Assembly: GCF_000940805.1 (NCBI RefSeq)
Contig: NZ_CP007142.1
Location: 4,688,593 to 4,752,592 of the forward strand
Direction of reading: 5' to 3'
Length of the DNA stretch: 64,000 nt
Origin: Gynuella sunshinyii YC6258
GTDB lineage: Bacteria; Pseudomonadota; Gammaproteobacteria; Pseudomonadales; Natronospirillaceae
Part shown: positions 1 through 64,000 of the stretch, piece after piece
How positions within the stretch are numbered: the first letter of the stretch is position 1
How the letters are laid out: each line of letters starts with the position of its first letter
Translations under genes and position numbers: made by a program
Notes under the pieces: generated by a model
What the model saw: only the letters and a program-made list of their open reading frames with translations
The model's database searches: none
Told to the model about the DNA's origin: nothing

Positions 1-1
1 G

Positions 2-103
2 GAACTGTTCTATGCCAGTGGTGATGTTGAAAAGGATGAACGGGAACTGAGGGATTATTTCAAGCGCTTTAAAGGATATGCCCCTGAAAACTACTGTGAT
101 TGA
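2..103 (+). CDS. C-terminal end of an unidentified protein (truncated by window edge)
   Basis: The second forward frame is open from the window edge for 33 codons and closes with TGA. The residues are highly charged (…DVEKDERELRDYF…) and end in NYCD, so this looks like the soluble C-terminus of a larger protein. I do not recognise the family. It is followed by a 41-base inverted repeat that separates it from the convergent trp genes. The other two frames stop early, which is the main support for this being coding. Confidence 0.5.
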   Translation, partial: ELFYASGDVEKDERELRDYFKRFKGYAPENYCD

Positions 104-162
104 GACTGTCTCTTTCAGTTAATTTCAGGGATTTTCACACAATCCCCATGAAATACTTTTGA

Positions 163-203
163 ATGATCATCAGAAAGATCAGGACGATCTCTCTGATGAT
201 CAT
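163..203. repeat. Long near-perfect hairpin between convergent genes
   Basis: A perfect 12-base arm (ATGATCATCAGA at 163-174, complement at 192-203) encloses a second 5-base arm (AGATC 176-180 / GATCT 186-190) and a 5-base loop. The two arms are separated by a single A/C mismatch, giving about 18 paired bases. There is no T-run on either side. It lies between the truncated forward gene and the leftward trpG paralogue, so it may end or protect both transcripts, or be a REP-like element. Confidence 0.7.
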
Positions 204-269
204 GCTATTACCCGGTGAATCCTCTCACACTGCTGACAATCCACTGGGTTAATACTCGGATCAATACCA

Positions 270-935
270 TTAATATTCCTGATACAAAAAATTATGAATC
301 AGTTCTTTGCCACCTTCTGTGGCAAAAGATTCTGGATGGAACTGGATGCCATGGACAGGATAATCCTTATGTTTGACGCCCATTATTTCAAAACTCCCGC
401 CTGCACGTATTTTTTCCAGGTTAGTAAAGTCCTTGCTTTCCAGGTTTCCAACAGCAGCAGTAACCGCCAAACAGTCAGGCAGACTTTCTGCCTCAGCAAT
501 TAGAGAGTGATAGCGCATAATTTCCAACTGATCAGGAATATTCTTAAACACCCCTTTGCCATCGTGTTGAATCGGACTGGTTTTTCCATGCATGGGTAAC
601 GGCGCTTTTATCACCCGGCCCCCAAAAACATGAACGATACCCTGCATCCCCAGGCATACCCCCAGCATCGGAATACTTGGCCCGAGTTCACGAATCACTG
701 TGGCACAAATGCCGAAATATTTCTCATCATCCGGCGATCCAGGCCCAGGAGAAATAATGATTCGGTCAGGATTTAAAGCAGTGATTTGTGCCAGGCTCAG
801 CTCATCATTACGTTTTACCGTAATGGCAAAATCCTGAATCCTGCCCTGATTTTTATCAGAGGTCAGGATCTCGCCAATATATTGATAAAGGTTATAGGTA
901 AAGGAGTCATAATTATCGATGATCAACACATTCAT
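270..935 (-). CDS. trpG: Anthranilate synthase glutaminase subunit (component II), trpE partner
   Basis: This class I glutamine amidotransferase (221 aa) should release ammonia from glutamine for the adjacent component I, so that chorismate becomes anthranilate. The nucleophile is Cys94 in GVCLGMQG, with the His200/Glu202 pair in QFHPES and the oxyanion motif SPGPGSP near residue 62. The start overlaps the trpE stop as TAATG, which indicates translational coupling. It carries extra loops around residues 26-35 and 165-182 compared with the second trpG at 2668. The pairing with trpE and trpR argues for tryptophan rather than folate synthesis, but a p-aminobenzoate role cannot be excluded. Confidence 0.92.
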   Translation of the reverse strand: MNVLIIDNYDSFTYNLYQYIGEILTSDKNQGRIQDFAITVKRNDELSLAQITALNPDRIIISPGPGSPDDEKYFGICATVIRELGPSIPMLGVCLGMQGIVHVFGGRVIKAPLPMHGKTSPIQHDGKGVFKNIPDQLEIMRYHSLIAEAESLPDCLAVTAAVGNLESKDFTNLEKIRAGGSFEIMGVKHKDYPVHGIQFHPESFATEGGKELIHNFLYQEY

Positions 936-2347
936 TATAGAAACTCCTTATATTGCTCAGGCACATAAGGCTCCAATGCGCTACGGGTACCGGCAAACTT
1001 GCGTTGTATTTCCAGATACTCGTCTGCCGGATTGGAATCAAAAACGTTACCGCCGCATGTCTGCACATAGGCATTTTCGCCATTAACAAAGATCGTCCGA
1101 ATGGGAATCGCAAAGGTGCAGTCCCCATTGAAAGAAAACTGCCCAACAGCACCACCGTATGGACCACGGCCGTCTGTCTCCAGATCATCAATGATCTTCA
1201 TTGCTTCAATCTTGGGCGCACCAGTCAAAGTCCCGGCCGGGAAATTACTCGCCAGGGCAGAAAACATATCTTCAGATTCAGCCATGATGCCGACGATTTC
1301 ACTGCTGATGTGCTGAACGTGGCTATAACGCTTGATGTCCATCAGGTTACGGACTTTTACCGTACCGAACCGCGCTACCCTGCCAATATCATTGCGATGC
1401 AGATCCACCAGCATATTGTGTTCGGCAATTTCTTTGGGATCATTCAACAGCACTCGCGCCAGCTGGACATCTTCCTGTGGAGTGGTTCCACGCCGCGTAG
1501 TACCCGCCAATGGAAATGTTTCCATTTCGCCCTGACGCACCCGGAATAACAGTTCGGGACTGGCACTGATAATCTTCTGCTCTGCAAACTTCACATAAAA
1601 CATCTGCGGTGACGGGTTGATCTCCCGCATACGCTCATAGATATTGATGGTATCCCCAATCAGCCTGAAGCGTTTTTTAAAGCCCACTTCACACTGAAAT
1701 ATCTTGCCATCAACAATATCCTGTTTGACTTTAAGAACAGCAGACTCATGCTGTTCACGGGTCATGGTATCGCCGTTGGGAATAACCTGTAACGGGCCAT
1801 TTCCATCATATGGTTGTTCCAGCAACTGCTTGACCAGATCAATGCGACTATTGTGATAGTAGAAATAGATCAGCTCGCCGGTCATCTTGTCGTAAATCAG
1901 ACCATCTTTATATAAACCGAATTTGAAAGCATCAAAACTTTCGTTTGTTTTAAGTGTCAGACTTGGCTCAAAGTACCCCATCGCATCGTAGCCAAGATAA
2001 CCAACCAGCCCACCAGCGTACTGCCTTGCCAATACATCCTGTGGCATGATCTCTCGAAGCAGATAATAAGGGTTATCACTGCTAAACGTTTCCACATTTC
2101 CTTGCTTATCCGCGATATGAAGCTGTTGCTCCTGAGCGTAAATAATCTGCTCCGGATCGAAGCCAATAATGGTATGCCGGGAGACGTAACTTTCCTCTCC
2201 GAGGGATTCGAGAATAAAACAAGACTCAAATTGCTTATCGATTTTTTTGAACAGCTCAAAATAATCACAGTCATCAGTAATTTTCTGGTACTTCGGCTTA
2301 CGCGGCAGTTCTATTTTGGGGGGTGATTTGGCCATATTCATTCTCAT
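935..2347 (-). CDS. trpE: Anthranilate synthase component I
   Basis: A chorismate-utilising enzyme of 470 aa that converts chorismate and ammonia to anthranilate, the first committed step to tryptophan. The N-terminal part has LES (46-48) followed by SRHTIIG (56-62), the region that forms the tryptophan feedback site in TrpE proteins. The C-terminal catalytic half has FPAGTLTGAPK and the end motif GGNVFDSNP. Its ATG overlaps the trpR stop (ATGA at 2344-2347); two more in-frame ATGs lie within the first five codons, so the exact start is uncertain. It is cotranscribed with trpR upstream and the glutaminase downstream. PabB is the alternative, but context and the feedback motif favour TrpE. Confidence 0.9.
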   Translation of the reverse strand: MRMNMAKSPPKIELPRKPKYQKITDDCDYFELFKKIDKQFESCFILESLGEESYVSRHTIIGFDPEQIIYAQEQQLHIADKQGNVETFSSDNPYYLLREIMPQDVLARQYAGGLVGYLGYDAMGYFEPSLTLKTNESFDAFKFGLYKDGLIYDKMTGELIYFYYHNSRIDLVKQLLEQPYDGNGPLQVIPNGDTMTREQHESAVLKVKQDIVDGKIFQCEVGFKKRFRLIGDTINIYERMREINPSPQMFYVKFAEQKIISASPELLFRVRQGEMETFPLAGTTRRGTTPQEDVQLARVLLNDPKEIAEHNMLVDLHRNDIGRVARFGTVKVRNLMDIKRYSHVQHISSEIVGIMAESEDMFSALASNFPAGTLTGAPKIEAMKIIDDLETDGRGPYGGAVGQFSFNGDCTFAIPIRTIFVNGENAYVQTCGGNVFDSNPADEYLEIQRKFAGTRSALEPYVPEQYKEFL

Positions 2348-2592
2348 TCGTAGTCGAGCTTCCGGGCCCTGGCACCTCGGGAAACCGTGGCAATTCCAAC
2401 ACCCAGCTCTTCAGCTATTTTCCTCTGCGGCACACCTGCTTCCAGCATTTTGAATATCTGTAATCGTTTGGTGATTTCAGTAAACTCTGCCGGGGTCAAC
2501 AACTCCCTCAACGCCTGTTCCATTTGATCAGGAGTTTTAACAGCCAGCAGATACTCAATCAGGTCAGCGGTGTAATGATCTAGTGTTCTCAT
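2344..2592 (-). CDS. trpR: Trp operon repressor
   Basis: A TrpR-family protein of 82 aa, a tryptophan-activated DNA-binding repressor. The signature is LLTPAEF followed by the helix-turn-helix QRKIAEELGVGIATVSRG, as in E. coli TrpR (…LGAGIATITRG…). It is shorter than the E. coli protein at the N-terminus. TAG lies two codons before the ATG, so this is the first possible start. No Shine-Dalgarno is visible, and the predicted −10 places the transcript start within a few bases of the ATG, so the mRNA may be leaderless. The gene leads the trpR-trpE-trpG operon, implying autoregulation. Confidence 0.92.
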   Translation of the reverse strand: MRTLDHYTADLIEYLLAVKTPDQMEQALRELLTPAEFTEITKRLQIFKMLEAGVPQRKIAEELGVGIATVSRGARARKLDYE

Positions 2593-2610
2593 GTACTAGT
2601 ATGCTATAAC
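2593..2610. promoter_or_regulatory. Putative TrpR operator between the divergent trp operons
   Basis: The bases GTACTAGTATGCTATAAC match the idealised E. coli trp operator GTACTAGTTAACTAGTAC at 13 of 18 positions. The left half-site is perfect and the right half keeps CTA and AC. The site begins directly after the trpR ATG on the other strand and covers the predicted −10 regions of both directions, so a bound repressor could shut off trpR-E-G and trpG-D-C together. It is inferred by comparison, not from binding data. Confidence 0.7.
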
Positions 2611-2628
2611 AATTTGGTTTATAGTCAA
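2601..2628 (-). promoter_or_regulatory. Predicted promoter of trpR-trpE-trpG
   Basis: On the reverse strand TTGACT (2628-2623) and TAGCAT (2606-2601) are separated by 16 bases. The start of transcription would fall at about 2594, essentially at the trpR ATG (2592). On the forward strand TATGCT or TATAAC (2600-2610) could serve the trpGDC operon, but its −35 is poor. Confidence 0.5.
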
Positions 2629-2667
2629 TCACATCTTTTGAATGATATACGGACCCTTATTCGCAAC

Positions 2668-3279
2668 ATGTTACTGATGATTGATAACTATGACTCATTT
2701 ACCTACACCATTGTTCAGTACTTCCGGGAGTTGGGTGAGACAGTGTCTGTTGTCAAAAATGATCAATGCGGAATCGCAGAATTAATCGCTATGAAACCTG
2801 ACCGACTGGTGATTTCTCCCGGTCCCTGCACACCAAACGAATCCGGTATCTCAATTCCGGCGCTTTCACACTTTGCCGGACAAATTCCAATCCTTGGCAT
2901 CTGCCTCGGCCATCAGTGTATCGGCCAGCACTTTGGTGCCCGAATTGTCAAAGCCAGACAGATTATGCATGGCAAGGTTTCCAGGATTTTTCACCGCCGG
3001 ACAGGACTATTCAGTGAGTTGGAGAATGGCTTTCAAGCCACCCGTTATCATTCACTGGTTATTGCTCCGGACAGCCTTCCCGAGTGTCTGGAGATGACCG
3101 CCTGGACACGTGACCAGAATGATCAGATAGAAGAAATCATGGGCATCACCCACAAATCCCACGCGATTGTCGGAGTACAGTTTCATCCAGAGTCCGTTTT
3201 AACTCAGTCCGGTCATGCATTGTTAGCCAATTTCCTGAAAATCCATGAAAACAAACAACTAAAGAGTAGCGCCCTATGA
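2668..3279 (+). CDS. trpG: Anthranilate/aminodeoxychorismate synthase glutaminase (second copy)
   Basis: A class I glutaminase of 203 aa with Cys79 in GICLGHQ, His173/Glu175 in QFHPES and SPGPCTP. It begins MLLMIDNYDSFTY as typical TrpG/PabA proteins do, which fixes the ATG at 2668 although an in-frame TTG exists at 2614. It heads the classic trpG-trpD-trpC order and overlaps trpD by ATGA. In many bacteria this type is amphibolic, serving both TrpE and PabB. Because trpE here already has its own coupled glutaminase, this copy may mainly serve folate (PabB), or both. Confidence 0.95.
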   Translation: MLLMIDNYDSFTYTIVQYFRELGETVSVVKNDQCGIAELIAMKPDRLVISPGPCTPNESGISIPALSHFAGQIPILGICLGHQCIGQHFGARIVKARQIMHGKVSRIFHRRTGLFSELENGFQATRYHSLVIAPDSLPECLEMTAWTRDQNDQIEEIMGITHKSHAIVGVQFHPESVLTQSGHALLANFLKIHENKQLKSSAL

Positions 3280-4307
3280 ACATGCAGGAAGCCATTGCCA
3301 AAGTCGTTTCCCTTCAACATTTAAGCCGCGCAGAAATGCAGAGCGTAATGCGCCTGATCATGACTGGCGAGTCCACATCTGCCCAGACTGGTGGCTTCTT
3401 GATTGCCCTGCGTATGAAAGGTGAAACCGTCGATGAAGTCACTGCAGCCGTCGAGGTCATGCGGGAACTATCCACCGGAGTCAAATATAATCATGAACAT
3501 ATGGTGGATACCTGTGGCACAGGTGGTGATGGTGCCAGTCTGTTCAATGTTTCCACCGCAGCGTCATTTGTGGTCGCTGCAGCTGGCGGCAAAGTCGCTA
3601 AACATGGCAATCGCAGCGCATCTTCCAATAGCGGCAGCGCGGACGTTCTTGAGCAGGCAGGAGTAAAAATCGACCTGACTCCGGATCAGGTGAGTCGTTG
3701 TGTGGATCAGGTAGGTGTGGGCTTTATGTTCGCCCAGTTACACCACCCCGCGATGAAGCACACTATTGGTCCGCGCAAAGAAATGAAAACCCGGACCATA
3801 TTCAATATATTGGGTCCAATGACCAACCCGGCCGGTGCCACCAAGCAGGTAATCGGTGTTTTTAACAAGGAAGTGCAAAGTTTAGTGGCAGAAGTACTGA
3901 AAACCCTTGGCTCCAGACACATATTAGTGATTCACTCAGACGATGGCCTTGATGAAATCAGCATTGCCACAACGACCAGCGTGACCGAACTGAAAGACGG
4001 CAACATCCGCCAGTATCAGATCAGGCCGGAGGATTTTGGTATTGCTAACCGCAGCCTAGAGGGGTTACAAGCCCACTCTGCCGCTGAAAGTCTGACTTTG
4101 ATAAAAGCAGCGCTTGCCAATGAATCTGGAGAAGCTGCTGATAAAGCCCGGGACATGATTGCATTAAATGCGGGTGCCGCCATCTATGCGGCCGATATAG
4201 CCAATTCTCTGACCGAAGGTGTCACAATGGCTCAGGATGCGATAGCCTCTGGCCAGGCTCTCAATAAGCTGGATGAGCTGATCGCGTTTACTGAAATTTT
4301 TGCATGA
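3276..4307 (+). CDS. trpD: Anthranilate phosphoribosyltransferase
   Basis: A 343-aa enzyme that joins anthranilate to PRPP, the second step of tryptophan synthesis. The PRPP-binding motif DTCGTGGDG (near 78-86) and the anthranilate-site stretch KHGNRSASSNSGSADVLE are intact, and the length is normal. The start overlaps the trpG stop by ATGA, and trpC follows after ten bases. Confidence 0.97.
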   Translation: MNMQEAIAKVVSLQHLSRAEMQSVMRLIMTGESTSAQTGGFLIALRMKGETVDEVTAAVEVMRELSTGVKYNHEHMVDTCGTGGDGASLFNVSTAASFVVAAAGGKVAKHGNRSASSNSGSADVLEQAGVKIDLTPDQVSRCVDQVGVGFMFAQLHHPAMKHTIGPRKEMKTRTIFNILGPMTNPAGATKQVIGVFNKEVQSLVAEVLKTLGSRHILVIHSDDGLDEISIATTTSVTELKDGNIRQYQIRPEDFGIANRSLEGLQAHSAAESLTLIKAALANESGEAADKARDMIALNAGAAIYAADIANSLTEGVTMAQDAIASGQALNKLDELIAFTEIFA

Positions 4308-4317
4308 GCAACACTGT

Positions 4318-5127
4318 ATGACAGAAATACCCACGATTTTGAAAAAAATAATTGATAAGAAATGGCAAGAAATTGAGGAAAGACAGGAAACGATCTCTAT
4401 CAAACAACTGGAGGAACGGTTTTCCAACGTGGAATCTCCACGCGGTTTTGTCCGTGCCATTGAGAAAAGCATTGCACAGGGTCGCTCGGCGGTTATCGCT
4501 GAAATCAAAAAAGCATCTCCCAGTAAAGGTATTCTGCGGGAAAGCTTTGATCCGGAACAAATTGCCATATCCTATGAACAGGCTGGTGCCACTTGCTTGT
4601 CTGTACTGACAGACAAAGACTTTTTTATGGGTGGTAATGATTATTTGCGGGAAGCCCGAGCTGTTACCAAATTACCAGTCATCCGCAAAGATTTTATCGT
4701 AGATCCTTATCAGGTTTACGAATCCAGAGCACTGGGGGCAGATTGTATTCTGCTGATTGTCGCGGTATTGGATGACGAAAGCCTGGTAAACCTTAACAGT
4801 CTTGCGCACGAGCTGGGCATGGATGTTCTGGTAGAAGTACATGATCAACAGGAGCTGACCCGTGCCCTGCCATTGAACAACCGACTGATTGGTATCAATA
4901 ACCGCAATTTACATACATTTGATGTGTCTCTGGACACCACTCACCAACTACTTGGCTCACTACCACAAGATGTTATCGTGGTTACTGAAAGTGGAATACA
5001 CACCCATCAGGATGTTGCCGCCATGCGAGCTCATCACGTAAATAGTTTTCTCGTCGGAGAAGCATTTATGAAAGCAGATAATCCCGGTGAAAAACTGAGT
5101 GAGCTATTTTCTCTGGGAGAGCAATAG
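4318..5127 (+). CDS. trpC: Indole-3-glycerol phosphate synthase
   Basis: A (βα)8-barrel enzyme of 269 aa closing the indole ring of tryptophan. Visible catalytic segments are AEIKKASPSKG, RKDFIVDPYQVYE, INNRNLHTF and TESGI. It is monofunctional: there is no fused TrpF domain as in E. coli, so trpF must lie elsewhere. The ATG at 4318 gives MTEIPTILKKII, matching family N-termini; the in-frame TTG at 4300 overlaps trpD and is less likely. Confidence 0.97.
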   Translation: MTEIPTILKKIIDKKWQEIEERQETISIKQLEERFSNVESPRGFVRAIEKSIAQGRSAVIAEIKKASPSKGILRESFDPEQIAISYEQAGATCLSVLTDKDFFMGGNDYLREARAVTKLPVIRKDFIVDPYQVYESRALGADCILLIVAVLDDESLVNLNSLAHELGMDVLVEVHDQQELTRALPLNNRLIGINNRNLHTFDVSLDTTHQLLGSLPQDVIVVTESGIHTHQDVAAMRAHHVNSFLVGEAFMKADNPGEKLSELFSLGEQ

Positions 5128-5128
5128 C

Positions 5129-5311
5129 GTGCCGTTGATCGTCAAAATTGTCTTGCTGGTTTTTCTTGGTGTCGCTGTACTGGTATGGTTTGCTGAACGC
5201 AATCCCGTACATATGGATGGGGATAAGGCTGCCCGTTATTCCAAATGGGCGATGATCCTAATCGGTCTGATAATGGTTGCATCACTAGTAAAATATTGCA
5301 CAGGCCATTAG
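5129..5311 (+). CDS. Small two-helix membrane protein of unknown function
   Basis: A 60-aa product starting at GTG 5129, one base after the trpC stop, with GGAGA at 5115-5119 as ribosome site inside trpC. It has two hydrophobic helices (about residues 3-21 and 42-56) joined by a charged loop containing ERNPVHMDGDKAAR. It is probably translated from the trpGDC mRNA and is followed by the operon terminator. I do not recognise a family. Confidence 0.65.
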   Translation: MPLIVKIVLLVFLGVAVLVWFAERNPVHMDGDKAARYSKWAMILIGLIMVASLVKYCTGH

Positions 5312-5363
5312 TTTGATACATGAAAAAACATATCAAAATATTTTTATCACCTTATAAAAACCC

Positions 5364-5394
5364 AAAAAAAAGCCAGACAATGTCTGGCTTTTTT
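5364..5394. terminator. Bidirectional terminator between trpC operon and crp
   Basis: AGCCAGACA (5371-5379) pairs with TGTCTGGCT (5381-5389) with A-run before and T-run after. It can stop both the rightward trp operon and the leftward crp transcript. Confidence 0.93.
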
Positions 5395-5416
5395 GTTCCC
5401 GAGTTAAGCGATGTGC

Positions 5417-6058
5417 TTAACCGCGCGTACCATAAACGACCATGGTTTTACCCTTAACGGAAACCAATCCCTGCTCTTCGAGCCCTTTCAGAACCCTTCC
5501 GACCATTTCACGGGAACAGCCAACAATACGGCCGATTTCTTGACGGGTTATTTTTATCTGCATGCCATCCGGGTGAGTCATCGCATCAGGTTGTTTGCAC
5601 AAATCCAACAATGTACGTGCAACCCTGCCTGTTACATCAAGAAAAGCGAGGTCTCCTACTTTACGGGTGGTATTCCGTAGGCGGGTAGCCATTTGCTCAC
5701 CGATAAAATAAAGAATAGCCGGATCTTCTTTAGCTATTTCCCTGAACTTGGTGTAACTGATCTCAGCGACTTCACACTCAGTTTTCGTTTTAATCCAGGC
5801 AGAGCGCTCATCCATATGATCGAACAAGCCCATCTCACCAAAGAAGTCACCACTGTTCAGATAAGTCATAATCATTTCACGACCATCGTCGTCTTCGATG
5901 ATGACTGAAACTGTTCCGCGTATGACATAATATAGCGAGTCGCTCTTGTCCCCGGCATAAATTAACGTAGTCTTCTGAGGATAACGTCTGCGATGGCACT
6001 GGGATAAAAAGTAATCCAAGTGGTTTGTTTCTATTTGATTTTTTATGTAATTGCTCAT
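5417..6058 (-). CDS. crp: Cyclic AMP receptor protein (Crp/Vfr)
   Basis: A cAMP-dependent transcription factor of 214 aa. The cyclic-nucleotide domain shows the phosphate-binding segment GEMG (74-77) with R85-S86, and the C-terminal helix-turn-helix [20 protein letters not shown] is nearly identical to that of Pseudomonas Vfr as I remember it. I chose the ATG at 6058 (MSNYIKN…) because it matches Vfr in length up to CHRRRY; an in-frame ATG at 6079 adds seven residues. The trpC-crp-osmC-speD order is the same as in Pseudomonas aeruginosa. Confidence 0.95.
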
Positions 6059-6219
6059 GTCTTTTTGTTTAGCCAACAAAGCATAAAACGATACACATTA
6101 TGGACTCATCGTGCCAACTTCGCCATCCATAATCCCCTAAGGTGTCGATCTGTTCTTGTTTTTCAACAATTTGCTATGATCTACCCTAAACAATATAACC
6201 CCAATTCAGTGGAGATACC

Positions 6220-6645
6220 ATGCAAGCAACAATTAGTTGGGATGGAAAAGCCAGGTTCACAGCCAGCTCAGGATCTGGACATAAAATCGTTATGGACGGC
6301 CCGCCAGACCACGGAGGAGAGAACCAGGGACCACGGCCAATGGAGATGATATTAATGGGTTTGGGAGGCTGTACCAGCTTCGATGTTATGAGCATTTTGC
6401 AAAAGTCTCGCCAGGAAGTTGTCGACTGTGTAGCAGAACTAAATGCAGAACGAGCCGATACCGTCCCTGCTGTATTCACCCACATTAATATCCATTTCAA
6501 AGTCACTGGTAAGAATCTGAAAGAGGCGACGGTAAAACGTGCAGTAGAACTCTCTGCCGAAAAATACTGCTCAGCTTCGATCATGCTTGAAAAAGCCGGG
6601 GTCAAAATACAACACTCTTATGAAATCATTTCAGTTCCAGAGTAG
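6220..6645 (+). CDS. OsmC-family peroxidase-like protein
   Basis: A 141-aa OsmC/Ohr-family protein, a family of thiol-dependent hydroperoxide reductases. The two family cysteines are present at Cys51 (GLGGCTSFD) and Cys117 (EKYCSAS). It belongs to the YhfA-type OsmC group that commonly sits next to crp. It is divergent from crp with a 161-base shared regulatory region. Downstream, an imperfect hairpin (AAGCCGC 6714-6720 / GCGGCTT 6727-6733) may end the transcript. Confidence 0.9.
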   Translation: MQATISWDGKARFTASSGSGHKIVMDGPPDHGGENQGPRPMEMILMGLGGCTSFDVMSILQKSRQEVVDCVAELNAERADTVPAVFTHINIHFKVTGKNLKEATVKRAVELSAEKYCSASIMLEKAGVKIQHSYEIISVPE

Positions 6646-6911
6646 AACACTCGGATTTGGGCCATCCAACTAGACAAAAGATGGGCCTCACAGACCGAAA
6701 ATGACAAACCTGAAAGCCGCTGATCGGCGGCTTATTCCATACAAACCTAGCTTTCAGCATTCGATATACAGAAATCGGTTTTTTTTTTGCTTGAGGTTAT
6801 GGCGTCAGGATCTCGATATCTTCATAATACGCGGCCTTTTACAGGGGTGGCTGTTTGAATCCTCAGGATTTCAGCTCATCCGGGTTTGCTGGTCTCAAAT
6901 GAGGTGAGTCG

Positions 6912-7718
6912 ATGGACAACAAACTGAAGCTCTACGGTTTTAATAACCTGACGAAGTCATTAAGCTTTAATATCTATGACATTAACTATGCTAAGACCAA
7001 GCAGCATAAAGACGAATACATTGAGTACATTGACGAGCTCTACAATGCTGACCGTCTCACTCAGATACTAACCCAGGTTGTTGATATCATAGGCGCAAAT
7101 GTTCTTAACATTGCCCGTCAGGATTACGATCCACAAGGCGCCAGCGTCACAATGCTGATCTGCGAAGAGCCTATTGAACCTCAACACAATCAGACCGATG
7201 AATCACCTGGGCCATTACCGGAAAGTGTCGTGGCGCATCTGGATAAATCCCATATTACGGTTCATACCTATCCAGAAAGTCACCCTGATAACGGAATATC
7301 CACTTTCAGAGCAGATATCGACGTGTCGACCTGTGGTGTTATTTCGCCGCTGAAAGCACTGAACTTTCTGATTCACTCTTTTGATTCAGATATCGTGACA
7401 GTTGACTATAGAGTCAGGGGTTTTACACGTGATACCCACGGCATGAAGCACTATATTGACCATGAGATTAACTCAATACAGAACTATTTGAGTGAAGATA
7501 CGCGCAAAAGTTTTCAGATGATTGATGTAAACGTCTATCAGGAGAACATTTTCCATACCAAAATGCTCACCAAAAAGTTCAATATTGATGATTATCTGTT
7601 TGGTTCCGGTGCCGATGAGTTCAGTCCGGAAGAACTGGCATGGATTGAAAAACGTTTAAAACGGGAAATGCAGGAAATTTTTTATAGCCGGAATCTGGCT
7701 CAAATTCCCGACCTTTAA
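6912..7718 (+). CDS. speD: S-adenosylmethionine decarboxylase proenzyme
   Basis: A 268-aa pyruvoyl enzyme making decarboxylated AdoMet, the aminopropyl donor for spermidine. The self-cleavage site is in [13 protein letters not shown], where Ser113 becomes the pyruvoyl group (Ser112 in E. coli). Cys141 (STCGVISP) is the likely proton donor. It is the long E. coli-type form. GAGG precedes the ATG. The stop codon overlaps the moeB stop on the opposite strand. speE is not in the window. Confidence 0.96.
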
Positions 7719-8455
7719 CGTCGACTCCCACAAACTGGACAATGGGGTTTGGCTGCAAATCCCATTGCGCTCCATGTCCCGGTCTTGCCATCAAACAGCA
7801 TTAATCTGTTTACCGCTGCAATCCCGACTCCTGATATCATTTTAATCACCTCAAGCGCCTGCATTGTTCCAACAATTCCCACTACAGGACCCATAACACC
7901 CGCTTCAGAGCAGTTCAGATTTTGTTCCATACCGGCTGGGTACAAACACTGATAACAACCAGAACCTGCCTCATAATCAAAACAGCATAACTGCCCTTCC
8001 CAACCTATAGCCGCTCCAGATACCAACTTAACGCCCTGTTCAAAACACAGCCGATTCAGGAGATGACGGGTTTCGAGGTTATCACTGCAATCAACCGCAA
8101 CAGTACATCCACCCAATAGCTGAGAGGCATTTTCAGCATTAAAGCGTTGAACCACCGCTTCAACCATCACACCCGGGTTCAACTGCTCGATAAATCGCGC
8201 CGCAGACACCGCTTTCGCTTCTCCCTGCTGCTTATGAATCACCTGGCGGTGGAAATTGGTCATATCAACATGATCACCATCGACCACTCGAAGCCGCCCT
8301 ACCCCCGCACCAGCCAGATACGGCAGCACCGCACTGCCAAGCCCTCCGGCCCCAACTACAAGAACAGTAGCTGCCAATAGTGCCTGCTGTCCGGCGATAT
8401 CGAAATCCGGTAGCAAAATCTGCCGACTATATCTTAGCAGTTGCTCATCAAGCAT
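7715..8455 (-). CDS. moeB: Adenylyltransferase of the MoeB/ThiF family
   Basis: An E1-like enzyme (246 aa) that adenylates the C-terminal glycine of a sulfur-carrier protein (MoaD or ThiS). The nucleotide motif GAGGLG is at 35-40, and the zinc-binding pairs are CYQC and CPVC near the end. The start lies eight bases inside prmC, so it is translationally linked to hemA-prfA-prmC. MoeB and ThiF are hard to separate by sequence; the neighbourhood matches the Pseudomonas moeB locus. Confidence 0.9.
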
Positions 8456-9320
8456 TTATAACCTGCCAACGTGCGCGGGTTACACGCGGGTGATGTGCAT
8501 AATCATTAAAACACTCAATATCGTGATAGCCAGCTGCAAGCAATAGCCTGGATAACTCATCCGCCTGCTCGAAACCATGCTCAAAAAACACCCAGCCACC
8601 GGGCTTCAATACCCTCTGAGCCTGCTGAATAATCGCCTTGAAATCTGCCAAACCATGATCATCGGCCACCAATGCGGTCCGAGGCTCAAAACGCACATCC
8701 CCCTGAGACAAGTGTGGGTCCATTTCATCGATATAAGGCGGATTGGAGACCAGAGCATCCAGAGAGAGGTCTTCAAAATCGCTCAGCCAGTCAGACAAAA
8801 CCGGCTTTACATTGACCACTTGATGCCGGGCGATATTCTTTTCTGCCAACACAAGAGCATCCGGACTTTTTTCTACTGCAAACAGTTTCCAGCACCGTCG
8901 CTCTGTCGCCAATGCAATAGCCACCGCTCCCGTACCAGTCCCAAGATCAGCCACACTTAAAGATGCCGTTTCAGGCAGTGTTTCAAGGGTCACCTCAACC
9001 AGGCGTTCGGTATCCGCTCTAGGAATCAGAGTACTGGCACCGGTATAAAATGTTAGTGACCAGAATTCCTTCTCACCCAACAAATAGGCAACCGGGTGTC
9101 CCTGGCGACGCCGACTGATCAGACTCTCAAATTCAGCCATATTACTGGCAGATACTTTAACTTCCGAAAAAGCCAGCAAATACGTACGGCTTTCCCCCAA
9201 AACGTGGGCCAACAGAACCTGAGCATCCAACAGAGGAGTATCACTCCTGTTAACGATGTCGATTTCCGGGTCAGCCAGCTCCGTAACAGCCCATGTCAAA
9301 GCCTGTTCTATGGTTTTCAT
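8448..9320 (-). CDS. prmC: Release factor glutamine methyltransferase
   Basis: A SAM-dependent N5-glutamine methyltransferase (290 aa) that methylates the GGQ glutamine of release factors. It has the SAM loop DLGTGTGA (125-132) and the catalytic NPPY (193-196). The start overlaps prfA by ATGA, so enzyme and substrate are made from one message. Confidence 0.96.
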
Positions 9321-10405
9321 AAACTATCGTTCAATGCACTCAATTGTTCAGCCTGATGTTCCTGAATCAACGGTTCCACAATCAACTCCAGAGAACCGGT
9401 CATCACTTCGTCCAGACGATACAGAGTCAGGTTGATTCTGTGATCCGTAACCCGTCCCTGCGGGAAATTATAGGTACGTATACGCTCAGAACGATCACCA
9501 CTGCCCACCAGGCTTTTGCGTTCTGCTGCCTGTTCACTGGCCAATGCCTCGTCCCGACTGCTTTTCAGTTTTGCGGCAAGCAAAGACATCGCCTTAGAGC
9601 GGTTTTTATGTTGCGACCGTTCGTCCTGACATTCAACCACAATACCCGTGGGTAGATGGGTCAGACGAATTGCAGAGTCGGTTTTGTTAACATGCTGCCC
9701 ACCCGCACCGGATGCCCGAAAGGTATCAACCCTTAGATCATTCTTATCGATCTCCACTTCTTCCAGCTCATCAGCTTCGGGCATCACCACAACTGTGCAG
9801 GCAGAAGTGTGAATCCTTCCCTGAGATTCAGTCTCAGGCACCCGCTGAACCCGATGAGCACCACTTTCAAACTTCAACTCAGAATACACGGAGGCTCCAA
9901 CGACTCGGGTGATGATTTCCTTGTATCCGCCATGTTCCCCGTCACTGGCGGAAATCACTTCTATTTTCCAGCCTTTATTCTCTGCATAACGGGAATACAT
10001 GCGAAACAGGTCACCGGCAAAAATGGCAGCTTCATCACCACCGGTTCCAGCACGAATTTCCAGGTAAGTGTTTTTGTTGTCATTCGGATCTTTCGGTAGT
10101 AACTCTTTTTGCAGTTGCTGTTCCATCTGTTCCAACAGCTTTTCAACCTGAACCACTTCCTCGCGTCCCATTTCCCGCATATCTGGATCAGAGTCCTGGG
10201 CGAGTTGCCTGGCTTCCGCCAGATCCGCTTCAGCTGCCAGAAACTGACGGAAAGCTTCGATAACAGGTTCCAGCTCAGCATATTCCTGAGAATAAGGCCG
10301 GAATTTATTCTGATCGGCAATCACCGAGGCGTCAGACAACAGTGCAGACAGCTCATCAAAACGATCCTGCAACCCCTCAAGTTTTATCCGAATAGATTGT
10401 TTCAT
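9317..10405 (-). CDS. prfA: Peptide chain release factor 1
   Basis: RF1, which reads UAA/UAG and triggers peptide release. It is 362 aa with GGQ at 235-237 and the stop-recognition tripeptide PET (190-192, PxT type) in [14 protein letters not shown]. It overlaps hemA upstream and prmC downstream by ATGA. Confidence 0.98.
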
Positions 10406-11682
10406 TCAGTTTTATCGTCCAGTTCAAATATTTCATTTACCCACATGAGAGCGTCATTACGACCTTCGGCCAATGCTTTACGCAGAAACGCAGACGGAGC
10501 ATGTGCAAACTTGTTGGTCAGGCCATTCGCCAGTCCCTGGAGAACTTCTGACGGATCTTCACCATTGGTTATTCGCTTCAGGGCTTTATCCAATTCCCCT
10601 TTTTTCATTTCTTCAATTTTCAGGCGCATGGTTTTGATCGTATCGACGGCCGCCAGTGATTTCAGTGTCGACAAATATTTTTGTGTGTTGGCCTGAACAA
10701 TTTCCTGCGCTTCCAGCGCCGCTTCTTCCCGCGAACGCATGTTCTCATCGATGACTTCACGCAGATCATCCACGGTATAAAGGTAAACGTCTGCCAACTC
10801 ACCGACCTGCGCCTCAATATCCCTGGGCACCGCAATATCAACCATAAACATAGGCGCATGCTTGCGCTTCTTTAAAGCGACCTCTACCGCCCCTTTACCC
10901 AGAATAGGCAACTGACTGGCAGTTGACGAAATAACGATATCAGCTCGATGTAGATAATCAGGAATGTCACCCAGCATGATCGCTTCCGCACCAAATTGCT
11001 CTGCCAGAGACTGCGCCCTTTGCAAGGTGCGATTGGCGACGATGATTTTGGCAATGTTTTTCTCACACAAATGCCTTGCCACCAGATCAATAGTTTCACC
11101 AGCACCAATTAATAATGCGCAACATTGGTTGAGATCAGAAAAGATATGCGTACTCAAAGACACTGCCGCATAGGCAACGGAAACCGGATTCTCCCCAATG
11201 GCCGTATGGGTACGCACATGTTTGGCAACGGCAAAGCTATGCTGAAACAATCGGTTCAGCTGCTGACCCACAGTGTGGCTCTCTTGTGCCACGGCATAGG
11301 AACTTTTTAACTGCCCCAGGATCTGCGGCTCTCCAAGCACCATGGAATCGAGCCCACTCGCCACTTTAGCCAAGTGCTCAATAGCACTACCATCACGCAG
11401 CAGATAAGCCGAGTTCTTCAGTTCGTTGACTGATAAACCGTGGTACTCTGCCAGCCAGCCAATCAACTCAGTCAAACCGGTTTCGTCTGAAACAGCATCG
11501 CGCTCCAGATAACAGTAGATCTCACTACGGTTACAGGTAGACACAATCACTGCTTCACGAATATCCGGCAGAGAGCAAACCTGCTGATGGGCAGAAACCA
11601 GTCGGTCCGGGGAAAAGGCGACTTTTTCCCGTACTTCAACGCTGGCTGTTTTATGATTTATTCCAAAAGCGAAAAGCGCCAT
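10402..11682 (-). CDS. hemA: Glutamyl-tRNA reductase
   Basis: The NADPH-dependent first enzyme of C5-pathway haem synthesis, reducing glutamyl-tRNA to glutamate-1-semialdehyde. The N-terminus [14 protein letters not shown], catalytic Cys50 in STCNRSEIY and the Rossmann stretch [14 protein letters not shown] are present; 426 aa is normal. It leads the hemA-prfA-prmC-moeB operon. A possible promoter (TTGTGT-16-TATACC on the reverse strand around 11720-11745) lies in the 171-base gap to the divergent lipoprotein gene. Confidence 0.97.
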
Positions 11683-11853
11683 ATAAAACTTAAGTAAAAA
11701 TGCTCTCTAAAGAGTGGTATAAAAGGCGCGCAATTGTACACAATTAGAATCGATTTAGGGATTCAGTTATGCTCTTCTGGATTAAAAATAGCTAACTTAC
11801 AGAAAAACAAACCACTAATAACCTCATTCATTAAATCAATTGCCAGGATCGAC

Positions 11854-13593
11854 ATGCTCGTAAAACAAACTCTTATGTTGGCCAGTTACACCTTGTTATC
11901 AGTATTAGTTGCGTCCTGCGCAGGCCAAGAAGTTGCCACGGATACCACCCCGCCTGTAACGGACCAGACAACACCCGCAACACAACCTGAACAATCATTA
12001 TCTGCCAAACAATCACTGGATGGCCAAACTATCTATTCCGTGCTAACTGCCGAAATGGCCATAGATCGTGGTGAATACCCATTGGCCGGATCACTGTATT
12101 ACCATCTGGCAGAGGAAACCCGGGATGCCGGGGCTGCTAAAAAAGCAGCCAATATCGCCCAGATGCTGGGAGATATGAAAGCAGCCAAAGCTGCTTCCGA
12201 AATATGGCTCGAATCGGAGCCGGATGATGTTCAGGCCAACCAATCAGCGACTCTGGCCAGCATTCGTCTGGGAGAACTGGATGATGCCAAAAAATACCTG
12301 GAGAGAACCCTGGCACTGAACCCAAAATCTTCTGCCGGTGTTTTTCTAAGCGACACATCAGCATTCAACGATGACGATCTGCGCTCGTTACAACAACTAA
12401 TTACCAGTCTGACCGAACAATATAGCGACAATGCCAGCCTGTGGTTCTCTGATGCTGAATTGAAATACCATCTCAATAACACCACCGGGGCTTTGGAATC
12501 CATCAATCACAGCCTGAAATTGCAAAACACTATCGATGCTTATCTACTGAAGGCTCAAATTCTATTCCGCGATCAGCAGGACAAAAAAGCCATTGCAACA
12601 CTCGATCAGGCATTGAAAGCTTTTCCACTGGAAAGAAGAATCGTGGTCTACAAGACCCAACAGTTATCACGCCTTGGGAGACCAGCCGATGCCATTCCAA
12701 CGCTGCAGGATTATCTGGAACAGAATACCGATGACGAGCCCCTCATGGCACTGCTTGCCCGCATAGCCATTGATGCCAACGAACCTGAACTGGCACGCTC
12801 GCTGTACCAAACCCTGGAACAAAACAACACCTTCACGAACGAAGCCCATTACTATCTTGCACATCTCGACGAAAACAACGGTGATATTCAATCAGCCATG
12901 CAGCATCTAAAACGGATCACTCCATCGGAATACTATATTCCAGCCGTTTCGCAACAGGTGCAGATTCTCATGACTGAACAGAAAGTGGATGATGCACAGT
13001 CATTGCTGGATCAGCAGTTAAAAACTTATCCGGACCAACCCGCACTATACAATATATATGCAGGGCTGCTGAGTCAGAACGGCGCCAACTCTGAGGCGTT
13101 TGACAAACTAACCGAAGGGCTGAAGCAGTTCCCCGAGAACATTGAATTACTCTACAGCCGGGCTTTATTCGCCGAGCCATTGGGAAAACTGGATATTGTG
13201 GAACAGGACCTGCTGAAAGTTATCGAGCTGGAGCCAGATAACGCATCGGCCCTGAATGCACTTGGCTATACCTGGGCAGATCATAATATGAAGCTGGACC
13301 AGGCCCTCACGATGATAGAAAAGGCACACCAGTTAAACCCTGATGATGCAGCAACCATGGATAGCCTTGGTTGGGTGCACTACAGAATGGGCAACACTGA
13401 GCAGGCCATTAAATATCTCTCACAAGCTTTTAGCAAAAGCCCTAATCACGAAATTGCAGCCCACCTGGGCGAAGTACTTTATAAATCAGGTCAGATTGAA
13501 GAAGCAGAAAACGTATGGAAAAAAGGATATGAAGACAATCCTGACAGCACCATCCTGAATGACACTGTTCGTCGTATGAAAGGGCATTCATGA
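11854..13593 (+). CDS. TPR-repeat lipoprotein
   Basis: A 579-aa lipoprotein. The signal peptide ends in a lipobox LVASC with Cys22, which selects the ATG at 11854 (AGGA at 11845) over an in-frame start at 11734. The rest is TPR helices, clearest near the C-terminus (ALNALGYTWADH…, AATMDSLGWVHYRMGN…). It resembles the large TPR protein encoded before lolB in Pseudomonas. It overlaps lolB by ATGA, so a role in the outer-membrane lipoprotein pathway is plausible but unproven. Confidence 0.9.
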   Translation: MLVKQTLMLASYTLLSVLVASCAGQEVATDTTPPVTDQTTPATQPEQSLSAKQSLDGQTIYSVLTAEMAIDRGEYPLAGSLYYHLAEETRDAGAAKKAANIAQMLGDMKAAKAASEIWLESEPDDVQANQSATLASIRLGELDDAKKYLERTLALNPKSSAGVFLSDTSAFNDDDLRSLQQLITSLTEQYSDNASLWFSDAELKYHLNNTTGALESINHSLKLQNTIDAYLLKAQILFRDQQDKKAIATLDQALKAFPLERRIVVYKTQQLSRLGRPADAIPTLQDYLEQNTDDEPLMALLARIAIDANEPELARSLYQTLEQNNTFTNEAHYYLAHLDENNGDIQSAMQHLKRITPSEYYIPAVSQQVQILMTEQKVDDAQSLLDQQLKTYPDQPALYNIYAGLLSQNGANSEAFDKLTEGLKQFPENIELLYSRALFAEPLGKLDIVEQDLLKVIELEPDNASALNALGYTWADHNMKLDQALTMIEKAHQLNPDDAATMDSLGWVHYRMGNTEQAIKYLSQAFSKSPNHEIAAHLGEVLYKSGQIEEAENVWKKGYEDNPDSTILNDTVRRMKGHS

Positions 13594-14195
13594 ACCATAT
13601 TCATGTGACATTTATGCTGTCTGCACTCCTGTTGCTATCAGGCTGTGCCCATCAGCAAGTTCTGACTGGCGGGGATAAATTTGAATGGAAACAACATTCA
13701 GAGCAGGTTAAGAACCTAAAAAGCTGGAATATGGATGGCAAGATGGGCGTCAGACAAGACAGCAAAGGTGCCAGTTTTAACGTGGCCTGGAAACAATATC
13801 CGACAGAATTTCAGCTGAGTCTCTCCGGACCACTGGGACAGGGAGCCGTCAGCGTATCCGGTGATCGATATGGGGTCACCATGATCGATAGCGATGGCAC
13901 CGCGCACAAAGCCCGCTCCCTGGAACAACTTATGGCAGAAAATACAGACTTGATCCTGCCTTTGGCACAACTACCTTACTGGGTAAAGGGTATTGCGGAT
14001 CCCCACTATCCGGCAACGATCAGCCTGAATGAAAACAACCTCGCAGGGCAACTAGATCAACTGGGCTGGACGGTCAGTTACCTTTCCTACTTCCAACTCA
14101 CCCCCCCATTACCCCAGAAACTCAAATTTCAACAGGGTGAAAACAGCGGCAAACTGGTCATAAAACGCTGGGAATTCAGCGAAACCGGACGTTGA
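13590..14195 (+). CDS. lolB: Outer-membrane lipoprotein receptor LolB
   Basis: LolB (201 aa) receives lipoproteins from LolA and inserts them in the outer membrane; it is itself a lipoprotein. The signal peptide ends LLSGC with Cys19. The body has the family stretch SLSGPLGQGAVSVSG. It is coupled to the TPR lipoprotein by ATGA, and ispE follows four bases after. Confidence 0.93.
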   Translation: MNHIHVTFMLSALLLLSGCAHQQVLTGGDKFEWKQHSEQVKNLKSWNMDGKMGVRQDSKGASFNVAWKQYPTEFQLSLSGPLGQGAVSVSGDRYGVTMIDSDGTAHKARSLEQLMAENTDLILPLAQLPYWVKGIADPHYPATISLNENNLAGQLDQLGWTVSYLSYFQLTPPLPQKLKFQQGENSGKLVIKRWEFSETGR

Positions 14196-14199
14196 GCGA

Positions 14200-15042
14200 A
14201 TGAATGAACCATTAAAACTGCTAAGCCCGGCCAAGCTGAACTTAATACTGCACATCAATCACCGCCTTGATAATGGATATCATCATCTTCAGACTCTATT
14301 CCAGCTTCTGAATTATGGCGATGAAATGTCCTTCTACAGCACAGAATCAGAATGCATCACCCTAACACCGGAGTTTCCTGGACTTCCGCTGGAACAAAAC
14401 CTGATTTACAAAGCCGCCAGGTTGTTACAACAGCACACCGGTTGTCATTTTGGCTGCAACATTCAAATCACCAAAAAACTGCCTCAAGGTGGCGGCGTTG
14501 GCGGTGGCAGTTCCAATGCAGCTACTACACTGGTTGCCTTAAACCATTTATGGCGGACACAACTGAAAGCTGATGAACTGGCAAAACTTGGACTTCAACT
14601 CGGTGCCGATGTACCAGTATTTGTACACGGGCACAGTGCCTGGGCCGAAGGCGTAGGCGAAAAACTAATCCCTGTTGACTTGCCACATAAATGGTTTCTG
14701 GTAATCAAACCAAACACTCACGTGGCAACAGCGCAAATATTCCGTCATCCGGATTTGACACGAAACACCCCTCTCATCACAATACACACCGCGCTGACCC
14801 AGGATGGCCAAAATGACTGTGAAAATCTGGTCCGAAGCCTTTATCCCGAAATAGAGAAAGCTTTTAAACGGCTGGCGCAATACGGAACACCGAAACTGAC
14901 AGGCACTGGAGCTTGTGTCTACACGGAGTGTTCAAGCAAGGCTGAGGCCGAACAAATTCTGGCGGACATTTCACCGGAGTTTGAAGGCTTTGTTGCCGAA
15001 GCGATGAACAAATCTCCGTTGAGCGAGTTGTTGACCCGCTGA
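14200..15042 (+). CDS. ispE: 4-diphosphocytidyl-2-C-methyl-D-erythritol kinase
   Basis: A GHMP kinase of 280 aa in the MEP isoprenoid pathway. The N-terminus LSPAKLNLILHINHRLDNGYH and the ATP loop PQGGGVGGGSSNAATT (near 96-111) are diagnostic. It is four bases after lolB. A T8 run follows at about 15117-15124. The tRNA-Gln gene often found between ispE and prs in Pseudomonas is not here; one lies at 19332. Confidence 0.96.
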   Translation: MNEPLKLLSPAKLNLILHINHRLDNGYHHLQTLFQLLNYGDEMSFYSTESECITLTPEFPGLPLEQNLIYKAARLLQQHTGCHFGCNIQITKKLPQGGGVGGGSSNAATTLVALNHLWRTQLKADELAKLGLQLGADVPVFVHGHSAWAEGVGEKLIPVDLPHKWFLVIKPNTHVATAQIFRHPDLTRNTPLITIHTALTQDGQNDCENLVRSLYPEIEKAFKRLAQYGTPKLTGTGACVYTECSSKAEAEQILADISPEFEGFVAEAMNKSPLSELLTR

Positions 15043-15160
15043 CACAATCACAACCAAGAAATCTACCGAAATCCATAACTGAGTAATGACGCTATATTCA
15101 GATGGCTTTCGCTAGCTTTTTTTTAGTTCCATGCCTTAATGACAGAAACAGGTGAACCGC

Positions 15161-16099
15161 GTGTCGAAAATGATGATATTTACTGGGAATGCCAATCCCG
15201 AACTTGCCCGCAAAGTGACAGAACGTCTGGACATCCCCCTGGGAGATGCGACTGTCAGCAAATTCAGCGATGGAGAGATCGCTATAGAGCTCAATGAAAA
15301 TGTTCGTGGCGCGGACTGTTTCATCCTTCAATCCACCTGTCAGCCCAGTAATGACAACCTAATGGAACTGTTGTTGCTTGCAGATGCCTTAAGGCGGGCT
15401 TCTGCCAGTCGCATTACCGCTGTCGTTCCTTATTTTGGTTATGCTAGACAGGATCGTCGCCCACGTTCTGCACGAGTACCAATTTCTGCCAAAGTCTGTG
15501 CGGACATGATGACGGTTATCGGTATCGACCGGATTCTTACGGTTGACCTTCACGCGGATCAGGTTCAGGGCTTCTTTTCTATTCCGGTCGACAACATTTA
15601 TGGCTCCCCCATCCTTCTCGATGACATCGAGAAACAAAACTACGAAAAGAAAATCATCGTATCTCCTGATGTAGGTGGCGTGGTAAGAGCACGAGCAATT
15701 GCCAAGCAGCTGGATTCCGAACTGGCGATCATCGACAAACGCCGCCCTAAAGCCAATCAACTGGAAATTATGAATATCATCGGTGATGTCCAGGGACGAA
15801 CCTGCATACTGGTTGACGATATGGTCGATACAGCAGGAACCTTGTGCCAGGCGGCAGAGGCGCTAACGAAATTTGGTGCAGAGAAAGTAGTTGCCTATGC
15901 AACCCACCCGGTTCTCTCCGGACCGGCGATAGAGCGTATCAATAACTCCAGCATAGAGTTGGTAGTGACGGACACAATCAAACTCTCGGAAGCTGCAAAA
16001 AACTGTGATAAGATCCGCCAGCTTTCGCTATCGGGGGTGCTTGCAGAAGCAATCCGACGCGTCAGCAACGAAGAATCAATCAGTGCAATGTTTCGTTAA
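15161..16099 (+). CDS. prs: Ribose-phosphate pyrophosphokinase
   Basis: PRPP synthetase (312 aa) supplying PRPP for nucleotides, histidine and tryptophan (used by TrpD in this window). It has the ATP region FGYARQDRR, the flexible loop around DKRRPKA and the PRPP loop [10 protein letters not shown] use GTG 15161 (MSKMMIFTG…) because it matches the family N-terminus and has AGGTGA seven bases upstream; GTG 15152 is also in frame. Confidence 0.95.
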
Positions 16100-16168
16100 T
16101 TAGCCTCATTTTCGACGCAATTAGCAACAAAATACTGACAAGGGGAAATTAAAAACCCCACCCTTTAC

Positions 16169-16205
16169 AACCCGAAATCACTGGTCGCGGTGAACTCGGG
16201 TTTTT
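16169..16205 (+). terminator. Terminator-like hairpin just upstream of rplY
   Basis: AACCCGA (16169-16175) pairs with TCGGGTT (16196-16202), with an inner TCAC/GTGA pairing and five Ts. It ends only 13 bases before the rplY ribosome site (GGAG 16218-16221), so it is either the prs terminator or part of an rplY leader. Confidence 0.8.
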
Positions 16206-16229
16206 GTATTTTTATTTGGAGTTAAATCA

Positions 16230-16847
16230 ATGTCAGAAATAATTTTAAACGCTGTCTCTCGTACAGAGCTGGGCAAAGGTGCGAGCCGCCGCCTGCGTAA
16301 ACTAGGCAACGTGCCTGCCATCGTTTATGGCGGCAAAAAAGAACTGGCACCTGCTGCCGTTACCCTTAAGAGCAACGAGTTGAAGAAAGCAGCCGAAAGC
16401 GAAGCCTTCTTTTCTTCTGTATTAAGCCTGTCTATTGATGGCAAAGCAGAATCAGTTGTTCTTATGGACGTGCAACGTCATCCCGCAACTGATGCATTTA
16501 TTCACGTCGATTTCGAGCGTGTTGACGCATCCACAGTCATTCATAAAGTTGTACCTTTGCACTTCCTGAATGAAACCACTTGTGTGGGCGTTAAAGTGGG
16601 CGGTGGTAAAATTCAGCACAACCTGACTGAAGTTGAAGTTACCTGTAAGGCTACCAACCTGCCAGAATTTATCGAAGTGGATATGGCCAAAGTAGAAGCT
16701 GGTCACGTGGTACATTTATCAGAATTGGTTCTGCCACAAGGTGTTGAACTGGTTGCCCTGCAGCACGACAGCGATCAGCCAGTATGCAGCGTTGTGAAGA
16801 AAGCAGGTGGTGATGATTCTGAAGCCACTGAAGAAAGCGCCGAATAA
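16230..16847 (+). CDS. rplY: 50S ribosomal protein bL25, long (CTC) form
   Basis: A 205-aa bL25 that binds 5S rRNA through its N-terminal domain (ILNAVSRTELGKGASRRLRKLGNVPAIVYGG). The C-terminal TL5/CTC domain follows and ends in an acidic tail. E. coli has only the short form, but the long form is usual in Pseudomonas-type bacteria. GGAG is eight bases before the ATG. Confidence 0.96.
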   Translation: MSEIILNAVSRTELGKGASRRLRKLGNVPAIVYGGKKELAPAAVTLKSNELKKAAESEAFFSSVLSLSIDGKAESVVLMDVQRHPATDAFIHVDFERVDASTVIHKVVPLHFLNETTCVGVKVGGGKIQHNLTEVEVTCKATNLPEFIEVDMAKVEAGHVVHLSELVLPQGVELVALQHDSDQPVCSVVKKAGGDDSEATEESAE

Positions 16848-16869
16848 TTCTTCCTGCGTTAGTTTAACT

Positions 16870-16893
16870 AAGGCCCTTTGAAGGGCCTTTTTT
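16870..16893 (+). terminator. Rho-independent terminator after rplY
   Basis: AAGGCCCTT and AAGGGCCTT pair around a TG centre, followed by a T-run to 16893. It separates rplY from pth. Confidence 0.92.
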
Positions 16894-16924
16894 ATCTCTG
16901 CTCTTAACCTCAATGGACGAAACT

Positions 16925-17515
16925 ATGACCGATAGCATTCGCCTGATTGTAGGCCTCGGCAACCCGGGCCCGGAATATCACCACACCCGACACAATGCCG
17001 GATTCGACTTCGTAGATTTCCTGGCAGAACAACACAATGGTCGCTGGCAAAGCGATAAAAAGTTTTTCGCCGAGATATGCCGGATAACCGCTGACGGCCA
17101 GGAGATACTGCTACTGAAACCCCAAACGTTTATGAACAGAAGCGGAAAGTCCGTTGCCGCCGTCACCAATTTCTTCAAACTGACATTGGACAATATTCTG
17201 GTGGCCTATGACGAACTCGATCTGCCACCCGGCGTAGCCAGATTAAAAGTGGGAGGCGGTCATGGCGGTCATAACGGTATGCGCGATATTATCACCTGCC
17301 TGGGGAATCAGCGCGACTTCAAACGACTCAGGATCGGTATTGGTCATCCCGGTCACTCCAGTCAGGTTGTGGGTTACGTATTGGGTAGAGCCCCACAAGC
17401 AGAATCCGGACTGATTGAATTGGCGATGGTGGAAGCCGCTCGCAATTTGAACCTGATCATCGGCCAATGGCATAGAGCGATGACAGAATTAAACAGTTTT
17501 AAAGCAAGCAAATAG
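16925..17515 (+). CDS. pth: Peptidyl-tRNA hydrolase
   Basis: Pth cleaves peptidyl-tRNA released from stalled ribosomes. Family motifs are [20 protein letters not shown] (catalytic His in RHNAG), FMNRSG and the [11 protein letters not shown] loop. I chose ATG 16925 ([10 protein letters not shown]) by family length, giving 196 aa; ATG 16913 adds MDET. Neither has a good ribosome site. Confidence 0.95.
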
Positions 17516-17544
17516 CATATAAAGCATCATTTCAGGAGAATTTC

Positions 17545-18639
17545 ATGGGCATTCGCTGTGGCATTGTTGGCCTGCCAAACGTTGGTAAATCGACTTTATT
17601 CAATGCTTTGACAGAAGCAGGCATTGACGCCGAAAACTTTCCATTTTGTACCATTGAGCCCAATACCGGCGTCGTTCCCGTTCCCGACCCACGGCAGGAC
17701 AAGTTAAGTGAAATCGTTAAACCGGAAAGAACGGTTCCCACTACCATGGAGTTCGTGGATATCGCCGGTCTGGTTGCCGGGGCATCCAAAGGTGAAGGGC
17801 TCGGGAATCAATTCCTTGCCAATATCCGTGAAACTGACGCCATTGCCCATGTTGTACGCTGTTTCGAAGACGAAAACATTATTCACGTCGCCAACAAAAT
17901 TGATCCACTGGCAGATATTGAAGTGATCAATACTGAACTGGCACTGGCAGACCTCGAAAGCGTTGAAAAGCAATACGTAAAACTACAGAAGAAAGCCAAA
18001 GGTCAGGACAAGGAAGCCCAGAAACTGCTAACCCTTCTGGATAAGGCAAAACCGCATCTGGATCAAGCCAAGCCCATTCGTTCTCTGGAGCTCAGTGAAG
18101 AGGAGCTGCTGATACTGGATAAGGAATTTCATTTTTTGACCAGCAAACCAACCATGTACATTGCCAACGTTGCGGAGGATGGGTTCGAAAATAACCCTCA
18201 CCTGGACAAAGTCATAGCTCTGGCAAAAGAAGAAGGTGCAGAAGTTGTTGTGATTTGCAACAAACTGGAATCAGAAATCGCAGAACTGGAAGACGAAGAA
18301 AAAGGTGAATTTCTACAGGATCTCGGTTGGGAAGAACCTGGCCTGCATCGTGTTATTCGAGCGGGTTACAAACTTCTGGGTCTGCAAACCTACTTTACCG
18401 CCGGCGTCAAAGAAGTTCGTGCCTGGACAGTAAAAGTCGGCGCAACTGCACCGAAAGCTGCGGCAGTAATTCATACCGACTTCGAAAAAGGCTTCATTCG
18501 TGCCGAAACGATCTCCTACGAGGATTTCGTCAAATACAATGGTGAGGCCGGAGCCAAAGAGGCTGGAAAATGGCGCCTGGAGGGCAAAGATTACATCGTT
18601 CAGGATGGTGACATCATGCATTTCCGTTTCAACGTCTGA
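17545..18639 (+). CDS. ychF: Redox-regulated ATPase / OBG-family GTPase YchF
   Basis: A 364-aa OLA1/YchF P-loop protein, ribosome-associated and ATP-preferring in its family. It has the G1 loop GLPNVGKST, the segment [19 protein letters not shown], and the C-terminal TGS domain ending [19 protein letters not shown] lies upstream of the ATG. The pth-ychF pair is highly conserved. Confidence 0.97.
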
Positions 18640-18642
18640 TAC

Positions 18643-18909
18643 ATGATCGTTTATGTTTATTATCCGCTGCGGGAACGCCTCACAGCGGATCTACTCAGGG
18701 ACCTGATGATAGAGGACTGGCCAAAAGCTCACATTTCTATTCTGATAGATAGACTAATTGACGACCATCCCTTACCCCATTTTCACTGCAAGCTCCCCGA
18801 ACATGACACAGATGCATTTGTCGACTGGCTGAAGCCCCGCAAAGGGGTCCTCAGCATTCGAATAGACGTTACTGCAACAAAATCGATATGGTTGGGGCGA
18901 AAGCTCTAA
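18643..18909 (+). CDS. Small protein of unknown function downstream of ychF
   Basis: An 88-aa ORF starting three bases after the ychF stop, so probably cotranscribed. It is rich in Leu, Asp and His (…IDRLIDDHPLPHFHCKLPEHDTD…) with no signal peptide or membrane helix. No clear ribosome site is seen apart from readthrough coupling. I do not recognise a family. Confidence 0.6.
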   Translation: MIVYVYYPLRERLTADLLRDLMIEDWPKAHISILIDRLIDDHPLPHFHCKLPEHDTDAFVDWLKPRKGVLSIRIDVTATKSIWLGRKL

Positions 18910-19219
18910 AAACCGCCCTCTCATCTGTTTTGGCAGATGTCACCGCGATAGTCAGTTTATCCATCCAGGGAAACTGACCATTACTCGATATCATCTGTCG
19001 ACTTTCCATCACCTTATCATCTGAAAGCCATTCCTTGTGGAACCCTGCTCCTTGGCTCTCATTTCTGCTTTCTGGCCTGACCCGGAATTAAAAAATCCGC
19101 ACAAATATCCGGATGCCTCCTGATGATTTCCCTAACTCATTGATCTTTAAATAAAAAATTTCTTTTTTTCTGTTGACACAGAAAATTTAATACGCATAAT
19201 ACGCATCCGCTGACACGAT
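18910..19219. other. Intergenic region with tRNA promoter
   Basis: These 310 bases have no convincing ORF. The only element I can support is the tRNA promoter at its right end. Confidence 0.6.
19173..19200 (+). promoter_or_regulatory. Promoter of the tRNA-Met/tRNA-Gln unit
   Basis: TTGACA (19173-19178) and CATAAT (19195-19200) are 16 bases apart. Transcription would begin about 13 bases before tRNA-Met. Confidence 0.8.
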
Positions 19220-19296
19220 GGCTATGTAGCTCAGCTGGTTAGAGCACAGCATTCATAATGCTGGGGTCGCTGGTTCAAGTCCAGCCATAGCCACCA
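19220..19296 (+). tRNA. tRNA-Met (elongator, anticodon CAT)
   Basis: A complete 77-base cloverleaf with encoded CCA. The acceptor stem is GGCTATG/CATAGCC, the anticodon stem CAGCA/TGCTG surrounds TTCATAA, and the T arm is GCTGG-TTCAAGT-CCAGC. The paired first acceptor base and the sequence close to E. coli metT favour the elongator over the initiator. Confidence 0.97.
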
Positions 19297-19331
19297 AACT
19301 TTTAGGTTCTGTTTTAGAGCCTGTCAAATAC

Positions 19332-19406
19332 AGGGGTGTCGCCAAGTGGTAAGGCAACGGGTTTTGATCCCGTCATCCGTAGGTTCGAATCCTGCCACCC
19401 CTGCCA
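19332..19406 (+). tRNA. tRNA-Gln (anticodon TTG)
   Basis: A 75-base tRNA with encoded CCA. The acceptor stem is AGGGGTG/CACCCCT and the anticodon loop is TTTTGAT. It lies 35 bases after tRNA-Met on the same transcript. A weak hairpin TTTTCTC/GAGAAAA (19407-19424) follows and may end it. Confidence 0.97.
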
Positions 19407-19595
19407 TTTTCTCTCTTGAGAAAATTTATCCGGTTCTTTGGTCTCTTTGATTTTTAACGGTTCATACTACTGTTATTGACCATATCGTTTCCTATCAAAC
19501 TTTATAATTTCCTATGACAAACTGGGAGTATATTTCGGGCTGATTATTTCCAATTCTTGTTTTAATACCTCCCCACACTATCCAAAAGATGTTCC

Positions 19596-19861
19596 TTGGC
19601 ACTGAATGCCCAACAGATCCAGCCTCTTAGAAGCCAAGGGAACAAGACTGCAAGGTTGCTAACGAAAAAATGTACTGGCTGGTCAAAAGGAATGGCTCGT
19701 TGTTCTGACGAATGAAGTACCGGATCCATAGCCAGGAAAAGCTCCGGTCACGTGGTGTTTACCCGGAAACCAGCCTCAAAGTGACCAGAGAGGAGAGGGA
19801 TAAACTGACCATCGGCATATATCCGCAGACAAGTACAATATATTCCTGCTATCACCCCTAA
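19596..19861 (+). pseudogene. Broken P4-type tyrosine integrase (N-terminal DUF4102 remnant)
   Basis: Conceptual translation gives ALNAQQIQPL from TTG 19596. A frame change near 19628 leads to KPREQDCKVANEKMYWLVKRNGS, then TGA (19706-19708) where the family has Trp, then RMKYRIHSQEKLRS, GVYPETSLKVTREERDKL, and a stop at 19859. This follows the P4 integrase N-terminus (LNARQVETAKPKDKTYK…GSKYWRMKYR…FGVWPTVTLAQARAKRDEA) along its length. One frameshift, one nonsense codon and the missing catalytic domain make it a relic. It begins 190 bases downstream of tRNA-Gln, a typical island attachment position. Confidence 0.8.
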
Positions 19862-20223
19862 TCTATCCAAGACGCCGAGTGACCTGGTAGCAATTCAATA
19901 TCGAATTCCCAGCATCTACAACGATGAGAAATGTTCAAAAAGCCTTTCTGATTCGTGCACAAGTGTAAATGGGGGGGAGGCGACAGTCGAGAATTCATGA
20001 ACAGCCAGACTTTCGACAAACCTCCCCGCCTTCTGCCGGCCACACATTTGGCAAAAAAGGGTTACTTTTGAGGGGATCAATATCACCAATAGCAATAATT
20101 TTTCATTATTTTCAATAAGTTATTAAATCTATTCAACAAATAGCACTTTTTGCTTTGTCAAACAGTCTGGTTTTTCCATGGTTGATTCGGCAGACTTATC
20201 TCTTTTGCAACTGGAGCACATGT
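19862..20223. other. Non-coding remainder after the integrase relic
   Basis: I see no supported gene here. The last part is AT-rich and probably holds the promoter of the sulfurtransferase gene. Part of it may be residual island DNA. Confidence 0.5.
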
Positions 20224-21036
20224 ATGCTGATATCAGCGTTGGCACTTGAAAAAATTCTGGAATCACCTGACCTGATAATTATCGATTGTCGGCACAACCT
20301 CATGAATCCGGATGAAGGCAGCCAGCTTTATCTTGAATCGCATATTCCTGGCGCAATATACCTAAACATAGACTCAGACCTGTCTGGCAATATTATCCCA
20401 GGCATAACCGGCAGACACCCACTACCAGAAAAAGCTTCACTAACCCGCCTCATTAATCGCCTAGGGCTCAAACAAGACAAAAAAGTGGTTTGCTACGATG
20501 CAGGCCATGGAGCATTTGCAGCACGGGCCTGGTGGCTCCTGCGATGGGCTGGTTTGCAAACGATATCAATACTAGATGGTGGCTATGCACAATGGTGTCA
20601 AATTGGCCTGCCAACGGCCAAAACTATTCCGCAACTTCAACCTTCTGACTGGCTTCCCACATTTAACGATGAGCTGATTGTGACGGCCGAATGGATTCAG
20701 AATCACCAACAGCAGATCCAATTGATAGATGCACGCGCAGCAGACAGATTTAAAGGCGAAAACGAGACTATCGACCCTGTCGGGGGACACATTCCCGGAG
20801 CCATTTGCCGGCCATTCATGGAAAATCTAGACGAACACGGCTGCTTCAAACAAACAAACGAAATTCAGCAACGTTTCAGCAATATCGACAAACCCATCAT
20901 CCACTATTGCGGATCAGGTGTTACGGCATGCCACAACATATTTGCAATGACCCTGGCAGGGCTGCAACCTGGACGCCTGTATCCCGGCTCTTGGAGCGAA
21001 TGGATTACGAATAAAGAACGCCCGGTAGAACGATAA
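20224..21036 (+). CDS. sseA: 3-mercaptopyruvate sulfurtransferase / thiosulfate sulfurtransferase
   Basis: A tandem-rhodanese protein of 270 aa that moves sulfane sulfur from a donor such as 3-mercaptopyruvate to an acceptor. The active Cys229 is in YCGSGVTACHN; the CGSGVTA loop is typical of mercaptopyruvate sulfurtransferases, while thiosulfate rhodaneses usually have CRxGx[R/T]. The N-terminal domain is the inactive partner. GGAG at 20213-20216 selects the ATG at 20224. It precedes a glyoxalase-fold gene by 12 bases and lies close to other sulfur genes. Confidence 0.9.
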   Translation: MLISALALEKILESPDLIIIDCRHNLMNPDEGSQLYLESHIPGAIYLNIDSDLSGNIIPGITGRHPLPEKASLTRLINRLGLKQDKKVVCYDAGHGAFAARAWWLLRWAGLQTISILDGGYAQWCQIGLPTAKTIPQLQPSDWLPTFNDELIVTAEWIQNHQQQIQLIDARAADRFKGENETIDPVGGHIPGAICRPFMENLDEHGCFKQTNEIQQRFSNIDKPIIHYCGSGVTACHNIFAMTLAGLQPGRLYPGSWSEWITNKERPVER

Positions 21037-21048
21037 ATAGGAAAACAC

Positions 21049-21429
21049 GTGATATCCCATATTGACCATATTGTCATCACTGTTGCAGATATTGAGCGAA
21101 GTATTGAATTTTACAGCCGGGTGCTGAAACTCAAACCAGTGGTTTTTGGTAACGGACGTAAAGCCCTGTCTTTTGGTCAACAGAAAATCAATCTGCAGCT
21201 ACTGGGTCAGGAAAGCCGTAATCGCGCAGCTGTTGGCTCAGCTGATATTTGCCTGATAACTTCTGAACCCTTAACTACAGTGATGGACCACATTCAAAAA
21301 GAAGGTGTTAGCATTCTTGAAGGGCCTGTTGATAAATCCGGCGCGGTCGGACAAATACAATCGATCTACTTTAATGATCCGGATGATAACCTGATTGAAG
21401 TGAGCGAATACATTTCAACCAAATGCTAA
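21049..21429 (+). CDS. VOC (glyoxalase/bleomycin-resistance fold) family protein
   Basis: A 126-aa vicinal-oxygen-chelate protein. It begins ISHIDHIVITVADIERSIEFYSRVL, with His6 a likely metal ligand, and ends IYFNDPDDNLIEVSEY, where the Glu is the other ligand. It starts at GTG with AGGA six bases upstream and is probably cotranscribed with the sulfurtransferase. The substrate cannot be told: small dioxygenases, glyoxalases and thiol-transfer resistance enzymes share this fold. Confidence 0.85.
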   Translation: MISHIDHIVITVADIERSIEFYSRVLKLKPVVFGNGRKALSFGQQKINLQLLGQESRNRAAVGSADICLITSEPLTTVMDHIQKEGVSILEGPVDKSGAVGQIQSIYFNDPDDNLIEVSEYISTKC

Positions 21430-21545
21430 CCCATATAATGATTGTCTCGATCATCAACGACAACCGACCTTTCATTCACAACCAAACAACTTGCAGGCAA
21501 ACCTCACTATTCATACAGCACCGGTTTGCCTGACAAACATAACAT

Positions 21546-22007
21546 CTAAACGGCTCTCACCAGAGAAGTTGCCACTCTACGCTGCTCATCTGTTGCCATG
21601 TTAATCAGATGCTGCATCAATTCACGACACTTCTCGGAGCGGGCTTGATCACGCGCTGCACGCAACCCCTCCAACACAACACCATCCACCTCGAGAGCCC
21701 GGCTGAGAATGCTGTCGACGTCATTAATGTTCACACATTCGAGCTCTCCAGCCAGATCACGCCCACTCCACTCAGGCGTGTATTCAAGGCTCATATCAGA
21801 AAAACCATTCAATTGATCTTTGGCAGCTCTAAGAGTTTCCGCCATCCGGATTTCATGTCGATTTAAATACTCAAGCAGCCACAGTGTTTTTTCAGAAGTC
21901 ACCAACAACTCCAGCTCCTGATATTTTTCGGACAACGTACCATGTGTCTGACTCGCTGATTCAATCAAATCAAGCAATGTCTTATATCTCATTTTAGGCC
22001 TCGTCAT
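21546..22007 (-). CDS. Hypothetical helical protein
   Basis: A 153-aa, almost entirely helical, acidic product with no signal peptide. It has Leu- and Glu-rich segments (QELELLVTSEKTLWLLEYLNRHE; a C-terminal MATDEQRRVATSLVRAV). The spacing of E/H residues could suit a four-helix bundle, but I cannot assign a family. ATG 21992 (MRYK…) is an alternative start. It lies downstream of, and on the same strand as, the persulfide-dioxygenase-like gene with a 128-base gap. Confidence 0.7.
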   Translation of the reverse strand: MTRPKMRYKTLLDLIESASQTHGTLSEKYQELELLVTSEKTLWLLEYLNRHEIRMAETLRAAKDQLNGFSDMSLEYTPEWSGRDLAGELECVNINDVDSILSRALEVDGVVLEGLRAARDQARSEKCRELMQHLINMATDEQRRVATSLVRAV

Positions 22008-22135
22008 TGTTCAGACATGAAGCCGATTATGAGAGAGGTGTAAAATCAAAAACTGATTGATATCAGCTAATTGACCAAACACACTTCCGACTATTGTCAT
22101 ATATCAATAATTCAAAAAGCGTTGATTTGGCTTGA

Positions 22136-23002
22136 TTAACACCTGATATTCAGCGGTATTTTCAAGTAGCGTGAACCATTACTCTCGATTTTTGGCAGCC
22201 TACCCGCCTCAATATTGACCAGCAAACTCTGGTATATCAATTTCGGAGCTGCCAGAGTTTTATCTCGATCACTACGAAAACTGACGTACTCATCAGCACT
22301 CGTTTGCATATTCAGCTGTATATTATGATGCTTTTGCGCAGCGATGGTTGACTCATACTTCAACGCCCGACCATTGGGAAGATAGTCATGACCTGTAAAC
22401 ACCCGGGTCTCGCCTGGTAACTGATATAGACGCTGAATAGAGTAATACATTTTTTCCGCATCACCGCCCGGAAAATCACAACGTCCTGTACCATAATCCG
22501 GCATAAACAGCGTATCACCAGTAAATACAGCATCGCTGATCAGGTAGGATAAACAGGCTGGTGTATGACCTGGTGTATATAAAGCCTTCACCTCAATGCT
22601 GCCAGCTTCAAATACTTGATCGTCATCAATTAACAGGTCGAATTGCGAGCCATCCGTTAAGAACAGTTCATCCAGATTATAAATACCTTTAAAAACATCC
22701 TGCACAGCAGTGATATGCCGACCAATAGCTACTTTTACAGCGGGATAATCTTTCTTAAATAATTGAGAAGCACTTAAATGGTCTGCATGAGCATGAGTTT
22801 CCAACACCATCCTTAACGTTAACTGCTGCTGCTCAATATAGGTTTTGACACGCTGATAGGAGGTATCTTTTATAATCGAACCAATCGGCTCATAGTCCAG
22901 CACCGGATCAATCACAATCGCATCCCGAGTGATTTGATCAGACACCACATAGGTTAATGTGTAAGTCTCTTCATCATAAAAAGCTTCGATATGTATTTTC
23001 AT
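22136..23002 (-). CDS. Metallo-beta-lactamase-fold persulfide dioxygenase-like protein (Blh type)
   Basis: A 288-aa MBL-fold enzyme. Metal ligands are visible: THAHADH with His70, His72, Asp74 and His75; His146 in YTPGHT; Asp163 in FTGDTLF; His205 in FTGHDY. The RCDFPGG segment after GTG matches ETHE1/Blh persulfide dioxygenases rather than glyoxalase II or β-lactamases. These oxidise glutathione persulfide to sulfite. Its ATG overlaps the SulP stop (TAATG), so the two are coupled. The sigma54 promoter upstream of SulP should drive it. Confidence 0.88.
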   Translation of the reverse strand: MKIHIEAFYDEETYTLTYVVSDQITRDAIVIDPVLDYEPIGSIIKDTSYQRVKTYIEQQQLTLRMVLETHAHADHLSASQLFKKDYPAVKVAIGRHITAVQDVFKGIYNLDELFLTDGSQFDLLIDDDQVFEAGSIEVKALYTPGHTPACLSYLISDAVFTGDTLFMPDYGTGRCDFPGGDAEKMYYSIQRLYQLPGETRVFTGHDYLPNGRALKYESTIAAQKHHNIQLNMQTSADEYVSFRSDRDKTLAAPKLIYQSLLVNIEAGRLPKIESNGSRYLKIPLNIRC

Positions 23003-24693
23003 TATTTGATCTCCGCTACTTGTCTTTCTCGGGCAACGATAACTGCATCATGAGTGTTATTGAAGAAATGATCCGACCCTACTCGCTGAACAAACCCTGA
23101 TCTGGACATGACGTCCAAAACAGGACCTTTAACATAAGAGAAATAAAATTCGATTTGTTTGACCCGGTATTCATCCAGCAGTTCATGCAATGCCGTATCT
23201 GCCGATGAATCCAATTGATTGATCGAACATGCATCGATCACCACTGCATGAACCTTTCCTTCCGTGTCATGAAGATGTTTTTTGATTGTCTCTTTCAAAA
23301 AAGAGACGTTGCCATAATAAAATTGAGCATCAAACCTCAACACCAGGACACCATTATCTGTTTCTACTGAATGTCGCAACACATTCCGATAGTCTCTGGT
23401 ACCAGGTAAACGACCAAGCACTGCATAATGAGGCCGGGTTGTTTTCACCACAAACCATAATAGAGAAGCACCGATACCAATAAAAATTCCCTCTTTGACA
23501 CCAATAGTAAGCGTGGCAATAAATGTAAGCCCCAACAATCCCAAGTCTTCCTTCTTTACCTTCCATAAGTGTTTTATTTCTTGGAAATCCACCAGACTCG
23601 CCACAGCCAGCATGATTATCGACCCCAGAATGGCCTTAGGAATGAAATAGAAAAGCGGGGTAAAAAATACCAATGCTATTGCAATAACCGCTGCGGTAAT
23701 TAATGACGCTAAAGCCGTGTTGGCCCCCGCACTGTTATTCACTGCTGTGCGGCCAAATCCACCAGCCACAGGCATTGCTTTAAAAAAAGAAGCGACAATA
23801 TTTGCAATACCCAGTGCAACCAGTTCCTTATTTGCATCAATCTCGTAGCGTTTTTCCCGAGCAATTTTTCTGGCAACAGCAATCGATTCGATAAATCCCA
23901 TAAAAGCTATTGTTAAAGCTATTGGCAACAATGATAGCCATTGAGAGGAGTCAACATCGGGCACTGAAAATATCGGTAATCCGGGTGGTACCTGACCAAC
24001 TGTTCTCACCCCCATGTGATCCAGATTCAACCCCCATACCAGTAGCGTGGAGATAATGACGACGATCATCGGTCCCGGTAGTAGTGGACTGATCTTTTTT
24101 AAGACTACCAATAAAATCACGCCCCCCAACCCAATCACCAGCGTAGGAAGATGTATCAACGCTAACTGCTGAATTGTCAGATGAATGATCTTCGCAATAT
24201 TCTCAGTTCGAGGTAGAGAAATCCCCAACAAATGCCCCAATTGAGAAAAACCGATAATCAAAGCTGCTGCAGATGTAAATCCGCTGATTACAGGATGGGA
24301 CATAAAGTTGGTTATAAACCCCAACCGCAACGCCCCCATTAAAAATTGAATAACTCCGACCATGAGTGACAAAAATATTGCCAACACAACATACTGCTCG
24401 GAGCCGGCATCTGCCAACCGACCAACCTCACTGGTCACCAACAAAGCAATCATGGCGGCTGGCCCAACAGCCAACTGCCGGGAAGTGCCGAATATCGCAT
24501 ATGCGACTATGGGCAAGATGGAAGCATATAAACCAATAATAGGGGGAAGCCCGGCCAAAAGTGCATATGACATTGCCTGAGGAATTAACATCATGCCTGT
24601 AGTTAAGCCGGCAATAACGTCACCTCGTAAATTCGGGCGCTGATAAACTGGCAACCATTCCAGTATCGGCACCCATCGTGACAGTGAACTCAT
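23002..24693 (-). CDS. SulP-family anion transporter with STAS domain
   Basis: A SLC26/SulP permease of about 563 aa. The signature near the N-terminus is GDVIAGLTTGMMLIPQAMSYALLAGLPP, and about 10-12 hydrophobic helices follow. A cytosolic STAS domain is at the C-terminus (VVIDACSINQLDSSADTALHEL). Substrates in this family include sulfate and bicarbonate. Coupling to a persulfide-oxidising enzyme favours sulfate/sulfite handling, possibly export. I use ATG 24693; an in-frame TTG at 24708 adds five residues, and the AGGAG at 24711 fits neither perfectly. Confidence 0.88.
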   Translation of the reverse strand: MSSLSRWVPILEWLPVYQRPNLRGDVIAGLTTGMMLIPQAMSYALLAGLPPIIGLYASILPIVAYAIFGTSRQLAVGPAAMIALLVTSEVGRLADAGSEQYVVLAIFLSLMVGVIQFLMGALRLGFITNFMSHPVISGFTSAAALIIGFSQLGHLLGISLPRTENIAKIIHLTIQQLALIHLPTLVIGLGGVILLVVLKKISPLLPGPMIVVIISTLLVWGLNLDHMGVRTVGQVPPGLPIFSVPDVDSSQWLSLLPIALTIAFMGFIESIAVARKIAREKRYEIDANKELVALGIANIVASFFKAMPVAGGFGRTAVNNSAGANTALASLITAAVIAIALVFFTPLFYFIPKAILGSIIMLAVASLVDFQEIKHLWKVKKEDLGLLGLTFIATLTIGVKEGIFIGIGASLLWFVVKTTRPHYAVLGRLPGTRDYRNVLRHSVETDNGVLVLRFDAQFYYGNVSFLKETIKKHLHDTEGKVHAVVIDACSINQLDSSADTALHELLDEYRVKQIEFYFSYVKGPVLDVMSRSGFVQRVGSDHFFNNTHDAVIVARERQVAEIK

Positions 24694-24762
24694 TATTTTC
24701 AAACCCAAAACTCCTATATAGCCAAAGGAGTACTTAAATTATAGATGGTTAGCTAATTAAGA

Positions 24763-24779
24763 GAGCAAACGAAATGCCA
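24763..24779 (-). promoter_or_regulatory. Sigma54 (−24/−12) promoter of sulP-blh
   Basis: On the reverse strand the bases TGGCATTTCGTTTGCTC fit the sigma54 consensus TGGCACG-N4-TTGCW, with the invariant GG and GC at exact spacing. The start of transcription would be near 24752, 59 bases before the SulP ATG. The sigma54 activator gene is directly upstream. Confidence 0.8.
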
Positions 24780-24842
24780 ATGACAGATTGGCATAAAATG
24801 GCGGGAGTCATCAGTTCAATAAACAGAAATGAAACACTTTGA

Positions 24843-24860
24843 TGCAACTCGCACGTTGCA
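24843..24860. promoter_or_regulatory. Candidate activator-binding palindrome (UAS)
   Basis: TGCAAC-N6-GTTGCA is a perfect dyad centred about 100 bases upstream of the predicted sigma54 start, where enhancer-type sites usually lie. A further half-site TGCAAC occurs at 24952-24957. I propose it binds the activator encoded next door. Confidence 0.55.
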
Positions 24861-24962
24861 TTGAAACGTAACCATGAAACATATCGCAATTATCCGACTC
24901 ACAAAAGAAAACAACATCTCCAGAAAAATGAATGTTTTCTTTGAGATCAGATGCAACGATGA

Positions 24963-25916
24963 TCAGTCGATACCGTACAACTTGAGTTTACGCCACAGGG
25001 TTGCCCGACTGATTCCGAGTTTCTGCGCGACTTCCAGTTTACGCCCCCGATAACGACGCAATAATTCCAGAATCTGATCGCGCTCATTTTCATCATCAAA
25101 ATATAATTGTTCATCCGCGGGTCCCTCCCCCTTGAGATCAGGATTCAGATCATCGAACAATAGTACGGACCCATCCCCTATCGCATGGCAATACTCTATG
25201 ACATTACTAAGCTCACGCACATTCCCTGGCCACTCATAACTCATCAGGGCATTCCAGGCCTTGGAGTCTATCGACTCAATACGCCGCTCAGATATTGCAT
25301 TGAAACGATCAATAAAATGCCAGATAAGCATGGATAGATCCTCTCCACGCTCAACCAGTTTTGGTAAAAACATCGGAATCACACGCACCCGATACATTAG
25401 ATCTTCTCGAAATGCTCCTTCCGCCACTCGTTTTCTCAATGACTGATGAGTCGCACTGATCAGACGAATGTCTGTTGTCATTAGCTGAGAGGATCCTAAT
25501 GGGGTAAAACAGCGATCCTGCAAGACCCGCAGCAACCTCGCCTGAATATCCAGTGGCATTTCCGCTATTTCATCAAGAAATAGAGAACCTCCATTAGTTA
25601 ACTCCAACAACCCCCGCCGATCATGAGTAGCACCGGTAAATGCGCCTTTCTTATGACCAAACAGCTCTGAAGCCATCAATTCCCCTGACAAAGCGGCACA
25701 ATTTACAGCACTGAACGCCCCAACGCCTCGCGGACTGCAACGGTGAATATAACGGGCGACCATTTCTTTACCAGTACCAGTCTCCCCCCGAAGCAGCACT
25801 GACGCATTGGTTCTGGCAACTTTTTCAACCTTAGCCATAAACTGCTGCATTCGTTTGGAAACGGTTAATAGCCCCTGATAGCTATGAGGTTGATATCCGG
25901 GATTGGTATGCATCAC
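24963..25916 (-). CDS. Sigma54-dependent transcriptional activator without a sensor domain
   Basis: A bacterial enhancer-binding protein of 317 aa. The AAA+ domain starts almost at the N-terminus, with Walker A GETGTGKE (44-51), the sigma54-contact loop GAFTGA (91-96) and Walker B LFLDE (112-116). A Fis-type helix-turn-helix ends the protein ([21 protein letters not shown]). There is no receiver, GAF or PAS domain, as in PspF, so it must be controlled by a partner or by level. It sits between a phosphatase-like gene (gap ten bases) and the sigma54 promoter of sulP-blh. Confidence 0.92.
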
Positions 25917-25925
25917 ACGCTACGG

Positions 25926-26255
25926 TTATCCCTGAGCAGCATTCCACAAAATGGAACTTCTGTTACCGGTTCGGCAAAATCCGAGCACTTTTCCTTTATT
26001 TGCAGATAACACTTCTTTCAAACGGGAAACATCGGCTGCACTATAGTTTGGACCGTTCATTGGAATATAGAGAAAATCCAGCCCTGCATTCTCACAAGCC
26101 ATTGCAATATCCGCTGATAACGGTTGACCTGGCTCCTCCGCATCCGGTCGATTACATACTACAGCGGTAAAATCTGCCGCTGACAGCTGAGTAACATCGG
26201 CAACAGTAATTTGCCCAGTAACAGCGAACGTATCCGTCAAATACTTGAGTTCCAT
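25926..26255 (-). CDS. TIGR01244-type CX5R phosphatase/sulfurtransferase-like protein
   Basis: A 109-aa dual-specificity-phosphatase-like fold with the signature CRTGNRS (Cys94…Arg99). In other bacteria this domain is fused to or encoded beside Blh-type persulfide dioxygenases, and some members act as sulfur transferases. I place the start at ATG 26255 because AGGAG is six to seven bases upstream; the longer in-frame start is at 26273. The sigma54 activator begins ten bases after its stop, so the two are very likely one operon. Confidence 0.85.
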   Translation of the reverse strand: MELKYLTDTFAVTGQITVADVTQLSAADFTAVVCNRPDAEEPGQPLSADIAMACENAGLDFLYIPMNGPNYSAADVSRLKEVLSANKGKVLGFCRTGNRSSILWNAAQG

Positions 26256-26323
26256 AACAATCTCCTGAATCAAACAGTAAATTTATGATCAATCAAAACC
26301 CATGATTACTATAAATTAGAAAA

Positions 26324-26337
26324 CTCGTATATACGAG
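26324..26337. promoter_or_regulatory. Perfect 14-base palindrome upstream of the sulfur regulator operon
   Basis: CTCGTATATACGAG is self-complementary. It lies about 70 bases before the CX5R-protein ATG and 39 bases after purU. On the reverse strand it is followed by TTTTCTAATTT, so it could be a weak purU terminator or a repressor operator. Confidence 0.5.
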
Positions 26338-26375
26338 CAGATCGTTCTCTGTTTGCCAATGAGACACACATATAC

Positions 26376-27230
26376 TCAGTCAAATACCACTGTCTTATTG
26401 CCGTGAACAATCACCCGATCTTCAAGATGCATCAGCAAGCCACGAGACAATACCATTTTCTCAACATCCTTACCGAGCCTAACCATGTCTTCAACTTCGT
26501 GGCGATGAGAAATGCGGACAACGTCCTGTTCAATAATCGGTCCGGCATCCAGTTCCGAGGTCACATAATGACAAGTCGCCCCAATCAGCTTCACTCCGCG
26601 CTCAAACGCCTGATGATAAGGTTTGGCTCCAACAAACGACGGCAGGAAACTGTGGTGAATATTAATAATCCGGCCTCTCATCTCCTGACAAATCGACTGT
26701 GGCAAAATCTGCATATAACGGGCTAATACAACGGTATCGGTCCGATGCTGTTTTATAAGCGTCTCGACTTGCTCAAAATGAGCCTGCTTGTTGGAAGAAT
26801 CTACTGGCACATGAAAAAAGGGTATACCATACCATTCGACCAGACTACGCAAGGTGTCATGGTTGGATATCACGCATGGAATATCACACTCCAGGTCTCC
26901 GGAATGCCACCGGTTCAGGATATCCACTAGGCAATGAGACTGCTTACTGCACATCAGCACTACACGATGCTTACGAGCAGAATCGACGAGCCGCCACTTC
27001 ATTCCCAACTCGGAGGCAATTGGCTCAACCAGTTCTGAAAATTTTTCTGGCCCGAAAGGCAGCGAATTTGCTTTGATTTCATTGCGAATAAAAAACCACC
27101 CTGCCTGTTGATCTGCATGATGGTTCGCCTCCAGAATAGTGCCATTGTGTTCTGCAATAAAACTGGAAATACGCGCCACAATTCCCACCCGATCAGGGCA
27201 GGACATAATTAATCTATATACTCTATCCAT
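26376..27230 (-). CDS. purU: Formyltetrahydrofolate deformylase
   Basis: PurU hydrolyses 10-formyl-THF to formate and THF, balancing one-carbon units. The 284-aa protein has an N-terminal ACT domain (LIMSCPDRVGIVARISSFIAEHNG) and a formyltransferase-fold domain with NIHHSFLPSFVGAKPY and the catalytic Asp in ELDAGPIIEQD. It is monocistronic by appearance. TATAAT on the reverse strand at 27258-27253 is a possible −10. Confidence 0.95.
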   Translation of the reverse strand: MDRVYRLIMSCPDRVGIVARISSFIAEHNGTILEANHHADQQAGWFFIRNEIKANSLPFGPEKFSELVEPIASELGMKWRLVDSARKHRVVLMCSKQSHCLVDILNRWHSGDLECDIPCVISNHDTLRSLVEWYGIPFFHVPVDSSNKQAHFEQVETLIKQHRTDTVVLARYMQILPQSICQEMRGRIINIHHSFLPSFVGAKPYHQAFERGVKLIGATCHYVTSELDAGPIIEQDVVRISHRHEVEDMVRLGKDVEKMVLSRGLLMHLEDRVIVHGNKTVVFD

Positions 27231-27287
27231 TTATTTTTTCTGTTCTGGTTAAATTATAAGCCGATAATATGGGATCTGCCTGTCAAC

Positions 27288-27308
27288 AAACAATGTAGAG
27301 CATTGTTT
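27288..27308. repeat. 8-base inverted repeat between purU and the DksA-like gene
   Basis: AAACAATG (27288-27295) and CATTGTTT (27301-27308) flank TAGAG. It sits in the divergent promoter region, about 150 bases before the DksA-like start and directly upstream of a TTGACA on the purU strand. It could be an operator. Confidence 0.45.
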
Positions 27309-27458
27309 TAAATCACATTTTGCTACCTCGTTTACAGCACTATACGCTAAAAAAAGTTCCCAAAAATGACCCTTTAAGATAACATGATCCACCTTTAAAA
27401 ATAGCTGTCTATTTTTTAATCAGATAGTATTTACCACTATGTACAAAGGACGATCCTG

Positions 27459-27866
27459 ATGCTGACACAAGAGCAACTTCTGGCTATGTCTGAAGAAGAC
27501 TATATGAATGACCAGCAGTTGGAGTTTTTCCATAACCTCCTAGTCAACATGAAACAAGAAATCCGTGAACAAATAGAAACTGCTAGAGAAGAAATCGGCA
27601 AGATTGAATATGAAGCGGATGAACTGGACAAAGCCTCGCAGGAAGAAGAACGACGCTTGCAGCTACGGTTTTTAGATCGTCAAACCAAGCTTCTGCCAAA
27701 AATCGATGAAGCCCTTAAACGCATCGAAGATGGCGAATTTGGTTTCTGTGAAGTGACCGGTGAGCCAATTACCGTTCCCCGATTACTTGCGCGCCCAACT
27801 GCAACACTTTGTGCGGAAGAAAAAATTCGCCAGGAACAACAGGAAAGAAACTATCGGGATAACTGA
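27459..27866 (+). CDS. DksA2-type RNA polymerase-binding protein (incomplete zinc site)
   Basis: A 135-aa DksA/TraR-family protein that should act in the RNA polymerase secondary channel. The coiled-coil tip acids are kept (Asp54-x-x-Asp57-x-Ala59). The zinc finger has only one Cys of each CxxC pair: Cys97-x-x-Thr100 and Cys118-x-x-Glu121. This pattern resembles the DksA2 paralogue of Pseudomonas, which works without a full zinc site. The product is therefore probably the zinc-sparing form, with a canonical DksA elsewhere. No clear Zur box is visible. Confidence 0.9.
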   Translation: MLTQEQLLAMSEEDYMNDQQLEFFHNLLVNMKQEIREQIETAREEIGKIEYEADELDKASQEEERRLQLRFLDRQTKLLPKIDEALKRIEDGEFGFCEVTGEPITVPRLLARPTATLCAEEKIRQEQQERNYRDN

Positions 27867-27881
27867 TAGTATCTCCATGTC

Positions 27882-27905
27882 ACAGAGCAGCGGAAGCTGC
27901 TCTGT
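27882..27905 (+). terminator. Hairpin after the DksA-like gene
   Basis: ACAGAGCAGC and GCTGCTCTGT pair perfectly around a GGAA tetraloop. No T-run follows, so termination strength is uncertain. Confidence 0.6.
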
Positions 27906-28043
27906 CTGCTTAAACAAACAACAGCCAGCAATCTGTCTCTTCCCCATATATTCCTTTCATTCCTGACTTTCGCCCCATCCCCAATCGGGCACATATTTTG
28001 CCGTACAGTCTCAATAATCTAAAAGCATAAGGTAGATACGGGT

Positions 28044-28472
28044 GTGAACTTGATATCAGCAGTAGAGCGCTATCAGCAGCAGCAAATCCAACCTAATAAC
28101 GCGAATGAGCTGCAAAAACAGCAGGGGCTCGAACTGTTAGCTCCTAATGATTTGCCTGACAATAATGACGAATTTATCAATTCAGGTATGGACAAGGATT
28201 ACCAGACAGTGGCAACACAATTCCACCCACAGGCAATAACTTTCCCTGACATCCTCTCAATGCGGCAAACTCTCTACGAACATAGCCTTATTAACCTACG
28301 CGAAGCGAATACCCTTGTAGTAGCGACGCAGACCTACCCCGACAATACCCTTTTTAACCTCGAAGAGGCGCTGGACGACTACAAAAACCAGGATAGTAGT
28401 TATGAGGCAAATGTGGATGTTGGCCGCCTTAAGGTCATTACAGCAAATATAATCGCCGCCCGAAACCATTGA
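28044..28472 (+). CDS. Hypothetical Gln/Asn-rich protein
   Basis: A 142-aa ORF from GTG with AAGGT upstream. The N-terminal third is rich in Gln and Asn, and a middle segment reads SMRQTLYEHSLINLREANTLVVATQTYPDNTLFNLEEALDDY. The protein is acidic, with no signal peptide or membrane helix. I do not recognise it. It lies alone between the DksA-like gene and a long empty stretch. Confidence 0.5.
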   Translation: MNLISAVERYQQQQIQPNNANELQKQQGLELLAPNDLPDNNDEFINSGMDKDYQTVATQFHPQAITFPDILSMRQTLYEHSLINLREANTLVVATQTYPDNTLFNLEEALDDYKNQDSSYEANVDVGRLKVITANIIAARNH

Positions 28473-28915
28473 TCTTAACAAGCATGATCACGAGTGATGC
28501 CATATTATCGTAATAGTACAACCATATCTCTGCCATTTGAGAGATCAGACGATGCAATAAATGACATTAAAAGACAGTCATTCAAGCGGTTTATATGAGA
28601 AATTAGAACAATCTGTTATATAAATTACATTAACAGGGAAGTAACGACTACAAGCTAAATGAAAATGATTTTATTTAGCATCCAAGCTCACCCAGAAAAA
28701 AAAGCCTTTGATAGAAAGGGTAAAGCATCAGTCAAAAGAAGAACTAGAATTTCAAAGCACTAAACCAGCCGATGGTGTTCGCCATTTCCGCAATCCAATA
28801 CTGAATCACATTACAGAAAATGACGAACAACCCGCACAAAACCGACAAACATATAAGCTACCATGCATATATGTTAAGCAAAGCTCCAGTTCCATCGGCT
28901 GGCCTCGTACATTAT
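28473..28915. other. Gene-poor AT-rich stretch with distant inverted repeat
   Basis: I see no supported gene. CCAGCCGATGG (28765-28775) and its exact complement CCATCGGCTGG (28892-28902) lie 116 bases apart. A 74-codon frame beginning at TTG 28708 crosses both arms but has no ribosome site or recognisable content. Confidence 0.5.
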
Positions 28916-29275
28916 TCAGATGTACTTCTTAACTGTTTCCAGCAACTGCTTATCCGAAACAGGTTTAACCAAATAGTCTTTGGCGCCTTGTCTTTCACCC
29001 CATACCCTATCTGTTTCCTGATCTTTCGTGGTAATAATCACAATAGGAATGTCTTTCGTTGAAGGATCATGAGCGAGCTTACGCGTAGCCTGAAAACCGT
29101 TCAACTCCGGCATGACGATGTCCATCAACACCAAATCCGGCTTGGTTTCCTGGGCCATACGAATTCCCTCAACACCATCCATAGCTATAACCACTTCATA
29201 ACCGGCTGATTCCAGAGCCTGCTGAGTACCCGCAACATGAGTTGGTGAGTCATCGATAATCAATACTTTTGCCAT
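28916..29275 (-). CDS. Single-domain response regulator, PilH-like
   Basis: A 119-aa CheY-fold receiver. Phospho-acceptor Asp52 is in LMDIVMPELNGFQATR, the acidic pair is IDDS, and the conserved Lys is in YLVKPVS. The DIVMPELNGFQATRKL and TTKDQETDRVWGERQGAKDYL stretches are close to PilH, the twitching-motility regulator of Pseudomonas. The rest of the pil-chp cluster is not here, so it may be an orphan copy serving another chemosensory system. Confidence 0.88.
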   Translation of the reverse strand: MAKVLIIDDSPTHVAGTQQALESAGYEVVIAMDGVEGIRMAQETKPDLVLMDIVMPELNGFQATRKLAHDPSTKDIPIVIITTKDQETDRVWGERQGAKDYLVKPVSDKQLLETVKKYI

Positions 29276-29803
29276 TTCAATACTCTCGTTAATTCAATAA
29301 TTACCCGCATTTCGATTAAGAACACATAATCATTCCATTACGAAACTTGTAAGCTTACTGGCCATTACAACCATAGCACTATTTGGTTCCATATTTTATT
29401 AGATACCAACACACCAGGAAAACAATATGAGCTCATCAACGTGAAAGTATCTTAAATAAAATCCAACCTGGTTCGCACTTAACTAAAAAAAACCAACCGT
29501 AGCTAACGACATCCCAGCCATCATCTGTAAATAAAAGTAACTACAGTGAGTCTTAAAACTATATGAGCGTACTACTCACATTTCACAATTCTCGGCGTTT
29601 TAACCTTACCTGTAAACCGGCCATAGCTGACTTCTTACTTTTAATGACATTATTATACCAAACGTAGATTCCAGCCAGCCCAGAGATGTAGCAAACAAAC
29701 GTGCTTACCCTGCGGCCAAAACGACCAATCGGTCCAAAAAAAGAACAAATCCACAACAACAAATTGTTTTATCAATACAAAACTTGCTGTTAGCCTGCTA
29801 AGG
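29276..29803. other. Intergenic AT-rich region
   Basis: No ORF or RNA that I can support in 528 bases. The promoters of the PilH-like gene (left) and the TetR gene (right) must lie here. Confidence 0.5.
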
Positions 29804-30340
29804 ATGGTTAAAAGCAGTACCTCTAAACACAGTTTCATTACACGCCAGAACATTCTGGATGCTACACTTTATTTAATTTTAGAGAATGGCGCCCAAAATG
29901 TCTCGCTAAGAAAAATTGCTAACAGAATAAACTGTTCGGCACCTTCTATTTATTATCATTTTAAAAATAAAAATGAAATCATTGTGAGTCTTTGGGAACA
30001 GGAAATGGCGCCAGTCATCGCTTTTAGTCAAAGTTGCCATATGTTACTCGATATACTCAACGAGTATGTGCAGCTTCTGATAAAAAACAAAAGCCTTTTT
30101 CTATTAATATGCACAAATGAACAGACCGACCTGGAAAAAATGAACAGCTCTAGGCTGTTTCAAAAAAGCCTACAAGACAAAATAACTGCTACACCTCATC
30201 GCGCGGAATACCCCGAACAATTCACTACTATTATTCTGGCAGCGATACATGGCCTGGTATTATCAAACACATTAAAAACTTCTGACTACCTTAAGGCCCA
30301 TAAACTTCTTGAGCAAATGATTAATTTGCTAATAAAGTAA
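29804..30340 (+). CDS. TetR/AcrR-family transcriptional regulator
   Basis: A 178-aa regulator with the N-terminal helix-turn-helix NVSLRKIANRINCSAPSIYYHFKNKNEII. The C-terminal ligand domain is short and unlike any I know. No target operon is adjacent: both flanks are non-coding for more than 500 bases. AAGG touches the ATG, so the start site is uncertain. The codons are more AT-rich than those of neighbouring housekeeping genes, compatible with acquisition by transfer. Confidence 0.85.
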   Translation: MVKSSTSKHSFITRQNILDATLYLILENGAQNVSLRKIANRINCSAPSIYYHFKNKNEIIVSLWEQEMAPVIAFSQSCHMLLDILNEYVQLLIKNKSLFLLICTNEQTDLEKMNSSRLFQKSLQDKITATPHRAEYPEQFTTIILAAIHGLVLSNTLKTSDYLKAHKLLEQMINLLIK

Positions 30341-30911
30341 CTCTGAATTTACCGCCAACCGGACTGTGAATGTTATCTTTACAATCAAATTGTTTTATAG
30401 GTGTTTAATTAAAAAAACGCGAACATCAAAAAGCACCATTTTTCAACACACCCTGACACAAACTGACAATAATCGGCATATTTACCCCCCACAGTGTCCG
30501 AAAAAAATAAACTAAATGCTTATTTTACTTATATAAGCATGTTTAAAAATTTCTTCATCAAAAAATTATACTACTAACGACAATTTCCCATATCTATCAC
30601 ACTCCAAAATGCCTGCTACCGAGTTATCTCGCATATATCAAACTTGACAATTTTCGACCAGGAGTTAAAACAGAATGATTTTTCTTGCTTTAAAAGTGGT
30701 TTCTGTTTTTTTAAAACAGCCACAACTATTGTTTAAAGAGCTTCTCAAAACCTGAGCCGTTTCTAACGTCATGAACCAAAATCGACTACTGGAAAAGAAA
30801 TAATAGTACGTCTCTTTTTAGACTTGCGATGAATGTGCCGTCAAAAACTCATGCACCATCTGCACCAGCCTAACAAAATGCATTCATTTCGAGCACATTA
30901 CTTTAGCTATA
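30341..30911. other. Intergenic AT-rich region with a possible micro-ORF
   Basis: No standard-size gene. It contains a 26-codon frame at 30675-30755 (MIFLALKVVSVF… ending ELLKT) with AGGAG ten bases upstream. A stem AAAACAGAA (30667-30675) / TTCTGTTTT (30701-30709) with a T-run overlaps it. Either could be chance in AT-rich DNA. Confidence 0.4.
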
Positions 30912-31961
30912 CTAAAAAAGACACAGCTGTTGCCCATCTCCACCTCCACGGCTACGTATTCCCATACCCAGAAGACGCACAGGCTTCTCCCTTCTCTTCC
31001 AAGCCTGCTCACATAGCACTTTAAATATATCTGCATCAAAACTACAGGTTGTGCATTCAACAGTGGTCTGCGTAAAATCTGCAAAACGCACCTTCACAAA
31101 AGCCTTTCCAAAATACCCAGCGTTAATTTTGCTCATACGCTGAGTCAACTCCAGATACAACGCCCCCATATTCGCCAGGCAAGCACTGAGACCCTGTATG
31201 TCTTCAGCATAGGTTCGTTCAACACTCAAGGATTTACGCTGCCTAGTCACTTTAACTTCACGTTCATCAACTCCCTGACTCATCTGGTACAAATGCTCAC
31301 CAAAGCTGCCGTAGGATGCCAGAAGCTCTTTCATCCCTCGCTTCTGTAACTGACCACACGTATAAATACCCTGACGATACAAGCGCTTGGAAGTCACCTT
31401 ACCAACGCCATGAATTCGATCAACAGGAAGATCTTTTACGAAATCAGCCACCTGTTCAGGTGTAATCACAAACAATCCATCTGGCTTACGCCAGTCACTG
31501 GCAATCTTGGCAAGAAATTTGTTGGGGGCAACCCCCGCAGATATGGTAATCCCGACCTGTTGTTTCACCTGAGCCTTGACTGCCCTGGCTATTAACGTTG
31601 CACTGCCCTGACAATGATTAGTATCGGTTACATCAACATAGGCTTCATCAAGTGACAAAGGTTCAATAAGCTCTGAATATTGTTTGAAAACTTCATGGAT
31701 TTGTCTTGATGCTTCTCGATATGCATCAAAGCGACTGGGGAGAACAATCAAATCGGGACAAAGACGCAGGGCCTGAGCGGTAGGCATCGCTGATCGAATA
31801 CCGAAGTGACGAGCCTCGTAATTGCAAGTAGACAATACTCCACGACGACCGGTTCCACCAACAGCAACCGGGCGTCCTTGCAATTCCGGGCGATCACGAA
31901 TTTCGACGGCAGCATAAAAGCAATCGCAATCAAAATGGATGATTTTTCGCTGATGAATCAC
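30912..31961 (-). CDS. dinB: DNA polymerase IV
   Basis: A Y-family translesion polymerase (349 aa). The catalytic motifs are HFDCDCFYAAVE and SLDEAYVDVT, and the C-terminal QQLCLF is a β-clamp-binding motif. I start at GTG 31961 (…IHQRKIIHFDCD) because a perfect LexA box lies directly upstream; the longer frame to 32003 would read through that box. Confidence 0.94.
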   Translation of the reverse strand: MIHQRKIIHFDCDCFYAAVEIRDRPELQGRPVAVGGTGRRGVLSTCNYEARHFGIRSAMPTAQALRLCPDLIVLPSRFDAYREASRQIHEVFKQYSELIEPLSLDEAYVDVTDTNHCQGSATLIARAVKAQVKQQVGITISAGVAPNKFLAKIASDWRKPDGLFVITPEQVADFVKDLPVDRIHGVGKVTSKRLYRQGIYTCGQLQKRGMKELLASYGSFGEHLYQMSQGVDEREVKVTRQRKSLSVERTYAEDIQGLSACLANMGALYLELTQRMSKINAGYFGKAFVKVRFADFTQTTVECTTCSFDADIFKVLCEQAWKRREKPVRLLGMGIRSRGGGDGQQLCLF

Positions 31962-31977
31962 TCGCCAACACCAAATA

Positions 31978-31993
31978 CTGTAAATAATTACAG
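31978..31993. promoter_or_regulatory. LexA (SOS) box of dinB
   Basis: CTGTAAATAATTACAG matches CTGT-N8-ACAG perfectly. It is 16 bases upstream of the chosen dinB GTG and overlaps the predicted transcription start. Confidence 0.92.
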
Positions 31994-31994
31994 C

Positions 31995-32022
31995 ATTATT
32001 CAAATACTACTGATTGTGTCAA
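31995..32022 (-). promoter_or_regulatory. dinB promoter
   Basis: On the reverse strand TTGACA (32022-32017) and AATAAT (32000-31995) are 16 bases apart. The start would fall inside the LexA box. Confidence 0.75.
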
Positions 32023-32089
32023 CAATTGATCTCAGCGACGGATAGCATTAATACGGCAGAGAATGAGAGCCCTGCGTATAATGACCAGC

Positions 32090-33214
32090 TTATTCCATCA
32101 GAACCAAATTATCCCGATGAATTAGTTCCGGCTCAGAGATATATCCCAATATATCGAAAATTTCCTGACTGGCACGACGAAGTATTTTTCCACACTCCGC
32201 CGCATCGTAATTGATCAGACCGATGGCAACCAGGCGGCCAGATTCACCGATACAGCTAACTGCTTCCCCACGCTTGAAATTACCCTCAAGGCGACTCACT
32301 CCTACCGGCAACAGACTGCGTCCTTTTTTCACCAGTGCCAGCTCTGCTCCTGCATCCAGAAATACACTTCCGCGGGTTTTCAAATGGCCAGCTAACCACT
32401 GTTTGCGCGCAACAATAGGCTCCTGATCAGGAGTCAACAATGTACCTATCGCCTCACCTGAGCGCAGCCTGCGCAAAACATTTTCTTCCCGGCCGGCACA
32501 AATAGCGGTAACCGCTCCACTCCGGGAAGCTAATTTTGCCGCCCGCACTTTAGTTGCCATGCCTCCGCTGCCAAGCGCGCCTGCTCCTGAAGCCATGGCC
32601 ACCAATGAAGGATCTGTGGCCTTGGCTTGAGGTATCAAAGCGGCATCTTTTGAGTAACGCGGATCCCTGTCATAAAGCCCTTGCTGATCTGTCAGAATAA
32701 TCAGAGCATCTGCTTCCATCAGATTTGCAACCAAAGCCCCGAGAGTATCGTTATCACCAAATTTTATTTCGTCTGTAATAACCGTATCGTTTTCATTAAT
32801 GATTGGCATCACCGGTAGCGATAGCAATGTTCTCAGGGAATTTCGAGCATTGAGATAACGTTTACGGTCAGACAGATCTTCATGAGTCAACAGTATCTGT
32901 GCAGTATGAATTTGATGCTCTTGAAAACACTGCTCGTAGCATTGCACCAAACTGGTTTGTCCGACCGCAGCTGCGGCTTGCAACAATTCCAGCTCTATAG
33001 GACGTCGACTCCACCCTAATCGGTGCATTCCGGCCGCCACGGCACCAGAACTCACAAGAATTATCTGCATACCAGAACGATGCAGATCCGCCAGCTGGTC
33101 AACCCAACCCTTGATTCTCTGAAAATCAAGGCCCTGACCATCATTGGTTAATAACGAAGAGCCAATCTTTACAACCCAGCGCTGTCCGCGAGTCAAAGGA
33201 GACTTAGAGTTCAT
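32090..33214 (-). CDS. proB: Glutamate 5-kinase
   Basis: The first enzyme of proline synthesis, 374 aa. It has an amino-acid kinase domain ([32 protein letters not shown]) and a C-terminal PUA domain, as in E. coli. It follows obg by 34 bases, the obg-proB order seen in Pseudomonas. Confidence 0.97.
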
Positions 33215-33248
33215 TTATGTGTCTGATTATGTTGGAGGTCAATACGAA

Positions 33249-34457
<1,209 letters not shown>

Positions 34458-34612
34458 TTACGTTAGTTTAACTAATATTTCGCAACCAATATTAAATTCT
34501 TGAGGGAGCGGCAATGCGCAATAACACAGAGGGGATATCGAGGCGCAGCCCTTTACAGTCAAAAGTGGCAACTTACAATCAACAGGTAATCATTAAAACA
34601 ATAGTGCAAAAA

Positions 34613-34641
34613 CGAAAAAAGCCCTGCCATAGCAGAGCTTT
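34613..34641 (-). terminator. Terminator of rplU-rpmA
   Basis: On the reverse strand AAGCTCTGC pairs with GCAGGGCTT around TATG (one G·U pair), followed by six Ts. It separates rplU-rpmA from obg. Confidence 0.9.
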
Positions 34642-34659
34642 AATACAGATTCATCCCGA

Positions 34660-34911
34660 TCAGGCGGGGACTACATTCACAACCCGCTTGTTATTTCTTA
34701 CGGTGTACTGAACTACACCATCTGCGGTTGCAAACAAAGTAAAATCACGACCTAAACGAGTGTTTTTACCTGCATGGAACTCAGAGCCACGCTGACGAAC
34801 GATAATATTGCCGCCAACTACAGTCTGGCCACCAAATATTTTAACGCCCAGACGCTTACTTTCTGAATCACGACCGTTACGGGTACTACCACCAGCCTTC
34901 TTGTGAGCCAT
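34660..34911 (-). CDS. rpmA: 50S ribosomal protein bL27
   Basis: An 83-aa bL27 beginning [22 protein letters not shown], with its N-terminal tail at the peptidyl transferase centre. No Firmicutes-type cleavable extension is present. It follows rplU by 12 bases. Confidence 0.98.
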
Positions 34912-34923
34912 TGAACTGTCTCC

Positions 34924-35235
34924 TTAACCTTTGATACCAGTAATTTTAACTTCAGTGTACCACTGACGGTGGCCCATCTGTTTCATTTGATGCTTACGGC
35001 GTTTGAACTTAAGAATCTTAACTTTCTTATGACGCCCTTGAGAAAGCACTTCAGCAGTAACTTTGGCACCTTCAACAACTGGCTGACCGATGTTTATTTT
35101 TTCACCATCAGCAACCAGAAGCACTTTGTCAAAATCAATTGACTTGCCGGTTTCGGCTTCAATTTTCTCCAGCTTAAGGCGCTGGCCTTCTTCTACACGG
35201 TATTGCTTACCGCCAGATACGATTACAGCGTACAT
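34924..35235 (-). CDS. rplU: 50S ribosomal protein bL21
   Basis: A 103-aa bL21 ([20 protein letters not shown]…[14 protein letters not shown]). ATG 35235 matches the family N-terminus and has GAGAG about eight bases upstream; ATG 35241 adds two residues. Confidence 0.96.
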
Positions 35236-35371
35236 GGACATTCTCTCTTATAAATGAATCAAAACCTGGATCAGTTGTTCTGTTACTTAAAACCTGCTTC
35301 TAAAGGCCTTGCCTACGCTGTGGCACCCTATGGCAGGGAACATGTTTTGAGCTGGAACTCCAGGACGCGCG

Positions 35372-35400
35372 ATTCTACTGAAAGCCGCCGGGGTTAGCAA
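35372..35400 (-). promoter_or_regulatory. Promoter of rplU-rpmA
   Basis: On the reverse strand TTGCTA (35400-35395) and TAGAAT (35377-35372) are 17 bases apart. A GC-rich CGCGCG discriminator follows, as in stringently controlled ribosomal promoters. The leader would be about 130 bases. Confidence 0.6.
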
Positions 35401-35491
35401 GCAACCAGAAGTCATTTCGCTATTAATACCTGCAAGCGGCTTGACGGGTCTATCACCTGCACTTAGCATCCGCCGCTACCGCAGTCAGAAA

Positions 35492-36469
35492 ATGTACCCA
35501 ATGGATCTAAAACAAATTATCGCAACGGTCCAGGATGACTTCCAGGCCGTTGATCATGAAGTACTCAGGATGCTGGATTCCCGGGTTCCTCTCATAGAGA
35601 AAATAGCAGAGTATATTATTTCCAGCGGAGGTAAACGCCTGCGTCCGCTTATTGTGCTACTGGTAGCAAAAGCCAGCGGTTATCAAGGTAATAAACACAT
35701 CAAACTAGCGACATTGATCGAGTTTATTCATACAGCCACACTGCTACACGATGACGTTGTCGACACTTCCGATCTCCGACGTGGAAGACCTACCGCCAAC
35801 GCAAAATGGGGAAACGCCCCCAGCGTTTTGGTTGGTGACTTTCTGTACTCGAGAGCATTTGAGAACCTGGTACACGTTGGTGATATGGATATTATGGCTA
35901 CCATTTCCAAAGCTACCAGCATTATTGCCGAAGGCGAGGTTCTGCAACTGATAAATGTAGGCAAGCCCGAGACAACAGAAGAGGATTACCTAAAAGTCAT
36001 TCATGGCAAAACGGCGACGCTATTTGAAGCTTCCAGTCTCGGGGCCAGTTTCCTGGGTGGCACCAACCCTGAACTTCAAGACAGCATGCAGATTTATGGC
36101 CTGGAACTGGGAATGGCCTTTCAGATTATCGATGATGTGCTCGATTACATAGGCAACGCCGATGAACTGGGTAAAAATGTCGGCGACGATCTTGCAGAAG
36201 GAAAACCAACTCTGCCGCTGATCAAAGCCATGGAGTTTGGCTCACCTGAGCAACGGAGCCTCATTGCAGATGCCATAAGCAATGCCAACAGAGATCATCT
36301 GGAACCGATTGTTAGTGCAGTCAGAGACTCTGGTGCACTGGAATACTGTATTGAACTGGCTGAGACCAAGTCTAAAAACGCTATCAGACACCTTATGGTC
36401 ATGCCAGCGTCTATATACCGTGACTGCCTTGAATCAATCGCCCATATTGCAGTACAACGCAAAAACTAA
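35492..36469 (+). CDS. ispB: Octaprenyl (polyprenyl) diphosphate synthase
   Basis: A trans-prenyltransferase (325 aa) making the ubiquinone side chain. It has the two Asp-rich motifs, LLHDDVVDTSD and IIDDVLDY, and GGKRLRP for IPP binding. ATG 35492 or 35501 is possible; the frame extends back to 35441 but family length favours a late start. It is divergent from rplU, the usual order. The chain length cannot be told from sequence alone. Confidence 0.95.
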   Translation: MYPMDLKQIIATVQDDFQAVDHEVLRMLDSRVPLIEKIAEYIISSGGKRLRPLIVLLVAKASGYQGNKHIKLATLIEFIHTATLLHDDVVDTSDLRRGRPTANAKWGNAPSVLVGDFLYSRAFENLVHVGDMDIMATISKATSIIAEGEVLQLINVGKPETTEEDYLKVIHGKTATLFEASSLGASFLGGTNPELQDSMQIYGLELGMAFQIIDDVLDYIGNADELGKNVGDDLAEGKPTLPLIKAMEFGSPEQRSLIADAISNANRDHLEPIVSAVRDSGALEYCIELAETKSKNAIRHLMVMPASIYRDCLESIAHIAVQRKN

Positions 36470-36496
36470 ATCACATATGACTTAAAGGGGGCTCAA

Positions 36497-37159
36497 CTAC
36501 CCTACGGTATGCCCCCTGACCATCTGCCCATAGACAAATCCGTGCAGCGCAAGATAGTCCAACTCAGTCAGCTCACAAAACTCCAGTCCGTAAGCCGCAA
36601 CGCTATTCGCCATCTCGAAACGGTCCAGTTCTGCCACCACACGAGCTTCCCAATGAACCACTCTGGATACATGACCAACTCTTAACTTGGTTGTGAGCAA
36701 CAATATATCTCCGGGATGAGCTGCTGGCGCTACAGTCTCGAGCTTTGCCCCGGTTGTACTGATATCCACTATTGCACCATTCACTGCCTCGTAATCCGGC
36801 TGGCTTCGATTCACAACCGAGACGCTGATTTTCGCGAGAACCCGCTCCGCCTTTCTGATTTCTCCGACCTCAACAGTGGGCGGATATGACAGATGTAGAT
36901 AGTTATAGGGTGTGGTGCAAATGTGCTTAACCTGGGTCTTGAATGCACAAGCATTCTTGTTGAAAAAAAAACGAACCACTACCTCCTGATCCTTTCTGAG
37001 CAGCAATGGCCGATCATTGGCAAGCATAGGGGTTGTGATGATAACCGTTTTTCCGTGAAGGAAACCAATCATCCTCGACTGGTATTTCTGTCCGGGATTA
37101 GACGTTAACTCTATGTTTAATCTGATACCGTGGGGAATTTGAAGTTTTTGTAAGTCCAT
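36497..37159 (-). CDS. PilZ-domain cyclic-di-GMP effector (YcgR-like)
   Basis: A 220-aa protein with an N-terminal YcgR-type β domain (about 1-95) and a C-terminal PilZ domain. The c-di-GMP motif is intact: R102-K-A-E-R106 and D132-x-S134-x-x-G137. YcgR proteins act as flagellar brakes, but no flagellar gene is near. It is isolated and convergent with ispB. A GGDEF protein at 62918 is a possible source of the signal in the same window. Confidence 0.88.
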   Translation of the reverse strand: MDLQKLQIPHGIRLNIELTSNPGQKYQSRMIGFLHGKTVIITTPMLANDRPLLLRKDQEVVVRFFFNKNACAFKTQVKHICTTPYNYLHLSYPPTVEVGEIRKAERVLAKISVSVVNRSQPDYEAVNGAIVDISTTGAKLETVAPAAHPGDILLLTTKLRVGHVSRVVHWEARVVAELDRFEMANSVAAYGLEFCELTELDYLALHGFVYGQMVRGHTVG

Positions 37160-37287
37160 GGGCGCATTTCACAGGCGACAGCTTTAACAACCAAAACAAT
37201 AGTATTAACACCCTAGCTGATATATTAGCAATTACCAGACTAAATAAAATTTATCTGATCACTGTTACAGCTACTTGAGCTATTCAT

Positions 37288-38481
37288 TTATCGAAAAAAA
37301 GGAATACTTGCCAATAATTCATCTATTCTGGACTGACTCCAGAACTCCCTCGGCTCACTATCCAATGCCCTAAGAGCATCTCTATCAAGCATCACTGGTC
37401 TGTTTTTTAAATTCTCCACAAACAGCTCAAGCTGATCTGACTCAATCGCCTTAACCAACAACAGATAGAACGAAATTCCAGCCTGATTGGCCAGCAAATC
37501 TATACCGGAATAACCTGAATCCTTGTTATCAGAATCAGAAAGTTCCTTAAACAAACCAACCTGCTTGGCAGAATCAGCAGTGGTTTGTGCTGCCAATAAT
37601 GCGGAAAACACAAAATGCCTAGCCAGGTCACGATGGCCAGACAAGTAAAAGCGGATGGCAGCAGGATCCTGGCTTTTCAGATCAAACAAGCTGTTCACCG
37701 AATTCCCAGCAACATATTGAGCAATTACGGTCAAAAACACCTTCAAGTCTTCAGATCCCGGCCTGGCAGCATCAATGACAGCAGCCAACCATTCTGCTAT
37801 TTCCGAACGATCTTCAAACCGTGTATTTACCTGATGAATGACCTTAAGGAACTTTGAAGCTTTCATCTGTTCCTGAGTGGTATCAAAAGTCACCAACTGC
37901 TCACTCAACAACGGAAACCACGTCAAACCAATACTAACTCCCTGAGATGTCGGCACAATACTTAAACGCACCTTTTGCCACTGATCCTGGACTGACTCGG
38001 GAACCCTATCTCTTATGCGGCGATTAACATACCGGATAACTGCATCGGGCAGTGAAAGATTCGATAAAGATATGCTGGTAACGGACGGAAACTCTCCGGG
38101 AATAACCTGCCAGACGACATCCAGATTAAGATATCGAAATGTGCTGGAAAAAAGAGGGTAGGATAAATGGGTTACAACACCGGCCACTGTCGATTCAACC
38201 CGAATATTGAGATTTTCATCAACACCGTACTGGGCCAAAAGCAAAGCCAGAGCAAGGTTCGATTCGCGCTCAGTGAGATCTAAGACATAACGACTACCGG
38301 TTTTTAAATGACCTGGCTGATACTTTTCCCACAGAGCCTGCATACGCTTAAGGTCGGAGAAATTTAATGCTGGCTTACTCTGGACGACGGCCCGCGCATC
38401 CGAGACCCACAACCCCAAGGCAAACAGCAGTCCCATAACAATTAAAATCAAAAAAAAACTGGTCTTCAAAAATCTACGCAT
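37288..38481 (-). CDS. Exported or membrane-anchored protein of unknown function
   Basis: A 397-aa protein with one N-terminal hydrophobic helix (about 8-27) after RRFLKTS, so it is either secreted or anchored with a periplasmic body. The rest is soluble: a β-rich first half (SLSNLSLPDAVIRYVNRRI…) and an α-helical second half. I do not recognise a domain. The ATG directly abuts the stop of the RmlD-like gene, indicating an operon. Confidence 0.8.
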   Translation of the reverse strand: MRRFLKTSFFLILIVMGLLFALGLWVSDARAVVQSKPALNFSDLKRMQALWEKYQPGHLKTGSRYVLDLTERESNLALALLLAQYGVDENLNIRVESTVAGVVTHLSYPLFSSTFRYLNLDVVWQVIPGEFPSVTSISLSNLSLPDAVIRYVNRRIRDRVPESVQDQWQKVRLSIVPTSQGVSIGLTWFPLLSEQLVTFDTTQEQMKASKFLKVIHQVNTRFEDRSEIAEWLAAVIDAARPGSEDLKVFLTVIAQYVAGNSVNSLFDLKSQDPAAIRFYLSGHRDLARHFVFSALLAAQTTADSAKQVGLFKELSDSDNKDSGYSGIDLLANQAGISFYLLLVKAIESDQLELFVENLKNRPVMLDRDALRALDSEPREFWSQSRIDELLASIPFFR

Positions 38482-39366
38482 CTAATCAACAACCTGATCT
38501 ACATAATATGCCTTTAGACTCTTAAGAATCCCATTTTTCCATGGGCGCTGCTTAACACCGAAACTATTCAGTATTTTTTGGCAATTCAAAACGCTATTTG
38601 GTCGCTGATAGTTCTCTTCACCTGCGACAGGTACGACACTGACGGGAACAGTATCCGTGAAACGCGAGTTTTCCTGCAATATATATAAGGCAAGCTTATG
38701 CCACGTGGTGGAATCATAACCACAATAGTGGTAGGTTCCCCAAAGCCGGTCTGTGGTTTTACAACTCAACTGCTCAGAAATTGCGATCAGGACAACGGCA
38801 AGATCATGACTATATGTAGGACATCCATGCTGGTCGGCTGGAACTCGCAACTCATTATTGCTTTTTGTAGCGTCCAGTAGTCTGGAAAAAAAATTGTTGC
38901 CATATTCACCAAAAACCCAACTCGACCTTACGATGACATGCTTGGCCCACTCTGATCGCAGATACTGTTCACCTAACAGCTTGCTACGACCATAAACGCT
39001 AACCGGATCCGGCTCATCGTCTTCATAATACTGCCCGACTTTTGTACCGGAAAATACATGGTCAGAAGATAAATGAATCAGCTCTACATCAAATTGTTTA
39101 CAAACCGTGGCCAGCACCCTTACAGCATCAGCATTAACGGCTAGACAACGCTCTGTTTCCAACTCAGCTGATTGTATTTTGGTATACGCCGCACAGTTAA
39201 TAACAAAGTCAGGCTGATACTCTTTGACAACCCTTAGAACCTGATCAACGGCACAAATATCCAATTGGCTAAACTCCATTGCCAGGGTCTCATAGCCTCT
39301 AAAACGGGCATAACTTTTAACCGCTCTTCCCAGTTGACCATCAGCGCCAGTGATCAGATATTTCAC
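38482..39366 (-). CDS. RmlD-like dTDP-4-dehydrorhamnose reductase family protein
   Basis: An extended-SDR enzyme of 294 aa. The nucleotide motif GADGQLG (7-13), the catalytic YGRSK and INCAAYT are characteristic of the RmlD family. The rmlA/B/C genes are absent, so rhamnose synthesis is not certain; other sugar-nucleotide reductases or MAT2B-like homologues share this fold. It leads a two-gene unit with the exported unknown. Confidence 0.85.
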   Translation of the reverse strand: MKYLITGADGQLGRAVKSYARFRGYETLAMEFSQLDICAVDQVLRVVKEYQPDFVINCAAYTKIQSAELETERCLAVNADAVRVLATVCKQFDVELIHLSSDHVFSGTKVGQYYEDDEPDPVSVYGRSKLLGEQYLRSEWAKHVIVRSSWVFGEYGNNFFSRLLDATKSNNELRVPADQHGCPTYSHDLAVVLIAISEQLSCKTTDRLWGTYHYCGYDSTTWHKLALYILQENSRFTDTVPVSVVPVAGEENYQRPNSVLNCQKILNSFGVKQRPWKNGILKSLKAYYVDQVVD

Positions 39367-39537
39367 TTAATTGACATCCAGATATTCCAACACTCACCCG
39401 ATATGAATTTTATGCGGGGCCAAAATGCATTCCACCCGTATTAGCTGCCCTGTCTGTCCAGGAAAACAGTAATCACTTGCACAAAAAGGGTTAATTGCCA
39501 AATGCAAAAACCCTCTTCATCGCTTCGAAAAATACCG

Positions 39538-40149
39538 TCAGAACGGAATATCATCATCAAAGTCATCAAAACCCGTTGGCTGCTGAGGCTGTTGTGGTGC
39601 AGGTTGTTGACGATATGGTTGTTGCTGCGGTGAGGCTTGATGACCACCCTGTTGAGCCGGTGCTGGTTGTTGGCCGTACCCACCACCTGTAGACTGTTGA
39701 TTGGGATAATTACCATAGCCGCCGCTCTGCTGGGGAACCTGAGGCTGCGGTGGTGAAACCATATTGGGATTACCGCTGGCGGGATATGAAGAGGACTGAT
39801 CGACATTATCGCGGCCTCCCATTAGTTGCATTTCATTCGCAACAATCTCTGTGGTATACCGGTCCTGACCATTTTGATCCTGCCATTTCCGGGTCTGCAG
39901 ACGGCCTTCAAGATAAACCTGACTTCCTTTACGCAGATACTGCGCAGCTATTTCAGCTGTACGACCAAACAACACGCAACGATGCCACTCTGTCACATCC
40001 TGACGCATACCCATTTCATTTTTGGGTCCCAACTCATTAGTCGCGACATTGAGAGTCACAACCTGCGTACCACCGGCGGTGGCACGGACATCCGGATCCT
40101 GTCCCAATCTCCCGAGGATAATAACTTTGTTTACGGTACCTTTGGCCAT
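39538..40149 (-). CDS. ssb: Single-stranded DNA-binding protein
   Basis: An SSB of 203 aa: an N-terminal OB fold ([17 protein letters not shown]…[18 protein letters not shown]), a long Gln/Pro/Gly-rich linker, and the protein-interaction tail DDDIPF. It is longer than E. coli SSB (178 aa) because of the linker. It follows the YajR gene by 29 bases. Confidence 0.97.
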
Positions 40150-40178
40150 CTAACCTTCCTAACTTGATTTTTCAATAA

Positions 40179-41540
40179 TTATGCTGCCTGACGATTCAAT
40201 ACTTGTCGAATGTCATTTTCGCTGATTTCTGTCTGGCGGAATTTTACCAGTACTTTCCTACCTTTGGCCTCAAGACTCACGGTCTCGACACCTTTTAGTG
40301 CCAGAAGCGTCGCCTGCAGTGATGTCCAGTATTCCTCATGCCATTCACTTAAGTCCAAAGTCAGACTGACGAGACGCGCTGGAACCTCCTGACCAATACT
40401 GATGACGTACCATAGCACAAGCATTCCAGAGGACATGATGATGACGCCCTGTTTGTGCCAAATACTATATACCAGCCCGCCCAACATACCACCTATTGCA
40501 GCTCCCAGAAACTGACTGGTATTGAAAACCCCCAAAGCAGTTCCTTTTGATTCGACTGCGCAAATGCGTGAAATCAAACTTGGCATTGCCGCTTCCAGAA
40601 AGTTAAAGGCAATAAAATACAATACCAGCAAAGCACCTATAGTCAGCCAGTGATTTCCAGCTGGCGTTAGAAGAGAGACTTCTGAAATAAAAAGCAACAA
40701 GATTGACAGGCTGAATATTCGTACCATCTGATTTTTCTTTTCAGCCATAATCATAAAAGGCACCATCAAAAAAAAGGCCAGAATCATAACGGGCATATAC
40801 AGCCAGCCATGGGATTGTGCAGCCAGACCAGCATGTTCAAGCATAACAGGCACAATGATGAACGTTGACATCATCCCCATATGCAAAATGAACACCCCTG
40901 CATCCAGCCTTAGCAAACTGGGGTTACGACTCACCCTTAGCGCCGCTTTAAAAAAGTGATCCACAACAACAGGCCCCCCCTGATATTCTGGATTGGGAAC
41001 TACTTTTATGACCAGAAAAATCGCCACTAACGCCAGCAGCAAAGTGGCTGCGAAAACCCCTTGCAACCCAAACCAGGTCGCCAGCCAGGGTCCGAGCATC
41101 ATCGCCACAGTAAAAGACAGCCCGATGCTGATACCCACAGCAGCCATTGCTTTAGTACGGTGCTCTTCCCTGACCAGATCTGTTAATAATGCCATTGTTG
41201 AGCTCGCAATCGCTCCGGCCCCCTGCAAACAGCGCCCCAGAATTATCCACTGAATATCCTGAGCAATCGCTGCCACAACGCTCCCCAAAGCAAACAAGCA
41301 CAAACCAGAAACAATTACCTTCTTACGCCCTATCCGATCTGACAACCATCCAAGTGGTACCTGCAACAACGCCTGGGATATGCCATAAATCCCCAAGGCT
41401 ATCCCCAACAACTCAGGAGTAGCTCCTTTAAGCTCTGTACCAAAGGTCATCATAATCGGCAATATCATGAACAGCCCAAGCATTCGGACCACATAAACCC
41501 CGGTCAAAGCCAATACGGCGGTTCGTTCCTGTTTATTCAT
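40179..41540 (-). CDS. MFS transporter with C-terminal ferredoxin-like domain (YajR type)
   Basis: A 453-aa major facilitator with 12 predicted helices. The motif-A loop GWLSDRIGRKKVIV lies between helices 2 and 3. After the last helix comes a cytosolic domain of about 65 residues (HEEYWTSLQATLLALKGVETVSLEAKG) that matches the YAM domain of E. coli YajR. The substrate is unknown. Its place between ssb and uvrA is shared with Pseudomonas. Confidence 0.9.
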   Translation of the reverse strand: MNKQERTAVLALTGVYVVRMLGLFMILPIMMTFGTELKGATPELLGIALGIYGISQALLQVPLGWLSDRIGRKKVIVSGLCLFALGSVVAAIAQDIQWIILGRCLQGAGAIASSTMALLTDLVREEHRTKAMAAVGISIGLSFTVAMMLGPWLATWFGLQGVFAATLLLALVAIFLVIKVVPNPEYQGGPVVVDHFFKAALRVSRNPSLLRLDAGVFILHMGMMSTFIIVPVMLEHAGLAAQSHGWLYMPVMILAFFLMVPFMIMAEKKNQMVRIFSLSILLLFISEVSLLTPAGNHWLTIGALLVLYFIAFNFLEAAMPSLISRICAVESKGTALGVFNTSQFLGAAIGGMLGGLVYSIWHKQGVIIMSSGMLVLWYVISIGQEVPARLVSLTLDLSEWHEEYWTSLQATLLALKGVETVSLEAKGRKVLVKFRQTEISENDIRQVLNRQAA

Positions 41541-41661
41541 TACGACTCACTGTACTCTTTAAAAACATAATGACTGATTTGCATAAGATCAAAAACCCGC
41601 GCAGTTTATAGTATTTGGCCATTATTTACGCACCTGTTTTTGATTTTTTTTCAGTAGAGAT

Positions 41662-41677
41662 ATGTATATTCTTACAG
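41662..41677. promoter_or_regulatory. Probable LexA box of uvrA
   Basis: ATGTATATTCTTACAG differs from CTGT-N8-ACAG only at the first base. It is 42 bases before the uvrA start. Confidence 0.75.
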
Positions 41678-41719
41678 TAAAATAACCAATCCGTTTTATT
41701 CGAGGTCAACAGGGTTTTC

Positions 41720-44539
41720 ATGGACAAGATCGTCGTAGAGGGTGCTCGCACTCATAATCTGAAAAACATCAATGTCGAAATACCCAGAGACAAACTGGTT
41801 GTGATTACCGGTCTGTCAGGCTCTGGCAAATCTTCGCTGGCTTTTGATACCTTATATGCCGAAGGCCAGAGACGTTACGTTGAGTCACTCTCAACCTATG
41901 CCCGACAGTTTTTATCGATGATGGAAAAACCCGACGTCGATCACATTGAGGGCCTGAGTCCTGCCATCTCAATTGAACAGAAGACCACCAGCCACAATCC
42001 ACGTTCCACCGTTGGCACTACAACCGAAATATACGATTACCTTCGTCTGCTGTTTGCCCGAACGGGAGAGCCAAGATGTCCAGATCATGATGAACCGCTC
42101 GAAGCACAGACCGTTTCTCAGATGGTGGATCAGATACTGGCTTTGCCTGAAGGTACCAAGCTCATGTTACTGGCCCCCTTGGTTAAAGACCGAAAAGGCG
42201 AACATCTGCATGTATTCCACGAACTGCGACAGCAGGGTTTTGTTCGAGTAAGAATCAATGGCGTGATTTGTGACCTGGATGAGGCCCCAAGTCTCGATAA
42301 GCGAAAAAAACACAAAATTGAAGCTGTTATCGACCGATTTAAAGTTCGTTCAGATATTCAACAGCGCCTAGCCGAATCATTGGAAACTTGTCTGGAACTG
42401 GCTGATGGAACGGCACTGGTAAGCTATATGGAGGATCAGGGGGAAGACCTGATTTTTTCTTCCAAATTTGCATGTCCGATATGCGGCTATGCCATTCCCG
42501 AACTGGAACCCAGAATGTTCTCCTTCAACAATCCTGCAGGCGCCTGCGAGAGCTGCGATGGATTGGGGGTTAAGCAATATTTCGACATTAAAAAGGTAGT
42601 TTTTGACGAAGACCGCAGCCTCGCAGAGGGAGCAATTCAAGGCTGGGATAGACGTAGTGTGTATTATTTCTCTCAGCTGGAAGCAGTCGCTCAACATTAT
42701 AAAATTGATATCGATTTACCCTGGAAAAAACTTGGAAAAAAATTCCAGAATGCTGTTCTGAATGGCACTGGTGAGGAAATTGTTTTTTCCTACGTTAATA
42801 GCCGCGGAGATGTCATCAAACGATCTCACTCATTTGAGGGCGTCATTCCAAACATGGAGCGACGCTATCATGAGACAGAAAGCCAGATGGTACGCGAAGA
42901 TCTGGCCAAATACCTGGCCGAACAACCTTGCCCAAGCTGCTCAGGAACACGCCTGAAACAGGCCAGTCGCCATGTGTTTGTAGACAACAAAACATTACCA
43001 CAACTGGTAAGCCTGCCTATTGCCGACGCCGAACAATATTTCGGCTCACTAAAACTGTCGGGCAGAAAAGGAGATATTGCCGAAAAAATTCTCAAAGAGA
43101 TTCGTCAGCGACTGGAGTTTCTGGTGAACGTCGGCCTTGAGTACTTGTCACTTGATCGGTCTGCAGACACATTGTCCGGCGGTGAAACCCAGCGTATTCG
43201 ACTCGCCAGTCAAATTGGTGCCGGACTTGTAGGTGTTATGTATATTCTGGATGAACCTTCCATAGGACTTCATCAACGGGATAACGAGCGCCTACTCAAA
43301 ACGCTGGTTCATTTACGCGATCTAGGAAATACAGTACTGGTAGTAGAGCACGATGAAGACGCAATTCGCAGTGCAGATTTTGTACTGGATATTGGCCCAG
43401 GGGCGGGAGTTCATGGTGGCGAGGTCATTGCCAGTGGAACCCCCACCCAGATCATGCGTTCCAAAAAATCTCTTACCGGACAATACCTCTCAGGCAAACG
43501 AAAAATCATAGTACCGGAAAAGACTGTCCCGGTTGACAAGTCCAAACTATTGCGGGTCAACGGCGCTTCCGGCAACAACCTCCAGCACGTCAACCTGGAA
43601 ATTCCTGTAGGACTGTTCACCTGTGTCACTGGCGTCTCTGGCTCAGGCAAATCGACTCTGATTAACAATACCCTTTATCCTGTTGCAGCAACAGCGCTCA
43701 ACAATGCCACGACTCTCACCGCAAGTCCGCATCAATCTGTAGATGGCCTGGAGTTCTTTGATAAAGTCGTCGACATAGATCAGAGCCCTATAGGCCGCAC
43801 ACCAAGATCGAACCCTGCCACTTACACAGGAATATTCACAGCCATACGGGATCTGTTTACAGGAACACAAGAAGCAAGGTCCAGAGGCTATAAAGCGGGA
43901 CGCTTCAGCTTCAACGTAAAAGGAGGGCGTTGTGAAGCTTGCCAGGGTGACGGCATGATTAAAGTGGAAATGCATTTTCTTGCGGACATTTATGTGCCCT
44001 GCGATGTGTGTCAGGGAAAACGCTATAACAGAGAAACCCTGGAAATAAAATATAAGGGCAAAAATATTCACGAATGTCTGGACATGACTGTTGAGGAAGC
44101 ACGTGAATTCTTTGACTCCATCCCCCAACTGAACCGAAAACTACAAACCCTGGTTGATGTGGGTTTAAGTTATGTCAAACTGGGTCAAAGCGCCACGACA
44201 CTTTCAGGCGGCGAAGCACAACGCGTAAAACTGGCTCGTGAGTTATCAAAACGAGACACAGGCAATACTTTGTACATTCTGGATGAACCAACCACCGGAC
44301 TTCACTTTCACGATATTCAGCAATTGTTGGATGTCCTGCATCGACTGAGAGATCATGGCAATACGATTGTCGTCATCGAACATAATCTAGATGTAATTAA
44401 GACTGCAGATTGGGTTGTGGATCTTGGCCCTGAGGGAGGAAGTAAAGGAGGACAAATTATTGCGACAGGAACACCTCGTCAAATCGCCTCCCACAAAAAG
44501 AGTCTGACTGGCAAATTTCTAAAGCCACTAATGGCCTGA
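41720..44539 (+). CDS. uvrA: Excinuclease ABC subunit A
   Basis: The damage-recognition ATPase of nucleotide excision repair, 939 aa. It has two ABC modules (Walker [10 protein letters not shown] and GVSGSGKST; signatures LSGGETQR and LSGGEAQR). Zinc motifs are CPICGY…CESCDG and CEACQGDG…CDVCQGKR. Length is the same as in E. coli, and it is preceded by a near-consensus LexA box. Confidence 0.98.
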
Positions 44540-44548
44540 CTCTAAACG

Positions 44549-44580
44549 TTTCTCATGGTGAAAACACTCACCATGAGAAA
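44549..44580 (+). terminator. Strong hairpin after uvrA
   Basis: TTTCTCATGGTGA (44549-44561) pairs perfectly with TCACCATGAGAAA (44568-44580), followed by TTTGTAT. The T-run is short. Confidence 0.82.
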
Positions 44581-44725
44581 TTTGTATATCAACTACCAAA
44601 ACGTTCTGTAGTTAAATTACAAACACTTAGTACTCATCCCTCATCCTATTTACCGACCCTCAAGATATTTTTGTAATAAAACTACATTATTTTGCACTAA
44701 AAATTTATTAGGCCAATATGTTGAT

Positions 44726-44974
44726 ATGCATCAAACCGCACAATATCAACCTCACAACGTATTCTATATACTCACTAACAAAAGTAATGGAACAGAGAAA
44801 AACGCCAAATCTGTAATGTTCCAACAAAAACAGCAAGATTACTGCGGTGAGATTATTTTCTCAAAGATGAAAGAAAATAAGATTTCTATGATGCCCTTTC
44901 ATCAATCTGAAAATGCTGCAAAAATAATCTCATCCTTTGCAAAAAAGTCTTTAGATCGGTTGTATGCAAACTGA
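44726..44974 (+). CDS. Possible small hypothetical protein
   Basis: An 82-aa, Lys/Gln-rich ORF in the 692-base gap between uvrA and pckA. It has no clear ribosome site (AGG is 13 bases away) and no recognisable domain. The rest of the gap holds only the uvrA terminator and the inverted repeat at 45065. Confidence 0.35.
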   Translation: MHQTAQYQPHNVFYILTNKSNGTEKNAKSVMFQQKQQDYCGEIIFSKMKENKISMMPFHQSENAAKIISSFAKKSLDRLYAN

Positions 44975-45064
44975 TTCAGCAAAATAGCTGGCGGTTGATA
45001 AACATGCTGTCATGCAACCTACTAACAGTTTTTGTAGAGAGCTAATTATGATGTGTGATGTTAT

Positions 45065-45086
45065 CCCATAGTAAAAAATCTATGGG
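45065..45086. repeat. Inverted repeat in the pckA upstream region
   Basis: CCCATAG (45065-45071) and CTATGGG (45080-45086) flank TAAAAAAT. It is 145 bases before pckA and could be an operator or a weak terminator. Confidence 0.45.
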
Positions 45087-45231
45087 CGGTTATCAAAAGG
45101 CCAGAAGACCTGAGAAACCTAACAGGACAATAGCTCATACTGACTACAAATAAAAATGCTACCTGACCCGACTCGGTTCAGGCACATAAAGTTTTTCGAT
45201 TTCAAGACTACATATCTAGGAGAACCGCGAA

Positions 45232-46839
45232 ATGGCCAATCATCTTGATCTCTCAAAGTATGGCATCAGCAACGCTACTGAAATTGTCCACAACCCTTCT
45301 TATGACCAGCTGTATAACGAAGAAACAAATCCTGAACTCGAAGGCTATGAAAAAGGTCAGGTAACCGAACTTGGTGCAGTTAATGTTATGACGGGTGTAT
45401 TCACCGGTCGCTCTCCAAAAGACAAGTATATTGTTAAAGATGATGTCACTAAAGACACCATCTGGTGGACCTCAGAGAAAGCCAAAAACGATAACAAACC
45501 TATTACTCAAGAAGTATGGAATGACTGCAAAAAAGCGGTCACTGATCAGTTATCAGGTAAACGCCTGTTCGTTGTCGATACATTTTGTGGTGCTAATGAA
45601 GATACCCGTCTGAAAATTCGCTTTATCATGGAGGTGGCCTGGCAAGCGCATTTCGTTACCAATATGTTTATCAGACCAACAGCAGAACAATTGGCTGATT
45701 TTGGCGAACCTGACTTTGTTGTAATGAACGGCTCGAAAACCACCAATCCAAAATGGAAAGAACACGGCCTCAATTCTGAAGTATTCACCTTGTTTAACCT
45801 GACTGAAAAAATGCAGGTCATCGGCGGAACATGGTACGGCGGTGAAATGAAGAAAGGTATGTTTGCAATGATGAACTACTATCTTCCATTAAACGGTATG
45901 GCTTCCATGCATTGCTCTGCAAACGTCGGTGCAGATGGTGATGTAGCTGTATTCTTCGGTCTCTCTGGCACAGGCAAAACAACTTTATCTGCTGATCCAA
46001 AACGTAAGTTAATTGGTGACGACGAACATGGTTGGGATAATAACGGAGTATTTAACTTCGAAGGCGGTTGTTATGCCAAAACCATTAATCTGGATAAAGA
46101 AAGTGAACCAGATATCTACAATGCCATTAAACGTGATGCATTACTTGAAAACGTAACCGTTGATACAGATGGAATAATAGATTTCACCGACGGTTCTGTT
46201 ACAGAAAATACTCGGGTTTCATACCCTATCTACCATATAGAAAATATCGTAAAACCGGTGTCTAAAGCAGGTCATGCGAAAAAAGTGATATTCCTGACTG
46301 CTGATGCTTTTGGCGTACTGCCACCCGTTTCCAAGTTAACGGCCGAACAAACCAAATATCACTTCCTGTCAGGTTTTACTGCAAAACTGGCTGGGACTGA
46401 GCGCGGAATTACTGAACCAACTCCAACATTCTCGGCTTGCTTTGGTGCAGCATTCTTAACTCTGCATCCAACCAAATATGGTGAAGAACTGGTTAAGAAA
46501 ATGGAAGCTGCCGGTGCAACAGCATACTTAGTAAATACAGGATGGAATGGCACAGGAAAACGCATCTCTATTAAAGACACTCGCGGCATTATTGATGCTA
46601 TTTTAGATGGATCAATTGAAAATGCAGAAACCAAAACTCTGCCAATTTTCAATCTTGAAATACCAACAGCGCTGCATGATGTTGATTCTGGTATTCTGGA
46701 TCCAAGAGATACTTACTCAGATGTATCTCAGTGGGAAGAAAAAGCAAAAGACCTTGCCTCTCGTTTCATTAAGAACTTTGAAAAATTCACCGATAACGAT
46801 GAAGGTAAAGCTCTGGTTGCTGCAGGCCCTCAACTCTAG
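45232..46839 (+). CDS. pckA: Phosphoenolpyruvate carboxykinase (ATP)
   Basis: PEPCK (535 aa) converts oxaloacetate and ATP to PEP, the entry to gluconeogenesis. It has the P-loop GLSGTGKTT, the metal-binding GDDEHGWDN and the substrate motif TGRSPKDKY, which mark the ATP-dependent family. AGGAG is found before the ATG. It is monocistronic, with a hairpin at 46851. Confidence 0.98.
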
Positions 46840-46850
46840 TACACCGATAC

Positions 46851-46876
46851 ACACAAGCGCACGGAAGCGCTTGTGT
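46851..46876. terminator. Hairpin between convergent pckA and the histidine kinase
   Basis: ACACAAGCGC (46851-46860) and GCGCTTGTGT (46867-46876) pair perfectly around ACGGAA. It has no T-run on either strand. Confidence 0.6.
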
Positions 46877-46924
46877 AACCTCTCTTCTATATTTTCGCCT
46901 CTCTATTACCGCGCAATAAAAGCT

Positions 46925-47608
46925 CTATGGTAACTTCAGGACAATTTCAGCCCCACCATCTACTCGATTACTTAGCACAATAGATCCTGATTTATCCTTA
47001 TTTTTATGCATCTCAGCAATTTGATTGGCAAATAAGAGACCTAATCCCGTACTGCCATTCTTAAACTCAGTCTCGTAAGTCTCAGATAAACAATTCAGCA
47101 TTGCTTCCGGAAAACCATGACCATCATCCAAAATTTTAAAGTAGAGCAGCTCATCTTCCACGTACACTGTTATTCTTAATAAGGAAGCCGTATAACGCAA
47201 CGCGTTCGACATTAAATTCTTGACCAAGTTTTCTATCAATATAGGGTCAAAAAACCAAGTCAAATCAGGGTCTTGAAGATCAACCGATAATTGAATTCCA
47301 AGGTTTTCCGCCGTCGTTTTAAAATGATTGACAATATCATCTACGAAATCAATCAACAAAACCTCGTCTGGCGCTACCAATAACCTTTCATGACTTGCTT
47401 TATAGATGCCCAACAGATTAATCAATGTACTATTGATTCGATTAGTCTCTAACTGTATACGCTTCAGGTTTTTTGATGTATCTCCTGAATTATCAGGCAG
47501 CGACTCAATCACAGTATTAAGCTCAGCAGAAATCAACGCCAATGAATTCTTAATATCATGAGCCATGGAAGCCAACACCATGTTCTTATCAAAATTAATA
47601 GGTTTCAT
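46925..47608 (-). CDS. Small sensor-less histidine kinase
   Basis: A 227-aa kinase with only the dimerisation/phospho-acceptor helix (His17 in MAHDIKNSLALI) and an HATPase domain (NLMSNALRY, DDGHGF, GSTGLGL). It has no membrane helix or sensor domain, so it is cytoplasmic and must receive its signal from a partner. Its start overlaps the response regulator-TPR gene by ATGA; the two are surely a pair. Confidence 0.9.
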   Translation of the reverse strand: MKPINFDKNMVLASMAHDIKNSLALISAELNTVIESLPDNSGDTSKNLKRIQLETNRINSTLINLLGIYKASHERLLVAPDEVLLIDFVDDIVNHFKTTAENLGIQLSVDLQDPDLTWFFDPILIENLVKNLMSNALRYTASLLRITVYVEDELLYFKILDDGHGFPEAMLNCLSETYETEFKNGSTGLGLLFANQIAEMHKNKDKSGSIVLSNRVDGGAEIVLKLP

Positions 47609-49206
47609 GAGGACTCCATAAGCTTTTTCAATTTTTCATATCTTGCATACTGAGGACTATCTTCATGCAAATACGAAAGACGATTCAAATAGCTATTCAA
47701 CTGATCGGCATTATCGACAAAAGCAGAGTTTCTTTTCGCTTTCAGCACACACTGAACATAGTTCAATATCAATGCCGGATTCCGCGGAGATATTTCCAGG
47801 GCCCGTTCAAAAAACTGCATGGCCCGGTCCACATTTTTTTGCTCATAGTGTCGCTTGGCAATAGCATTTAATCGTGCTGCCTCTTTACGCGAATCCTTGG
47901 TAATTGGTTCACTCTGCAGCTCATTCAATCGATGCACAAAGTCCTCTTTATCCGGATCCTTGGCTCTGAGTCGATTAACCAGCTGATCAGCCTGATCCAT
48001 ACGCCCATGCTCATAAAAAAAACTGGCGACACTTAACCCCAACTCACCAGAACTATTTTCCAACTCACCACTGATCTGCTCAAACAAAGAGTTCATTTCC
48101 TCTTCACCGGGCTTGAAATCGGGAGTAGAAATGGCTTTCAACTGCATTTTATAGAATTTTTCCGTCAACCCGCTTTCAGCCTGATCGGGAAAAGCCTCCT
48201 GAATACGCTTAAGAGCATTCGTTATCTCTGCAACATAGTGGCGACGATGTCGTTGATCGTCCAATGAACAAGACTCAACCTGAATCGCAAGCAACCGTTG
48301 GTAATCTTCAATATTGTGCAATGATGTATGGTTTTTGAGGGAAATTGAGTCTTTGAGAGCCTTACTGGCTGCCTGTAAATCATCAAGTCGATAACTGACC
48401 CTTGCCAGCTTATCTTGCCTTTTATGATTACGAGGTGAGATCTTCACAGCGGTCTGTAACGTTTCATACTGTCTCTGCAACCCATTTTTGCGGCGATATA
48501 TATCAGCCAGTAAGTCATAGGCCTGAGCATAGTTAGGATGCAACTCAATGACTTTACCAACATAGCTCTCAGCCTGCGTCAAATCACCAGAAGCAAAAGA
48601 TATTCGCGCCAACTCCAACCATATCCATGGCTGTTCTCGACGTGATTGCCATTCGCTCAACAAAATCTCTGCCTGTGCCAACTGCTCTGTTTTTATAAGG
48701 GTTTCAGATAGAAGCTTTTGGGCCCAAGCCCGATAACGTGGGTTTTGTTGAATGATTCTGTTGCATTCATCAATAATCAGCCCAACCTCACCATCATCAA
48801 GAGCAGTCAAGACAACTTTTAAATCATTGTTACGCTGAATCCACCGCTTCCATCTGGCAGCTAGACTGTCGAATGCATAGGGTTTGGCAAGATAGTCATC
48901 AGGATGAATTTCTACAGCTCCCATAACCATCTCTCTTGAGGTTTCTGCCGTCACCATTACATATGTAGTCTGATAAGACAGGGTTTTACTGTAGCGGAGT
49001 TCTTCCAGCAGCTGCTGACCATCCATGCCAGTCCCCAGATTGAAATCACACAACACGACATGAAAGAAGTTCTTTTGAATCAGTAACATAGCTTCTTTTG
49101 CGTTAGCCGCTTCAAATACCTGATTCACTCCCATTTTAAGCAGCATTGCACGAGCCGATTTTCGAGCATTTTCGAAATCATCTATCACAAGGACACGGTG
49201 ATTCAC
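47605..49206 (-). CDS. Response regulator with TPR-repeat output
   Basis: A 533-aa protein: a receiver domain (1-120; Asp54 in VVLCDFNLG, Lys in DYLAKPYAF) joined to a long array of TPR-like helices (about 140-530). No DNA-binding or enzyme domain is seen, so the output is probably protein-protein interaction. This resembles the PA-type TPR response regulators paired with HATPase proteins. A terminator separates it from rpsA. Confidence 0.9.
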   Translation of the reverse strand: MNHRVLVIDDFENARKSARAMLLKMGVNQVFEAANAKEAMLLIQKNFFHVVLCDFNLGTGMDGQQLLEELRYSKTLSYQTTYVMVTAETSREMVMGAVEIHPDDYLAKPYAFDSLAARWKRWIQRNNDLKVVLTALDDGEVGLIIDECNRIIQQNPRYRAWAQKLLSETLIKTEQLAQAEILLSEWQSRREQPWIWLELARISFASGDLTQAESYVGKVIELHPNYAQAYDLLADIYRRKNGLQRQYETLQTAVKISPRNHKRQDKLARVSYRLDDLQAASKALKDSISLKNHTSLHNIEDYQRLLAIQVESCSLDDQRHRRHYVAEITNALKRIQEAFPDQAESGLTEKFYKMQLKAISTPDFKPGEEEMNSLFEQISGELENSSGELGLSVASFFYEHGRMDQADQLVNRLRAKDPDKEDFVHRLNELQSEPITKDSRKEAARLNAIAKRHYEQKNVDRAMQFFERALEISPRNPALILNYVQCVLKAKRNSAFVDNADQLNSYLNRLSYLHEDSPQYARYEKLKKLMESS

Positions 49207-49312
49207 AGACGTTCCTATTTATTAATACACTGCTCTAAGGTTAGCCCACCCCTCTGGAGCTGCAAGAAAACTCAAGGATCATTTAACACTAAAACGATTA
49301 TTTTGAAGGCAT

Positions 49313-49344
49313 AAAAAAACCCAGCCATTGGCTGGGTTTTTTTT
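49313..49344. terminator. Terminator after rpsA
   Basis: CCCAGCC (49320-49326) pairs with GGCTGGG (49330-49336), with seven As before and eight Ts after. It works in both directions but mainly serves leftward rpsA. Confidence 0.93.
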
Positions 49345-49357
49345 CAATGAAAAACAA

Positions 49358-51037
49358 TTAATTCTTGTTTTCCATTTGAGCTTTGATCAGATCACCAATA
49401 GTCGTTGGACCTGCAGCTTCCATTTCTTTCTCACGCATTTCGCGCAAAGCTGTTTTCTCATCTTCAGAGTCTTTAGCTTTAATAGAGATACTCAGAACAC
49501 GATTCTTACGATCAATACTGATGATTTTTGCTTCGACTTCATCACCTTCGTTCAGAATGTTACGAGCATCTTCCACTTTGTCGCGACTGATTTCAGAAGC
49601 TTTCAATGTTGCTTCCACATCCTCAGCCAATGTTACAGTGGCACCTTTAGCATCAACTTCTTTCACGATGCCTTTAACAATGGCGCCCTTGTCATTCTCA
49701 GACACATACTCAGCAAATGGATCCATATCCAACTGCTTGATACCAAGCGAAATACGCTCGCGTTCAGCATCAATAGACAGAATAACGGTTTCCAACTCAT
49801 CGCCTTTCTTATAACGGCGAACAGCTTCTTCACCAGCTTCATTCCAGCTGATATCGGAAAGGTGAACCAAACCGTCAATGCTTCCTTCCAGACCGATGAA
49901 AATACCGAAGTCAGTAATAGACTTGATTTTACCGGATACCTTATCACCTTTCTGATATTTACCGGAGAAGGACTCCCAAGGATTCTGTTGAGTCTGTTTG
50001 ATACCCAGAGAGATACGACGACGTTCTTCATCGATATCCAGAATCATAACTTCGATTTCATCACCAACCTGAACAACTTTGGACGGGTGAATGTTTTTGT
50101 TGGTCCAATCCATCTCGGAAACGTGAACCAAACCTTCAACACCTTCTTCCAGCTCAGCAAAACAACCGTAATCGGTTAAGTTAGTGACGATAGCCTTAAC
50201 GGTTGATTCCTCTGGATAACGAGTTTTGATATCAACCCATGGATCTTCACCCAGTTGTTTCAGACCAAGAGAAACACGATTACGCTCACGATCAAACTTC
50301 AGAACCTTAACATCGATCTCATCACCAACGGCAACGATCTCTGAAGGATGCTTGATACGCTTCCAGGCCATATCAGTGATGTGCAACAGACCGTCAACAC
50401 CACCCAAATCTACGAACGCACCGTAATCTGTCAGATTCTTAACGATACCCTTGACGCTCTGACCTTCAGCCAGGCTTTCAAGCAACTGATCACGTTCAGC
50501 GCTGTTTGCAGCTTCCAGAACAGCTCGACGGGAAACAACAACGTTATTACGCTTTTTATCCAGCTTGATAACTTTGAACTCAAGCGGTTTGCCTTCAAGG
50601 TGCAGCGTGTCCCGTACAGGACGAACATCCACCAGTGATCCAGGCAGGAACGCACGAATGGCGTTAATATCAACTGTAAAGCCACCTTTGACCTTACCAT
50701 TGATAATTCCCATAACGACTGCATTCTCTTCGAACTTCGCTTCAAGTTCTAACCAGGACTCAGCACGCTTGGCTTTTTCACGCGATAAACGGGTATCACC
50801 GAAACCATCTTCAACAGCTTCAAGAGCTACCTTAACTTCATCACCAATCTGAACTTCCAGTTCACCTTTTTCATTTAAGAACTGATTGCGAGGAACAACG
50901 CCTTCAGATTTTAAGCCGGCATGGATAGTCACCCAATCACTATCGATATCAACCACAACACCTGTGATGATTGAGCCGGGTACCATCTCAACGGCTTGTA
51001 AGCTTTCTTCAAAGAGTTCAGCAAAAGATTCAGTCAT
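49358..51037 (-). CDS. rpsA: 30S ribosomal protein bS1
   Basis: bS1 (559 aa) with six S1 RNA-binding repeats, visible as repeated G-x-V…[14 protein letters not shown]-type blocks. The first two repeats anchor it to the ribosome and the rest bind mRNA. The tail after repeat six is [25 protein letters not shown]. It lies downstream of cmk, as is general in gammaproteobacteria. ihfB is not downstream. Confidence 0.98.
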
Positions 51038-51199
51038 TACGACAATTACCTAATGTTAAGTTCGATCAACGGCCATTCAATTCAGTATTCTAACTGTATT
51101 TTCTGGCTCTGCCCCGTTCCAGCCAAAAGGGGTCAACCCAGTTTCGCAATCATCAAACAATGCTGGATAAGTTTTCAGACTGCACCATTAATAGTAAAT

Positions 51200-51220
51200 G
51201 GCAGCCTACATCTGGCTGCC
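51200..51220 (-). terminator. Hairpin between cmk and rpsA
   Basis: GGCAGCC (51200-51206) and GGCTGCC (51214-51220) pair around TACATCT. On the reverse strand ATTTACTATT follows, so it is a weak or partial terminator after cmk. Confidence 0.55.
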
Positions 51221-51249
51221 ACGAGAAAATCAAGCAAATAAAGAGAGAA

Positions 51250-51945
51250 CTACAGGTTCAAACCGCGATCCCGGACATATGTCATTGCACTCTCAAACAC
51301 CTCTTCGATTGTCATTTCAGTACTGTCAATCATTACGGCGTCATCAGCGGGACAAAGAGGAGCAATACTGCGATTAGTATCTCGCTCATCGCGTTGTCGG
51401 ACCTCCTCCGCGAGGCGCGCGATGCTAACATCAACGCCTTTTTCTTTCAACTGGATGTAACGTCTTTTTGCTCTTTCCTCTGCGCTTGCGGTCAAAAACA
51501 GCTTAAGTTCAGCACCTGGAAACACGACTGTCCCCATATCCCTGCCATCAGCCACTAGTCCAGGAGGTAGCTGAAAATCACGTTGACGCTGAAAAAGAGC
51601 CTGCCGAACTTCTGCAACCGGTGCAACCTGAGAGGCCAGATTACCAACCTGTTCGGTTCTGATTTCAGCGGTTACATCCTCACTTGCCAACAAAATCTGA
51701 AGACCTCCCTGACTATCGCGAAGAAACTGAACATCCAGATGGGCAGCAACATCAGCCAATTGTTGATGATTTGCGAAATCTATTTGCTGATTGTGAGCAC
51801 TCAGACCAGTCAAACGATATAAAGACCCTGAATCAAGAAAGTGCCAGCCAAGAGCATCTGCCAGCTGCATAGCCAGAGTACCCTTTCCTACTCCACTGGG
51901 ACCATCGACGGTGATAACCGGTGATAAATGATTGAGATCATTCAT
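51250..51945 (-). CDS. cmk: Cytidylate kinase
   Basis: A nucleoside monophosphate kinase for CMP/dCMP (231 aa). It has the P-loop DGPSGVGKGT, DGRDMGTVVFP and RQRDERDTNR. The start at ATG 51945 fits the family (MNDLNHLSPVITVDGPSG) and overlaps the tyrA end by eight bases; the frame runs further upstream without a better start. Confidence 0.96.
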   Translation of the reverse strand: MNDLNHLSPVITVDGPSGVGKGTLAMQLADALGWHFLDSGSLYRLTGLSAHNQQIDFANHQQLADVAAHLDVQFLRDSQGGLQILLASEDVTAEIRTEQVGNLASQVAPVAEVRQALFQRQRDFQLPPGLVADGRDMGTVVFPGAELKLFLTASAEERAKRRYIQLKEKGVDVSIARLAEEVRQRDERDTNRSIAPLCPADDAVMIDSTEMTIEEVFESAMTYVRDRGLNL

Positions 51946-52861
51946 GAGTAGCAGACCTCTGCAATCTTCTGGCACGGTTTTCCAGTATTTCAGAGAAATG
52001 CTCCCTGGCCTCTTTCGCTTCCTGAAACACAAACTTCATGTATTCTCCGTCTGACACTGCAACGGCATTGCGCAATTTATGCAATTCGTCAAGGTAGCTA
52101 TCGAGCACTTTTAATATCGCCCGGTGATTGGCAATGAAAATGTCATGCCACATTGTCGGGTCACTTGCCGCAATACGTGTAAAGTCCCTGAAACCACCCG
52201 CAGCATAATTGAAAATCTCCCGGTTTTCGCTCTGCTTGGAGAGCGTGTCAACCAGATTAAAGGCCAACATATGAGGTAAATGACTTGTTGCCGCCAACAC
52301 CTCATCGTGATAATCCCAGGCCATGATATCCACTTCCGCTCCGACACTCTTCCACATTTGTGAAACCACCTGCACTGCTTCCGGTTCAGTTTCAGCAATA
52401 GGTGTCAAAATAATACGGTGATCAATATAAAGATGTTCATCTGCAGCGGTCACTCCACTTCTTTCCGATCCGGCAATAGGATGCCCTGGAACAAACATCT
52501 TTAATTGGGCATCGGTCAGCAACTCTAATCCGGCCTTAACAACAGTACCTTTTACACTGCCACCATCCGTGACAATTGTATCATTCCGAAGATAAGGCTG
52601 AATTTGCGCCATAACAATGGGCGTCGAGAGAATGGGCACTGCGAGAAATATGACATCAGCCTTGGAGACCAACGCTTGAAGATCATCACTGACTTCATCC
52701 ACAAGCCCAAGTGACAAGGCGTCTGACATCGTTTCAGCCTTCCGGCTGAAGCCTGAGATACTGGCGAATATTTTATTTTGCCGACATGCTTTGGCTAACG
52801 ACCCACCAATAAGACCCAACCCTATGACGAGTAAATTTTTGTCCGTTAAATTGACTGTCAT
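51938..52861 (-). CDS. tyrA: Prephenate/arogenate dehydrogenase
   Basis: A TyrA of 307 aa, NAD(P)-dependent, on the tyrosine branch. It has the dinucleotide loop GLGLIGGSLAKA, catalytic His in ATSHLPHML, and PGHPIAGSE. It stops where a lone TyrA would: in Pseudomonas the next domain, AroA, is fused or adjacent, but here cmk follows. It overlaps hisC by ATGA. Confidence 0.95.
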   Translation of the reverse strand: MTVNLTDKNLLVIGLGLIGGSLAKACRQNKIFASISGFSRKAETMSDALSLGLVDEVSDDLQALVSKADVIFLAVPILSTPIVMAQIQPYLRNDTIVTDGGSVKGTVVKAGLELLTDAQLKMFVPGHPIAGSERSGVTAADEHLYIDHRIILTPIAETEPEAVQVVSQMWKSVGAEVDIMAWDYHDEVLAATSHLPHMLAFNLVDTLSKQSENREIFNYAAGGFRDFTRIAASDPTMWHDIFIANHRAILKVLDSYLDELHKLRNAVAVSDGEYMKFVFQEAKEAREHFSEILENRARRLQRSATHE

Positions 52862-53964
52862 AAGCTATCCAATACTTCTTTTAAAGCAACCAGGAACCCC
52901 TGGTTCTGCGCCTCAGTACCGACAGATATTCTTAGATAACTCGTCATCCCGTATCCACTCAATGGTCGGACGATATATCCCTTCCGCAACAAGGCTTGAT
53001 ATATATCCTGAGCCAGATCTCCAACACGAATAGTTAAGAAATTTGCAACAGAAGGAATGTAGTCAAGATTCAAGGCACCGATTCCCATTTGCAGCTGAGC
53101 CATTCCCAGCGCATTGGTCTCAAGACTTTTAAGAAGATATTCTTGATCCCCCAAAGCAGCGATAGCCGCAACCTCAGATATACCACTGACATTAAACGGC
53201 TGACGCACTCGGTTCATATAGCCGGCTATGGTCTCACTGGCCACAGCATATCCCACGCGTATATTTGCCAACCCATATACTTTGGAGAAGGTTCGGGTGA
53301 CCACTAGATTGGGAAAACGATCAATATAATGTAGCCCGGACTGATAATTTTCCTGATCGACATACTCAAAATAAGCTTCATCCAGTACAACAATTACATG
53401 CTCTGGAACTGACTTCAAAAAAGCCTTCAATTCACCTTTGCTTACCCAGGTACCTGTGGGGTTGTTTGGGTTGGCAATAAAAATGATTTTAGTCTTTTCT
53501 GTAATGGCATCAGCCATGGCATCCAGATCATGACACCAATTACGATCCTTGACCGCTACTAACGTAGCTCCCATAGCCTCAGAAAAAATTGAATACATGG
53601 CAAACGCATGCTCTGAAAAGATAACCTCGTCAGATTCTTGCAGAAACACCTTGGCAATTAATTCAAGCACTTCATTAGAACCATTACCAATAACAAGCTG
53701 CCTATTGTTAACCTGTAACTTTTCGGACAATAGTGTTTTCAGGTGATAACAATCTGCATCGGGATAAACACACAGATTATCGAGATGCGATTGAATTGCG
53801 GCCTTAACTTTTTGACTGGGTCCCAGAGGGTTTTCATTACTAGCCATTTTGACAATTGGACTAATTCCCAATTCCCTCTCTAGCTCGTCAATAGACTTAC
53901 CCGGCTCATAGGCCCTCAGTTTGTGGATACCTGTATTGACAAGCTCGGGTATCGACTTGGTCAT
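52858..53964 (-). CDS. hisC: Histidinol-phosphate / aromatic aminotransferase (HisC2 type)
   Basis: A PLP-dependent class I/II aminotransferase (368 aa). The PLP Lys is in TFSKVYGLANIRVGY, with NPNNPTG and SNENPLGPS. In the pheA-tyrA context, this HisC paralogue usually transaminates phenylpyruvate and hydroxyphenylpyruvate, and some act on histidinol phosphate too. Only context separates the roles. Confidence 0.93.
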   Translation of the reverse strand: MTKSIPELVNTGIHKLRAYEPGKSIDELERELGISPIVKMASNENPLGPSQKVKAAIQSHLDNLCVYPDADCYHLKTLLSEKLQVNNRQLVIGNGSNEVLELIAKVFLQESDEVIFSEHAFAMYSIFSEAMGATLVAVKDRNWCHDLDAMADAITEKTKIIFIANPNNPTGTWVSKGELKAFLKSVPEHVIVVLDEAYFEYVDQENYQSGLHYIDRFPNLVVTRTFSKVYGLANIRVGYAVASETIAGYMNRVRQPFNVSGISEVAAIAALGDQEYLLKSLETNALGMAQLQMGIGALNLDYIPSVANFLTIRVGDLAQDIYQALLRKGYIVRPLSGYGMTSYLRISVGTEAQNQGFLVALKEVLDSL

Positions 53965-53987
53965 TTGATTTTGTTCCTCATGGCCCC

Positions 53988-55097
53988 TTAAAGTACAGCC
54001 TCCGGGTAAGAACCCAGCTCTTTGATTTCCACAGCTTTTTCCCTGATGTCACGCATAGCAGCCTGAACATTGTCATCTTCCATATGCCCTATAAAATCGA
54101 TAAAGAAAACATATGTCCAATTACCATGAGAAGATGGACGGGTTTCCAGACGAGTCATATCAATCTCATGGTCATCGAAAGGCTTGAGCAATGAATATAA
54201 TGCACCCGGCTCGTTTTTCATGGAAACAATGATGGATGTTTTGTCTCTACCACTCGGTTTGGAACGATTCTTCCCTACAATTAAAAACCGGGTTGAATTA
54301 TCAGGGTGGTCCTCGATTTTTTCATAGACCAATTGTAAATCATACAATTCTGCAGCCATGGAGCCTGCAATTGCAGCTGAGTTCCATTCGGAATGCACTC
54401 GTTTGGCCGCCTCAGAATTAGAACTTACAGCAACACGTTCCGCCAACGGCATATGAGCATCAAGCCATTTTCGGCATTGAGCCAAAGACTGCTGGTGCGA
54501 ATACACTCTGGTGATATTATCCAAACGGGTATTGGGTCCAATCATCAAGTGTTGATGAATCCTTAACTCTACCTCGCCGGAAATAAACACATTTGAACTC
54601 AGAAATGAATCCAGCGTGTGATTAACCACACCTTCAGTAGAGTTTTCAATTGGCACAACCCCATAGTTCACAGCACCGGCTTCAACCTCACGGAACACTT
54701 CATCAATAGCCGGCATTGGTCGGGTAATTACCCTTGAACCAAAATGTTTCAATGCTGCCTGCTGGGTAAATGTTCCTTCTGGACCAAGATAGGCCACTTT
54801 TAAAGGCTGCTCCAAGGCCAGACAGGCAGACATGATTTCGCGAAACAATCGCGCCATATCTTCATTAGCCAACGGCCCTTCGTTACGCTCCATCACCCTT
54901 GTTAATACCTGCGCCTCTCTTTCCGGCCGGTAAAACACTACATTCTCAGCATGTGATGATTTCATCTTGACCTCAGCGACCTCCTGAGCACAACGCGCCC
55001 GTTCGGAAATCAACTTCTGAATATCGAGGTCCAGGGAATCTATTTTGTCTCGCAGTTTTAACAGCTGTTGCTCTTCAGCGCCGCTTGAATCACTCAT
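53988..55097 (-). CDS. pheA: Bifunctional chorismate mutase / prephenate dehydratase
   Basis: A 369-aa fusion on the phenylalanine branch: an AroQ chorismate mutase helix domain (about 8-95, LRDKIDSLDLDIQKLISER), a prephenate dehydratase domain (LGPEGTFTQQAA, PIENSTEGVVNHTLD) and a C-terminal ACT domain (KNEPGALYSLLKPF, LETRPS) for Phe feedback. It is nine bases after serC. Confidence 0.97.
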   Translation of the reverse strand: MSDSSGAEEQQLLKLRDKIDSLDLDIQKLISERARCAQEVAEVKMKSSHAENVVFYRPEREAQVLTRVMERNEGPLANEDMARLFREIMSACLALEQPLKVAYLGPEGTFTQQAALKHFGSRVITRPMPAIDEVFREVEAGAVNYGVVPIENSTEGVVNHTLDSFLSSNVFISGEVELRIHQHLMIGPNTRLDNITRVYSHQQSLAQCRKWLDAHMPLAERVAVSSNSEAAKRVHSEWNSAAIAGSMAAELYDLQLVYEKIEDHPDNSTRFLIVGKNRSKPSGRDKTSIIVSMKNEPGALYSLLKPFDDHEIDMTRLETRPSSHGNWTYVFFIDFIGHMEDDNVQAAMRDIREKAVEIKELGSYPEAVL

Positions 55098-55106
55098 TAC
55101 TTCGCC

Positions 55107-56186
55107 TCAGCCATGTTGCTTTTCAAAATCAGCCATAAACTGAATCAGTGCATCAACAGCCCGCTCAGGCACAGCATTGTATATTGACGCCCTCATCCCC
55201 CCTACACTGCGATGACCGGCAAGATTACGCAGTCCCACCGCTTCAGCCTCAGCCAGAAATTGCTTATCCAGATCAGAATTCCGCAAAGTAAACGGAACAT
55301 TCATCAGGGAACGGGAGTCTTTCGCCACTGGGTTGGCAAAGAACTCTGATTGATCAATGAAATTGTATAAACGAGCAGCCTTGCGCTCATTGATTTCACC
55401 CATCGCAGCAACACCACCCTGTGTTTTTAGCCATTTAAATACCAATCCGCACATATATACAGAAAAGCTGGGAGGAGTATTCAACATCGAAGCATTTTTC
55501 GCGGTCAGTGCATAGCTCATAATAGAGGGAGTTGTTTCCATGGCCTGATCAAGCAGATCCTTACGAACAATCACCCATACCAACCCTGAAGGGCCAATAT
55601 TTTTTTGCGCGCCGGCGTATATAAGCCCATACCGTGAAACATCCAACGGCCTGGAAAGAATATTCGAGGACATATCCGCAACTAACGGAACCGGGCTCTC
55701 TGGAATATACGAAAACTCCACACCACCAATGGTTTCGTTAGGAGTGTAATGTAAGTAGACAGCATCATCGCGCACATTTATCTCGCCTTGTTCCGGAGCA
55801 CGCGTAAAGCCACTACTTTCAGTCGTAGCAGCAATGGAGACATCAGCATATCTTGAGGCCTCCTGAATGGCTTTTTGAGACCAAATACCAGTATTTACAA
55901 AATCCGCCTTGTTGTTTTTCCCCAGCAGATTTAATGGAATCATTGAGAACTGGGCGGTAGCACCACCCTGCATATAGATGATCTCATAGTCATCGGAAAC
56001 AGAGAGCAGATCTTTTAAATCCTGCTTGGCAGTTTCGGAAATATCAACCACCATCTTGCCTCGATGGCTCATTTCCATAATCGACATACCACTGCCCTGG
56101 TAATCCAGCATTTCTTGTTGAGCCTGCTCCAACACTTCTGTTGGCAGAGCTGCCGGACCTGCGCAAAAATTAAAAGATCTAGTCAT
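55107..56186 (-). CDS. serC: Phosphoserine aminotransferase
   Basis: A class V aminotransferase (359 aa) for serine and pyridoxine synthesis. It begins NFCAGPAALPTEVL, the PLP Lys is in AGAQKNIGPSG, and the C-terminus has GGMRASIYNAV. Length and position between gyrA and pheA are normal. Confidence 0.97.
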   Translation of the reverse strand: MTRSFNFCAGPAALPTEVLEQAQQEMLDYQGSGMSIMEMSHRGKMVVDISETAKQDLKDLLSVSDDYEIIYMQGGATAQFSMIPLNLLGKNNKADFVNTGIWSQKAIQEASRYADVSIAATTESSGFTRAPEQGEINVRDDAVYLHYTPNETIGGVEFSYIPESPVPLVADMSSNILSRPLDVSRYGLIYAGAQKNIGPSGLVWVIVRKDLLDQAMETTPSIMSYALTAKNASMLNTPPSFSVYMCGLVFKWLKTQGGVAAMGEINERKAARLYNFIDQSEFFANPVAKDSRSLMNVPFTLRNSDLDKQFLAEAEAVGLRNLAGHRSVGGMRASIYNAVPERAVDALIQFMADFEKQHG

Positions 56187-56240
56187 GATGCTCTCTATTT
56201 ATGTTGCCAATAATAAAAAACCTAAAACACACTCAAACAA

Positions 56241-58868
56241 TTAATCTGAAGGACTATCTTCCTCACCTTCCGATAATGGAGGTTCTGCAGACACTTGCTC
56301 ACCATCCACTAACTCAATATCTCCCACATCAACATCCTTATCCTCTTCAACTCGCTCTACACCCACCAAAGACTCATCTTCAGCGACTTTAATTAGACGT
56401 ACTCCCTGAGTATTCCTTCCCAATACGGATATCTCTGAACTGCGGGTGCGTACCAACGTCCCTTTGTCACTGATCAGCATGATTTCGTCACCCTCAAAAA
56501 TCTGCACAGCACCAACCAGCGGACCATTCCGATCATTAACAATCATGGCAATCACGCCCTGGGTTCCTCGCCCTTTGGTCGGGAAATCCTGGGTTTTGGT
56601 TCGCTTGCCATAACCTTTTTCTGAAACCGTCAGAATAGTACCTTCATCATCAGGGATCATTAACGAGATTACTTCCGCTTCTTCACCCAGGCGAATACCT
56701 CTGACACCGCGAGCAGTCCGTCCCATTTCTCTCACACGCTCTTCAGAGAAACGTACAGCCTTACCATTACTGGCCAACAACAGGATTTCGTGACTTCCGT
56801 CGGTAATAGCAACTCCGACTAACTGATCACCCTCATCCAGGCTTAACGCAATCAAACCAGATGAACGCTGACGGGAAAATGCTTCCAGAGCGGTCTTCTT
56901 GACAGTGCCCTTGGCCGTAACCATGAAAACAAATTTGTTTGCCTCATAACCCTCTATCGGCAAAACAGCTGTTACTCTTTCATTGTTATCCAAATTCAGG
57001 ATATTGATCAAAGGGCGGCCTTTTGCTGTTCGTCCAGCCTGAGGAATTTCCCAGACTTTCAGCCAGTAAACCTTACCCCTGTCACTGAAACACATAATTG
57101 TGGTGTGGGTACTGGCCACAAACAGATGAGCCACATAATCCTCATCTTTGACCTGAGTTGCCGCTTTTCCGCGACCACCACGCCGCTGAGCCTGATAATC
57201 AGCCAGCGGTTGAGACTTCGCATAACCACCATGGGAAATCGTCACCACCATATCTTCTTCAGTGATTAGATCCTCCATGCTGTAATCCTGCCTGGAAGCT
57301 ATAATTTCAGAACGACGCGCATCCGAATACTCATCACGAATAGCCACCAGCTCTTCGCGAATAACCTCCATCAGACGCTCATAGCTACCCAATATATGCA
57401 GGTATTCAGCAATCGAATCGATAATCTGCTGGTACTCATCGATAATTTTGTCACTTTCAAGACTGGTGAGCTTTTGCAGACGCAGATCCAAAATCGCCTG
57501 AGCCTGTACCGGCGACAAATAATACTGACCATCACGAATACCAAACTCTTCAGCGAGATCTTCCGGACGACAGGCATCCGTCGAACCTGCCCGCTCCAAC
57601 ATCGCTGATACATGGCCCAACTTCCAGGAGCGTTCGATCAGCCTGGTCTTGGCCTCACCGCCATCACGAGAGGTTTTGATCACTTCGATGATTTCATCAA
57701 TATTGGCCAGCGCAACCGCTTGCCCTTCAAGAATATGGCCACGTTCTCTGGCCTTTTTCAACTCATAAACAGTACGTCTGGTTACAACTTCACGACGATG
57801 GCGTATGAACGCATCAACCATATCCCTTAAATTGAGGACCTTTGGTTGACCGTCGACCAAAGCCACCATATTGATCCCAAAAACAGATTCCATCTGAGTT
57901 TGGGTGTAGAGGTTGTTAATAACCACTTCTGCAACCGCATCACGTTTGACCTCGATCGCAATGCGCAAGCCGTCTTTATCGGACTCATCCCGCAACTCAG
58001 AGATACCTTCGAGCTTCTTGTCCTTAACCAGTTCAGCTATTTTTTCAATGAGGCGCGCTTTATTGACCTGATAGGGAATCTCTGAAACCACAATGGTTTC
58101 CCGGCCAGTCTTGGGATTAGTCTCAACAGATGTTCTGGAACGTATATATATTCGACCACGACCGGTGCGATAAGCCTCAACAATGCCTTTACGGCCATTG
58201 ATGAATGCCGCCGTAGGAAAGTCAGGACCAGGAATGATTTCCATAAGCTGGTCGATATCAATGGCAGGGTTATCGATCATAGCCAGACAGCCATCGATCA
58301 CCTCACCCAGATTATGTGGCGGGATATTGGTCGCCATCCCGACTGCAATACCAGAAGAACCGTTGACCAGCAGATTTGGAACACGGGTCGGCAGAACATC
58401 CGGAATCATCTCCTTGCCATCATAGTTTGGAGAAAAATCAACAGTTTCCTTATCAAGATCCGCCAGCAGGGAGTGAGCCATCTTGCGCATCCGGACTTCG
58501 GTATAACGCATTGCCGCAGGCGCATCACCATCTATCGAGCCGAAGTTTCCCTGACCATTAACCAACGTATAACGCATTGCCCACGGCTGAGCCAGACGTA
58601 CAATCGCTTCGTAAACGGGGGAATCACCGTGAGGGTGATATTTACCGATCACATCTCCGACCACACGGGCAGATTTATAGTAGGGTTTATTCCAGTCAGC
58701 CCCGAGTTCTTGCATGGCAAACAGCACTCGCCGATGCACAGGTTTCAGACCATCACGAACATCGGGTAAAGCCCGTCCCACGATCACACTCATAGCGTAA
58801 TCCAGATACGATTGCTTTAGCTCTTCTTCGATATTTATGGGTAGGATTTCTTTGGCGGTATCGACCAT
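56241..58868 (-). CDS. gyrA: DNA gyrase subunit A
   Basis: The breakage-reunion subunit of gyrase, 875 aa. The catalytic Tyr is in AAMRYTE, and the C-terminal β-pinwheel has the GyrA box QRRGGRG. The quinolone region reads [13 protein letters not shown]: Ser at the E. coli 83 position (susceptible type) and Glu at the Asp87 position, a natural difference or mild variant. The acidic tail ends [10 protein letters not shown]. It leads the leftward serC-pheA block. Confidence 0.98.
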
Positions 58869-59131
58869 AGAAAAAAGGTTCCTTTTTCGGGTCTATCTGT
58901 TTCTATCAAATCGCGCGTATTACAACCGTCGCAGACCCCTTCACGGCTGGCACAAATAGGCGCTGGATAATAGCATATCGGCACAAACAAGAGCCAGCGC
59001 AGTTCTGCTTTTTGGTACCAGAATCAATCACTTGCGCCACCCTCCCCAGAATGCGGCATGCATTCGCCGGGAGAATAGTTTAGCATCCGCGCATTCCATC
59101 CAAGTTTCACCGCCCGAACGGGAGAGTATCT

Positions 59132-60454
59132 ATGCAAAAAGCCGACACCATTTTATTCAGCCGCTGGATAGTCACAGTCAACGCCCAAAGAGAAGTATTG
59201 GAAAACCATGCTCTGGTGATTGACCAACAGAAAATCAAGGCCATTCTACCTGCGGACGAAGTCAGGCAGCAGTTTGAAGCTGGCGAGGAATTCAATCTTG
59301 GTGACAGTGTCTTAATGCCCGGACTGGTTAACACTCATGGTCACGCCGCCATGACCATGTTCAGAGGAATGGCAGATGACCTGCCACTGATGACGTGGCT
59401 CAATGATCATATGTGGCCAGCCGAGGGTAAATGGGTTAGCGAACAATTTGTGGCTGACGGCACCAGGATTGCCATTGGCGAAATGATCCGTTGTGGTACC
59501 ACAACCTTTTCAGACAACTATTTCTTTCCCGAACAGGCCGCACTCGAAGCCAAAAAAGCCGGCATTCGGGCACAATTGAATTTTCCAATCATGGACTTCC
59601 CAACAGCCTGGGCACAGAATCCAGATGAATACATTAAGAAAGGTCTGGCCCTGAGAGAGCAATTCGCCAACGATGATCAGGTTCATGTTGTATTCGGCCC
59701 TCATGCCCCATATACCGTCTCCGATGAACCCCTGAAGAAAATCGCCCAACTGGCCAAGGAACACAACATTCTGATTCAAATGCACGTGCATGAAACCCAG
59801 GTAGAAGTGGATGAAAGCATAGAGAAATACGGCAAACGCCCAATCAGAAGACTTTATGACCTTGGTTTGCTGGGTCCGCATATGCAATGCGTTCACATGA
59901 CAGCACTGAATGACGAAGATATTCAGCTGATTGCGGAAACCGGTTCTCATGTCATGCACTGCCCGGAGTCAAACCTGAAACTGGCCAGTGGTTTTTGCCC
60001 TGTCCACAAACTTCAGGAGCAGGGTATCAACGTTTCCCTCGGCACCGACGGCACCGCTTCCAATAATGACCTGGACATGTTTGGAGAAATGCGCACAGCT
60101 GCACAGCTGGCCAAAGCAGTCGCCATGAATGCTGAGGCTTTACCTGCCGGTGAAGCACTGGCAATGGCAACCATCAATGGTGCCAAAGCACTGGGCCTGG
60201 ATAATCAAATAGGCAGCCTGGAAGTTGGCAAGCTAGCAGACATCATTGCCGTTGACCTGTCCGATCTCGAAAGCCAGCCGATCTTTAGCCCGGTTTCACA
60301 TCTGGTGTATGCAACCACGCGCAATCAGGTAACAGATGTATGGGTAGGCGGTAAACAGTTGATGACAAATCGAGAGCTGACCACATTATCCAAGGCTGAG
60401 CTGATCTCTACTGCTCAGGCGTGGCAAAGCAAAATTATCGCCGCAAGATCTTAA
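59132..60454 (+). CDS. mtaD: 5-methylthioadenosine/S-adenosylhomocysteine deaminase (TRZ/ATZ amidohydrolase)
   Basis: A metal-dependent amidohydrolase (440 aa). The metal motif [11 protein letters not shown] (N-terminal), HVHET, and the Asp of [13 protein letters not shown] are present. Orthologues at this place in Pseudomonas deaminate methylthioadenosine, and the gene is usually beside mtnA. mtnA is not here. GGAGAG lies before the ATG; the reverse-strand gyrA is divergent 263 bases away. MTA is the by-product of the polyamine pathway begun by SpeD. Confidence 0.9.
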
Positions 60455-60468
60455 CAGCGGAGAACAAT

Positions 60469-61170
60469 ATGAACGTTGATCAGGCTGAAATTGGAAAATT
60501 CGAGGCCCTGGCCAGTCGCTGGTGGGATCCTGAAAGTGAATTTCGACCCTTACACCAAATCAACCCGCTGCGCGCCAACTACATTGATGAGCGCTGTCCG
60601 GTGGCCGGCAAAAAAGTTCTGGATGTTGGTTGTGGCGGAGGCATACTGGCCGAGGCATTTGCACATCGTGGTGCCACTGTTAAAGGCATTGACATGGGTG
60701 AAGCCCCATTGAACGTTGCCAAACTCCATGCTCTCGATACCGGTCTGAAAAACGTTGAATACCAGCAGATTCCGGTTGAAGAACTTGCTGCCCAAGAAAC
60801 CGGTCAGTATGACTTGGTTTGCTGCATGGAAATGCTGGAACATGTACCCGACCCCGCATCTGTTGTCGATGCCTGCAGCAAACTGGTCAAACCGGGTGGC
60901 CAGGTATTTTTCTCAACCCTGAATCGCAACCCAAAATCCTACCTGTTCGCCATAATTGGTGCAGAGTACGTATTAAAGCTATTACCTCGCGGCACCCATG
61001 ACTATCAAAAGTTCATCCGTCCATCTGAATTGCAAAACTGGACCCGACAGGCTGGATTGATTCGTGGAGACAGTACCGGCCTGAGTTACAACCCATTAAC
61101 AGGGACATATAAACTGGGCAGGGACCAAAGTGTTAACTATATGATTCAGACCCGAAAACCCGATGCCTGA
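60469..61170 (+). CDS. ubiG: Ubiquinone biosynthesis O-methyltransferase
   Basis: A SAM methyltransferase (233 aa) for both O-methylations in ubiquinone synthesis. It has [14 protein letters not shown] and [19 protein letters not shown] near the N-terminus. GGAG before ATG 60469 selects that start over the longer frame. It works in the same pathway as the IspB product at 35492. Confidence 0.97.
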
Positions 61171-61846
61171 CATGACTATCAATACAGTACTTTTTGATCT
61201 TGACGGCACCCTGGTGGACAGCTCCATAGGTTTTATTCTGGCAATGAACAAAACCCTGGCAGACTATGATCAGTGCCCCATGGATGACGATAGTATCCGG
61301 GAACTGATTTCTGCCGGAGCCAGGACGATTATTCAACGAGCCTGGGCAGAAGAGATCAGCCGCGAACAGATTGAGCAGATACGAGACGATTACATTCGGG
61401 AATATCAGCAATATCCCGAGAGAGGTGCAAGCGTCTACCCTGGCCTGCCAGAATGGCTCAACAGGGCCAGACAGCATGGAATTAAACTGGGAGTGGTCAC
61501 TAACAAACCAGAATGCCTGGCCAAGCCCATCATCGAAAGTCTGGAGTTATCACAATACCTGGATGTGCTGATCTGCCCGGACCATGTCAAAACGGTCAAA
61601 CCGGATCCGGAGGGAATTCTACTGGCCATAAACCAGCTGAAATCAGATCCTGCCCAAACTCTGTATTGTGGTGACCATAGCAAAGATATCGCGGCTGCAG
61701 CTGCGGCTGGAGTCAGATCCCTCGCCTGCGGATACGGTTTTTATCCAAGAGAAGAAGATTTTCACGACTGGCCAGCTGACTATCATGCCGATAACTCAGA
61801 ACACGCCGTTAACATCCTTACCCAATTATGCAACATGTCTGACTAA
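61163..61846 (+). CDS. mupP: HAD-family phosphatase (MupP / phosphoglycolate phosphatase-like)
   Basis: A 227-aa HAD hydrolase with motif [12 protein letters not shown], motif II VVTNKP and motif III-IV KPDPEG…CGDHSKDI. In Pseudomonas the gene after ubiG encodes MupP, which dephosphorylates MurNAc-6-phosphate in cell-wall recycling. That assignment is from context; Gph is the other possibility. It overlaps ubiG by eight bases. Confidence 0.88.
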
Positions 61847-61850
61847 TACT

Positions 61851-62618
61851 ATGGAATCAAAAATCATCACCAATGTCGTTCCCGCAGACTGGCAACCAGA
61901 CGCTCTGGAACTTCAGGGAAAAAATATTCTGATTACTGGAGCAAGCTCCGGTATTGGCCGATGTGTCGCAATAGAATGCGCCAAACATGGCGCTACAGTT
62001 ATTCTGCTGGGTCGAAACGAGGAAAAACTGGCACAGGTTTATGATGAAATTGTTCAACAAGGTTATCCTGAGCCCATGATGTATATCCTCGACCTTGCTA
62101 CCGCAACCATCGATGACTATCAGACTCTGGCTCGTGCTGTCGAGGAAGAACTGGAACAGCTTGATGTATTATTACTGAATGCAGCCATCCTCGGGCAGAG
62201 GTCGCCCATCTCCAGCTTCAAACCAGAAATCTGGCAGCAGACGATGAAAACCAATGTCGATAGCTGTTTCTATCTGTGTCGCTACCTCTTGCCATCAATA
62301 CAGAAAAGTGAGTCAGGCAGAGTTTTGTTTACGTCATCGTCTGTTGGTAGAACTGGCCGAGCCTACTGGGGTGCTTACGCGGTATCAAAATTCGCAGTGG
62401 AAGGACTCATGCAGACCCTGGCAGATGAACTCGAAAACATCTCGACCATCAGAGTCAACAGCATCAACCCCAAAGGTACCCAAAGCGCTATGCGGGCACA
62501 GGCCTACCCTGCCGAAAACCCTCAAACGATAAAGTCCCCCGAGCAATTGACGCCTCTGTATTTGTATTTGATGTCAAAACACAGTCAGCACATCCATGGG
62601 CAAATGATTGACTACTAA
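61851..62618 (+). CDS. yciK: Short-chain dehydrogenase YciK
   Basis: An SDR oxidoreductase of 255 aa: cofactor loop TGASSGIGR, NAAILG, and the catalytic YAVSK. It follows the phosphatase by four bases, in the order ubiG-mupP-yciK. The substrate is unknown. An in-frame start at 61668 lies inside the preceding gene and is rejected. Confidence 0.92.
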   Translation: MESKIITNVVPADWQPDALELQGKNILITGASSGIGRCVAIECAKHGATVILLGRNEEKLAQVYDEIVQQGYPEPMMYILDLATATIDDYQTLARAVEEELEQLDVLLLNAAILGQRSPISSFKPEIWQQTMKTNVDSCFYLCRYLLPSIQKSESGRVLFTSSSVGRTGRAYWGAYAVSKFAVEGLMQTLADELENISTIRVNSINPKGTQSAMRAQAYPAENPQTIKSPEQLTPLYLYLMSKHSQHIHGQMIDY

Positions 62619-62917
62619 GCTTGCTTCTATTTGGCAAAATATTGCCGGTTTAATGACTCTCCATCTTATACGCATTACTAAAAGTCAATAATTTGTCGAA
62701 AAAAACCGGCTAATTACTTTCTTTTCAGCAGGCCAATAACTGCCGGCTCCTCACCCAAAATCGGAAACATTGCCGCATATGGCAATGTTTTTCCGTCTTT
62801 TTTCGTCTTTTACCTGCAAACTTATAGAAGATCCGAACAGATTCGTTGATTGGCATGATTCTGGCTCTACTCATACACAATAGCTTCACACTTTATATTG
62901 CTGTTGGAGACGGGTTA

Positions 62918-63862
62918 ATGAGTACCAACTTTCAGCCACCAGTTTCAATTAATGAACAAAAAACGCTGTTTCCCAAGATCGACCAGGGAAGTTCTGTTGA
63001 ACTGGGGAGCATTACCAAATCAGATGCCCTTCGCGATCTTCGTCTCCGCATGAGCCTGTTGTTGCAAACAACTCTGGATACTGAGCGGCTAGTCCGGATT
63101 GTTTATGAAGAAATCTGTAAAGCAGTCGAGGTACACGGTATCAACTACCGCTACCCAGGTATGCAAATCAGTATTATGGTCGGCCGTCAAAATCAACACA
63201 AAGTCACTTATCGGCTGACCGCAAATGAAGACACCTACGGGGAAATTGTATTCTGCCGCAGCCGTCGCTTCAAAGAAGAAGAGCTGATGGTGCTGGAGTC
63301 ATTGCTCGACTTGTTTATTTATCCACTCAAAAACAGCCTGCAATACCGCCGAGCTCTCGCCTGCGCATTAACAGACTCACTGACTGGTGTGGGCAACCGG
63401 CAAGCGCTGATGAAAACATTACAAAGGGAACTCGACCTGGCAGACCGCCATAGCCTGGAGTTGTCTATTCTGATGATTGACATCGATAACTTCAAAGCAA
63501 TCAACGACGACCATGGTCACCTCACCGGAGATACGGTATTGAAAAAGGCGGCTCAGAATATTGTGAATGTCATCCGCTCCTCAGACATGTGTTTTCGCTT
63601 TGGCGGAGAAGAGTTTGTTGTGATATTGAGCAATACCGGAGTAGAGCAGGCACAGGTTATAGGTAAACGGATCAATGAAAGCATCAGTGAGGGTATTGAA
63701 GCAGGCATCCATAAAAATCCCATCACCGTCAGCATAGGTGCGGCTTTGCTGCAAACCGGCATGGATATCGAGAAATTACTGCAATCGGCTGATGATGCCA
63801 TGTATATCGCCAAAGCAACCGGTAAAAACAAAACCATAATTGCCAAAGAGTTGGTTTCCTGA
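62918..63862 (+). CDS. GGDEF-domain diguanylate cyclase
   Basis: A 314-aa cytoplasmic protein that should make cyclic di-GMP. The first 150 residues form a GAF-like or other sensory fold (…TTLDTERLVRIVYEEICKAV…), and the GGDEF domain follows (DSLTGVGNR, DIDNFKAINDDHGH, active loop GGEEF). No inhibitory RxxD motif is obvious five residues before the loop (…SSDMCFRF). Start at 62918 has GGAGA upstream. Orthologues lie after yciK in Pseudomonas. Confidence 0.9.
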   Translation: MSTNFQPPVSINEQKTLFPKIDQGSSVELGSITKSDALRDLRLRMSLLLQTTLDTERLVRIVYEEICKAVEVHGINYRYPGMQISIMVGRQNQHKVTYRLTANEDTYGEIVFCRSRRFKEEELMVLESLLDLFIYPLKNSLQYRRALACALTDSLTGVGNRQALMKTLQRELDLADRHSLELSILMIDIDNFKAINDDHGHLTGDTVLKKAAQNIVNVIRSSDMCFRFGGEEFVVILSNTGVEQAQVIGKRINESISEGIEAGIHKNPITVSIGAALLQTGMDIEKLLQSADDAMYIAKATGKNKTIIAKELVS

Positions 63863-63882
63863 GCCGATTGATATCGGTTCAG
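63859..63882. terminator. Hairpin overlapping the stop codon of the GGDEF gene
   Basis: CTGAGCCGAT (63859-63868) pairs with ATCGGTTCAG (63873-63882) around TGAT, with one G·U pair. It starts within the stop codon and has no T-run. It may also serve the convergent gene at the window edge. Confidence 0.55.
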
Positions 63883-63906
63883 CATTGACGCTTCAGGGCA
63901 TATCAC

Positions 63907-63999
63907 CTATAACAGCGCGATTTTAGCTGACAGTCGTTGATTCATGAGCAAGCGTAAACCGATACCCATATTGAACCAGGCAATCATAGAAACCCATTG
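63907..63999 (-). CDS. C-terminal tip of a probable membrane protein (truncated)
   Basis: The reverse frame from the edge reads 30 codons to TAG, with a hydrophobic stretch (VSMIAWFNMGIGLRLL) followed by basic residues and a C-terminal IALL. This looks like a last transmembrane helix. The family cannot be assigned from so little. Confidence 0.35.
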   Translation of the reverse strand, partial: QWVSMIAWFNMGIGLRLLMNQRLSAKIALL

Positions 64000-64000
64000 C

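Follow-up and report, generated by a model that had tools for sequence, protein, structure and literature searches.

In the window, that is, the whole stretch of 64,000 nucleotides analysed here, a sigma-54 promoter and an activator site upstream of it very probably switch on the sulP-pdo operon, the site being a local variant of an element that recurs across the family at a near-fixed distance upstream of the promoter box. The match to the promoter, the conserved element, its near-fixed distance and the co-occurrence of element plus box with the activator gene across genomes were observed directly. That sulP-pdo has a sigma-54 promoter and an activator site upstream of it had been predicted in the first-pass annotation, and comparison with relatives was found to support this strongly. 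An enhancer element with near-fixed geometry is thereby supplied for a family of sensor-less sigma-54 activators, and the family is tied to a persulfide dioxygenase, a SulP permease and a Cys/His-rich protein without annotation. Direct tests become possible of the regulon, of the binding site and of the route by which a signal reaches a sensor-less activator.

Gene organization of the locus

The first gene of the putatively controlled operon was found to be sulP (23002..24708, minus strand), which encodes a SulP anion permease with a STAS domain (PF00916, E 2.8e-116; PF01740; TIGR00815) and starts with either TTG at 24708 or ATG at 24693. It was followed by pdo/blh (22136..23002, minus strand), which overlaps the last base of sulP and encodes a persulfide dioxygenase-like protein of metallo-beta-lactamase fold (PF00753). 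The pdo product matched NF040641 (Blh) with an E value of 1.8e-103 over the dioxygenase half and reached 346.7 bits, against a whole-protein cutoff of 625. The sulfur transferase half of NF040641 was matched by a separate gene at 25926..26273 on the minus strand, encoding a BLH_phosphatase/DUF442 sulfur transferase (PF04273, E 1.9e-26; TIGR01244 above cutoff). The two halves of Blh, which form one protein in NF040641, were found here in two genes, one on either side of the regulator and sulP. The region 3' of pdo (21546-22007) was found to encode a 153-aa protein, for which neither Pfam nor NCBIfam gave a match at 0.001.

The regulator, encoded at 24963..25916 on the minus strand in the same direction as sulP, was found to be a sensor-less sigma-54 activator of 317 aa with an AAA+ domain and a Fis-type HTH (PF00158, E 3.2e-65, residues 18-182; PF25601; PF02954). 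The listed start codon was GTG, followed by ATG as the next codon, and the motifs GAFTGA and GETGTGKE (Walker A) were present in the alignment. A gap of 9 bp separates the DUF442 gene from the activator frame downstream of it, and the two genes are probably co-transcribed. Directly 3' of the activator stop codon, an inverted repeat with 10-bp arms, AAAGAAAACA-N19-TGTTTTCTTT (24904-24942), was found, which is perhaps the terminator of the activator gene.

The probable sigma-54 promoter of sulP-pdo

The promoter of sulP-pdo was found to contain the -24/-12 element TTGGCATTTCGTTTGCT at 24780..24764 on the minus strand, with GG at 24778-24777 and GC at 24766-24765 in a TTGGCAC/TTGC context, and the predicted start lies at about 24753. 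Both doublets had been reported at exact spacing, which proved correct, with ten bases between them as in the canonical arrangement, and the element was the top sigma-54-like site of the window, scoring 15.9 on a matrix built from the sigma-54 consensus. Sites of that score were expected 0.4 times per 64 kb on both strands (40 first-order Markov simulations), which, scaled to one strand of the 254-bp intergenic region, gives 0.0008 expected boxes. The genome of the window was found to contain rpoN (PF04552, E 5.4e-71).

The -24 box is overlapped by a perfect hairpin with 8-bp arms, ATGCCAAT-N5-ATTGGCAT (24774..24794, minus strand), which is terminator-like or may be a second operator. It is quite unlikely that termination or repression is the main role of the region, with this hairpin ending the activator transcripts or binding a repressor. 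The perfect arms and the T-rich tail would suit such a role, but the hairpin contains only three G-C pairs, one terminator-like site around the box was found against 0.6 expected in shuffles, which is weak, and a hairpin can coexist with the sigma-54 promoter.

The upstream dyad and its half-sites

The dyad TGCAAC-N6-GTTGCA, the putative core of the activator (enhancer) site, was found as an exact match at 24843..24860, 62 bp from the -24 box. It had been placed about 100 bases upstream, in agreement with the centre found about 98 bases 5' of the predicted start at 24753. The activator at 24963-25916 is predicted to bind this dyad, and the sites of enhancer-binding proteins are often found 70-150 bp upstream of the promoter, as stated in the passages seen of PMC3844500. 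The arms of the dyad extend to 7 bp (ATGCAAC/GTTGCAT), and a comparable dyad (7-bp arms, spacer 4-8) was found in about 6% of the shuffled intergenic regions. The dyad alone is therefore moderately unusual and not striking, so that comparison with relatives was needed, and the arms of two neighbouring inverted repeats were found to be longer (10 bp around a 19-bp spacer, and 8 bp around a 5-bp spacer). What makes the dyad convincing is that its position and half-sites agree with those of relatives.

A cluster of half-sites was found around the dyad at 24830..24881, with TGAAACA at 24830-24836, TGCAAC at 24843-24848, GTTGCA at 24855-24860, TGAAAC at 24862-24867 and TGAAACA at 24875-24881. Within it, TGAAACA-N4-GATGCAAC (24830-24848) agreed with the element of the relatives at 14 of 15 letters, in the opposite orientation, with a spacer of 4 and at 49 bp from the box.

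The literal string was found to be a poor guide to the regulon. The first-pass annotation had proposed TGCAAC-N6-GTTGCA as an operator that could define a regulon and recommended a genome scan for it upstream of -24/-12 motifs; a scan for the string recovered the window site itself and no further one, the string occurring once in the 6.48 Mb of the genome. When up to two mismatches were allowed, 300 places per strand were found in this genome against 197 in the reversed control, mostly noise, and two in the window alone against four expected. The relaxed pattern TGCAAC-N4..6-GTTKCA gave 12 strand-hits at 8 places, one of which, the window place, had a sigma-54 box nearby, followed by a next best box of 8.1 bits. 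The window site differs from the relatives' element by more than one mismatch. Three places in its genome lay within one mismatch of that element, all three without a sigma-54 box, and the evidence from this genome is therefore the window site alone. Relatives were found to contain mostly TGMAAC-N4-GTTGMA, or more fully TGAAACA-N3-GTTGCAAC, so that a search with the literal dyad would miss the regulon, though the idea behind it was right. The window dyad sits at the position kept in relatives and shares their half-sites, with a spacer that is longer (N6 here, N5 in the sister G009 and N4 in the others).

Conserved element in the promoters of relatives

The promoter set contained 25 members, window included, taken from before sulP, pdo or CDG (the gene preceding sulP); 23 were picked by sigma-54 score (consensus matrix, relaxed at -12) and two by eye. 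A sigma-54-like hit of at least 11 bits was found in the 1500 bp before sulP at 14 of 18 copies, window included, and at the other four no hit was found. Before pdo such a hit was found at 10 of 16 copies, with none at six; the window hit (11.4 bits, 1040 bp away) was considered spurious, as pdo follows sulP there, which leaves nine of 16 convincing. The GG at -24 was conserved in all 25 promoters.

A match to TGAAACA-N3-GTTGCAAC at no fewer than 13 of the 15 letters, with spacers of 1-5 and both strands allowed, was found in 20 of the 25 promoters, against 0.001 per region in mononucleotide shuffles. In 16 promoters, 58-61 bases separated the end of the element from the -24 box downstream of it. 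Another spacing, orientation or distance was found in four that passed, namely the window, the CDG promoters of G012 and G007, and the pdo promoter of G007. The promoters below 13 letters were that of sulP in G009 (12 letters) and those of sulP and CDG in G004, pdo in G008 and CDG in G005 (11 letters each). The unified dyad TGMAAC-N4..6-GTTGMA, a pattern worded after the sites were seen, was found in 13 of the 25 promoters including the window, always 60-63 bp from the box, and in shuffled promoters with a mean of 0.01 and a maximum of one. Its spacer was 4 in 11 promoters, 5 in G009 and 6 in the window. In G443, a class-level relative whose activator is 52% identical, the activator gene and sulP are divergent and TGAAAC-N5-GTTTCA was found between them; the sole box seen there by eye, ATGGTACG-N4-ATGCA, lies 94 bp from the dyad and scores below threshold.

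The IHF-like consensus WATCAANNNNTTR precedes the -24 box by 3-4 bp in 7 of the 25 promoters (genomes G018, G020, G014, G108 and G016), as an exact match on the promoter strand, against 0.075 expected in shuffles; it was absent from the window. The doublet at -12 was GA in 14 of the 25 promoters, GT in six and GC in five. GA/GT at -12 was rejected as a novelty: TTGGCACG-N4-TTGHW was found at 28 places in 22 genomes, one of them with GC, against 15 in the reversed control, and GA/GT at -12 is therefore not specific to this regulon. The rejection also rests on the psp boxes of E. coli, which carry TTGTA in the passages seen of PMC4591121.

Co-occurrence with the activator and size of the regulon

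The element alone, with at most one mismatch, was found at 39 places in 22 family genomes against 18 in the reversed control, so about half of the places are background. A sigma-54 box of at least 12.5 bits was found within 30-110 bp of 13 of these 39, at a distance of 58-61 bp in 11 cases and of 49 bp in two (both in G007). All 13 element-plus-box places precede sulP, pdo or CDG by their coordinates, and all five exact matches of the element were among them. The fifteen activator-carrying genomes contained the 13 among their 30 places, whereas the seven activator-less genomes contained none among nine.

These results bear on whether the promoter is sigma-54 dependent while the dyad serves a repressor or some activator other than the local one, with the local activator binding elsewhere. 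Another activator could be supplied by the genome of the window, where seven proteins, counting the activator itself, matched it at E <= 1e-60, and the spacing of the window dyad is unlike that of its relatives. The reading is nevertheless very unlikely, as the position and half-sites agree with the elements of relatives, element plus box was confined to activator-carrying genomes, and the activator gene adjoins the promoter.

It is more improbable still, to the point of being nearly negligible, that sulP-pdo owes its transcription to a sigma-70 promoter or to read-through, the -24/-12 match and the dyad being due to chance: read-through is possible between the co-directional activator and sulP genes, but a box of this score is scarcely expected in the intergenic region (0.0008 times), box and element were repeated in relatives at near-fixed spacing, and a consensus scan of 24600-25050, which detects close matches only, found no sigma-70-like site.

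The regulon looks very small, as the element search in the 22 family genomes showed no targets other than sulP, pdo and CDG. The last of these was found in relatives before sulP or near the activator gene and encodes a protein of 251-264 aa without annotation (L126:7137-7922:+, with orthologues in L121, L125, L127, L128, L130, L131, L133, L175 and L176). The motifs C-[TS]-C-[IV]-D-G-R, GGS, GCGH and CHRPLK were conserved in all 10 aligned CDG proteins and presumably recall beta-carbonic anhydrases. The L126 protein had no match in Pfam at 0.1 or in the PDB at 10 and a weak one in NCBIfam (E 0.064), far below cutoff. CDG was not found in the genome of the window.

Two further sequences were found to recur in relatives. 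In L229 and L233, TTGGCACGAGTCTTGTA precedes a gene resembling ABC-transporter ATPases by 186-189 bp. TTGGCACGGTTATTGAT was present in L232, L234, L241 and L243 and is probably coding sequence, because a conserved frame, presumably FtsZ-like, starts 6 bp 3' of it in L234 and L243.

Distribution of the activator family

Fifteen orthologues of the activator were found outside its own genome among 115 genomes, with 58-70% identity and 380-505 bits, followed by a next match of 255 bits (46%) and by weaker ones of up to 50% over shorter stretches. Carriers were 15 of the 22 genomes in the family, 13 of a sample of 390 in the order (own genome included in both) and three of a sample of 369 in the class, where two were new and 50-52% identical. 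The alignment contained the 15 orthologues and two more distant relatives; in the orthologues, cut to 345 residues, no N-terminal sensor domain was found. Longer open frames, of 701 aa in G016 and 407 in G012, run into neighbouring genes, and an N-terminal extension was present in G527, a 50% relative.

A DUF442 homologue was found upstream of the activator gene at nine of 16 loci, window included (eight of 15 relative loci), and at eight of those nine a second, distant SulP (25-27% identity) lay between the two genes. Orthologues of sulP were found in 17 of the 18 genomes examined and homologues of pdo in 16, three of these being only 43-47% identical. In G017, G009 and G007, sulP and the activator gene lie on different contigs, so that their pairing is not mere neighbourhood, though the element of G009 is weak.

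Proposed activation of sulP-pdo

In the proposed mechanism, sigma-54 RNA polymerase would wait at 24780-24764 while the sensor-less activator (24963-25916) attaches to the cluster of half-sites that has the dyad at 24843-24860 as its centre. The bound activator would reach the polymerase through DNA looping, and its GAFTGA-bearing AAA+ ring would open the promoter, sulP and pdo being transcribed from about 24753. The window site would be the local form of TGMAAC-N4..6-GTTGMA, usually TGAAACA-N3-GTTGCAAC, which most of the promoters keep at a distance of 58-63 bp on the upstream side of the -24 box.

Comparison with known regulators

The nearest known systems are those of FisR in Cupriavidus and in A. 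baumannii (A1S_1707 with A1S_1708-1711), where, in the passages seen of PMC7315123, a sigma-54 activator likewise has as its neighbour an operon for a persulfide dioxygenase, for which a sigma-54 promoter is predicted. According to the same passages, FisR of A. baumannii controls the pdo-sqr operon, its deletion abolishes sulfide induction, and it contains an N-terminal regulatory domain from which the sensing cysteines known from Cupriavidus are absent (PMC7315123). The FisR systems differ in containing this domain and an operon of pdo, sqr, tauE and hsd, whereas a sulP-pdo operon and no sensor domain were found here. The AAA+ domain starts at residue 18 of 317, with no N-terminal regulatory domain before it, and identity with FisR was ruled out by this architecture. 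The FisR literature, in its titles, the beginnings of abstracts and the passages seen of PMC7315123, offered no FisR binding site for comparison. From the gene content, pdo in particular, and the FisR precedent, we infer that the operon answers to sulfide or persulfide stress.

PspF of E. coli is an activator without a sensor domain, as is the one described here, and it is under negative regulation by PspA, a counterpart of which was not seen here. Identity with PspF was also ruled out, the activator scoring 215.2 bits against TIGR02974 (PspF), half of the equivalog cutoff of 443.55, and the genes being different. The E. coli pspA and pspG boxes, TTGGCACGCAAATTGTA and TTGGCATGATTCTTGTA in the passages seen of PMC4591121, resemble the GA/GT boxes of the relatives. 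BigR/SqrR also regulates persulfide dioxygenase genes (blh or pdo); it is an ArsR-family repressor, unlike the activator here, as given in the passages seen of PMC7315123.

Among the papers listed that contain TGTTGCAAC and 'enhancer', none concerns a bacterial enhancer by its title, and no title or beginning of an abstract in the FisR, SulP, SfnR and comparative sigma-54 literature described this regulon. The promoter type and the enhancer logic are ordinary; the element and the small target set were not met in those titles and abstract beginnings.

Candidates for restraining the sensor-less activator are the co-located DUF442 sulfur transferase and the family-specific Cys136 of the activator. 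Among 16 close orthologues this cysteine was found in 14, with T in its place in L129 and E in L132; it was absent from all 49 readable distant homologues, which belong to a group of at least 80 at 38-45% identity with 31 of 80 unreadable by pattern. The residue of FleQ aligned to Cys136 was Thr, and Cys136 is presumably placed near the loops that touch sigma-54. It is possible, though unlikely, that the locus is a FisR-like sulfur-stress regulon without a sensor domain, in which sulfane sulfur would be sensed in the AAA+ engine via Cys136 or passed on by the DUF442 transferase.
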